A DNA stretch of 29,031 nucleotides, taken from positions 1 to 29,031 of the IMG/VR virus record IMGVR_UViG_3300020572_000002; one strand, written 5' to 3'. A program made the translations under genes and the position numbers. The stretch is from a virus. This document shows, one piece after another, positions 1 to 29,031 of the stretch (position 1 is the stretch's first letter; every line of letters starts with the position of its first letter). The notes beneath the pieces were generated by a model, which searched no databases, was not told where the DNA came from, and saw only the letters and a program-made list of their open reading frames with translations.

Positions 1-99
1 TTGCCATTAAGCAAACTTGGAAATATAATGCAATCTTCATTTAATGCTGGTTCAATGAATAGCACAAGTGTAGGTCAAAATGGTCAATTTGTATTGCGT
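1..99. repeat. Terminal direct repeat, left copy (contig circularity)
   Basis: All 99 bases match 28933-29031 exactly and in the same orientation. Because the repeat lies inside a continuous reading frame (tape measure), it is best read as the assembly overlap of a circular or circularly permuted genome, not as a biological terminal repeat. One copy should be removed, leaving 28,932 bp. Confidence 0.95.
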
Positions 100-165
100 G
101 GACAAGATTTAGTATTAGCAATGCAGCGTTCAAATTCGGCTTTAAATCTAAGGAGAGGTATATAA
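1..165 (+). CDS. Tail tape measure protein, C-terminal end (continues from 27253-28932)
   Basis: This is the 3' end of the gene that starts at 27253. Position 1 is the first base of a codon, and the frame matches the one that reaches the right end of the window. The 54 residues here begin LPLSKLG and end NLRRGI before TAA at 163-165. Joined across the circle the protein has 614 residues. Short C-terminal segments of this kind (an ExVLPLSKL motif, then a Ser/Asn-rich stretch) are common at the ends of phage tape measures. The next gene starts 2 bases after the stop. There is no start codon for this piece; it is not a separate gene. Confidence 0.93.
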   Translation: MPLSKLGNIMQSSFNAGSMNSTSVGQNGQFVLRGQDLVLAMQRSNSALNLRRGI

Positions 166-167
166 TT

Positions 168-2135
168 ATGGCATATAATTTAAAATACAGAGTAACAAGT
201 GCAACTCAAAGTGATACCATTTCAGTAGTTGAAATGTATATTGATGAAGCGGTTGCAAGTGTAATAGATTATGATGGAGTAAGTGTTCAGTTACAATATA
301 TTCCAAGATCAGATGATATTTACGAGCCAATTTATGCGAGTCAATTATCTGTTGTTATGGATGTAACGGATAACCCAAATAATTTACCAAACTTTGTAAG
401 TCTAAATGATAGAAAGTATTTAGTAAAATTAAAGATTGACGGAGTAGTAAAGTGGACAGGATGGGCATTGAGTGATAATGTTCAATACTCATTTACAACA
501 GGAAGAAAGGAATTATCTTTTGATGCTATTGATGGATTGGGGTTATTAGATTATTTCCCTTATCCTTTTGTTGATACTGCTATTGTTACAAGTATTTCTC
601 CTGTTAAAATATTAGATTTTATTGTTACTTGTTTAAGTCAAATAGGATTTGATAGTGGTTTAAATATATATACAGTTTGCTCTTACTATTCTCAATATAT
701 GAGTAATAGAAATTCAGGAATAGGTAATGAGCCATTTAATCAAGGTTTCTTAAGACCTAATTATTTCTTAAATAATGATGGAACTTATCAAACATCTTTA
801 GAGGTATTAACTAAAATAGCAAAGTCTTTTGGATGTAGAATATATCAAGCAAATAACAAATGGAATATTGTTGCTATTAATGAGATGGCTTCAAATAGTT
901 ATTTTTATACAGAGTATTTAGCAAATGGTACATATTCAAGTGCTGGGTCAGCTTCAATAGTTTCAACAGTTGAAGCATTTACAGGAAACACAAGTGGTTT
1001 ATATTTTGTAGATAACTCACAAATTAAGATATTTAAAAAAGGATATAACAATTTTGTACAAAATTATCAGTTACAATACTCTCCTAATTATGTAGTTAAT
1101 GGTAATTTAAAAACTCTATTTGCAGGATTCCCTTTACAGTGGGATAGATTTACAAATGGAACAGGTGGAAGTGTAACGCTAATAACAAGAACAAACGAAT
1201 CAAGCAATCAATTCCAATTGATTACAGGTTCATCAGGTGGAGGTGTATCAGGTTTTACTTATGTATCTGCTGCAAGTATGGCTGGGATAAAAAATGATAC
1301 AGTTGATATTTCAATTACATATTTTAATCAAGAATTAGGTAAAAAAAGAGGTAGATTAAAACTGCAAATAACTGCATCAGGAGTTGGCGCACCAAGTTAT
1401 TATCTTAATAAAGACAAGGTATGGCAAGATGCAACAGTTAATCCATTTGATAATTATTATTTAGTTGATGAAGCTGCTGAAAATAATATAAACAACTTTA
1501 CTCTTACTACTAATGCTTTACCTATTAGTGGAACATTAACGTACGCTTTGGAATTGTTTGATGCTCCAAATTGTTGTACTACTGTAACAGTTGCAGATTT
1601 TAATTTAACTTTTAATTCTCCAATATCAGATATTAGAACTACATCTATATTGACTGCCGATAACCAATATACTTTAGAATTAGATTTACCTTTTGGCTAT
1701 CCTGTATATACAGGTGATGGAGTAGATAGATACCCTTTTAATTTAGCATTAGGCAATATTTTGGTATTATACAATACTATGTATGTGGCTTCTTCAGGTT
1801 GGTATAAATTTAATCGTTCTGGTACATTTCAAGGTTTATCTCAATTAATAATGAAAGAGTATATAAACGCTTATAGGAGAAACTTGGTAAATATTGATTC
1901 TAATATGTTTGGTGTGGAAAACGAGGAAGGTACATTTTCAGGTGGGTCAATAATTAAGTTTGATGATACTGACCCTGCTCAAATAAACGTATCTGAAAAA
2001 TTCTATATGACTGGAAATATGACTATTGACATAGTTAAAGGGGAAATACAATCAACAGTTTTAGATATATCTAATGTGGCAATAGAAAGTACTATTACAA
2101 CTATTTACACAGTAAATGGAATTAATTATAATTAA
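168..2135 (+). CDS. Large tail-tip protein (distal tail/baseplate hub-like)
   Basis: This 655-residue protein has no signal peptide or membrane segment and is rich in Asn, Ser, Thr and Tyr, as expected for a beta-rich virion protein. The first 130 residues (an acidic region, then KYLVKLKIDGVVKWTGWALSD) resemble the hub or distal-tail proteins encoded directly after the tape measure in many siphophages of Bacteroidota. The gene starts 2 bases after the tape-measure stop, with a GGAGAGG stretch about 10 bases upstream, so it should be cotranslated with it. By position it should cap the tail tube and hold the fibre. The role is inferred from synteny; I cannot point to a catalytic motif. The start is the first ATG of the frame. 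Confidence 0.7.
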   Translation: MAYNLKYRVTSATQSDTISVVEMYIDEAVASVIDYDGVSVQLQYIPRSDDIYEPIYASQLSVVMDVTDNPNNLPNFVSLNDRKYLVKLKIDGVVKWTGWALSDNVQYSFTTGRKELSFDAIDGLGLLDYFPYPFVDTAIVTSISPVKILDFIVTCLSQIGFDSGLNIYTVCSYYSQYMSNRNSGIGNEPFNQGFLRPNYFLNNDGTYQTSLEVLTKIAKSFGCRIYQANNKWNIVAINEMASNSYFYTEYLANGTYSSAGSASIVSTVEAFTGNTSGLYFVDNSQIKIFKKGYNNFVQNYQLQYSPNYVVNGNLKTLFAGFPLQWDRFTNGTGGSVTLITRTNESSNQFQLITGSSGGGVSGFTYVSAASMAGIKNDTVDISITYFNQELGKKRGRLKLQITASGVGAPSYYLNKDKVWQDATVNPFDNYYLVDEAAENNINNFTLTTNALPISGTLTYALELFDAPNCCTTVTVADFNLTFNSPISDIRTTSILTADNQYTLELDLPFGYPVYTGDGVDRYPFNLALGNILVLYNTMYVASSGWYKFNRSGTFQGLSQLIMKEYINAYRRNLVNIDSNMFGVENEEGTFSGGSIIKFDDTDPAQINVSEKFYMTGNMTIDIVKGEIQSTVLDISNVAIESTITTIYTVNGINYN

Positions 2136-2139
2136 TGGT

Positions 2140-2147
2140 TAAATTTG
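2140..2147 (+). promoter_or_regulatory. Bacteroidota -7 promoter element TAAATTTG, 4 bases before an ATG
   Basis: The octamer fits TAnnTTTG. It lies in the 16-base gap before the 2152 gene, with exactly TAAT between it and the ATG, the same geometry as at 16547 and 22339. No TTG or TTTG is visible at the right distance for a -33 box, so this is weaker than those two. Confidence 0.4.
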
Positions 2148-2151
2148 TAAT

Positions 2152-2844
2152 ATGGCAGCAGTAATTGGAAATAACGTAATGCTTTATTGGCATAGAACCG
2201 ATGTAGACCCAGAGGTAGATGTGCCGTTTGCTTGTAGTACAAATTGTACTTTTAATGTAAACGTAGAGCAAAAAGAAGTAACAAGTCAATCAAGTGCTTG
2301 GTTTAGAGAATATAAGAACGATATAGCTACTTGGAGTGTAACCTGTGATGGGTTGATTACTTTGAGTGGTTTTTCTTATTTGTTTATGTTAGATAAGCAA
2401 TTGACAAGAGAGCCAATAGAGATTAAGTTCGTGGTAGATAATGGAGAAGATGGATTGACAATTATTCAAGGAATGTGTAATATAACAAGTTTATCAATAA
2501 ACGCACCTCAAAAGGATGTGGCTACTTACAACATTACTTTACAAGGAAGCGGAGCATACAATACAACAGGAACAGAGGTAGACCCGGGCGGTGTGATTAT
2601 AGTAGGTGCTAATATTGTTAAGACAAAAGGTTACACGGCAAGTGGTGGCGAAACTTCAATTACATTTGCGGACACAATCGGTTATGCTTGTCTTTACGTT
2701 TCAAGAGGTGGTGTGGATGCGCAAAACATTTTAACAACAGGAACTCCAACTGGCGATGATGTTAAGTTTGTAAGTGCGACAGGGGTTCTTACATTTGGTA
2801 GAGCATTAGCAGCAGGGGAATATATACGCGGTCTTTTTCAATAG
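2152..2844 (+). CDS. Second tail-tube-like protein with C-terminal beta domain
   Basis: This protein has 230 residues. Residues 1-140 look like the TP901-1-type tail tube fold and resemble the main tube protein at 26112: a CSTNCTFNVNVEQKEVTS block lines up with CLTTNSLTSTLGTIDATS, and TSLSINAPQKDVATYNITLQ lines up with ISNFNVNAADKDDVKFTATF. Residues about 155-230 form an extra domain (TASGGETSITFAD near its start) that the 26112 protein lacks. Its position, after the tail tip and before the fibre, is unusual for a tube subunit. It may be a specialised ring at the tail end or a decoration protein. The tube-like fold is likely; the exact role is inference. Confidence 0.65.
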   Translation: MAAVIGNNVMLYWHRTDVDPEVDVPFACSTNCTFNVNVEQKEVTSQSSAWFREYKNDIATWSVTCDGLITLSGFSYLFMLDKQLTREPIEIKFVVDNGEDGLTIIQGMCNITSLSINAPQKDVATYNITLQGSGAYNTTGTEVDPGGVIIVGANIVKTKGYTASGGETSITFADTIGYACLYVSRGGVDAQNILTTGTPTGDDVKFVSATGVLTFGRALAAGEYIRGLFQ

Positions 2845-2863
2845 ATATTATAAAAAAAACTAT

Positions 2864-3391
2864 ATGAAGCAAATAACAAATTATCCAAATTACTACGTCA
2901 GTCTTGATGGTAAAGTATTTAATATTAAAAAAATGAAATACTTAAAACCATTAATGCGTACCAATGGATATAATGCGGTTTGCATTTATAATGAATTGGG
3001 TGGAAAATTTTATTCTATTCACAGGCTTGTTGCAAAAACATATTTACCAAAAAATGAAGATAAAAGATTTGTTAATCATATAGACGGAGTAAAGACAAAT
3101 AATTTATTATGTAATCTTGAATGGTGTACGCATCAAGAAAATATGCAACACGCTTGGGATAATGGATTAAGTAAGACAAGTGAAAAGCATAGACAAAATG
3201 GTAGAAATACAATTCATATAGCAAGAAAGGCTTCAAATGATGCAAAAAGAAAGAAGGTAATAGATTTATCAAATGGTAAGATTTATAATTCTACAAATGA
3301 GGCTGCTTTAGAATTAGGTTATAAAAAACCAAGTTTGTCAAATTGGCTAAATGGTCATAGGGAAAATAAAACAAGTTTAAGATATTTATAA
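2864..3391 (+). CDS. Free-standing HNH homing endonuclease (NUMOD4-HNH-NUMOD1)
   Basis: This protein has 175 residues. A NUMOD4-like start (NYPNYYVSLDGKVFN, 6-20) is followed by the HNH core: IHRLVAKTYLP at 52-62 with His53, NHIDG at 71-75, and NLEWCTHQEN at 84-93. A C-terminal NUMOD1-like DNA-binding segment (KKVIDLSNGKIYNSTNEAA, 130-148) completes the usual homing endonuclease set. Such enzymes cut DNA at a specific site and spread their own gene into phages that lack it. It sits between two tail genes with no related function and a short 19-base spacer, which fits insertion as a mobile gene. No intron borders were recognised around it. Confidence 0.92.
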   Translation: MKQITNYPNYYVSLDGKVFNIKKMKYLKPLMRTNGYNAVCIYNELGGKFYSIHRLVAKTYLPKNEDKRFVNHIDGVKTNNLLCNLEWCTHQENMQHAWDNGLSKTSEKHRQNGRNTIHIARKASNDAKRKKVIDLSNGKIYNSTNEAALELGYKKPSLSNWLNGHRENKTSLRYL

Positions 3392-3401
3392 ATTTAGATA
3401 A

Positions 3402-6389
3402 ATGAGTCAATTACAAGTAACGGGAGAAGCAAAAATAAGGGATATACAAGGTCCAGTAGTGGCTAATAGTGGTGTAGTAACCGCTTTAGATGGTGCTGCT
3501 TCTCAATATGTTCGTGGGGATGGTACTTTAGCTGACTTTCCAACATCAACAGGTGGTGGTAGTTCGGTTTCTTATTATTTAAACGGAAGTGTTAATCAAG
3601 GAAATATTGGCGGTACACTTTATTATCAAATGAGCAAGACTCCTGTAATAGGAGCAGGTACAGACTTCACAATTTCTACTAATGGTTTATTGGCTGCATT
3701 TATTACTGATGCTAATGACCCAGCTTTATTAGAAGTGCCGGGTGGTAACTTTAATTGTGAGTTTTTTTTTAGTGTAAACTCAAATTCACATAATCCTTTT
3801 GTTTATGCAGAACTTTATAAGGTTAACGGTTCTACATTTACTTTATTAGGAAGTAGCGTATCTGTGCCTGAATATTTGAATAATGGTACAACTATAAGCC
3901 CTTATTATTTTGCAATACCTGTGGCTACGGCTGCTTTAACTGCTACTGATAGAATAGCAATTAGAATTTTTGCTGATGTAGATGGTAGAACAGTTACTTT
4001 ACATACGGAGAATAGTCATTTATGTCAAATAGTTACAACCTTTTCTAAGGGATTAACTACCTTAAATAACTTAACTAAACAAGTACAATACTTTGCGGTT
4101 GGAACAAGCGGAAGTGATTTTAATATTGTTTCAAGTAGCGATACACATACTTTTAATATACCAAGCGCAGATGCTTCAAATAGAGGTTTAGTAACAACAG
4201 GAACACAATCATTTGGAGGGAATAAATCATTTGGTGGAACTACAACTGCTGCTAATTTAAACGTAAGTGGTGTATTAACTGTATTTGGTAATTTATCTAA
4301 CGGAACTTTTAGTTATACATTACCAAGTGCTGCTGGTCAATTAGCTTTGACTTCTCAAATTCCAACAATAACTGGTGCATCATATATAGTTTCAAGATTT
4401 AATTTAGCTGGTACTTCACTTGAAAATAGTTCAATATCTGATACGGGAACTTATACAGGAAGTCCTACTGGTCAAGTAACTATGAACTCAAGATTAACTG
4501 TAAATAATTATGCAGAGGTAAATAGATATTTAAGCATTGCTCAAAACGTAGATTCATCTTGGGCTTTACCTTCTAGTGGTACAAATCTTGAGGCTTTTAT
4601 TACAAGTGCATCAGGAGGTATATTAGTTTCAGATACGGGATATTTAAGACCAAGAAAGTCTTCTGATGATACATTTAAAAGATTTATTATTCAAGGAGAT
4701 GAGTTAATATTAAATGATACAACATCAAGAAAAACATTAATAAACAAAGCTGGTCCTACTCAAACTACAACTAAACTTGAAGTTGCTGGTTATGCAAGGT
4801 TTGACAATTCTATAAATGTTAATGGTGTTTTATATTTGAACGCAACGGATGCTAGTCAACCTACATATATTCAAGCTCCAAGCGGAAATTTAAGCATAGT
4901 TACAAGTGGAACTACTTTTGTAAATTCAACTGGTTCAATTTTATTAACTTCTAATAATAATCCAAGTATATTTATAGCTACCACAGGACTTGTAGGTATT
5001 AACGGAGCAACTCCAAGTGAAGCTCTAACTGTAAATGGCGGAGGTTTATTTACTTCTCCTTTATTAGTTACAACTAATGATAATAACTTTGCGTTTAATG
5101 TTCAATTAAAAAATACTAATGCAGGAACACAAGCATTAACAGGATTAGGTTTGTCTGATTTAGCTGGCACAAGAAAGGGTCAAATATTATGGATTCCTTC
5201 AAACTATATAACTACAAGTTTACAAAACTCATTCTTAGTATCTTCTGTTACAAATATTCCTTTGATTTTATGTGCGGATGCGACAGGTGCAGCTACACCA
5301 AATATTATATTCCAATCAGGAGCAACAAATAAGATGTTACTAAATGGTACATCTGGTAACTTCTCTATTGGTAATACTAATAATACTTATAAATTAGATG
5401 TTAGTGGAACAGCTAGGTTTACAGATGCTTTAACAGGTACAAGTGCTACATTCTCAAGTAGTGTAACGAGTGCTACTAAATTTATAAGTTCAGTAGGAAA
5501 TAATAATATAGTTTTTGAATCTTTAAGTGCAACAACAGGGTTTGTGTATATGCAATTATTAAATAATACTGCACATACTATTTTTGGAATTGAAGGAACT
5601 GCTGCGGGTTCACTTTTAACAGGTGGTTTAGCTTATGGTTCTGTTTTTACAAGTGTAGGTAATACTGCCTTACAATTAGGAACTAATCAAATAGCAAGGT
5701 TAACCATTACAAATGCTGGTAATGTTGGAATCGGAACGACTACGCCACAAGGAGCATTAGAAGTAGTTGGGTTATCTTACTTTACTCGTTCAAGTCAAAG
5801 TACATTATTTAACCCTAACTACGGGGGTGCTAATACACACGCTCAATTACAAGTAATTGGTAATATGGCATTAGCGTTTGCTACTAATGGCGATAATGAA
5901 AGAATGAGAATCACATCGGGGGGTGAAGTATTAATTAATACATCATCTGTTTATTCTGCTAATTATACTTTTCAAATTGCAACAAAGTCAGCTGGTGGTA
6001 TATTAATTAGAGATGTATCAGGTAACGGAGTTTTTCAATTATTCCAAACAAGTGCTGGTACTAATATTGGTTCTATAACACATAATGGTTTGGTTACTTC
6101 ATTTAATACTACTTCGGATTATAGATTAAAACAAGACCTTAAAGATTATAGTGGTTTAGACTTAGTTTCTGCAATTAAGACTTATGATTACGAATGGAAA
6201 TCAGATAAATCAAGAATGTATGGAGTTATGGCTCACGAACTTAAAGAAGTAATTCCTTATGCAGTATTAGGAGAAAAGGATGCTGAACAAATGCAACAAG
6301 TGGACTACTCTAAAATAGTACCAATCTTAGTAAAAGCAATTCAAGAATTAGAAGCAAGAATTAAACAATTAGAAAATAAAAATAAATAA
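3402..6389 (+). CDS. Tail fibre with C-terminal S74 intramolecular chaperone
   Basis: This 995-residue protein has a beta-rich shaft with repeated fibre motifs, such as VGINGATPSEALTVNG, NTYKLDVSGTARF and VGIGTTTPQGALEVVG. The last about 93 residues are a Peptidase_S74 chaperone: TTSDYRLKQDLKDY starts at 903, GVMAHELKEVIP lies near 939-950, VDYSKIVPILVKAIQELEAR follows, and a short coiled coil ends the protein. In this family the chaperone trimerises the fibre and then cuts itself off at a Ser-Asp bond; here that would be Ser905-Asp906 (bases 6114-6119). The protein is probably the receptor-binding fibre. It begins 10 bases after the HNH gene. An eight-T run near 3762-3769 is read through in frame. 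Confidence 0.88.
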   Translation: MSQLQVTGEAKIRDIQGPVVANSGVVTALDGAASQYVRGDGTLADFPTSTGGGSSVSYYLNGSVNQGNIGGTLYYQMSKTPVIGAGTDFTISTNGLLAAFITDANDPALLEVPGGNFNCEFFFSVNSNSHNPFVYAELYKVNGSTFTLLGSSVSVPEYLNNGTTISPYYFAIPVATAALTATDRIAIRIFADVDGRTVTLHTENSHLCQIVTTFSKGLTTLNNLTKQVQYFAVGTSGSDFNIVSSSDTHTFNIPSADASNRGLVTTGTQSFGGNKSFGGTTTAANLNVSGVLTVFGNLSNGTFSYTLPSAAGQLALTSQIPTITGASYIVSRFNLAGTSLENSSISDTGTYTGSPTGQVTMNSRLTVNNYAEVNRYLSIAQNVDSSWALPSSGTNLEAFITSASGGILVSDTGYLRPRKSSDDTFKRFIIQGDELILNDTTSRKTLINKAGPTQTTTKLEVAGYARFDNSINVNGVLYLNATDASQPTYIQAPSGNLSIVTSGTTFVNSTGSILLTSNNNPSIFIATTGLVGINGATPSEALTVNGGGLFTSPLLVTTNDNNFAFNVQLKNTNAGTQALTGLGLSDLAGTRKGQILWIPSNYITTSLQNSFLVSSVTNIPLILCADATGAATPNIIFQSGATNKMLLNGTSGNFSIGNTNNTYKLDVSGTARFTDALTGTSATFSSSVTSATKFISSVGNNNIVFESLSATTGFVYMQLLNNTAHTIFGIEGTAAGSLLTGGLAYGSVFTSVGNTALQLGTNQIARLTITNAGNVGIGTTTPQGALEVVGLSYFTRSSQSTLFNPNYGGANTHAQLQVIGNMALAFATNGDNERMRITSGGEVLINTSSVYSANYTFQIATKSAGGILIRDVSGNGVFQLFQTSAGTNIGSITHNGLVTSFNTTSDYRLKQDLKDYSGLDLVSAIKTYDYEWKSDKSRMYGVMAHELKEVIPYAVLGEKDAEQMQQVDYSKIVPILVKAIQELEARIKQLENKNK

Positions 6390-6390
6390 T

Positions 6391-6717
6391 ATGAAATACT
6401 GGTACATTAATCAATTAGACTGCGTTCCTCAAGATGGTGATTTAACAGACTTTGTCGTTGTAGCACATTGGTCGAGATTTGCAAAAGAAACAATCAACGA
6501 GAAAGAATACCAAGAAAATGTCTATGGTACTGCTTCCTTCTCAAAGGATGACGTTAATAACTTTATCCCTTACGAGGACTTAACCTATGAAATCGTATGT
6601 GGCTGGTTAGATGCTTCTTTAGATGTAGAGGCTTTAGACCTTAATTTAGATGCTCAAATAGAGAATCAAGTTAACCCGCCGATTGTTGTTTTGCCGTTAC
6701 CTTTTACAAATCCGTAA
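6391..6717 (+). CDS. Small acidic phage protein after the fibre (possibly DUF7936-like)
   Basis: This is a 108-residue soluble protein with no signal or membrane segment. The start MKYWYINQLDCVPQDGDLTD, the middle NVYGTASF and the stretch IPYEDLTYEIVCGWLDASL recall a small uncharacterised phage family that I remember as DUF7936, found next to tail fibre genes. That family name is from memory and uncertain. The Pro-rich end (PPIVVLPLPFTNP) is probably exposed. It begins 1 base after the fibre stop and should be cotranslated with it, so a structural or fibre-assembly role is possible but not shown. Confidence 0.75.
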   Translation: MKYWYINQLDCVPQDGDLTDFVVVAHWSRFAKETINEKEYQENVYGTASFSKDDVNNFIPYEDLTYEIVCGWLDASLDVEALDLNLDAQIENQVNPPIVVLPLPFTNP

Positions 6718-6735
6718 TTAAATTGAATATTTAAC

Positions 6736-6743
6736 TATATTTG
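6736..6743 (+). promoter_or_regulatory. Possible -7 promoter element (TATATTTG) for the lysis cassette
   Basis: The octamer fits TAnnTTTG and lies 17 bases before the ATG at 6761, in the 43-base gap that separates the fibre block from the lysis block. A TTG at 6723-6725 is only 10 bases upstream, too close for a normal -33 box, so confidence is moderate. Confidence 0.4.
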
Positions 6744-6760
6744 TATATAAAATAAAAACT

Positions 6761-6913
6761 ATGATAACAATTAATCAAGATCAAATCAAGGAATTAGAAG
6801 CGTTTATCAACACTATCCCAACTGCTTACGGGCTTCCGTTATTGCAATTTTTGGGTAAGTTAAATGCAGAACAAAATCCACCACAAGTACAAGAACTACA
6901 AACAGAAGACTAA
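6761..6913 (+). CDS. 50-residue hypothetical protein
   Basis: The ATG at 6761 opens a 50-residue frame (MITINQDQIKELEAFINTIP at its start, ending QTED). It is mostly helical by composition, with a short Pro-rich turn near the end (NPPQV). It is the first gene after a promoter-like element and overlaps the next gene by one base (TAATG), so it is most likely translated. I do not recognise the family. The position at the head of the lysis block gives no firm function. Confidence 0.65.
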   Translation: MITINQDQIKELEAFINTIPTAYGLPLLQFLGKLNAEQNPPQVQELQTED

Positions 6914-7086
6914 TGGTACATAATAGCAATCAATCGGACTTATTAACTATTGTTAGCGGAACATCCGCATTTATTAGTGTTGCAAACGTGCAACCCATAG
7001 TTTCACTTATAGCGAGTTTGATTGCTATTGTTTCAGGTCTTTTAGCAGCAAGATATTATATCAAGGCGACTAAAAGATTCAAGTAA
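6913..7086 (+). CDS. 57-residue single-span membrane protein (holin-like candidate)
   Basis: This frame encodes 57 residues. A hydrophobic segment at about 28-47 (VQPIVSLIASLIAIVSGLLA) is followed by the basic tail RYYIKATKRFK, which predicts a single span with its C-terminus inside. It is joined by TAATG overlaps to the genes before and after. Small one-span proteins with a basic tail next to endolysin genes are often holins or holin regulators. The membrane call is clear from the sequence; the holin role is inference, and 8532-8762 competes for it. Confidence 0.7.
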   Translation: MVHNSNQSDLLTIVSGTSAFISVANVQPIVSLIASLIAIVSGLLAARYYIKATKRFK

Positions 7087-7634
7087 TGTATAAGAATATA
7101 GTAATAGCGATATTGGTTATTATTGTATTTCTTTTCATAAAGGACAAGTCCGAATACATAGGTCAACCAGCAGTCATTGTAGATACTGACACAGTTTACC
7201 AACAGAAAACTTTTACTAAGTTTATCAAAGGGAAATCTATCCCTTTTGTTGTTTTAGACACAATTTATCAAATAGATGAGGTTCACGATACAATTACAAT
7301 CGTAAAAGACTACAACCAAGTAAAGGTCTATTCCGATACTATGCGCATAGATTCATTAGGATACGCATACATACAAGATACTATCTCACATAACAAGATA
7401 CAAGGAAGGGGTTTTAAGGCTGAAATAAGCGAAAAAACTATCTATGTTACTAAGACTATCACTCCAAAGCCTAAAAAAGAGGTTTATTTGGGTGTTTTAG
7501 GCGATTTAAGGGCATTTGACAATAAAGTAGGCTTGGGACTTGGTTTAGGGTATAAAACGGCTAAAAACGGCTTATTTACAATAAACGCAACAACAAATCA
7601 TTATTCATTGGGTTATTATATAAAATTATTCTAA
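7086..7634 (+). CDS. Membrane-anchored periplasmic protein with outer-membrane-like end
   Basis: This protein has 182 residues. A membrane anchor lies at residues 4-18 (NIVIAILVIIVFLFI), followed by a long periplasmic region with repeated DT motifs (VDTDTVY, VLDTIYQ, VHDTITI, YSDTMRID, IQDTISH). The last about 50 residues read as beta strands (VYLGVLGDLRAF, VGLGLGLGYKTA, YSLGYYIKLF) and end in Phe, as outer-membrane beta signals do. Similar anchored DT-rich proteins occur in Bacteroidota phages, which I recall as DUF6808. The build would let it bridge the inner and outer membranes, as spanins do, but this is an inference. It is coupled by TAATG to the gene before it. Confidence 0.7.
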   Translation: MYKNIVIAILVIIVFLFIKDKSEYIGQPAVIVDTDTVYQQKTFTKFIKGKSIPFVVLDTIYQIDEVHDTITIVKDYNQVKVYSDTMRIDSLGYAYIQDTISHNKIQGRGFKAEISEKTIYVTKTITPKPKKEVYLGVLGDLRAFDNKVGLGLGLGYKTAKNGLFTINATTNHYSLGYYIKLF

Positions 7635-7635
7635 A

Positions 7636-7905
7636 ATGGCTTTACCTGTATCATTTAAAGACTTCGCAAAAAATCCTGTGGTTGCTACTTTATTTATTGT
7701 TCTTTGTGGCATATCAGCATTGTATATTGACGTGCGTTCCACGTTCAAAGATCAGATCACAAGTCAAGGTATTAAGGTAGAAAAGTTAGATGAGAAGGTA
7801 GATATTATGCAAGTAGCTTTAAGAAGATGTGATTCATCTTTGGCATCTGCAACGGCTAAATTAAGCACACTTGAAAGTTTAGGTAAAATACAATCTATTA
7901 AATAA
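7636..7905 (+). CDS. Membrane protein with coiled coil (inner-membrane spanin candidate)
   Basis: This protein has 89 residues. A membrane span at about 14-31 (PVVATLFIVLCGISALYI) is followed by a charged heptad-like region (VEKLDEKVDIMQVALRRCDS) that should form a coiled coil outside the cytoplasm. Inner-membrane spanins have this plan, and the next gene, which overlaps by one base (TAATG), encodes a lipoprotein-like partner with its own coiled coil. The spanin assignment rests on topology and neighbours only; spanins share little sequence. Confidence 0.65.
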   Translation: MALPVSFKDFAKNPVVATLFIVLCGISALYIDVRSTFKDQITSQGIKVEKLDEKVDIMQVALRRCDSSLASATAKLSTLESLGKIQSIK

Positions 7906-8231
7906 TGAAATACTTATTATTTATATTTTTAATGGGGTGTACTGCTTCGGCTCAAAACCAAAGCGAGGAAACAAAAGAGGACATAGAGTTCCAAAAGTTA
8001 ATGAATAAGGTATCGCAAACAAACGATTTGTCAGTTCAAGTACAGGCTAAGGCGAGTAAAAAAGAAGCTGAGTTAGTACAAAAGGCAGTAGAAACAATAA
8101 AGGAATTAAAAACAGAAGTAACAACATTAAAAACCGAATTAAGTGAAGTCAAAGCAAGTTTGGATAGTGTTAGCAATGATACTGGTGTCAGTTTCAAGCT
8201 ATTCGCAATACCCACAAATAAGGAAAATTAA
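7905..8231 (+). CDS. Secreted or lipoprotein with long coiled coil (outer-membrane spanin candidate)
   Basis: This protein has 108 residues. The N-terminus is a signal sequence with a lipobox-like end, FLMGC at residues 8-12 (Cys12). A non-lipid cut after TASAQ is the alternative. Residues about 40-92 are a long coiled coil (ELKTEVTTLKTELSEVKASL). Together with the membrane-anchored coiled-coil protein just upstream, this fits a two-component spanin that joins the membranes at lysis. The last 89 bases also encode, in another frame, the signal peptide of the next gene, an overlap reminiscent of Rz/Rz1. The export signal is clear; the function is inferred. Confidence 0.68.
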   Translation: MKYLLFIFLMGCTASAQNQSEETKEDIEFQKLMNKVSQTNDLSVQVQAKASKKEAELVQKAVETIKELKTEVTTLKTELSEVKASLDSVSNDTGVSFKLFAIPTNKEN

Positions 8232-8529
8232 ACAAGATTCGGTTGTTATAATGACCATAGAGCAAGGCAAAGAAATAAACGCTTTGTATTTGGGTTATAA
8301 CAAAACAATAGATTCATTAAAAATTAAAACAAGATATTATGATTCAGCAATTAATCAAATTAGTAAAAAGCAAGATACAATCAACCTTTACAGATATCAT
8401 ATCAATAATATTAAACCAGCCACAGGAATCGACAAAGAGTTCAAAGAAGCCTTTGAGAAAGAAAAAGGGATAAATAGAATATGGACTTTAGCTTTATTTA
8501 TGGCATTAGTACTAATTAAAACAGAATAA
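8143..8529 (+). CDS. Exported protein with C-terminal membrane segment, overlapping start
   Basis: This protein has 128 residues if the GTG at 8143 is used. That start gives a complete signal peptide (MKSKQVWIVLAMILVSVSSY, cut after SYSQ), a typical flavobacterial form; the later ATG at 8176 would lose most of it, so I prefer the GTG. The middle is charged and probably helical (DSLKIKTRYYDSAINQISKK), and residues 112-125 (NRIWTLALFMALVL) are a second hydrophobic segment. The first 89 bases overlap the previous gene in a different frame. It lies within the lysis cassette, so a spanin-like or lysis-timing role is plausible but unproven. Confidence 0.65.
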   Translation: MKSKQVWIVLAMILVSVSSYSQYPQIRKIKQDSVVIMTIEQGKEINALYLGYNKTIDSLKIKTRYYDSAINQISKKQDTINLYRYHINNIKPATGIDKEFKEAFEKEKGINRIWTLALFMALVLIKTE

Positions 8530-8531
8530 AA

Positions 8532-8762
8532 ATGAAATGGATAGCAAATTTATTATCGGATGAAAGAGGGTCAATAAGCACTAAAAGGGTTATAGCTTTA
8601 TTAAGTGCTTTGTTTTTATGTATTACTTTATTGGCTAATTCTTTTAGTCATTTAGAAGTAGCACCAAGTGATAAACTTGTTGATGCAGTTATGGCTATAT
8701 GTATAGCAGCAATGGGTACAAGTACAATAGACAAATTTTCAACAAAAAAAGATGCCGAATAA
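8532..8762 (+). CDS. Two-span membrane protein, probable holin
   Basis: This protein has 76 residues, with hydrophobic segments at about 18-36 (RVIALLSALFLCITLLANS) and 49-63 (VDAVMAICIAAMG), a charged N-terminus (SDERGSISTKR) and a charged C-terminus (KFSTKKDAE). Size, two spans with both ends inside, and a position just before two cell-wall hydrolases fit a class II holin, which forms the inner-membrane hole at lysis. It starts 2 bases after the upstream gene and overlaps the next tiny gene by 11 bases. Confidence 0.7.
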   Translation: MKWIANLLSDERGSISTKRVIALLSALFLCITLLANSFSHLEVAPSDKLVDAVMAICIAAMGTSTIDKFSTKKDAE

Positions 8763-8835
8763 CGAGAAACGAGCATTATTAATAGGCTTTACCTTATGGG
8801 TATTAGCTTTAATTTATTTTATTTATAACGTATGA
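8752..8835 (+). CDS. 27-residue membrane peptide in the lysis cassette
   Basis: The ATG at 8752 opens a 27-residue frame (MPNNEKRALLIGFTLWVLAL, then IYFIYNV). It has a charged head and one membrane span. It overlaps the holin candidate upstream by 11 bases and the endolysin downstream by ATGA, so every base between those genes is coding. Such a peptide could modulate the holin. The tight overlaps argue that it is real, but the length makes it uncertain. Confidence 0.55.
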   Translation: MPNNEKRALLIGFTLWVLALIYFIYNV

Positions 8836-9296
8836 AATTATCACAACACCTATCATTAAGCGAGGTTATTCGTAGCGAATCAGCAAAGAGAAACGGAATC
8901 AGCAATATGCCTATTCCACAACACATTGAAAACTTTAAGTTATTAGCAGAAAAAGTATTTGAGCCTGTAAGAGTTCATTTTGGAGTTCCTATTCACATAT
9001 CAAGTGGTTACAGAAGTATTGAGCTGAACAAATGCATTGGCGGTTCTTTAACAAGTCAGCATTGCACAGGAGAGGCTATTGATATTGATATGGATAGTTC
9101 TACAAGCGGTGTAACGAACAAAATGGTATTTGATTACATTAAAGACAATTTAGTATGGGATCAAATGATCTGGGAGTTTGGTACAAAAGAAAATCCTGAC
9201 TGGGTTCACGTTTCGTATGAATCAACTGGCAAACAAAGAAAGCAAGTATTAAGAGCAGTAAGGGTTAATGGTAAAACAACATACCAAAACTATTAA
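8832..9296 (+). CDS. Peptidase M15 family endolysin
   Basis: This protein has 154 residues. It matches the M15A D-Ala-D-Ala peptidase fold: SSGYRSIELN at 57-66, IGGSLTSQH at 69-77, EAIDID at 81-86 and WVHVSY at 124-129. The zinc ligands are expected to be His77, Asp84 and His126. These enzymes cut the peptide part of peptidoglycan and serve as phage endolysins. No signal peptide is present, so it needs the holin to reach the wall. It overlaps the upstream membrane peptide by ATGA and is followed by a second, lysozyme-like hydrolase. Confidence 0.9.
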   Translation: MKLSQHLSLSEVIRSESAKRNGISNMPIPQHIENFKLLAEKVFEPVRVHFGVPIHISSGYRSIELNKCIGGSLTSQHCTGEAIDIDMDSSTSGVTNKMVFDYIKDNLVWDQMIWEFGTKENPDWVHVSYESTGKQRKQVLRAVRVNGKTTYQNY

Positions 9297-9297
9297 T

Positions 9298-9888
9298 ATG
9301 ATCTCCAAAAAAGCTATTGAACTAATTATTAAACACGAGGTTGGAGGTAGAGCCGTTTACGAACGTAGATACCAAAAGCCTATTTTAACGGAAAGCGGAG
9401 TTGTTATCGGAATAGGGTACAATTTAAGTGACGTTAGAGATAATCAATTCTTTAGCGATTGGGATGGCTTAAATTTAAACTTTCTACACGCATTAAGGAA
9501 AGTAGTAGGAATAAAAGGAGAGGCGGTTAAAACGATGCTTAGAGGGGAAATATTGCAAGTTAGGATTCCATACAATTTTGCGTACGATGTATTCGTTAAT
9601 AAGTCAATACCTAAATACTATAAATTAACAAAGGATATTTATCCAGAGATAGATAGTTTAAACGAGGACACAAGGGGTGCGTTGGTTTCAATGGTTTACG
9701 ATAGAGGAAATAAATTAGACGGAGATACAAGAACTGAAATGAGAGCCATTGTTGATCTTGTGGCTAAAGCAGACTACGAGGGCATAGCCGACCAAATAGA
9801 AAGAAGCAAAAGATTATGGGAGAATGGGTTGGATGGTTTGGTCAAACGGAGAGAAGAAGAAGCAGACCTGATACTCAATTCAATATAA
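9298..9888 (+). CDS. Lysozyme-like muramidase (GH24-like)
   Basis: This protein has 196 residues from the ATG at 9298, one base after the stop of the M15 gene; a longer in-frame start would run into that gene. The N-terminal helix AIELIIKHEVGGRAVYE carries Glu14, the expected catalytic acid. VVIGIGYNLSD at 35-45 matches the GxGYN part of T4-type lysozymes, ALVSMVYDRG at 128-137 fits the helical core, and WENGLDGLVKRREEEADLI at 174-192 is the usual C-terminal helix. It would cut the glycan strands while its neighbour cuts the peptides. The family call is by motif and is fairly secure; the exact GH number is not. Confidence 0.8.
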   Translation: MISKKAIELIIKHEVGGRAVYERRYQKPILTESGVVIGIGYNLSDVRDNQFFSDWDGLNLNFLHALRKVVGIKGEAVKTMLRGEILQVRIPYNFAYDVFVNKSIPKYYKLTKDIYPEIDSLNEDTRGALVSMVYDRGNKLDGDTRTEMRAIVDLVAKADYEGIADQIERSKRLWENGLDGLVKRREEEADLILNSI

Positions 9889-9898
9889 AACCAAAACA

Positions 9899-10939
9899 AT
9901 GACAACAACAAAAAAAAGGGGAGGCGGAAAAACAACAATGAGCGGTCAAATAGTTTTAGACTATTTAGCCAAATATCCTCAATGGATGCCGTCCAACACT
10001 TTAGCATCTTTGATTATGAAGGAGCAAAGCGCACACTTTGATAATCACGATAACGTACGTTACTTGATAAGATATTACAGAGGAAAGGTTGGAGATGATA
10101 AAGCATCAAGAGGAAAGAATACACAATTTATAGAAGACTTTAAGCGTACTGCTTCAAACTTTGTTCAGCCACCTACTTGGGTAGAGGAGAAAGTAATATA
10201 TTGTTTGCCGATAGGAATTAAGAAGATGGGCTTTATAAGTGATTTACAAGTTCCATTTCACGACCCTAAAGCTATTGATGTTTGCTTTAAATATTTAGTT
10301 GACCAAAAGATTGATTCATTATTTATCAATGGAGATTTAGTTGACTTCTATCAATTAAGCGATTTCCAGAAAGACCCAAGAGTAAGAAAGTTTGATGAGG
10401 AATATGAGGCTATTATTGAGATGCTTGGATTTATAAGAGCAACTTTTCCTTTGATTCCTATTTATTATAACTTAGACGCAAATCACGAATTTAGGTATGA
10501 AAGGTATATGCGAACCAAAGCGCCTGAATTATTAGGTTTAAACGGCAAGTTTGACATTGAGGAAATACTTATGTTGAATACTTTTAACATTATTCCGATT
10601 AAGAATATAGATCACGTTAAGTTCGGTAAATTACCTATTATTCACGGAGATACTACATTTAGGAGGGGTAGCGGTGTAAACCCAGCTAAAACGCTTTACG
10701 ATAGGGTTAAGCAGTCTGCAATAGCTTCGCACGTTCATCAGGTACAATCTTATACAACTAAGAATCAATTTGATGAGGAAGTCTTTACTTGCTGGACCAC
10801 AGGACATCTTATGCATCCAAACGTAGAATATTGTAAGCACGTTGACAATTACTCACAAGGCTTTGCAATATTAGAAAAGGATGTTGAAGGTTACTATTCG
10901 GTTCAAAACAAAAGAATCTATAAAAATAAAATATTTTAA
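9899..10939 (+). CDS. Calcineurin-like metallophosphoesterase with N-terminal helical domain
   Basis: This protein has 346 residues. Residues 1-95 are basic and helical and may bind DNA. The catalytic domain carries the metallophosphoesterase motifs in order: SDLQVPFHD (Asp115, His121), NGDLVDF (Asp146), DANHE (Asn195, His196), IHGD (His249) and SHVH (His278, His280). Two motifs differ from the commonest forms (GNHE and GHTH), but all metal ligands are kept. Phage enzymes of this type act as nucleases or nucleotide phosphatases; the substrate cannot be told. It begins 10 bases after the lysozyme gene, so it is probably expressed late, at the end of the lysis block. Confidence 0.85.
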   Translation: MTTTKKRGGGKTTMSGQIVLDYLAKYPQWMPSNTLASLIMKEQSAHFDNHDNVRYLIRYYRGKVGDDKASRGKNTQFIEDFKRTASNFVQPPTWVEEKVIYCLPIGIKKMGFISDLQVPFHDPKAIDVCFKYLVDQKIDSLFINGDLVDFYQLSDFQKDPRVRKFDEEYEAIIEMLGFIRATFPLIPIYYNLDANHEFRYERYMRTKAPELLGLNGKFDIEEILMLNTFNIIPIKNIDHVKFGKLPIIHGDTTFRRGSGVNPAKTLYDRVKQSAIASHVHQVQSYTTKNQFDEEVFTCWTTGHLMHPNVEYCKHVDNYSQGFAILEKDVEGYYSVQNKRIYKNKIF

Positions 10940-10940
10940 A

Positions 10941-11132
10941 ATGAGATACCCTAAAAACTTTGCAAAATTGACATCAATACAACAGGAGCAATGGTTAGTT
11001 GCTAAACTAATTGAACTCCATAACTTAGAACAAGAGATTAAATTAACCTTAGGCAAAATAAGAGGCGGAGAGAAACTTATATTTAAAGAGATTGACAGAC
11101 CTGATTTAGCTTTATTAAAAGATGAAGATTAA
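10941..11132 (+). CDS. 63-residue hypothetical helical protein
   Basis: The ATG at 10941 follows the phosphoesterase stop by one base and gives MRYPKNFAKLTSIQQEQWLV and onward, ending LLKDED. A frame extending further upstream exists but would overlap the phosphoesterase by about 60 bases, so I chose 10941. The protein is charged and helical (KLIELHNLEQEIKLTLGKI) and has no membrane segment. The first part is like small phage proteins that begin with Pro-Lys-Asn-Phe, but I do not know a function. It overlaps the next gene by 11 bases. Confidence 0.7.
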   Translation: MRYPKNFAKLTSIQQEQWLVAKLIELHNLEQEIKLTLGKIRGGEKLIFKEIDRPDLALLKDED

Positions 11133-11391
11133 GATCATATATAAGAAATTAGGCAGGGAACAAGCGCACGGCATTGCTGAAAGTGATGGTGTAGTTTATA
11201 TTGACTCACGGCTAAAGGGTAAAAAATTGCTTGAGATATTGCTACATGAGCTGATGCACCTTCAAAATCCATTGGACGATGAAGAAACGATTATTAACAA
11301 AAGCGTAACTTTATGTAAGATTCTCTGGAAAGAAGGTTACAGGAGAGTAGATAATTCTAACGATACACCATTGCAAGATGGTTCTAAATAG
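11122..11391 (+). CDS. Small HExxH metallopeptidase-like protein
   Basis: This protein has 89 residues. A KGKKLLEILLHELMHLQNPL block holds the zincin motif HELMH at 42-46 (His42, Glu43, His46). Upstream, SDGVVYIDSRL resembles the strand that precedes this helix in SprT/ImmA-like minimal zincins, and downstream LCKILWKEGYRRV is a helix common to such proteins. It may be a protease or only a zinc-binding remnant; a third ligand is not obvious, though the acidic DDEE at 53-56 could supply it. It is the last gene before the tandem terminators. Confidence 0.7.
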   Translation: MKIKIIYKKLGREQAHGIAESDGVVYIDSRLKGKKLLEILLHELMHLQNPLDDEETIINKSVTLCKILWKEGYRRVDNSNDTPLQDGSK

Positions 11392-11407
11392 TTGTTGGTT
11401 CATAGTT

Positions 11408-11435
11408 CCCCATCCCTAAAAAGGTGGGGTTTTTT
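11408..11435 (+). terminator. Rho-independent terminator 1
   Basis: CCCCA at 11408-11412 pairs with TGGGG at 11425-11429, extended by CC/GG across a one-base bulge, with an A-rich loop and a following run of six T (11430-11435). It lies 17 bases after the last late gene. Confidence 0.85.
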
Positions 11436-11438
11436 ATA

Positions 11439-11446
11439 TATATTTG
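11439..11446 (+). promoter_or_regulatory. Possible -7 element (TATATTTG) between the two terminators
   Basis: The octamer fits TAnnTTTG and would start a transcript near 11452 that meets the second terminator at about 11500. No -33 box is visible. It may be chance in an AT-rich stretch. Confidence 0.25.
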
Positions 11447-11474
11447 CATTTCATATTGGAGAACTTAGGTTTAG

Positions 11475-11506
11475 CCACCCTTTTAGTCTTATTAGGGTGG
11501 TTTTTT
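11475..11506 (+). terminator. Rho-independent terminator 2
   Basis: CCACCCT at 11475-11481 pairs with AGGGTGG at 11494-11500 and is followed by six T (11501-11506). With terminator 1 it insulates the early module from late transcription. Confidence 0.88.
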
Positions 11507-11522
11507 ATATAATAAACTGGAC

Positions 11523-11587
11523 AAAGTAAACCTATAACTTGACACATATCCCAATAAAGTAAGTCAATTACTTGACTTTTTGACTTA
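11523..11587. promoter_or_regulatory. Tandem bipartite repeats: operator or origin iterons
   Basis: The element AAAGTAA-N7-ACTTGAC occurs twice with identical internal spacing, at 11523-11543 and 11556-11576, exactly 33 bp (three helical turns) apart. The second copy overlaps a perfect inverted repeat, AAGTCAA-TTAC-TTGACTT (11561-11578), and another TTGACTT follows at 11580-11586. The spacing suggests binding of a protein on one face of the DNA. It lies about 60 bases upstream of the early promoter. Confidence 0.55.
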
Positions 11588-11645
11588 TATACCATTTATC
11601 CCTATTATTTGCCGTTCATCACATTTATTTAAAATAATTGGCTTG

Positions 11646-11679
11646 TTTGATAAAGTTATAAGGTTTTACCCTATCTTTG
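11646..11679 (+). promoter_or_regulatory. Early-module promoter
   Basis: TTTG at 11646-11649 and TATCTTTG at 11672-11679 are separated by 22 bases, within the range usual for Bacteroidota -33 and -7 boxes. The first early gene starts 24 bases downstream, at 11704. Confidence 0.6.
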
Positions 11680-11703
11680 ATTTCATAAACCAAAACAACC
11701 AAT

Positions 11704-11832
11704 ATGAACAGACTAAAAACCCAACAAGAAAAGGCAAACGAGCGATACGCTCAAGAAAGCATCAAACCACTTTACGCATTTATTATTGTATGCGTGGCAT
11801 TTTTAATTACCGCAATCCTTCAAAACATTTAG
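11704..11832 (+). CDS. 42-residue single-span membrane protein
   Basis: The frame from ATG 11704 encodes a charged head (MNRLKTQQEKANERYAQESI) and one membrane span (AFIIVCVAFLITAIL, about 25-39). It is the first gene after the early promoter and starts in an ACCAATATG context shared with other early genes. It is most likely an early membrane protein that alters the host envelope or anchors a partner; I do not recognise the family. Confidence 0.6.
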   Translation: MNRLKTQQEKANERYAQESIKPLYAFIIVCVAFLITAILQNI

Positions 11833-11833
11833 T

Positions 11834-12004
11834 ATGACACCAATTCAACTTTACATCAACACTTTGGAAACTAAAATATTAACTATGCCAAATGATGGCT
11901 ATGTAAAAGAAACAGTACAAGCCTGTTTAGACTTAGCAAAAGGCATTAATGAAATCTATGAAAACACTTATTACAACGTTGGTCAGCCAACAAATCAAGA
12001 CTAA
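11834..12004 (+). CDS. 56-residue hypothetical early protein
   Basis: The ATG at 11834 is one base after the previous stop. The protein (MTPIQLYINTLETKILTMPN at the start, ending GQPTNQD) is soluble and mostly helical. Its last 56 bases overlap the ribbon-helix-helix gene in another frame. Similar short early proteins are common in Bacteroidota phages, but I cannot name a function. Confidence 0.6.
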   Translation: MTPIQLYINTLETKILTMPNDGYVKETVQACLDLAKGINEIYENTYYNVGQPTNQD

Positions 12005-12176
12005 TTTACAAACCGAAGCCGACACTAAAGGTATCACTTTAAGTAAGTTGGTTTATAAAATCCTAAAACAATATGAGCAAACTAATCTATCAAGAGAAAC
12101 AACTCAAGTTGCACAAAAGAGCAACAATGCTATTGGAACTACTAAAACAAGCACAAGGAAGGCAAAATCTATTTGA
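11949..12176 (+). CDS. Ribbon-helix-helix (Arc/CopG-like) DNA-binding protein
   Basis: This frame has 75 residues (or 72 from the second Met at 11958). The segment LITTLVSQQIKTNLQTEADT followed by KGITLSKLVYKILKQYEQ has the ribbon-helix-helix pattern: a polar beta strand, helix A, the G-x-T/S-x-S-x-L turn and helix B. Such dimers repress transcription, which makes it a candidate binder of the repeats at 11523-11587. The C-terminal about 30 residues are basic and Thr/Ser-rich and overlap the next gene in another frame. The overlaps on both sides lower certainty, but the fold pattern is good. Confidence 0.6.
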   Translation: MKSMKTLITTLVSQQIKTNLQTEADTKGITLSKLVYKILKQYEQTNLSRETTQVAQKSNNAIGTTKTSTRKAKSI

Positions 12177-12369
12177 GGCAGATTTAGCCGAATGGAGACG
12201 AGGACTTGATGATACAAGGACAATGATTAGCGAGGAAGACTTACTAATTAAGATAGCAAGGATGAATGACATCCAGCGTAGAATCCTTAAAAGCTACCAT
12301 TATTTGATCCTTGACCTTTATACCTTAACTGAGGACTTTATGTTACCAATAAACCTTTTACATTTCTAA
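12073..12369 (+). CDS. 98-residue hypothetical helical protein
   Basis: The ATG at 12073 lies in an ACAATATG context like other early genes and gives 98 residues; a later start at 12127 (MLLELLKQAQGRQNLF) would shorten the overlap with the RHH gene from 104 to 50 bases. The protein is helical and charged, with FEADLAEWRRGLDDTRTMIS and a Tyr/Leu-rich end. It is coupled by TAATG to the DnaA-like gene, so a replication role is possible. I do not recognise the family. Confidence 0.65.
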   Translation: MSKLIYQEKQLKLHKRATMLLELLKQAQGRQNLFEADLAEWRRGLDDTRTMISEEDLLIKIARMNDIQRRILKSYHYLILDLYTLTEDFMLPINLLHF

Positions 12370-12806
12370 TGAGAGAAGTACACAAAACATATATGGCAGA
12401 ACTTGAAATAGAAGTTTTGCGAGATAAGAACAAAAAGCTAAAGCAAGAGATAAACCAATTAAAGGATTTATTAGACAAACATTTAAACATAAAAACAATA
12501 AGAATGGACAAAGAACAACAAAAGGAGTATGCAGTTGAAATGGCTGAAAAGATATGCAATTACTACCAAATTAAGTACGGACAAATGATGTCTAAATACA
12601 GGGGTGAGGAGGTTACTTTAGCAAGACAAATGACTATGTATTTCACTAAGGAAAAGACCGAGTTAAATGGCGAGGAAATAGCAAAATTGTTCAATAGGGA
12701 TAGAACCACAGTATTACACTCAATTTCTAAGATTAAGGGTCAGCTATCAAATAAGTTCGATGATACCATAAAAAATGACATTTTCAACTTAAATGTGCTA
12801 CTTTAA
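12369..12806 (+). CDS. DnaA domain IV-like DNA-binding protein without an ATPase domain
   Basis: This protein has 145 residues. The N-terminal 45 residues are a coiled coil (LRDKNKKLKQEINQLKDLLD). Residues about 58-127 match the DNA-binding domain of DnaA: an R-rich loop (SKYRGEEV), the basic helix LARQMTMYFTKEKTEL, and the DnaA signature helix RDRTTVLHSISKI at 110-122, equivalent to GRDHTTVLHA with Arg in place of the usual His. The AAA+ domain needed to melt DNA is absent, so it may bind an origin or DnaA boxes and recruit or block host DnaA, or act as a regulator. The coiled coil could mediate dimers. Confidence 0.8.
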   Translation: MREVHKTYMAELEIEVLRDKNKKLKQEINQLKDLLDKHLNIKTIRMDKEQQKEYAVEMAEKICNYYQIKYGQMMSKYRGEEVTLARQMTMYFTKEKTELNGEEIAKLFNRDRTTVLHSISKIKGQLSNKFDDTIKNDIFNLNVLL

Positions 12807-12857
12807 TTAGGTTATTAACACTAAATTAGTTAATTTTAAACTCTAAAACAAACCAAT

Positions 12858-13577
12858 ATGAGCGAACAACAACTGGCTAAAAAGCCACAACTTTCGTACA
12901 CGAAAGATCAAGTAGAGTTAGTAAAATCACAGATTGCTCCAGAGGCAACAGTTGATGAACTAAAACTATTTCTTTATCAAGCCCAAAGGACAGGACTTGA
13001 TGCGTTATCAAGACAAATTTATTGCATCCACAGGAACGTAAAAACGCAAAACGGATGGAGTAAGAAAATGACAATTCAAACAAGTATTGATGGCTTCCGA
13101 GTAATCGCTGAAAGAAGCGGAAATTACGGAGGGCAAAGCGAACCTATCTTTGTAGAACAAGATGGCAAGTTAATATCTTGTAAGGTATCAGTATTTAGGT
13201 TTAATGGCGATACAAGGTATGAGGCAGCCGTTGGAGTTGCATACTGGGATGAATACTGCCAAAGAACAAACGATGGCAAACCAATGGGTTTATGGGCAAA
13301 GATGCCACATACAATGTTAAGTAAAGTTGCAGAGGCATTAGCTTTAAGAAAGGCTTACCCACAGGATTTGAGCGGTCTTTATACAGGAGATGAGATGGCT
13401 CAATCAACAGAGGAAACTCCAACCTACATTAAGGCTCACGAAAGCGTAGAGGACTTGGAATTAGCTATTGATTTGTGCATAAATACTACTGAATTAAGCC
13501 AACTTTACGCACTAAATAGCGAACTTGCAACTAAAGATGTAACTAAATTATTTACCAAGAAAAAAGAATCTTTATGA
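12858..13577 (+). CDS. bet: Bet/RecT-family single-strand annealing protein
   Basis: This protein has 239 residues. It fits the lambda Bet family: LFLYQAQRTGLDALSRQIYC at 38-57, a TIQTSIDGFRVIAERSGNYG block near 73-92, and LSKVAEALALRKAYPQDLSG near 154-173. These proteins bind single-stranded DNA and anneal complementary strands during recombination and replication. No Exo or RecE-like nuclease gene is recognised next to it, which is less common for Bet and may mean it works at replication forks or with a host nuclease. It starts in an ACCAATATG context and ends by overlapping the next gene by ATGA. Confidence 0.93.
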   Translation: MSEQQLAKKPQLSYTKDQVELVKSQIAPEATVDELKLFLYQAQRTGLDALSRQIYCIHRNVKTQNGWSKKMTIQTSIDGFRVIAERSGNYGGQSEPIFVEQDGKLISCKVSVFRFNGDTRYEAAVGVAYWDEYCQRTNDGKPMGLWAKMPHTMLSKVAEALALRKAYPQDLSGLYTGDEMAQSTEETPTYIKAHESVEDLELAIDLCINTTELSQLYALNSELATKDVTKLFTKKKESL

Positions 13578-13819
13578 CACCATTAAGCAGATTATGGGAT
13601 TTAAGAGAGGAAGTTAAGTTTTGGAATTACAAAGTAGATACAAGCTATCCACAAAACGCAAGCGAAATGATTAATCAATTAAACGCAGCTAAGTATAAAC
13701 TTAAATTACATAAACAATTACACTTCCCAGAGTTATTAGATCAACCTAAAAGGAATTACATTCCTTATCAAATGTTAGCTGATAAATTTGAAGTATTTGA
13801 AAACTATTTAAACGATTAA
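13574..13819 (+). CDS. 81-residue hypothetical protein coupled to bet
   Basis: It overlaps the bet stop by ATGA, so it is translated with it. The 81 residues (MTPLSRLWDLREEVKFWNYK at the start, LNAAKYKLKLHKQLHFPELL in the middle) are helical, basic in the middle, and lack membrane or export signals. Coupling to an annealing protein suggests a recombination or replication accessory, but no motif proves it. Confidence 0.72.
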   Translation: MTPLSRLWDLREEVKFWNYKVDTSYPQNASEMINQLNAAKYKLKLHKQLHFPELLDQPKRNYIPYQMLADKFEVFENYLND

Positions 13820-13821
13820 TT

Positions 13822-13992
13822 ATGCCTTATTCAACTTGCTGCGGAGCAGAAACCAATATGCCTGAAATCGACATTTGCCCTGATTGTTTAGAACATTGCG
13901 ATTGGGAAGAAGAAGAAGAAGACGAGGAAGAATTAGAACAAGATAGACAAAATGAAATAGCATTAGAACAACAACAATTAAATAAACATTAA
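13822..13992 (+). CDS. 56-residue zinc-ribbon protein with acidic tail
   Basis: The protein starts MPYSTCCGAETNMPEIDICP and has Cys pairs at CCGA (6-7) and CPDC (19-22), plus HC at 25-26, as in small zinc ribbons. A glutamate/aspartate run (WEEEEEDEEELEQ) and a Gln-rich end follow. It starts 2 bases after the upstream stop. An internal ATG in an ACCAATATG context (13858) would remove the first Cys pair, so I prefer 13822. The role is unknown; such ribbons often bind nucleic acid or protein partners. Confidence 0.68.
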   Translation: MPYSTCCGAETNMPEIDICPDCLEHCDWEEEEEDEEELEQDRQNEIALEQQQLNKH

Positions 13993-14002
13993 ACTAAAAA
14001 CA

Positions 14003-14275
14003 ATGATTGTATTAAACATTTGCAAAGAGGAAATTAACTGGAAAGAAGCTAAAAACGGCAAAAGTTACGCAAACGTAGCTACCGACTTTCTTAAACAACC
14101 AGATGACAAAGGAAATACCCACACAGTATGGAACAACCAAAGCCAAGAGGAAAGAGCCGAAAAAGCAAAGAAAAACTATTGTGGCAGAGGTAAACAAGTT
14201 TCTTACAATGCGCCAACAGGTAAAAAAGAATTTGCAGTAAACCAACAAGAATCTGAGGACGATTTGCCCTTCTGA
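14003..14275 (+). CDS. Small protein with SSB-like C-terminal tail (ESEDDLPF)
   Basis: This protein has 90 residues. The last eight, ESEDDLPF, closely match the acidic tip of bacterial SSB (DDDIPF) that docks helicases, primase and recombination proteins. The rest (EINWKEAKNGKSYANVATDF at 10-29, a charged middle) is too short for a standard OB fold, though its start could be two beta strands. It may be a very divergent single-strand binding protein or a mimic that recruits SSB partners to phage DNA. Its place after bet supports a DNA metabolism role. No other function is visible. Confidence 0.72.
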   Translation: MIVLNICKEEINWKEAKNGKSYANVATDFLKQPDDKGNTHTVWNNQSQEERAEKAKKNYCGRGKQVSYNAPTGKKEFAVNQQESEDDLPF

Positions 14276-14283
14276 TATTAACC

Positions 14284-14303
14284 CCCACGTTGGGCGATAA
14301 CGT
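14284..14303. other. Two mutually exclusive small hairpins in a GC-rich gap
   Basis: CCCA/TGGG (14284-14287 with 14291-14294, loop CGT) and ACGTT/AACGT (14287-14291 with 14299-14303, 7-base loop) cannot form together. They lie in the 54-base gap after the SSB-tail gene, in an otherwise AT-rich region. There is no T run, so it is not a standard terminator. It may be a switch, an operator, or chance. Confidence 0.35.
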
Positions 14304-14329
14304 AAAGCGCAAATTTAAAACCTACCAAT

Positions 14330-14524
14330 ATGAGAGCAGTAACTATTACACAAATTGACCCTAACGAATTAAAAGATATTATTGAAGATTCTATGTTTAG
14401 GGTTTTATGCAAACAAAAACATAATGATATTATTAAGTTAGAGATGAAAATTAAACAATTAGAAAAACTATTAAAAACCTACAACTATGAGCCAAACAAC
14501 ACAAATTGCAAACTACCTAAATAA
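14330..14524 (+). CDS. 64-residue hypothetical helical protein
   Basis: The start MRAVTITQIDPNELKDIIED and the KLEMKIKQLEKLLKTY coiled-coil stretch resemble the N-terminal parts of small Bacteroidota phage HTH proteins, but no HTH is present here. It starts in an ACCAATATG context and overlaps the next gene by 38 bases in another frame. The family is unknown. Confidence 0.65.
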   Translation: MRAVTITQIDPNELKDIIEDSMFRVLCKQKHNDIIKLEMKIKQLEKLLKTYNYEPNNTNCKLPK

Positions 14525-14681
14525 AGGTAAAAAATTAACCCCTATTGATGCACTTAACAAGTTCGGATGCTTTAGATTAGCAGCACGAATAGCTGATCTT
14601 AGGAATGATGGTATGAATATAAAAACTACCATTGTTAAGCTAAAAAATAAGAAACAAGTGGCACAGTATTCGGTTAATTGA
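14487..14681 (+). CDS. Helix-turn-helix protein
   Basis: This protein has 64 residues. The stretch YLNKGKKLTPIDALNKFGCF followed by RLAARIADLRNDGMNI is a compact HTH of the type that I recall as Pfam HTH_39: a helix ending in LT-x-x-DAL, a turn at FGCFRLA, and a recognition helix ARIADLRNDG. A short beta wing follows (IKTTIVKLKNKKQVAQYSV). It overlaps its upstream neighbour by 38 bases. It is probably a DNA-binding regulator or replication accessory. It precedes a new promoter and the structured leader at 14694. Confidence 0.75.
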   Translation: MSQTTQIANYLNKGKKLTPIDALNKFGCFRLAARIADLRNDGMNIKTTIVKLKNKKQVAQYSVN

Positions 14682-14682
14682 T

Positions 14683-14690
14683 TATATTTG
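14683..14690 (+). promoter_or_regulatory. -7 promoter element (TATATTTG) for the DUF4373 gene leader
   Basis: The octamer fits TAnnTTTG and begins right after the HTH gene stop. A transcript would begin near 14694-14698, exactly where the first leader hairpin starts. A TTG at 14678-14680 is too close for -33, so the element stands mainly on its -7 box and context. Confidence 0.5.
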
Positions 14691-14693
14691 CAA

Positions 14694-14771
14694 TAGAATG
14701 TACGAGATTCTAATCTAAAACTTTTTGCCCAAGGAGGCGTTGGTACTCGTACTACCAGCAAATCTGCGGGC
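14694..14771 (+). promoter_or_regulatory. Structured 5' leader with two complementary hairpin loops (candidate cis-regulatory RNA)
   Basis: Hairpin 1 pairs TAGAAT (14694-14699) with ATTCTA (14707-14712) around the 7-base loop GTACGAG. Hairpin 2 pairs GTTGGTA (14739-14745) with TACCAGC (14753-14759, one G-T wobble) around the 7-base loop CTCGTAC. The loops are perfect complements and the match stops at the loop edges, as in kissing loops. GCCC (14727-14730) and GGGC (14768-14771) can enclose hairpin 2 through an internal loop. It lies between a promoter box and a replication gene start (14782). Confidence 0.55.
14698..14718 (+). CDS. Possible 6-residue leader peptide (MYEILI)
   Basis: ATG at 14698 is followed by five codons and TAA inside hairpin 1 of the leader. 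Its translation would open that hairpin. There is no independent support for translation, so it is only a candidate. Confidence 0.2.
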   Translation: MYEILI

Positions 14772-14781
14772 TATTTTATTT

Positions 14782-15516
14782 ATGAAAAGTAACAGTTATT
14801 ATTTTAGCCACGATTACAATTCGGCTAATGATACCAAGATTCTGTTTTTAAGGCATCAACTTGGTATGGAGGGGTACGGGATTTATTGGTTTATGATTGA
14901 ACAATTAGCAAATGCAGGAGGTAGATTACCATTAGAGTTGATTCCTGTTTTAGCTATGCAGATGCAAACAACCGATGTAAAGGTTAATGGAGTAGTACAC
15001 AATTTTGATTTATTTACAATAGAGTCTGGAGAATTTTACTCGGAAAGATTACAAAATCATTTAGCTTTAAGGCAAAATCTAAGCGAAAAAGGCAAATTAG
15101 GTGCTGCAAATAGATGGAAAAATGGGGGGGCTATTGGGGATGCCATTGGGGATGGCAATGCAAAGGAAAGGAAAGAAAAGGAAAGTAAAGTAAAAGAAAG
15201 TAAAGTAAAGGTTAGTAGGCAAACGCTATTTAGTGAAACAGAATTTTTAGATATAGAAATATTTAAGGCAGCTTTTATTGGAAGTCAGTATGAAGAAGCT
15301 AATTTTACATACTATCACGAAGTAATTAAAAATTGGTCAGATTCAAATGGGGAAAAGAAGTTAAATTGGATTGCCACCGCAAAAAATTGGATGGCAAGAG
15401 ATTTAAAGGAAGGCAAATTTGTTCATATAAACTATAAACCAAATGCAACAGGAATTAGCAACAATAGTAAACTCTCTTACGCAGAGAGAGAAGCTATTGC
15501 ACTTAGAAATTTATAA
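14782..15516 (+). CDS. DUF4373/Lin1244-like replication protein
   Basis: This protein has 244 residues from ATG 14782, which gives the family start MKSNSYYFSHDYNSANDTKI; a TTG at 14725 would lie in the structured leader and add a tail not seen in the family. KILFLRHQLGMEGYGIYWFM is the typical winged-helix start of this DnaD- or replication-initiator-like group. A low-complexity linker (KERKEKESKVKESKVKVS, about 130-147) separates it from a C-terminal domain with FTYYHEVIKNWSDSNGEKKL and WMARDL. It probably helps load host replication proteins. The linker DNA holds a G-rich tract. It overlaps the next gene by 74 bases. Confidence 0.8.
   Translation: MKSNSYYFSHDYNSANDTKILFLRHQLGMEGYGIYWFMIEQLANAGGRLPLELIPVLAMQMQTTDVKVNGVVHNFDLFTIESGEFYSERLQNHLALRQNLSEKGKLGAANRWKNGGAIGDAIGDGNAKERKEKESKVKESKVKVSRQTLFSETEFLDIEIFKAAFIGSQYEEANFTYYHEVIKNWSDSNGEKKLNWIATAKNWMARDLKEGKFVHINYKPNATGISNNSKLSYAEREAIALRNL
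15124..15151 (+). other. Possible G-quadruplex tract inside the DUF4373-like gene
   Basis: A seven-G run (15124-15130) and two four-G runs (15136-15139, 15148-15151) can supply four GGG tracts with loops of 1, 5 and 8 bases. The surrounding sequence repeats a 12-base unit, GCTATTGGGGAT and GCCATTGGGGAT. This is striking in so AT-rich a genome. Confidence 0.4.
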
Positions 15517-16168
15517 TAGACTTGAACCTGATGAATTAAAAGTTTATAGTGCTTTAGAAACAATGAGTGTAGGTAGATGTTCACCTATTGAGGTAAAAGA
15601 ACACCTAAAGACCTGTATTGCTTTAAGCGGATGTCAAACGCCAACGATAGAGTTGTTTCACTTTTTATGCGAATTTGTTATTAAAAACTATTGTAACTAC
15701 AAACTTAAAGAATTAGGCGTAGCTTTTGAACTTTACGCAATGGGGAAATTATCAGTTGACAAGGCAATTACTTTTAACCCAAAATTCTTTGGTGATGTGA
15801 TGGCAGCTTATAAACCAATAGCAGTTCAAGTAAGAAACAAGACACATACAGAGCCGCCGCCAGTAGATATACCAAAAATCAATGATGATGAAGTAATTGA
15901 GGCATTGTACCAAAATTGGGAGAAGTCTGCAAAAAAGGACTGGAAGCTACTCAATACGATGGCTTTTGATATACTATGGAAGCGAAAAGATTTAAACACT
16001 ACCAATCTATCTAAGGATAAGGCTGAAAAGATAAAAGCTAAGGTTATTGCTTATTACAAGGTTAATGCTAAATCCGAGAAAGAATTAGAAAGATTAATGG
16101 ATGAAACTTTAATTAAAAACGAGTGCAAAAGATATTCTTTGTACCTATATTTACAAAACCAACTATGA
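15443..16168 (+). CDS. 241-residue hypothetical replication-module protein
   Basis: The first ATG gives MQQELATIVNSLTQREKLLH and overlaps the preceding gene by 74 bases; a shorter start is possible but would lose a helical stretch. The protein is helical and soluble, with a Pro-rich linker near 138-144 (EPPPVDI) between an N-terminal domain (VKEHLKTCIALSGCQTPTIE) and a basic C-terminal helical domain (WKLLNTMAFDILWKRKDL). The two-domain plan next to a DUF4373-like gene resembles helicase-loader partners, but no ATP-binding motif is present. The function is unknown. It overlaps the next gene by ATGA. Confidence 0.75.
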   Translation: MQQELATIVNSLTQREKLLHLEIYNRLEPDELKVYSALETMSVGRCSPIEVKEHLKTCIALSGCQTPTIELFHFLCEFVIKNYCNYKLKELGVAFELYAMGKLSVDKAITFNPKFFGDVMAAYKPIAVQVRNKTHTEPPPVDIPKINDDEVIEALYQNWEKSAKKDWKLLNTMAFDILWKRKDLNTTNLSKDKAEKIKAKVIAYYKVNAKSEKELERLMDETLIKNECKRYSLYLYLQNQL

Positions 16169-16287
16169 AAAAATTAACATTTATTTATGAACTACTAAAG
16201 TTTACGCTGATTAGTGTTCCTTTAGCTTGCTGTATTTATTTAACGCTAATAGTAATATCTCAAATTAAAAAACTATGCTTAAAATAA
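16165..16287 (+). CDS. 40-residue single-span membrane protein
   Basis: The frame from ATG 16165 (ATGA overlap with the upstream gene) encodes MKKLTFIYELLKFTLISVPL and then ACCIYLTLIVISQIKK. One hydrophobic segment spans about 14-32, with basic ends. It is the first of a chain of tiny overlapping genes. The function is unknown. Confidence 0.55.
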   Translation: MKKLTFIYELLKFTLISVPLACCIYLTLIVISQIKKLCLK

Positions 16288-16349
16288 TTATAACCATAGC
16301 AATTTGGGAACTATTAAAAGTATTGTACTACAAACTAATAAACAGATGA
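16275..16349 (+). CDS. 24-residue hydrophobic peptide
   Basis: ATG 16275 opens MLKIIITIAIWELLKVLYYK and then LINR. It overlaps the gene before by 13 bases and the gene after by ATGA. It may be a membrane peptide or simply a translational bridge between its neighbours. The call is tentative. Confidence 0.4.
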   Translation: MLKIIITIAIWELLKVLYYKLINR

Positions 16350-16543
16350 CAGGAATTGACAACAACATTGAGGTAAAATTGATTTATTTAGATACAAAAG
16401 AGGAGATTTGGTTTAGATCAATAGCAAAGGCAATAAGGTTTTTAGGTACTGACTATAAAACGATTATGATTTATATGAACCCAATCAACAAGAAACGATA
16501 CAAGCATAATGAAAGATTATGTGTTGTTAGATTGAAAAAGTAA
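16346..16543 (+). CDS. 65-residue protein with NUMOD1-like segment
   Basis: The ATG at 16346 overlaps the previous stop by ATGA; an upstream TTG in the same frame is less likely. The sequence LDTKEEIWFRSIAKAIRFLG at 16-35 followed by TDYKTIMIYM resembles the small DNA-binding repeat (NUMOD1/IENR type) found at the ends of homing endonucleases. No nuclease motif is present, so it is a free DNA-binding module, a remnant, or an unrelated small protein. Confidence 0.6.
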   Translation: MTGIDNNIEVKLIYLDTKEEIWFRSIAKAIRFLGTDYKTIMIYMNPINKKRYKHNERLCVVRLKK

Positions 16544-16554
16544 CCCTAATTTTG
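16524..16554 (+). promoter_or_regulatory. Promoter for ninG, leaderless geometry
   Basis: TTG at 16524-16526 and TAATTTTG at 16547-16554 are 20 bases apart, a normal -33/-7 distance. The ATG of ninG follows the -7 box by exactly 4 bases, so the transcript should start at or next to the start codon. Confidence 0.6.
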
Positions 16555-16558
16555 CATA

Positions 16559-16918
16559 ATGCCATTGATACCTTTACCCAAGTTGTTAGAAAAGACCCAA
16601 AAGGTAGTTAATGCGTATATAAGGAAAAGAGATGAAGGGTTACCTTGTATTAGTTGCGGAAGCTACAATGGTAATCAAGCAGGACACTACTTTACAGTTA
16701 AAGGGTATTCCGCTTTAAGGTTTAACGAATGGAATATCCATTTACAATGTGCTGGGTGCAATATGTTTAAACACGGAAACCAAGCAATGTACCGAATAGG
16801 ACTTGTAGAAAGGATAGGAGAAAAAGCGGTGAAAGAGTTGGAGTTTGAGGCGGTTAATAACAGAGTAAAGAAATGGCAAAGAACTGAATTAATAGAATTA
16901 ATTGATAGATACAAGTAA
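16559..16918 (+). CDS. ninG: NinG/Rap-family recombination nuclease
   Basis: This protein has 119 residues. It fits the NinG family of lambda: KLLEKTQKVVNAYIRKRDEG at 8-27, the zinc pair CISC at 30-33, QAGHYF at 40-45, LRFNEWNIHLQC at 53-64 with a second pair CAGC at 64-67, and GNQAMYRIGLVERIG at 73-87. Lambda Rap/NinG acts on branched DNA such as D-loops and Holliday junctions. It is somewhat shorter than the lambda form, as usual for phage relatives in other groups. It should work with the Bet protein. Its start lies 4 bases after a promoter -7 box. Confidence 0.9.
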   Translation: MPLIPLPKLLEKTQKVVNAYIRKRDEGLPCISCGSYNGNQAGHYFTVKGYSALRFNEWNIHLQCAGCNMFKHGNQAMYRIGLVERIGEKAVKELEFEAVNNRVKKWQRTELIELIDRYK

Positions 16919-17069
16919 CATATTCGCAACGTGCAAAGAGGAACAAATAGCAGGATATTCTTGTTATTCTTTTGTTATTGATGGATGTACGCATTATGTA
17001 TTTGGAGAAACACAAGAACAGGCATTTGATTATTTAGCAGACTTAATAAATAAATATGGCGAAAGTTAG
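16902..17069 (+). CDS. 55-residue hypothetical protein overlapping the end of ninG
   Basis: The frame is open from TTG 16902, inside the end of ninG, and reads IFATCKEEQIAGYSCYSFVI, then DGCTHYVFGETQEQAFDYLA. The composition (GYSCYSFVIDGCTHYVFGE) looks like a real folded beta-hairpin protein and fills the 137 bases between ninG and the next ATG. There is no ATG in the frame, so the start is uncertain and may depend on coupling to ninG. It overlaps the next gene by 14 bases. Confidence 0.45.
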   Translation: MIDTSNIFATCKEEQIAGYSCYSFVIDGCTHYVFGETQEQAFDYLADLINKYGES

Positions 17070-17175
17070 TAACGGAAACAAAGTAACCTTTGGTAAAAGA
17101 AAAACAGGTAAGTATAAAAAGACATCTGGTCCAAAGGATAAGCCAGTTAAACCTTATAAACAACAAGGCAGATAA
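17056..17175 (+). CDS. 39-residue very basic protein
   Basis: ATG 17056 opens MAKVSNGNKVTFGKRKTGKY, followed by a Lys/Pro-rich tail ending QQGR. About a third of the residues are Lys or Arg. Very similar tiny basic proteins (KVxFGKRKxGKxKK) recur in phages of Bacteroidota, as I recall, without known function; nucleic-acid binding is likely. It is coupled to the next gene by TAATG. Confidence 0.65.
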   Translation: MAKVSNGNKVTFGKRKTGKYKKTSGPKDKPVKPYKQQGR

Positions 17176-17366
17176 TGAAAGATACATACGGAAAGAAACT
17201 TTACACGTGTAAATGTGGTACAATTACTGAGGGATATGTATGGTTCGGTAAAATTAAAGAAACCCAATTTGAATGTACTAAGTGTGGCAAATGGGTGGGA
17301 TATGACAATTTAGAGAAAAAAGTAGATAGCATAATATCAATACGAACTCCAACAAAAAACCGATAA
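17175..17366 (+). CDS. 63-residue zinc-ribbon protein
   Basis: The protein has two Cys pairs, CKC at 12-14 and CTKC at 34-37 (MKDTYGKKLYTCKCGTITEG at its start), with a strand-rich middle, a classic small zinc ribbon. A short charged tail (LEKKVDSIISIRTPTKNR) follows. It is coupled to both neighbours by TAATG, so it is expressed with the methyltransferase. Possible roles are DNA or RNA binding or a transcription adaptor. Confidence 0.75.
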   Translation: MKDTYGKKLYTCKCGTITEGYVWFGKIKETQFECTKCGKWVGYDNLEKKVDSIISIRTPTKNR

Positions 17367-18523
17367 TGAATATCAACGAAATCAAACCTAATCCAAACAA
17401 CCCAAGAATCATTAAGGATGACAAGTTTAAAAAGCTGGTTAAGTCAATCCAAGACTTTCCACAAATGCTTGAACTTAGACCTATTGTGATTGATGAGAAC
17501 AATATCGTTTTAGGTGGAAATATGAGGCTAAAGGCTTGTATTGAAGCTGGACTTAAAGATGTACCTGTAAAACAAGCTAAAGACCTAACCGAAGAACAAA
17601 AGAAAGAATTTATTGTAAAGGATAACGTAGGTTACGGAGAATGGGATTGGGATGACTTAGCAAATAATTGGGATGTAGAACAATTAACCGATTGGGGTCT
17701 TGATATACCTGACTTTGCAATAACAAACGCAGATGCTGCTGAAGATGACTTTGATGTCCCTGTAGGTGGAAGTGAAACCGATATTGTTTTAGGCGATATC
17801 TTTGAAATAGGGCAACATAAACTTTTATGCGGCTCATCTACCGAAACTGACAATTGGGGTAAAATATTCGGCTCTGAGTACGCAGATATGGTAGTAACTG
17901 ATCCCCCATACAATGTGGCTTATACAGGAAAGACAAAAGATGCTCTAACTATTCAAAATGATAGTATGAAGGATGGAGACTTTTATCAATTCTTATATGA
18001 TTTTTACACGGCTCTCGGATCATATACAAAAGCAGGTGGTTCTTGGTATGTTTGGCACGCAGATAGCGAAGGAGCAAACTTTAGAAGAGCAATGGCGGAT
18101 TCTGGCATAATGGTAAAGCAATGCTTGATATGGGTAAAGCAATCTATGGTAATGGGTAGACAAGACTACCAATGGAGACACGAACCTTGTTTATACGGAT
18201 GGAAGAAAGGCGCATCTCATAGTTGGTATTCAGATAGAAAGCAAACAACAATATTAGAATTTAACAGACCAAGTAGAAACGCAGAGCATCCTACAATGAA
18301 GCCTGTAGAACTAATCGCTTATCAAATAACAAATAGTTCTAAAACAGGAGACTTAATAGCAGATGGATTCTTAGGAAGTGGAACTACAATGGTAGCAGCG
18401 CATCAATTAGGTCGCAAATGTTACGGAACAGAACTTGACCCAAAATACTGCCAAGTGATTATAGATAGAATGAAAAAACTTGACTCTTCATTGGTTATCA
18501 AGAAGAATGGGGTAATTTTGTAA
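17366..18523 (+). CDS. ParB-like domain fused to DNA methyltransferase
   Basis: This protein has 385 residues. Residues 1-95 are a ParB/sulfiredoxin-like domain (IKPNPNNPRIIKDDKFKKLV, IVLGGNMRLKACIEAGLKDV). The methyltransferase domain has motif IV DPPY at 179-182, then the AdoMet-binding motif FLGSGT at 335-340, so motif IV comes before motif I, as in the beta class. DPPY suggests N6-adenine or N4-cytosine methylation. No restriction enzyme is nearby, so it probably protects phage DNA from host restriction or changes gene control. ParB-methyltransferase fusions are frequent in phages. It ends 23 bases before the small terminase gene. Confidence 0.92.
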   Translation: MNINEIKPNPNNPRIIKDDKFKKLVKSIQDFPQMLELRPIVIDENNIVLGGNMRLKACIEAGLKDVPVKQAKDLTEEQKKEFIVKDNVGYGEWDWDDLANNWDVEQLTDWGLDIPDFAITNADAAEDDFDVPVGGSETDIVLGDIFEIGQHKLLCGSSTETDNWGKIFGSEYADMVVTDPPYNVAYTGKTKDALTIQNDSMKDGDFYQFLYDFYTALGSYTKAGGSWYVWHADSEGANFRRAMADSGIMVKQCLIWVKQSMVMGRQDYQWRHEPCLYGWKKGASHSWYSDRKQTTILEFNRPSRNAEHPTMKPVELIAYQITNSSKTGDLIADGFLGSGTTMVAAHQLGRKCYGTELDPKYCQVIIDRMKKLDSSLVIKKNGVIL

Positions 18524-18546
18524 TACAGGTAAAAAACAGGTAACTT

Positions 18547-18894
18547 ATGGCATTTCCAAATATAGATACACAATTTGAAAAAGGGGTAAGCGGAAACCCA
18601 AACGGCAGACCTAAAGGCGTTCCTAATAGCAAGACAAGGCTTTTGCGTTTATTAGAGTTGGTTACTAAGGTACGCAACCCAGTAACAGGAGAAGATGAGG
18701 AGTTTACAATAGCGGAGCAATTAGATATGCAGATCATAGCAAAGGCGAGGAAAGGCGATTTAAAGGCATACGAAATACTATTAGATAGATTAGAGGGCAG
18801 ACCAAAACAAACAACCGACATCACCGCTGACATAAAGGGTAATGTGCAAATCACAATAGAACCAGATGCAGATTGTCAACCAATTAAAGATTAA
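18547..18894 (+). CDS. terS: Small terminase-like protein (DUF5681)
   Basis: This protein has 115 residues. The N-terminal GVSGNPNGRPKGVPNSKTRL is the hallmark of DUF5681 proteins that stand in for small terminase subunits. Helices with LLELVTKVRNPV and AEQLDMQIIAKARKGDLKAY follow. The small subunit recognises phage DNA and guides the large subunit to the head. It overlaps the large terminase by 29 bases, which supports the role. The assignment to terminase relies on that context as well as the motif. Confidence 0.82.
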   Translation: MAFPNIDTQFEKGVSGNPNGRPKGVPNSKTRLLRLLELVTKVRNPVTGEDEEFTIAEQLDMQIIAKARKGDLKAYEILLDRLEGRPKQTTDITADIKGNVQITIEPDADCQPIKD

Positions 18895-20032
18895 GGCTAC
18901 ACCTGTATTCTATGCCAACAAAAAGGCATACGAGGAAGGTTATCCTATAATATGCAATGAAGGTGGCTCAAGGTCAAGTAAAAGCTATTCAGTTGTTCAG
19001 TTGCTAATACACATAGCAATAAGTAAACCCAACATAAGGATTTCAATGGTATCGCACTCACTCCCACATATCAAACGTGGAGTTTACAGGGATTTTAAAA
19101 ATATACTTGAGCAATGGAATATATGGGATGAAAAGGATTTTAGATATACTGATTTTATTTATACGTTTAAGAACGGATCATACATTGAGTTATTTGGATT
19201 AGAAGACCCAGACAAAGCAAAAGGACCAGCAAGGGATATACTATTCGTAAACGAGGCAAACCTTATTAGTAAGGCTTTATTTGACCAGCTATTGATAAGA
19301 ACAACAGGACAATCATTCTTAGATTGGAATCCTGCTGACTTTATTTCTTGGGTTTATGAAGTAGCTGATAACCCAAAAAATAAGCGCATACATTCAACCT
19401 ACTTAAATAACATCACTAACCTAAGCGATAGCCAAATAAGAAACATTGAGCAATATAAAGATTTGCCTGATGACTTTATGTGGAAAGTTTATGGCTTAGG
19501 AGAACGAGGGTCGGCAAAAGAAATCATTTATACTCAATGGAAACAATATGATGAAGCGCCTGATGGGGATGTGTTTTATGGATTGGACTTTGGTTATGTT
19601 CACCCTGCTGCACTTATAAAGGTTACGCATCACGAAGGACAGAACTACTTTGAGGAAATAGTTTACCAAAGCGGACTTACTTTGAGTGATCTATCAAGAT
19701 TGATTAAGGAGAAGCTACCAGAAAGAGCAACTATCTATGCGGATGCAGCAGAGCCTAAGTCTATTGAGGAATTATACAGACAAGGGTTTAACATTAAACC
19801 AGCGCAGAAGGATGTATGGGCAGGAATCGTAAAGATGAAGTCTTATCCTATAAACTTGCACTACAATAGCAAAAACCTAAGAAGGGAGTTTATGTCTTAC
19901 AAATGGAAAAAGGATAAAAACGATAATGTAATAGAAGAACCAGTAAAGGCAAATGATGACTTGATGGATGCTTGTAGGTATGCCGTGTTTACACACTTAA
20001 CCAAGCTAAAATTTGAGGTGTCGGTATTTTAG
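18866..20032 (+). CDS. terL: Terminase large subunit (PBSX-like)
   Basis: This protein has 388 residues. The ATPase domain has Walker A GGSRSSKS at 33-40 and Walker B ILFVNEA at 125-131 with catalytic Glu130. The nuclease domain has DFGYVHPAAL starting at Asp241, YADAAEPKSI at 291-300 with Asp293, and DDLMDACRYAV at 364-374. It drives DNA into the prohead and cuts the concatemer. The length is short but normal for PBSX-type enzymes. The packaging mode (cos, headful) cannot be read from this window, although the circular contig fits headful packaging or cohesive ends equally well. Confidence 0.95.
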   Translation: MQIVNQLKIKATPVFYANKKAYEEGYPIICNEGGSRSSKSYSVVQLLIHIAISKPNIRISMVSHSLPHIKRGVYRDFKNILEQWNIWDEKDFRYTDFIYTFKNGSYIELFGLEDPDKAKGPARDILFVNEANLISKALFDQLLIRTTGQSFLDWNPADFISWVYEVADNPKNKRIHSTYLNNITNLSDSQIRNIEQYKDLPDDFMWKVYGLGERGSAKEIIYTQWKQYDEAPDGDVFYGLDFGYVHPAALIKVTHHEGQNYFEEIVYQSGLTLSDLSRLIKEKLPERATIYADAAEPKSIEELYRQGFNIKPAQKDVWAGIVKMKSYPINLHYNSKNLRREFMSYKWKKDKNDNVIEEPVKANDDLMDACRYAVFTHLTKLKFEVSVF

Positions 20033-20043
20033 GATAAATTGTC

Positions 20044-20051
20044 TAACTTTG
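20044..20051 (+). promoter_or_regulatory. Possible -7 promoter element (TAACTTTG) before the portal gene
   Basis: The octamer fits TAnnTTTG and lies 16 bases before the portal ATG, in the 35-base gap after terL. The nearest TTTG (20012-20015) is 28 bases upstream, longer than usual, so it is only a weak match. Confidence 0.4.
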
Positions 20052-20067
20052 TTAAAATTCATATATA

Positions 20068-21447
20068 ATGGGATTACTTGACTTTTTTGGTAAAAGACAA
20101 AAACTATCTACTGTACTACCTCAAATTCCTTTTAACGGACAAGTTGCGATACAACAAGGGATAATCACTTGGCAGGGTGGCGATAACATTAGTTTCGTTA
20201 ATGATGGTTATTCAGCAAATGATATAGTTTATTCAATTGTGAAATTAATTGCGGACAAAGCAAAACTTGCTCCATTCCACGTTTACAGAGTGGTAGATGA
20301 AACTTCTGCAAAGAAATATAAAGCGTTAATGAGCCAACCAGATAAAATTGACAACTGGAAGGACGTTGAGAAGCTACATAAGAAAGCGTTTGAACTATAT
20401 ACAGGTGATGCAAGATTAAACGAGTTATTAAAATATCCAAACGAAGAAGATACATTTGGCGATTTCGTAGAGGCTTGGTGTACTTTTAAGTTAGTTACAG
20501 GTAATTCATTTATCTATGCAAAGATGATAGAAGGGGAATCTATTAATGCAGGAAAGCCGTATGAGTTGTACGTGCTTCCTTCTCAATATATGTACGTGTT
20601 AGCGGACATTCAAAACTTCCCTCCAACTATTAGCGGTTACCAATTAAATTATGGTCCACTATGGAACTTTAGTAAAAAAGAGGTACTTCAAGATAAATAC
20701 ATAAACTTACAATGGAATACAACTGGGAATCAACTATATGGTCAATCTCCTTTGATGGCTGCTGCGAGAAACTTAACTCGTTCAAACGAAGCCAAGACTG
20801 CGGCGGTTGCATCTTTCCAGAATGGTGGTCCAGCTGGAGTTCTATTTATGAATGATGAACGCTTTGACCCAATTAGCGGAACGCAACAAGCACAAGCACT
20901 TAAGAGAGCAGTAAGCGAAAAAGGTGGATCAGCTAACTTTAATTCTATTGCGGTTAGTGGTTACAAAGTTGACTGGAAACAAATCGGATTAAGTCCTGTT
21001 GAATTAGATATTATTGAGAGTGAGAAATGGGATATGAAAGCACTTTGTAATATTTACGGAGTACCTTCTCAATTATTAAACGATGCCGATAACAAGACTT
21101 ACAACAACCAAAGAGAAGGAGAGAAAGCATTAACAGTACGTTGTGCTATTCCTTTGTTAGTAGGTATTAGAGATAACTTAAATAGAAAATTACATAGTGA
21201 TTGGGGTTACAGAAATAGCGATATTTATGTTGACTTTGACCCAACTGTTTATGGAGAATTAGAAGCTAACAAAGCAGAGCAAGTAGAATGGTTAGATAAG
21301 GCTTGGTGGATTGCACCTAAGCAAAAGATGGATATAATGGGATTAGAGATTCCTGATTACGTTGACCAAGCTGAAATGGAGAAATTATATATCCCTTCAA
21401 GTTTACAAAGTCCAGATGAGTTCCAACCATTAACAATACCTGAATAA
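20068..21447 (+). CDS. Portal protein (HK97 family)
   Basis: This protein has 459 residues. Family blocks include FVEAWCTFKLVTGNSFIYAK, LYGQSPLMAAARNLTRSNEA near 226-245, an AVASFQNGGPAGVLFMND block near 249-266, and an IYGVPSQLLNDADNKTYNNQ block near 329-348. The portal forms the 12-part ring at one head vertex through which DNA enters and leaves. It overlaps the next head gene by one base (TAATG), so the two are cotranslated. Confidence 0.93.
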   Translation: MGLLDFFGKRQKLSTVLPQIPFNGQVAIQQGIITWQGGDNISFVNDGYSANDIVYSIVKLIADKAKLAPFHVYRVVDETSAKKYKALMSQPDKIDNWKDVEKLHKKAFELYTGDARLNELLKYPNEEDTFGDFVEAWCTFKLVTGNSFIYAKMIEGESINAGKPYELYVLPSQYMYVLADIQNFPPTISGYQLNYGPLWNFSKKEVLQDKYINLQWNTTGNQLYGQSPLMAAARNLTRSNEAKTAAVASFQNGGPAGVLFMNDERFDPISGTQQAQALKRAVSEKGGSANFNSIAVSGYKVDWKQIGLSPVELDIIESEKWDMKALCNIYGVPSQLLNDADNKTYNNQREGEKALTVRCAIPLLVGIRDNLNRKLHSDWGYRNSDIYVDFDPTVYGELEANKAEQVEWLDKAWWIAPKQKMDIMGLEIPDYVDQAEMEKLYIPSSLQSPDEFQPLTIPE

Positions 21448-22328
21448 TGATTTGGAGCGACTACAAAAAGTTGTATGCAAACGCATTAAAAACCTATTCG
21501 CCAAAGTTCAAGAAAGAACTACAAAGGCAGGTAGATACTTATTGCGATACCCAAGATTTAAACGCTATTAGCGATAAGAAGATAAAAAAGACCATCCAAA
21601 ACGTTCATATTGCAATGGGCGTTAAGATGGCACAAATTGCCGAAAAGAACGTATCGAAGTCGGTTAAAGGTTATTTCGGACCAGAGGAGTTCAAGAGTAA
21701 GCAGACTGATTTGTTTACTTATGTGATGTTGACCTACCTTGAATTAAAAGGCTTAGATAATATAGCAGCAGAGATAACTCAAACAACTAAAAACCAAATT
21801 CAACAATACTTAATAAGGTCAGTTGAGGAAGGTTTAACGATGCAAGAAACAATCAAGCTATTAAGAACGGCTGGGATAACAGATTACAGAGCGGAGATGA
21901 TAGCAAGAACGGAAACAGGTAGAGCAGCGAACATAGGCTCAATGGTAGGCACGGCTGCGACAGGACTTGTAACTATGAAGGAATGGATAGCAGCGAGGGA
22001 TAACAGAACAAGGCGTGTACCAAGAGATCAGTTTGACCATTATCATATGGACGGAATAAAAGTAGCATACGATGAAAAATTTAATGTTAAGACTAAGAAT
22101 GGCGGTTTTGAGCAAATGTTACATCCTTGCGACCCAAGTGGAAGTGCTGGCGATGTTATCAACTGCCGTTGTACGTTAGGTTATGAAGCGGTTAGAGGCG
22201 AAGATGGAAAGCCCAAAAGATTGCAAGATAACCCACCAATGGGAGATATGGGGTTGGTTTGGAATCTAATTAATAACGTGGCTTTAATGCAAATTTCTAA
22301 TTTAATAAGAGATTTGTTAGCAGATTAA
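21447..22328 (+). CDS. Mu F-like head morphogenesis protein
   Basis: This protein has 293 residues. IARTETGRAANIGSMVGTAA near 152-171, an EWIAARDNRTRR block and a HPCDPSGSAGDVINCRCTLG block near 227-246 match the Phage_Mu_F / SPP1 gp7 family of minor head proteins, which are bound to the portal and may enter the cell with DNA. The CRC motif with nearby Cys and His residues could hold a metal ion. It is translationally coupled to the portal. Confidence 0.9.
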   Translation: MIWSDYKKLYANALKTYSPKFKKELQRQVDTYCDTQDLNAISDKKIKKTIQNVHIAMGVKMAQIAEKNVSKSVKGYFGPEEFKSKQTDLFTYVMLTYLELKGLDNIAAEITQTTKNQIQQYLIRSVEEGLTMQETIKLLRTAGITDYRAEMIARTETGRAANIGSMVGTAATGLVTMKEWIAARDNRTRRVPRDQFDHYHMDGIKVAYDEKFNVKTKNGGFEQMLHPCDPSGSAGDVINCRCTLGYEAVRGEDGKPKRLQDNPPMGDMGLVWNLINNVALMQISNLIRDLLAD

Positions 22329-22346
22329 AAAAAATTAATAACTTTG
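22313..22346 (+). promoter_or_regulatory. Promoter for protease-capsid genes, leaderless geometry
   Basis: TTTG at 22313-22316 and TAACTTTG at 22339-22346 are 22 bases apart. The ATG at 22351 begins 4 bases after the -7 box, so transcripts probably start at the start codon. It would raise expression of the protease and major capsid. Confidence 0.6.
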
Positions 22347-22350
22347 TTAT

Positions 22351-23094
22351 ATGAGTAAGATTGAAAACAAAAGCTACAATGATATGATTTTGGATATAGA
22401 GCCAGAATCAAGAACAGTAAAAGCGTGTTGGTCAAGGATTGGAAACGTAGATTTAGACAATGATATTATCGTTGCTGAAGCGTTTACCAAGACTATCAAA
22501 GAACGTGGACCAAAAGGCAAAAATATGATTTGGTCTTTAGTAGATCACAAAGCTGATATGGCACACACTTTAGGGAAGCCTAAAGAGTTATACATAGAAG
22601 GCGATATGCTTGTTGCGGTTACCGACTTAATAGAAACTGAATGTGGCGAAGACGCTATCAAGTTATATGAAGCTGGTTTAATCAATCAACACTCAATCGG
22701 TTTTAGTACGTTAAAGTCTGATGTAAACCAAAAGACTGGTGTGCGTACAATCACAGAGTTAAAACTATATGAAGGTTCTGCGGTTCTTTGGGGTGCTAAT
22801 CCTGAAACTCCAACATTGGGTTTCAAGGGTGAGTTCAAAGAAACTAAAGAAAACTTATCAATGAGATTAGAAAACTTAATTAAGGCATTTAGAGGTGGTA
22901 CATTCACAGATGACACCTTTGCTTTAATGGAGATTCAAATAAAACAAATACAAGCTGAATTATTGGCTTTGGAAATTACTGAAACAATCACTCAACCCGA
23001 GCCATCAGTTGAGCCGACACCAGTGGTAGAAGAAAAAAATAATGAGGAAGTATTAAAGGCAATTAAACAATTTAACAATCTATTTAAAAAGTAA
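22351..23094 (+). CDS. HK97-type prohead protease with acidic C-terminal extension
   Basis: This protein has 247 residues. The catalytic His is in VDHKADMAHTLG (His66) and the catalytic Ser in QHSIGFS (Ser115), with TELKLYEGSAV giving the acid, the S78 peptidase pattern. After about residue 165 an extra helical and Pro-rich region follows (IQAELLALEITETITQPEPS, VEPTPVVEEKN). No separate scaffold gene is visible, so this tail, or the N-terminal helix of the capsid protein, may supply the scaffold. The protease trims capsid proteins during maturation. Confidence 0.88.
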   Translation: MSKIENKSYNDMILDIEPESRTVKACWSRIGNVDLDNDIIVAEAFTKTIKERGPKGKNMIWSLVDHKADMAHTLGKPKELYIEGDMLVAVTDLIETECGEDAIKLYEAGLINQHSIGFSTLKSDVNQKTGVRTITELKLYEGSAVLWGANPETPTLGFKGEFKETKENLSMRLENLIKAFRGGTFTDDTFALMEIQIKQIQAELLALEITETITQPEPSVEPTPVVEEKNNEEVLKAIKQFNNLFKK

Positions 23095-23096
23095 AA

Positions 23097-24191
23097 ATGG
23101 AAAATTTAATCAATGAAATGGCTGAGAACCTTAAAGGTTTCCAAGCTAATGCAGAAGCTCAAATTAAAGAGGTATCTGCTCAAGTAACTGTTGTAAAAGA
23201 CGAGTTACAAAAACAAATCGACGGACAATTAGCTGCTCAAAAGAAAGCTGCTAAGAAAGAAGTAAAGCACATCGACGAAGTTATCTTAGAAAAATTAGAT
23301 GGCAATTTCGATGCAATGGAGAAGTCTTTAAAGAACAATGGTAAATTCCGTTTGGATTTATCTGATGTTAAGACTATGACTTTAAGTGGTAACTTAACTG
23401 GTGATGCTCAAGCATCTTATGCTCCAAATCCAGCTATCCAACCTGCTCAAAGCATCAACTTCCGTGATTTAATCCCAACAGTAAGAAGCGAAAGCGGATT
23501 GTATGTTTACTATCGTGAGAACGCTGGTTTGACTAACAACATCGCTGCTCAAACTGAAGGTGCTGATAAAGGTGAGAACAACTACTCTTTGACTGAAGTT
23601 AAAGTTGTAAACGACTACTTAGCTGGTTTCTCTACTTTCTCTAAGCAAATGTTGAAGTCATTACCTTTCATGACTCAAACTTTACCAAGAATGTTACAAA
23701 GAGATTTCTTCAAGGCTGAGAACGCTGCGTTCTTCTCTACTGTATCTGGTGCTGCAACTGGTTCAACTACAACTGCTGAAACTAACGATTTATTACAATT
23801 GATTGATTACATCGGTAACCAAAAGACTGCAAACTTCGTTCCTTCTTATGCTTTAGTATCTCAAACGCAAATGGGTCGCTTATTGAAAGCAACTGTTGCT
23901 GCTGGTTACTATGCAGGTAATGGTAGTGTTATCGTTTCTCCTAATGGCGGAATCACAATCTGGGGTGTACCTGTTGTATCTGCTTCTTGGGTAACTGATG
24001 ACAAAGTATTAATCTTCGATAACAGCTACTTAGAGAGAGTTGAAGTTGAAGGTTTAGCTATCGAGTTCTCTTATGAGAATGGCGAAAACTTCCAAAAGAA
24101 CTTAGTAACTGCTCGTATCGAGTGTTACGAAGACATCAACTTAATGTTGACTACATCTGCTATCTATGCTGATATGGGTAACGTAAGTTAA
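23097..24191 (+). CDS. Major capsid protein (HK97 fold)
   Basis: This protein has 364 residues. Residues 1-85 form a coiled-coil delta domain that should act as an internal scaffold and be removed by the protease. The HK97 shell domain follows with QSINFRDLIPTVRSESGLYV at about 118-137, FSTFSKQMLKSLPFMTQTLP near 178-197, and a C-terminal FDNSYLERVEVEGLAIEFSY. The gene uses many more codons ending in C (AAC, TTC, ATC) than its neighbours, as expected for the most highly made protein. A terminator follows at 24215. The start is 2 bases after the protease stop. Confidence 0.93.
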   Translation: MENLINEMAENLKGFQANAEAQIKEVSAQVTVVKDELQKQIDGQLAAQKKAAKKEVKHIDEVILEKLDGNFDAMEKSLKNNGKFRLDLSDVKTMTLSGNLTGDAQASYAPNPAIQPAQSINFRDLIPTVRSESGLYVYYRENAGLTNNIAAQTEGADKGENNYSLTEVKVVNDYLAGFSTFSKQMLKSLPFMTQTLPRMLQRDFFKAENAAFFSTVSGAATGSTTTAETNDLLQLIDYIGNQKTANFVPSYALVSQTQMGRLLKATVAAGYYAGNGSVIVSPNGGITIWGVPVVSASWVTDDKVLIFDNSYLERVEVEGLAIEFSYENGENFQKNLVTARIECYEDINLMLTTSAIYADMGNVS

Positions 24192-24214
24192 TTCTAAGGA
24201 TTAGTAAATAAATG

Positions 24215-24242
24215 ACCCCTGCCAATTCGGTGGGGGTTTTTT
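24215..24242 (+). terminator. Rho-independent terminator after the major capsid gene
   Basis: ACCCCTGCC (24215-24223) pairs with GGTGGGGGT (24229-24237, two G-T wobbles) around a 5-base loop and leads into six T (24237-24242). It would lower expression of the connector and tail genes relative to capsid. Confidence 0.9.
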
Positions 24243-24258
24243 ATTGGAATAAATTAAG

Positions 24259-24266
24259 TAATTTTG
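24259..24266 (+). promoter_or_regulatory. -7 promoter element (TAATTTTG) for the connector and tail genes
   Basis: The octamer fits TAnnTTTG, lies between the terminator and the next ATG (12 bases downstream), and is where a restart promoter is needed. The TTG at 24244-24246 is only 12 bases upstream, so the -33 box is not convincing. Confidence 0.5.
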
Positions 24267-24278
24267 TAAAAAAAGGAT

Positions 24279-24821
24279 ATGTCTTATTCTAATTATATTA
24301 ATGACTTTAGTGCCGTTCCTATCGCACCAATAGTAGAGCCAGTTACTTTAGCAGAAGCAAAATTATATTGCCGTGTTACAACAACCGCTGAAGATACCTT
24401 AATTACATTGATGATTACACAAGCAAGAGAAGCTATTGAAGTGGCGACAGGATTGAGTTTAATACCAAAAGACATTACTACATATTTTTACAATATTAGT
24501 GGCAATTTTGATATTCCATTCGGACCAATTGACATTGATACGTTTGAATTGTTTGATATGGAGCAAAACGGAATCGAGGTTACAACTCCTAATCTACAAT
24601 TGATAGGTAATGAGTTCCCTAAATTAGTTTCTCCAAGATATGCGAATTTAAAGGCTACTTATGAGGCTGGTTATACAACTATCCCAAAAGACCTTAAATT
24701 AGCTATATTAGACCAAATAAGCTATGATTACGAGAATAGAGGATTAGATGGCGATTCAGGTATTTGTGAGAAGTCTTGGAAAGCGTGTCAAAGATGGACA
24801 AGAATAAGCCCAATTTTATAA
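24279..24821 (+). CDS. Head-tail connector protein (HK97 gp6-like)
   Basis: This protein has 180 residues. PVTLAEAKLYCRVTTTAEDT near 21-40 and TLITLMITQAREAIEVATGL near 40-59 match the helical connector family that sits under the portal, and an extended middle region ends with PKDLKLAILDQISYDYENRG. The 12-part connector ring joins the portal to the tail. It starts the gene group after the terminator and is followed after 1 base by the closure protein. Confidence 0.88.
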   Translation: MSYSNYINDFSAVPIAPIVEPVTLAEAKLYCRVTTTAEDTLITLMITQAREAIEVATGLSLIPKDITTYFYNISGNFDIPFGPIDIDTFELFDMEQNGIEVTTPNLQLIGNEFPKLVSPRYANLKATYEAGYTTIPKDLKLAILDQISYDYENRGLDGDSGICEKSWKACQRWTRISPIL

Positions 24822-24822
24822 T

Positions 24823-25164
24823 ATGAAGTTAGGAAAAGCGAAAGCAAACTACGTTGATGCCAACACGATGACTCGTCAGGTTGGAATATATGCTCCAACA
24901 AGGACAAGTGATGGTCAAGGTGGGTACACTACCACATTTGCCCTACAAAGCACAGTTTGGGGCGATTTAAGACCAGATAATCAAGTTCGTGAGATAGGAG
25001 AGTCAGAATTACAATTCGACCAAAGAAACAGGCTTTATATTCGTTTTGGGGTTACTATATTAGATTCCTACGAAGTAGAGGTTGAGGGCGATAGATACAC
25101 AATACATTCCATTAAGAACGTTGAGAACCAAAATAGGTTCTTGGAGTTAATAATTTATAAATAA
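24823..25164 (+). CDS. Head-closure protein (Phage_H_T_join-like)
   Basis: This protein has 113 residues, mostly beta strands: RQVGIYAPTRTSDGQGGYTT near 18-37, TVWGDLRPDNQ near 44-54, QRNRLYIRFG, and a C-terminal YTIHSIKNVENQNRFLELII. The pattern matches the SPP1 gp16 / HK97 gp7 stopper family that plugs the head after packaging. It overlaps the next gene by one base. Confidence 0.87.
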   Translation: MKLGKAKANYVDANTMTRQVGIYAPTRTSDGQGGYTTTFALQSTVWGDLRPDNQVREIGESELQFDQRNRLYIRFGVTILDSYEVEVEGDRYTIHSIKNVENQNRFLELIIYK

Positions 25165-25706
25165 TGGGTGGATTTACATTTGATATAACAAACATATCTG
25201 AAGTTTTAGGTAAACTACAAGCTTTTGATAAAAAAGTGCAACAAGATGTAAAGGATGAAGTAAACGCATCAGCTTTAAACATACAAAGTGGAGCAAAGCG
25301 TTTAGCACCTGTTAATTTAGGTCAATTAAGAAATAGCATTTACCTAAAAGAACAAAAGGTTGATAAAGGATTTGTTTTTACAATTGGTTCAAGTGCTTCT
25401 TATGCGCCTTATGTAGAATTTGGAACAGGTGGTAAAGTAAGCATACCTGCTGGATTTGAGCAGTTAGCAAGTGGCTTTAAAGGGAAAAAGGCTGGTACGT
25501 TTAAGGATATGGTTGAGGCTTTAACATTGTGGGTAAGAAGAAAAGGAATTGGTGGTGGAAAAGATAAATCAGTAGCTTATGCAATAGCTATAAGCATACT
25601 AAAAAAGGGGATGCGACCACAACCATTTTTAATACCATCTTTTGAAACGGAAAAGCCAAAGATGATAAATAACATAAAAAAAGCAATTGAAAATGTTAAA
25701 TCCTAA
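25164..25706 (+). CDS. HK97 gp10-like tail completion protein
   Basis: This protein has 180 residues. NASALNIQSGAKRLAPVNLG near 43-62 and GSSASYAPYVEFGTGGKV near 88-105 are the hallmark blocks of the gp10 family, with a C-terminal RPQPFLIPSFETEKPKMINN. It has a longer insertion in the middle than lambdoid relatives. Such proteins act in head-tail joining or tail completion. It overlaps the next gene by 14 bases if that gene begins at 25693. Confidence 0.88.
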   Translation: MGGFTFDITNISEVLGKLQAFDKKVQQDVKDEVNASALNIQSGAKRLAPVNLGQLRNSIYLKEQKVDKGFVFTIGSSASYAPYVEFGTGGKVSIPAGFEQLASGFKGKKAGTFKDMVEALTLWVRRKGIGGGKDKSVAYAIAISILKKGMRPQPFLIPSFETEKPKMINNIKKAIENVKS

Positions 25707-26100
25707 TATTGAGATAAAAAAGTGGTTTTATACTAACTTGACAAGTGCGAGTAGTTTGGTTGTTTACGATGGTTATGCTCCAGAGGGTGCTGGTGATGAG
25801 TATATTGTAATGACTGGAAGGACATCAAGCCAAGAGCAAGGCAAAGCAGGTTATACAAATAGTATTAGCATCACAGTTGATATTATTACAAAAAATGCTA
25901 ACTTTGGTTATAAACGTGCTGAAGCTATAAGCGATTTGATTTTAGAAGACATAAACTCTGATTCAGTTATTACCCTATCAAATGGGTTTACTGCATCAAG
26001 TTTAAGTGTAGAAAGTATAAGAAACTTAGATGGCTTAAACCCTTTAGATAACGTTTTTAGAGTATTAATAACATATAACATAACCATAACTCAAAATTAA
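25693..26100 (+). CDS. Tail terminator-like protein (DUF3168-like)
   Basis: This protein has 135 residues from ATG 25693; a TTG six bases upstream would add two residues and is less likely. The sequence has the DUF3168 plan: an N-terminal helix (NPNIEIKKWFYTNLT), a beta strand with DGYAPEGAGDEYIVMTG, a TNSISITVDIITKN strand with nearby acidic residues, a helix (YKRAEAISDLILEDI), and an ending VFRVLITYNITITQN. These proteins cap the tail tube and meet the head. Position before the tube gene supports this. Confidence 0.75.
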   Translation: MLNPNIEIKKWFYTNLTSASSLVVYDGYAPEGAGDEYIVMTGRTSSQEQGKAGYTNSISITVDIITKNANFGYKRAEAISDLILEDINSDSVITLSNGFTASSLSVESIRNLDGLNPLDNVFRVLITYNITITQN

Positions 26101-26111
26101 AATTAAATAAA

Positions 26112-26564
26112 ATGGCAGAAACAAAAGTAGGCGCAAGAGATTATATCCTCTTAGCTGACATTAACAATGATGGAACATACAAGCCTGTTGCTTGTTTGAC
26201 TACCAACTCTTTGACATCAACTTTAGGAACAATTGATGCAACTTCTAAATGTGGAGACCAATACACTCCAAGTCCTTCATTCAATCAATCTTTTGAGTGT
26301 GAAGGTTTTGCGATTGATGAAACAGGTACTCCATCTAAAGATAGCTACCAACAATTGTATGATGCTCACGCTGCAAAGACTTTATTTGCAATTAAGATGG
26401 GTAAAGCAGTTCCAACAGCTGGAGATGTTTATTATGGCGGAACTCCTACAAGTTTAGTTTTTATTAGCAACTTTAATGTTAACGCTGCTGATAAAGATGA
26501 TGTTAAATTTACTGCAACTTTCGTAGTAAGCGTACCTCCTATTGCACAAACAGAGCAATCATAA
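26112..26564 (+). CDS. Major tail tube protein
   Basis: This protein has 150 residues. It has the TP901-1-type tube pattern: GARDYILLADINNDGTYKPV near the start, an IDATSKCGD motif near 39-47, FECEGFAIDETG near 60-71, and the C-terminal strands SLVFISNFNVNAADKDDVKF near 113-132. It forms the hexameric rings stacked along the tail. Place (between terminator and chaperones, before the tape measure) is canonical. A related protein is encoded at 2152. Codon choice is also somewhat C-rich, as in the capsid gene. Confidence 0.88.
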   Translation: MAETKVGARDYILLADINNDGTYKPVACLTTNSLTSTLGTIDATSKCGDQYTPSPSFNQSFECEGFAIDETGTPSKDSYQQLYDAHAAKTLFAIKMGKAVPTAGDVYYGGTPTSLVFISNFNVNAADKDDVKFTATFVVSVPPIAQTEQS

Positions 26565-26577
26565 TAAATAAAAAACT

Positions 26578-26952
26578 ATGTTTGAATTAAAGACTAACAA
26601 CAACACAATCCACCTAAAGTGGGGTACTTGGTCAATGCGTGAATTTACTAAAGTAAATAATATCGGTATTGATGAGTACTTTAAAGTTCTTTCAACGGCT
26701 CAAACAAGTTTAGATGTAATAGTTCAACTTGTTTACATTGGTTACAAATCTGCTTGTGTAAGTAAAAAAGAAGCAGTTGAGTACACAATAGATGATGCTT
26801 GTGAATGGATAGATGAAGTTGGTTCTATTTTTAGCGAAGAAGGTCAAATAATTGACTATATAAAATATATCGTTGAAAATACAGTCAACACCATTTCAGG
26901 GGTAAAAAAGGAAGAAGAAAAAAAAAAGCCTAACAAAGCTAAGCTGGGATGA
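26578..26952 (+). CDS. Tail assembly chaperone, G frame
   Basis: This protein has 124 residues, starting MFELKTNNNTIHLKWGTWSM. It is helical, with VKKEEEKKKPNKAKLG at its end. It matches the lambda gpG class: a small protein between tail tube and tape measure that keeps the tape measure soluble. A ten-A run near its end (26918-26927) allows a shift into the downstream T frame to make a longer GT protein. The stop TGA at 26950-26952 ends the G form. Confidence 0.85.
   Translation: MFELKTNNNTIHLKWGTWSMREFTKVNNIGIDEYFKVLSTAQTSLDVIVQLVYIGYKSACVSKKEAVEYTIDDACEWIDEVGSIFSEEGQIIDYIKYIVENTVNTISGVKKEEEKKKPNKAKLG
26918..26927 (+). other. Ten-A slippery site for G-GT frameshift (+1 or -2)
   Basis: The G frame reads GAA AAA AAA AAG CCT here. 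The -1 frame hits TAA at 26931-26933, so the usual -1 shift cannot work. The +1/-2 frame is open from 26906 and runs through AGC CTA ACA to a stop at 27245-27247. Shift may be by ribosome slip (-2 as known in Mu, or +1) or by RNA polymerase slip on the A run. Confidence 0.7.
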
Positions 26953-27247
26953 TATCTTAGTTAAAGCTGCGGAGTGCGGAATAAGACCAAATGAATTTTG
27001 GGATATGACTTGGAAGGACTTTTCCATTATCGTTTTAGGTAAGGAAAGAAACGAGTTAAACGAATGGGCAAGGACTAGAAACCTTGCCTATATTGTATAT
27101 CTAAGTTCCACAAGCGAAAAAACTCCTAAAAGTATGAAGGCTTTTTGGAGTATTCCAGATTTGGATGAGGCAGATATTAACGAGGAAAGAGTGATGATAA
27201 CTGATGAACAACTGGCAAGAACACTTAAATTGTACGGAGTAAATTAA
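26921..27247 (+). CDS. Tail assembly chaperone, T frame (reached by frameshift)
   Basis: The frame is open from 26906 and reads SLTKLSWDDILVKAAECGIR, then PNEFWDMTWKDFSIIVLGKE, and continues to GVN before TAA at 27245-27247. With the G part it would give a fusion of about 223 residues. The WDDI and IRPNEFWDM elements resemble phage T proteins, which bind the tape measure and tail tube. A stand-alone start at ATG 27005 would give only 80 residues and lose the conserved first part, so the frameshift product is the better model. The tape measure gene starts 5 bases after the stop. Confidence 0.78.
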   Translation, partial: KKSLTKLSWDDILVKAAECGIRPNEFWDMTWKDFSIIVLGKERNELNEWARTRNLAYIVYLSSTSEKTPKSMKAFWSIPDLDEADINEERVMITDEQLARTLKLYGVN

Positions 27248-27252
27248 TAAAG

Positions 27253-29031
27253 ATGGCAGCAGAACTTTTAGATATACAAATTAATATCGGTGCTAAAACT
27301 GAAGATTTAGGTGCTGAATTAGTAAAAGCCGAAAATTTACTTAAGAAGTTACAAGCAAAATTAAAAACATCAACTGATGTTGGAGAAATAAATCAATTGA
27401 CTGCAAAGATTGGTACTGTTAATACTGCCATAACTCAATTGAATGCAAAAATGGGTGGGGTTCAAAATCCAACTAATGATGCTACTCAATCTCTTATAAA
27501 CTTTTCAAGAATTGCACAAGATGCTCCATACGGAATTATGGGCATTGCAAATAACTTGAATCCAATGTTGGAGTCATTTCAACAATTAGCTAAAACTGAA
27601 GGTGGAACAAAAAAGGCATTAGATGCTATGCTAAACGGACTTTCTGGTCCTGCTGGTATTGGTGTTGCATTAGGTTTGGTTTCTTCTTTAGCAGTAGTAT
27701 TCCAAAAACAAATCACACAAGCATTTGAAGGTCCAGCTGGTAAATTAAAAGATTTAAGAGAAGAATTAAAGAAACTTAATGATGAAATTTACAAGATGGC
27801 TGGCTCTGCACAAGCAAGCCAAACATTAGGAACACAATTAGTTGGTCGTATTACTAATGAAAAATTAGATATAACCCAAAGAGAAAATGCATTAAGGAAG
27901 TTTAAAGATTTATATAGTCAAAATAAAGAGATAAAGGATTTAGAAATAAAAGACCTAAAAACATTTAATGCTCAATATTTACAATCCTTAAACAATAGAG
28001 CAGCAGTTCAACAATTAGAAGTAAGTAAGGAAAAAAATTATATTGATGCTTTAAGTGCTGCAAACTCAAAATATAAAAAATTAGTTGAAGAAAGAGATAA
28101 TAAAAAGAAAGAGACTTATGCAACTACTAAGCAATTAGAAGCTGGTACAACAACAAAAATGCTTCGTTCTGCTATTGATGCAGAATATGTAGCTCCATTA
28201 AAAGAAGCTCAAAAAGATATTGCAAATGCTAAAGCATCATTATCAAGAACTTTAGATATAACTACTTTATTTGATGATTCTGAAACAAAAACTAAAACAA
28301 AAAAAGGAGCGTCTTCTCCTATTGTAAACTATGCAAGAGAAGAAAATAAAGCACTTACTTTAGAGTTAGCCAAGATGAAGGCTTTAAGAGAAAAGTTTAA
28401 TAAACTTGACCTTAGACCTATTTTAGATGTATATGATCCAAATGCAATTAAAGAAGAAGATAAAAGAAAAAGTTTCTTTGAAAATAAAGCTAAAGATTTA
28501 ACACAAGAATCTAATAAAACAGGATTAGGGAATTTATTAGAAATAGATTCTAAAAAAAGGATTGAAGCATATAAATTAGAAGAAGATCAATTAAAACAAT
28601 TAAAAAAGAGCCAAGAAGATTTTGCTAATAATATTTCACAAACAGTTACAAGTGCTTTATTTGGTATGTATGATGCTATGCAGCAAGGTGTAAGTGCAAG
28701 CGAAGCATTAAAAGATATGTTTAGTAGATTATTACGACAAATGGCAGAAATGGTTGTTCAAGCCATAATATTTGAATCTATTATGGCTGCATTAGGTTAT
28801 TCTACTGGTCGTGCTGCGGGTGGTGCTAAATCAGGTGGTGGACTTTTGAAGTTATTAGGTTTAGCAGATGGAGGAGTTGCAACTGGTCCAACATTAGCAA
28901 TGATTGGAGAAGGTAGCGAAAGCGAAGCGGTTTTGCCATTAAGCAAACTTGGAAATATAATGCAATCTTCATTTAATGCTGGTTCAATGAATAGCACAAG
29001 TGTAGGTCAAAATGGTCAATTTGTATTGCGT
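27253..29031 (+). CDS. Tail tape measure protein (runs off the window, completed by 1-165)
   Basis: The frame is open from ATG 27253 to the window end. Over the circle it joins 1-165 for a total of 614 residues. The N-terminal part is helical and coiled coil. FSRIAQDAPYGIMGIANNLN near residues 83-102 is the conserved tape-measure block of Bacteroidota phages. A hydrophobic segment at about 130-156 (LSGPAGIGVALGLVSSLAVV) would help DNA cross the membrane, long charged helices follow, and DGGVATGPTLAMIGEGSESE near 537-556 is the usual C-terminal motif. At roughly 1.5 angstroms per residue, 614 residues predict a tail near 90 nm. The start follows the chaperone stop by 5 bases. Confidence 0.95.
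   Translation, partial: MAAELLDIQINIGAKTEDLGAELVKAENLLKKLQAKLKTSTDVGEINQLTAKIGTVNTAITQLNAKMGGVQNPTNDATQSLINFSRIAQDAPYGIMGIANNLNPMLESFQQLAKTEGGTKKALDAMLNGLSGPAGIGVALGLVSSLAVVFQKQITQAFEGPAGKLKDLREELKKLNDEIYKMAGSAQASQTLGTQLVGRITNEKLDITQRENALRKFKDLYSQNKEIKDLEIKDLKTFNAQYLQSLNNRAAVQQLEVSKEKNYIDALSAANSKYKKLVEERDNKKKETYATTKQLEAGTTTKMLRSAIDAEYVAPLKEAQKDIANAKASLSRTLDITTLFDDSETKTKTKKGASSPIVNYAREENKALTLELAKMKALREKFNKLDLRPILDVYDPNAIKEEDKRKSFFENKAKDLTQESNKTGLGNLLEIDSKKRIEAYKLEEDQLKQLKKSQEDFANNISQTVTSALFGMYDAMQQGVSASEALKDMFSRLLRQMAEMVVQAIIFESIMAALGYSTGRAAGGAKSGGGLLKLLGLADGGVATGPTLAMIGEGSESEAVLPLSKLGNIMQSSFNAGSMNSTSVGQNGQFVLR
28933..29031. repeat. Terminal direct repeat, right copy
   Basis: These 99 bases are identical to 1-99 and are read in the same codon frame, so the two ends overlap by 99 bases on a circle. 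Confidence 0.95.

Follow-up and report, generated by a model that had tools for sequence, protein, structure and literature searches.

Organisation of the intergenic region

The window, i.e. the whole stretch of DNA analysed here, is a virus record of 29,031 bases read as one stretch, in which all apparent genes lie on the + strand (list of open reading frames, by eye). One gene ends at 11391 and the first early gene starts at about 11704, leaving an intergenic stretch of 312 bp (11392-11703) with a G+C content of 0.298 vs 0.341 for the whole window. No comparable gap appears in the list of open reading frames (by eye), in agreement with the sequence-only reading, which had described this region as the sole sizeable AT-rich intergenic area. 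A terminator scan detected T1 (11408-11434, + strand), with a stem at 11408-11429 and a T-tract. A terminator-like hairpin, T2 (11475-11506, + strand), was recognised by eye, its loop being longer than the scan allows; its stems vary between relatives with their pairing kept (by eye), and it forms the left border of a variable slot. The early promoter P2 (11646-11679, + strand) reads TTTG-N22-TATCTTTG and is of the Bacteroidota -33/-7 type, the consensus of which is given in PMC6847099.

Between both terminators, positions 11430-11475 hold a TATATTTG/TATCTTTG box and CATATTGGAGAACTTAGGTTTA, kept in most relatives; this could be the promoter of a very short RNA terminating at T2. Elsewhere in the window, the protein encoded at 17366-18523 matches the ParB N-terminal domain just under the Pfam cut-off, fused to an N6/N4 DNA methylase domain.

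The repeat pair

Two units of the form AAAGTAA-N7-ACTTGAC lie between T2 and P2 on the + strand: unit 1 at 11523-11543, the - strand of which reads GTCAAGTTATAGGTTTAC and resembles a MobMystA operator, and unit 2 at 11556-11576, the left half of which is weaker. They are separated by a 12-bp linker (11544-11555) whose length is constant and whose sequence varies among phages. The unit is an imperfect palindrome, and its stacking period of 33 bp corresponds to about three helical turns. From the end of the array to the -7 box of P2 there are 95 bp. The arrangement had been correctly described from the letters: exact copies with the same internal spacing occur at 11523 and 11556 only, either strand of the window being searched; the second copy overlaps a perfect 7-bp inverted repeat (AAGTCAA-TTAC-TTGACTT, 11561-11578); and an additional TTGACTT follows 8 bp past the preceding one (11580-11586).

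The pattern was picked after being seen. When up to two mismatches are allowed, shuffled sequences give on average 0.67 matches, and 18 of 100 shuffles give at least two. Scored in this way the repeat does not by itself weigh heavily, yet both copies have no mismatch; the strong evidence is external and comes from a matrix of chromosomal operators (see below). A further motif, TTGAC-N19-GTCAA (11539-11567), was present in 18 of 36 records, with one copy each (both strands give the same place). It is common to other insert types of the window's family and, being found in two of these types, was set aside as the main element.

Similar arrays precede chromosomal MobMystA genes

A search for the unit through 84,980 genomes of bacteria and archaea gave only seven occurrences. 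At six of the seven sites the next gene, immediately downstream, encodes mobile mystery protein A (MobMystA, with an XRE-type HTH); the seventh, in a Pedobacter metagenome-assembled genome, is not upstream of MobMystA. The Fic partner, MobMystB, is visible at five of these six sites, the contig ending in the other (L340). TIGR02612 scores over its cut-off in six of the seven unit-bearing genomes. At the L339 locus, for example, protein A matches TIGR02612 with 140.4 bits (cut-off 122.6), and the neighbouring gene product matches TIGR02613 with a Pfam Fic domain (profile). Across Bacteroidota, TIGR02612 is over cut-off in only 40 of 395 genomes. MobMystB resembles the candidate anti-phage families PDC-S04 (2.1e-20) and SoFic (5.8e-10). 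We found no solved structure of MobMystA.

The 33-bp period extends to MobMystA genes in general. Of 36 Bacteroidota loci, two had no start codon and were omitted, and at least one of the remainder, L369, was read from the wrong start, an error that works against the 33-bp period. Among the upstream regions of the 34 genes used, a direct-repeat period of 33 bp ranks first, alone or tied, in 23 and second in 6, and a period of 32 bp ranks first in 5. In a shuffle control, with one shuffle per region, 33 bp receives a share of 0.5 of 34. Arrays in this position, directly before the regulator gene, very probably autoregulate MobMystA.

The letters of the half-sites follow the recognition helix. 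A-type and G-type half-sites are in a ratio of 37:0 for the 14 MobMystA genes with a QG or QA helix and of 5:11 for the 15 with a QS helix. For the genes combining a GIY-YIG domain with a similar HTH, the ratio is 32:1 with QG/QA (14 genes) and 4:1 with QS (3 genes). The genes of this tally are related, hence not independent, and 2 of 54 have no recognisable helix. Half-site letters thus appear to track the helix imperfectly, some QS genes having A-type sites. The half-sites of the window carry the letters of the QG/QA class, unit 2 being weak by itself.

A chromosomal matrix recovers the window array

A matrix was built from 21 chromosomal sites of seven MobMystA genes, excluding phage data; the consensus used for collecting these sites was devised after both the phage and the chromosomal groups had been seen. 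With this matrix unit 1 is the top-scoring site of the entire window (25.9 bits), above the highest single site of 20 (15.8 bits) or 500 (20.0 bits) simulated windows. Unit 2, at 14.7 bits, falls within this null range and alone is no better than chance. As a pair at spacing 33 the units reach 40.5 bits; pairs in 500 Markov-simulated windows do not exceed 14.3 bits, and in the real window no other spacing between 24 and 47 gives more than 15.3 bits.

Arrays recur in unrelated phages

A total of 84 viral stretches contain the unit AAAGTAAASSTNTAACTTGAC. Fourteen listed loci are contigs from the window's family, and L313-L316 were excluded from later analyses; 66 array loci outside the family were analysed, none of which has the family promoter. 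The units are non-coding at 53 of 54 distinct phage sites (no open reading frame of at least 90 aa covering them). Their neighbours include a terminase-like gene matched by the window TerL (about 38%) and, by eye, a short gene starting with MRNEHEHKL, a helicase-like gene and a small gene starting with MTHLTTYQ.

Of 61 distinct sites, the seven genome loci included, 23 have a second unit at -33 and 20 have one at +33, while any other offset from 21 to 90 is represented by at most three. The sequence-only reading had suggested looking for the repeat in related phages; the 33-bp spacing is kept in 37 of 43 distinct tandem arrays, the others having periods of 38 (four), 31 (one) and 40 (one). The mean frequency of the top base is 0.97 in the half-sites and 0.61 in the linker (unit 1 belonged to the selection). 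At 31 of 54 distinct sites in other phages, a TAHHTTTG box on the strand opposite to the unit starts 0-39 bp upstream of it, a count made without a chance control and in which many of the phages are related.

In the window's family the array is one of several inserts

Relatives of the window were collected by a search with the DnaA-domain protein (80 loci) and by a search with the promoter (86 stretches). Five small early genes, among them those for the RHH-like and DnaA-domain proteins, are present in all 70 promoter-bearing relatives (window counted). For the slot between T2 and the promoter, 77 segments, from which five without a left anchor were omitted, gave 72 distinct versions. The 33-bp pair is present in 17 of these and a single unit in 3, while 52 lack the unit; 21 of the 72 have no insert at all. 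L002, which belongs to these 21, shares 94% identity with the window over the part between the promoter and the 12369 gene. Because 52 of 72 promoter regions have no repeat although the early proteins are universal, the array is an optional cassette which these proteins do not need. No DNA relative of 11380-12900 was found among phage isolates, and the array is absent from the phage and plasmid collections searched.

The counterparts of the slot (11507-11590) in L004, L007, L013, L024, L048, L055, L068 and L073 contain differing operator-like modules in changing combinations. Some relatives have two 22-bp direct repeats TATCAATCAT, elsewhere both copies are TATCGCTCAT, and L068 has one of each; further modules are the palindrome GTAGTAATACTAC, GTGTCA..TGACAC, GTTCACG..CGTGAAC and others. 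Several of them reappear next to the array in unrelated phages. A chromosomal source for the 22-bp repeat TATCAATCA-N13-TATCAATCA of other relatives was sought in 385 genomes and found in none. In L009 and L039 an open frame resembling an HNH-type homing endonuclease (by eye) lies within the T2 hairpin region. Before the early genes of L027 and L031, a different AT-rich block containing a TATATTTG box takes the place of P2; the promoter itself thus seems exchangeable.

Which protein reads the array?

The RHH-like protein (11949-12176, + strand) and the DnaA C-terminal domain protein (12369-12806, + strand) are both encoded in the downstream operon, and the sequence-only reading had proposed that the repeats are an operator of the former or iterons bound by the latter. 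The general idea of an operator stands; these two binders find no support. Concerning the RHH-like protein, family searches gave no significant regulator match, and a distant homologue (L266) is RHH-like by eye. Its N-terminus is nearly invariant across relatives, with two alleles, SQQ and TNQ, which are independent of the array: this is present in the window (SQQ) and in L037 (TNQ), and missing in L003 (SQQ). An RHH operator was rejected, since the array travels neither with the RHH gene, found in 70/70 relatives, nor with its alleles. The DnaA C-terminal domain of the 12369 protein is real (Bac_DnaA_C, 4.1e-19). Iterons or an origin were nevertheless rejected: the gene is universal in relatives and the repeat dispensable, and 11391-11850 contains no site within one mismatch of TTATCCACA, the DnaA box consensus. 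The GC skew, put forward as a way to locate a replication start, displays no clear switch but one shallow dip at 11501-12500. Of the 66 array loci outside the family, two showed an RHH homologue and five a DnaA-domain homologue in the available DNA; the array thus also occurs in phages for which neither protein was detected. Either assignment is highly improbable.

By the resemblance of the sites, a MobMystA-type HTH is very likely to recognise the window array. A profile of this HTH matched none of 93 virus records, window included (many of them fragments, and eight being family relatives without the paired array). Run locally, the same profile recovered 20 of 21 positive-control loci and matched none of the 66 array loci outside the family; over 60 pieces of the window's family, it matched only one gene, in L050. 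The window array is called an orphan because the window record has no such HTH gene: it resembles the operator of a mobMystAB operon and does not appear to be a member of one. As no regulator was found in the phage, the binding protein would have to come from outside. A search with the capsid protein for a clue to the host gave just 3 distant matches in 294 genomes.

The L050 gene encodes a protein of 156 aa with an HTH and a MUG113/T5orf172 domain, a domain of the GIY-YIG type. Its HTH is 39% identical to that of MobMystA over 74 aa. The gene starts directly after a unit AAAGTAAACCTATAACTTGA, at a place where L024 is uninterrupted, and its own promoter has the same half-sites in everted orientation, an arrangement that homologues as distant as about 60% identity retain (by eye). 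In a phage family of MUG113-HTH proteins (L228-L245), the promoter has, around its -7 box, CTTTACTTTT..AAAAGTAAAG, and both half-sites shift jointly to TACCTTA..TAAGGTA in L243 (59% identity). Proteins likely to read the array sites are thus present in chromosomes of Bacteroidota, as MobMystA, and also in some phages, as the GIY-YIG-HTH protein of L050.

Discussion

In the records compared here, the window carries an array that matches those found upstream of MobMystA genes, this type of array is spread over unrelated phages, and the searched records contain no detectable regulator for it. We infer from this a binding protein, its source and an effect on the promoter. The two repeats would form a two-unit operator array of the MobMystA kind, bound in trans by the MobMystA of a Bacteroidota host or by a related HTH protein on another, possibly co-resident, mobile element, such as the GIY-YIG-HTH protein of L050. 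From a binding place some 100 bp before the -7 box, the regulator would link early transcription of the phage to its own level, for example by delaying this transcription while it is abundant, and replicating phage copies would also titrate it. Taken as a whole, we give this explanation a probability of roughly 45%. Its weaker element, the action of the regulator on the early promoter, is slightly doubtful on present sequence comparisons, and at 95 bp from the -7 box the array is too distant for direct blocking. The presence of TIGR02612 in so few Bacteroidota genomes and the absence of the array from most family versions are counted against it.

A broader proposal, which we hold only tentatively, is that many unrelated Bacteroidota phages have gained operator arrays of the regulator of a Fic operon, a candidate anti-phage operon, as a DNA sensor of, or counter-measure to, a host defence regulator, swappable slot modules retuning the response. 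One slot before the early promoter would then hold several interchangeable operator-like modules, and swapping short non-coding pieces would change which host or rival regulators a phage line answers. The array may instead act as a decoy: as phage genomes multiply, their copies would compete with the chromosome for MobMystA or for a complex of MobMystA with Fic, so that a Fic-based defence is weakened or wrongly set; if the early promoter is affected at all, this would be a by-product. The arrays of unrelated phages adjoin different genes at varied distances, which fits a function independent of position, and the likeness of MobMystB to candidate anti-phage families points the same way. However, the TAHHTTTG box near so many units, counted as above, looks like promoter control, and freeing the Fic protein from its partner could damage the phage; we regard a decoy as rather unlikely.

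Less credible is a homing target or scar: a selfish GIY-YIG-HTH gene would recognise the array or insert there, and the site would be unoccupied in the window and occupied in L050. The position of the L050 gene right behind a unit, at a place where L024 is continuous, the alignment of its HTH with MobMystA and the half-sites in its own promoter would be expected of such an element. But there is a single insertion in a single contig, the promoters of this gene family have everted half-sites at other spacings and no 33-bp stack (by eye), and linkers of constant length and variable sequence argue for selection on the pair rather than for a decaying scar.

Coming back to an operator bound in trans, the mobMystA/B (TIGR02612/TIGR02613) operons of Bacteroidota have the same half-sites, palindromic unit and 33-bp stacking as the phage array. 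They differ in that their arrays abut the start codon of the regulator itself, whereas the phage array is without a regulator gene and lies upstream of an early promoter. Phage PhiTE reportedly carries pseudo-ToxI repeats similar to a portion of a toxin-antitoxin locus of bacteria; these are mimics of an RNA antitoxin, while the window repeats have the look of operators in DNA. That phages can carry sites for host regulators is already known: PMC9437464 describes such sites for CtrA, LexA and Spo0A. There, as here, unrelated phages hold sites for host factors near promoters, and the recurrence of the window-type site in unrelated phages recalls such co-option. Those proteins are however global regulators with a known role, whereas MobMystA is the local regulator of a Fic operon and its binding to phage DNA is predicted. 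In Caulobacter and its phage phiCbK, XRE-type proteins of both have overlapping binding sites, according to PMC10688885; phiCbK thus brings the protein, while the window phage brings sites without a detectable protein. No published description of the MobMystA operator, or of phages bearing it, was found in a literature search covering mainly openly available journal articles, nor any account of Fic operators with 33 bp.

For a widespread but little-studied pair of regulator and Fic protein, the finding supplies a concrete DNA target, and many unrelated phages hold this MobMystA-type target without a detectable regulator. Through the array, such phages may detect, follow or sequester a protein that belongs to the host or to some other mobile element. 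If the binding is true, it would link a candidate anti-phage Fic module to early transcription of phages and would explain a class of recurrent intergenic repeats in environmental Bacteroidota phages.

Follow-up and report, generated by a model that had tools for sequence, protein, structure and literature searches.

What lies between the promoter and the start codon of a phage replication gene, and does it work as RNA? We address this question for a leader in the window, that is, the whole stretch of 29,031 nucleotides analysed (uncultured virus record IMGVR_UViG_3300020572_000002, positions 1 to 29,031), in which RecT and NinG genes were identified and for which sequence and gene order suggest putative terminase, portal and capsid-type ORFs. 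The original prediction had described two hairpins with complementary 7-nt loops upstream of a DUF4373-like gene; on re-reading, it had placed the promoter box, the loops, GCCC/GGGC, the internal loop and the ATG correctly.

Anatomy of the leader

All elements are on the plus strand, in the order promoter TAnnTTTG, P1, linker of 13-16 nt, P2, U-run, ATG. The -7 box for the Bacteroidota sigma-A, TATATTTG (TAnnTTTG; 14683-14690), is followed by hairpin P1 (TAGAAT/ATTCTA; 14694-14712), which carries kissing loop 1, GTACGAG (14700-14706). A linker, AATCTAAAACTTTTT (14712-14726), whose family form ends in AACUUAUU, or (A)ACUUAUU in most members, leads to the larger hairpin P2. The base of P2, P2a, pairs GCCC (14727-14730) with GGGC (14768-14771), as indicated by sequence, fold and alignment. 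Above it, an internal loop of AAGGAGGC (14731-14738) against AAATCTGC (14760-14767), the latter assigned from sequence and alignment, contains the 2-bp helix P2b (GA, 14734-14735, with TC, 14763-14764). P2c (GTTGGTA, 14739-14745, with TACCAGC, 14753-14759, from fold and alignment) is closed by kissing loop 2, CTCGTAC (14746-14752), the perfect complement of loop 1. A U-rich tail, TATTTTATTT (14772-14781; TTTTTTATTT in most relatives), joins P2a to the ATG at 14782 of the replication initiator gene (14782-15516; Lin1244_N, PF14297, DUF4373, phrog_2562).

Copies of this element were collected with a 17-base pattern, which matched 109 stretches of viral contigs, and with further patterns that added sub-types. 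A detector demanding kissing loops and P2a recovered 192 copies with 58 distinct sequences and nine loop pairs; the 192 copies do not represent as many independent phages, since the fetched loci overlap and several are from the same contig. The linker measures 13-16 nt in all 58 distinct elements, and P2a lies 8-12 nt from the ATG in 192/192 copies, across unrelated downstream genes. Minimum free energy (MFE) folds contain P2c in 58/58 distinct elements, and P1 and P2a in 57/58 each.

The promoter is equally constant. Each of the 102 distinct promoter and element contexts has TAnnTT(T/C)G ahead of P1, at a spacing of 3-5 nt in 100 of them. In F. psychrophilum, TAnnTTTG occupies -12 to -5 (PMC9723704), so this spacing places the predicted transcription start on the first base of the 5-bp P1 (14695, +/-1), and hairpin 1 very probably forms the 5' end of the transcript, as had been proposed. 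A 64-aa winged-helix (HTH_39) gene (14487-14681) ends 1 nt upstream of the promoter box, and similar genes occupy the same place in most relatives inspected; its product could regulate the leader promoter.

RNAfold returned exactly the two hairpins for the window leader (-24.1 kcal/mol), with a single-sequence z-score of only -1.7, too modest for energy alone to prove a structure. RNAalifold, given no prior answer, returned the same nested structure and recovered P2b independently. The conserved parts are the linker, the U-run and a few flanking positions. Two further structural ideas were rejected: start-codon occlusion through ACUUUUU/GAAAAGU, seen in the window fold, is absent from relatives, and a kink-turn in P2 would require tandem G-A pairs that fit a single sub-type only. 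No alternative (anti-terminator) pairing was seen. In many members of the GTAGGAT/GTCGGAT type (for example, L078), an AUG lies within the P2 internal loop, on its 3' side (GATGCCGAGAGCC...); in some of them this AUG shares the reading frame of the gene (MPRAFFI extension).

Loop-loop complementarity and covariation

Since the detector itself selects for complementarity, the unbiased figures come from two other sets. Homologous leaders were gathered by protein similarity alone, which returned 56 viral loci, and 52 leaders were read (51 loci plus the window). Loop 1 is the exact reverse complement of loop 2 over 7 nt in 51 of these 52; at the sole exception, L037, an HNH endonuclease gene adjoins the initiator and the RNA sits before the HNH gene. 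With loops defined from hairpins only, 54 of 56 covariance-model hits have perfect loop pairs, and the other two, judged by eye, are perfect pairs read in the wrong register.

Pairing in the kissing helix is complete (100%) across 14 distinct leaders, four of its seven pairs vary on both sides, and the whole structure is 96% paired, compared with 30-47% when the partners are slid. P1 (four of its five pairs), P2a, P2b and P2c also covary; in P2b the G-C pair is kept and the second pair alternates between C-G and A-U. L052 and L046 have the stems and P2 in common and carry GTACGAG/CTCGTAC and GTTGCAG/CTGCAAC, respectively, and L040 and L011 share P2 with one compensated A-U/G-C difference in the loops. 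Both pairs of leaders are natural near-isogenic compensatory (double) mutants.

The loops thus vary among homologues yet stay complementary, and both stems and the loop-loop pairing covary, an outcome that strongly supports the kissing-loop reading originally proposed. Two complementary, covarying hairpin loops within one RNA are what defines an in-cis kissing-loop RNA, and we regard such a structure in this leader as nearly certain on comparative grounds. That it acts in cis as a structured leader RNA is strongly inferred and, in our judgement, very likely.

Genes behind the leader and extent of the family

The original assignment to a DUF4373-like gene holds for the window, where the leader precedes a Lin1244_N gene; the leader is not specific to that gene, as several kinds of phage gene follow it. 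Among 93 distinct element-gene combinations, 78 fall into one linked cluster of replication-initiator-like genes that spans several families (Lin1244_N, a DUF1376-like group below the cut-off, and others without a Pfam match). Seven are NUMOD4/HNH endonucleases with a GTGAGAT sub-type of their own, in several contigs inserted between late genes, and the remainder are genes or fragments of the HNH or DNA methyltransferase-like kind. In the replication region, HNH or methyltransferase genes that stand directly behind the RNA are themselves followed by the initiator. The RNA therefore goes with the 5' end of the operon and not with a particular protein, and this speaks against the encoded protein regulating its own synthesis.

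Six loci (L037, L205, L072, L080, L240 and L160) have an HNH or DNA methyltransferase gene between the leader RNA and the initiator, occupying the leader's start-codon position. NUMOD4/HNH insertions with their own promoter and GTGAGAT leader are found at the terL-portal junction (L191, L193, L253 and L058) and before NinG (L012 and L189). Because these inserted genes bring their own promoter and leader sub-type, leader and endonuclease seem to be one travelling module.

Four covariance-model matches with an extended P1 (L230:7419-7514; L231:563-666 and 6769-6873; L258:2883-2985) add three loop pairs. Their P2 is different, and by inspection they still have perfect 7-nt kissing loops (GCGGAAT, CTCTAAC, ATGCGAC, CTACTAC). 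Endonuclease genes of the NUMOD3/GIY-YIG type follow three of the four, and the L230 copy directly follows a gp32-like gene. In these contigs, TATTTATTA or a similar motif precedes or overlaps the extended P1 and stands before other start codons as well, which makes it a candidate late promoter; transcription starting within P1 would leave out its outer strand. A last pattern scan for more such relatives gave no match.

The original prediction knew of no named riboswitch with this layout, and no Rfam family fits: Rfam 15, at gathering and relaxed thresholds, gave no match in the window, and three member loci gave chance-level matches (E up to 5). A pattern scan of 84,980 species genomes (GTDB) found 22 stretches, none with the kissing structure and all therefore chance matches. 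A covariance-model search of 400 genomes from one family found none, a weak result in that 10 candidates per genome were scored. Against isolated phages, blastn with one element gave a single chance-like match of 35 nt, and a model search of two isolated Bacteroidota phages (Flavobacterium FCV-1, 29.9 kb, and an 18.3-kb Porphyromonas phage) found none. Within the limits of these searches, the family is known here from viral metagenome contigs only and is apparently undescribed: a new RNA family of a known kind, the structured leader. Because neither Rfam nor the isolated-phage records searched contain it, routine annotation would miss it.

A possible gate on the following gene

The sequence between P2 and the start codon is unusual for these phages. 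T makes up 87.5% of the 10 nt before the ATG, with at least 7 T in all 53 distinct leaders, compared with an average of 28.5% T for 552 other genes of the same contigs, 2.2% of which reach 7 T; upstream of those genes the sequence is A-rich, not U-rich. At the base of the helix, 51/58 distinct tails have at least five T's, mostly as TTTTTTAT, which is also the commonest tail among terminator-like hairpins in the fetched contigs (28/94) and among those of the window. The tail of the window copy itself is an imperfect U-run, weaker than that of most relatives. With a U-run immediately behind a GC-rich helix base, in those same 51 distinct elements, P2 resembles an intrinsic terminator. It lacks the uninterrupted stem of about 5-10 bp or longer and the short loop of a typical one, having an 8x8 internal loop, and a simple consensus terminator scan did not call it. 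It further differs from known terminators and attenuators in that the tail ends at the start codon and a second hairpin locks the loop.

Translation signals point the same way. In F. johnsoniae, initiation benefits from A at -3, -6, -12 and -13 and is inhibited by structure between -20 and +20 (PMC6847099). Of the 58 distinct elements, 45 carry T at -3 and 52 at -6, and the helix stops about 10 nt upstream of the AUG. Taken with the terminator-like tail, these features favour a repressive or gating leader. There is precedent in phage homing endonuclease genes, whose structured leaders reduce translation (PMC3014915), a comparison made relevant by the endonucleases among the genes found here.

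We therefore consider a repressive gate on the following gene, with attenuation as its inferred mechanism, to be the likeliest explanation, with about an even chance of being correct. Transcription would begin at the first base of P1, so that the RNA would occupy nearly the entire 5' UTR; the two fully complementary 7-nt loops form a closed kissing complex, and this contact would stabilise the closed state and lock P2. The GC-rich base of P2, abutting a U-run that reaches the start codon, has the layout of an intrinsic terminator, and the locked helix would stand some 10 nt before the AUG, in a region that Bacteroidota ribosomes prefer to be unstructured and A-rich. By partial termination of transcription, poor initiation or both, the gate would keep the gene low or delayed. 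The HNH copies between the large terminase and portal genes count against strong termination, as a strong terminator amid late genes would be polar; partial or conditional termination, or gating of translation alone, may apply instead within the gate reading. More tentatively, and with somewhat less confidence than in the gate itself, we suggest that this undescribed in-cis kissing-loop family is a portable expression gate in phages of Bacteroidota that initiate independently of Shine-Dalgarno (SD) pairing, in which the loops may diverge freely as lock and key and the kissing state would directly set termination or ribosome access with no small-molecule ligand.

The same anatomy could instead activate, through mRNA stabilisation or ribosome recruitment. 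A 5'-terminal hairpin without overhang, together with the kissing complex, might shield the mRNA from 5'-end-dependent decay, or present the AUG and U-run to the ribosome in an IRES-like or S1-dependent manner. In favour of this, 100/102 contexts place the predicted start on the first base of P1, and the element is constant across unrelated genes, as expected of a general booster; SD-independent Bacteroidota ribosomes also leave room for other modes of recruitment. However, the known positive determinants are reversed here, with T rather than A at both -3 and -6 and with a helix near -10, and the terminator-type tail is left unexplained; we hold an expression-promoting leader to be unlikely, though worth keeping in view. 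Somewhat less probable still is a regulated switch, in which a metabolite, a phage or host protein or a trans-acting RNA binds the kissing complex, the linker or the internal loop and so opens or closes P2. Purine and guanidine-II riboswitches have kissing loops within an mRNA leader, and a conserved single-stranded linker (ACUUAUU) adds to the architectural likeness with such ligand-controlled RNAs. Our family differs from them in architecture and in having no Rfam match, and its P2 internal loop varies greatly between members and sub-types, with no riboswitch-type invariant pocket found across them; this weakens the earlier idea of a ligand-binding internal loop, and a riboswitch proper was dropped for lack of a conserved pocket. 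Nor do the downstream genes have a common metabolic theme, and an antisense TAnnTTTG, the only promoter type looked for, lies within 270 nt in only 10/137 copies.

Other readings dispense with the following gene or with the RNA altogether. The put RNA of HK022 works as an antiterminator in cis, touching RNA polymerase directly, and the leader might likewise act on the polymerase of its operon, or in trans as a short non-coding RNA, with the next gene incidental. A complete promoter, RNA and terminator-like unit does head replication operons, including ones with inserted HNH or methyltransferase genes, but the constant spacing of P2a and ATG would then be needless and copies within one contig have different loops, so we find this account rather improbable. 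The proposal that we rate lowest, as highly improbable, is a DNA element (operator, replication origin or recombination site) whose inverted repeats merely look like RNA. The adjoining initiator gene and the two 7-nt inverted repeats would suit it, and an operator had been offered originally as the alternative. Against it, G-U pairs occupy 31/290 inner P2c cells, a tolerance that implies selection on RNA; the nested stems show compensatory changes; the polarity from promoter through P1, P2 and U-run to ATG is strict; and copies also precede endonuclease and methyltransferase genes at sites apart from the initiator, which weakens a replication origin in particular.

Among known systems, the ColE1 RNA I/RNA II kissing complex has the same full complementarity of two 7-nt loops, formed in trans between an antisense and a primer RNA, whereas here both loops are in one leader. 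In the repZ leader of ColIb-P9, a loop pairs with a distant stretch and activates translation, and an antisense RNA competes. This IncI-alpha pseudoknot (cited by title in PMC10724649) likewise joins distant parts of the RNA in a leader that belongs to a replication initiator gene; ours is loop-loop, lies immediately before the gene and has no consistent antisense promoter of the TAnnTTTG type. The T4-type leaders of homing endonucleases (I-TevI, mobE, segB) also head phage endonuclease genes and are shown or implicated in reducing translation (PMC3014915). They bury the ribosome-binding site or AUG in a helix, in contrast to the two kissing hairpins here, which leave the AUG 8-12 nt beyond P2a, and the main clients of the present family are replication initiators.

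Control by RNA leaders is little known in Bacteroidota phages, whose hosts initiate translation without SD pairing, and a leader that is widespread and modular, whose 7-bp kissing contact is fully complementary and which stands before both initiators and mobile endonucleases, offers a clean experimental system. If it is a gate, it may explain the timing of replication in these phages and how free-standing endonuclease genes limit their own expression. The window has a further feature ahead of the early region, at 11405-11510, where another TATATTTG box (11439-11446) lies between two terminator-like hairpins with TTTTTTATAT tails (11408-11429 and 11475-11500); together these would form a promoter-terminator unit with an RNA of only about 60 nt.
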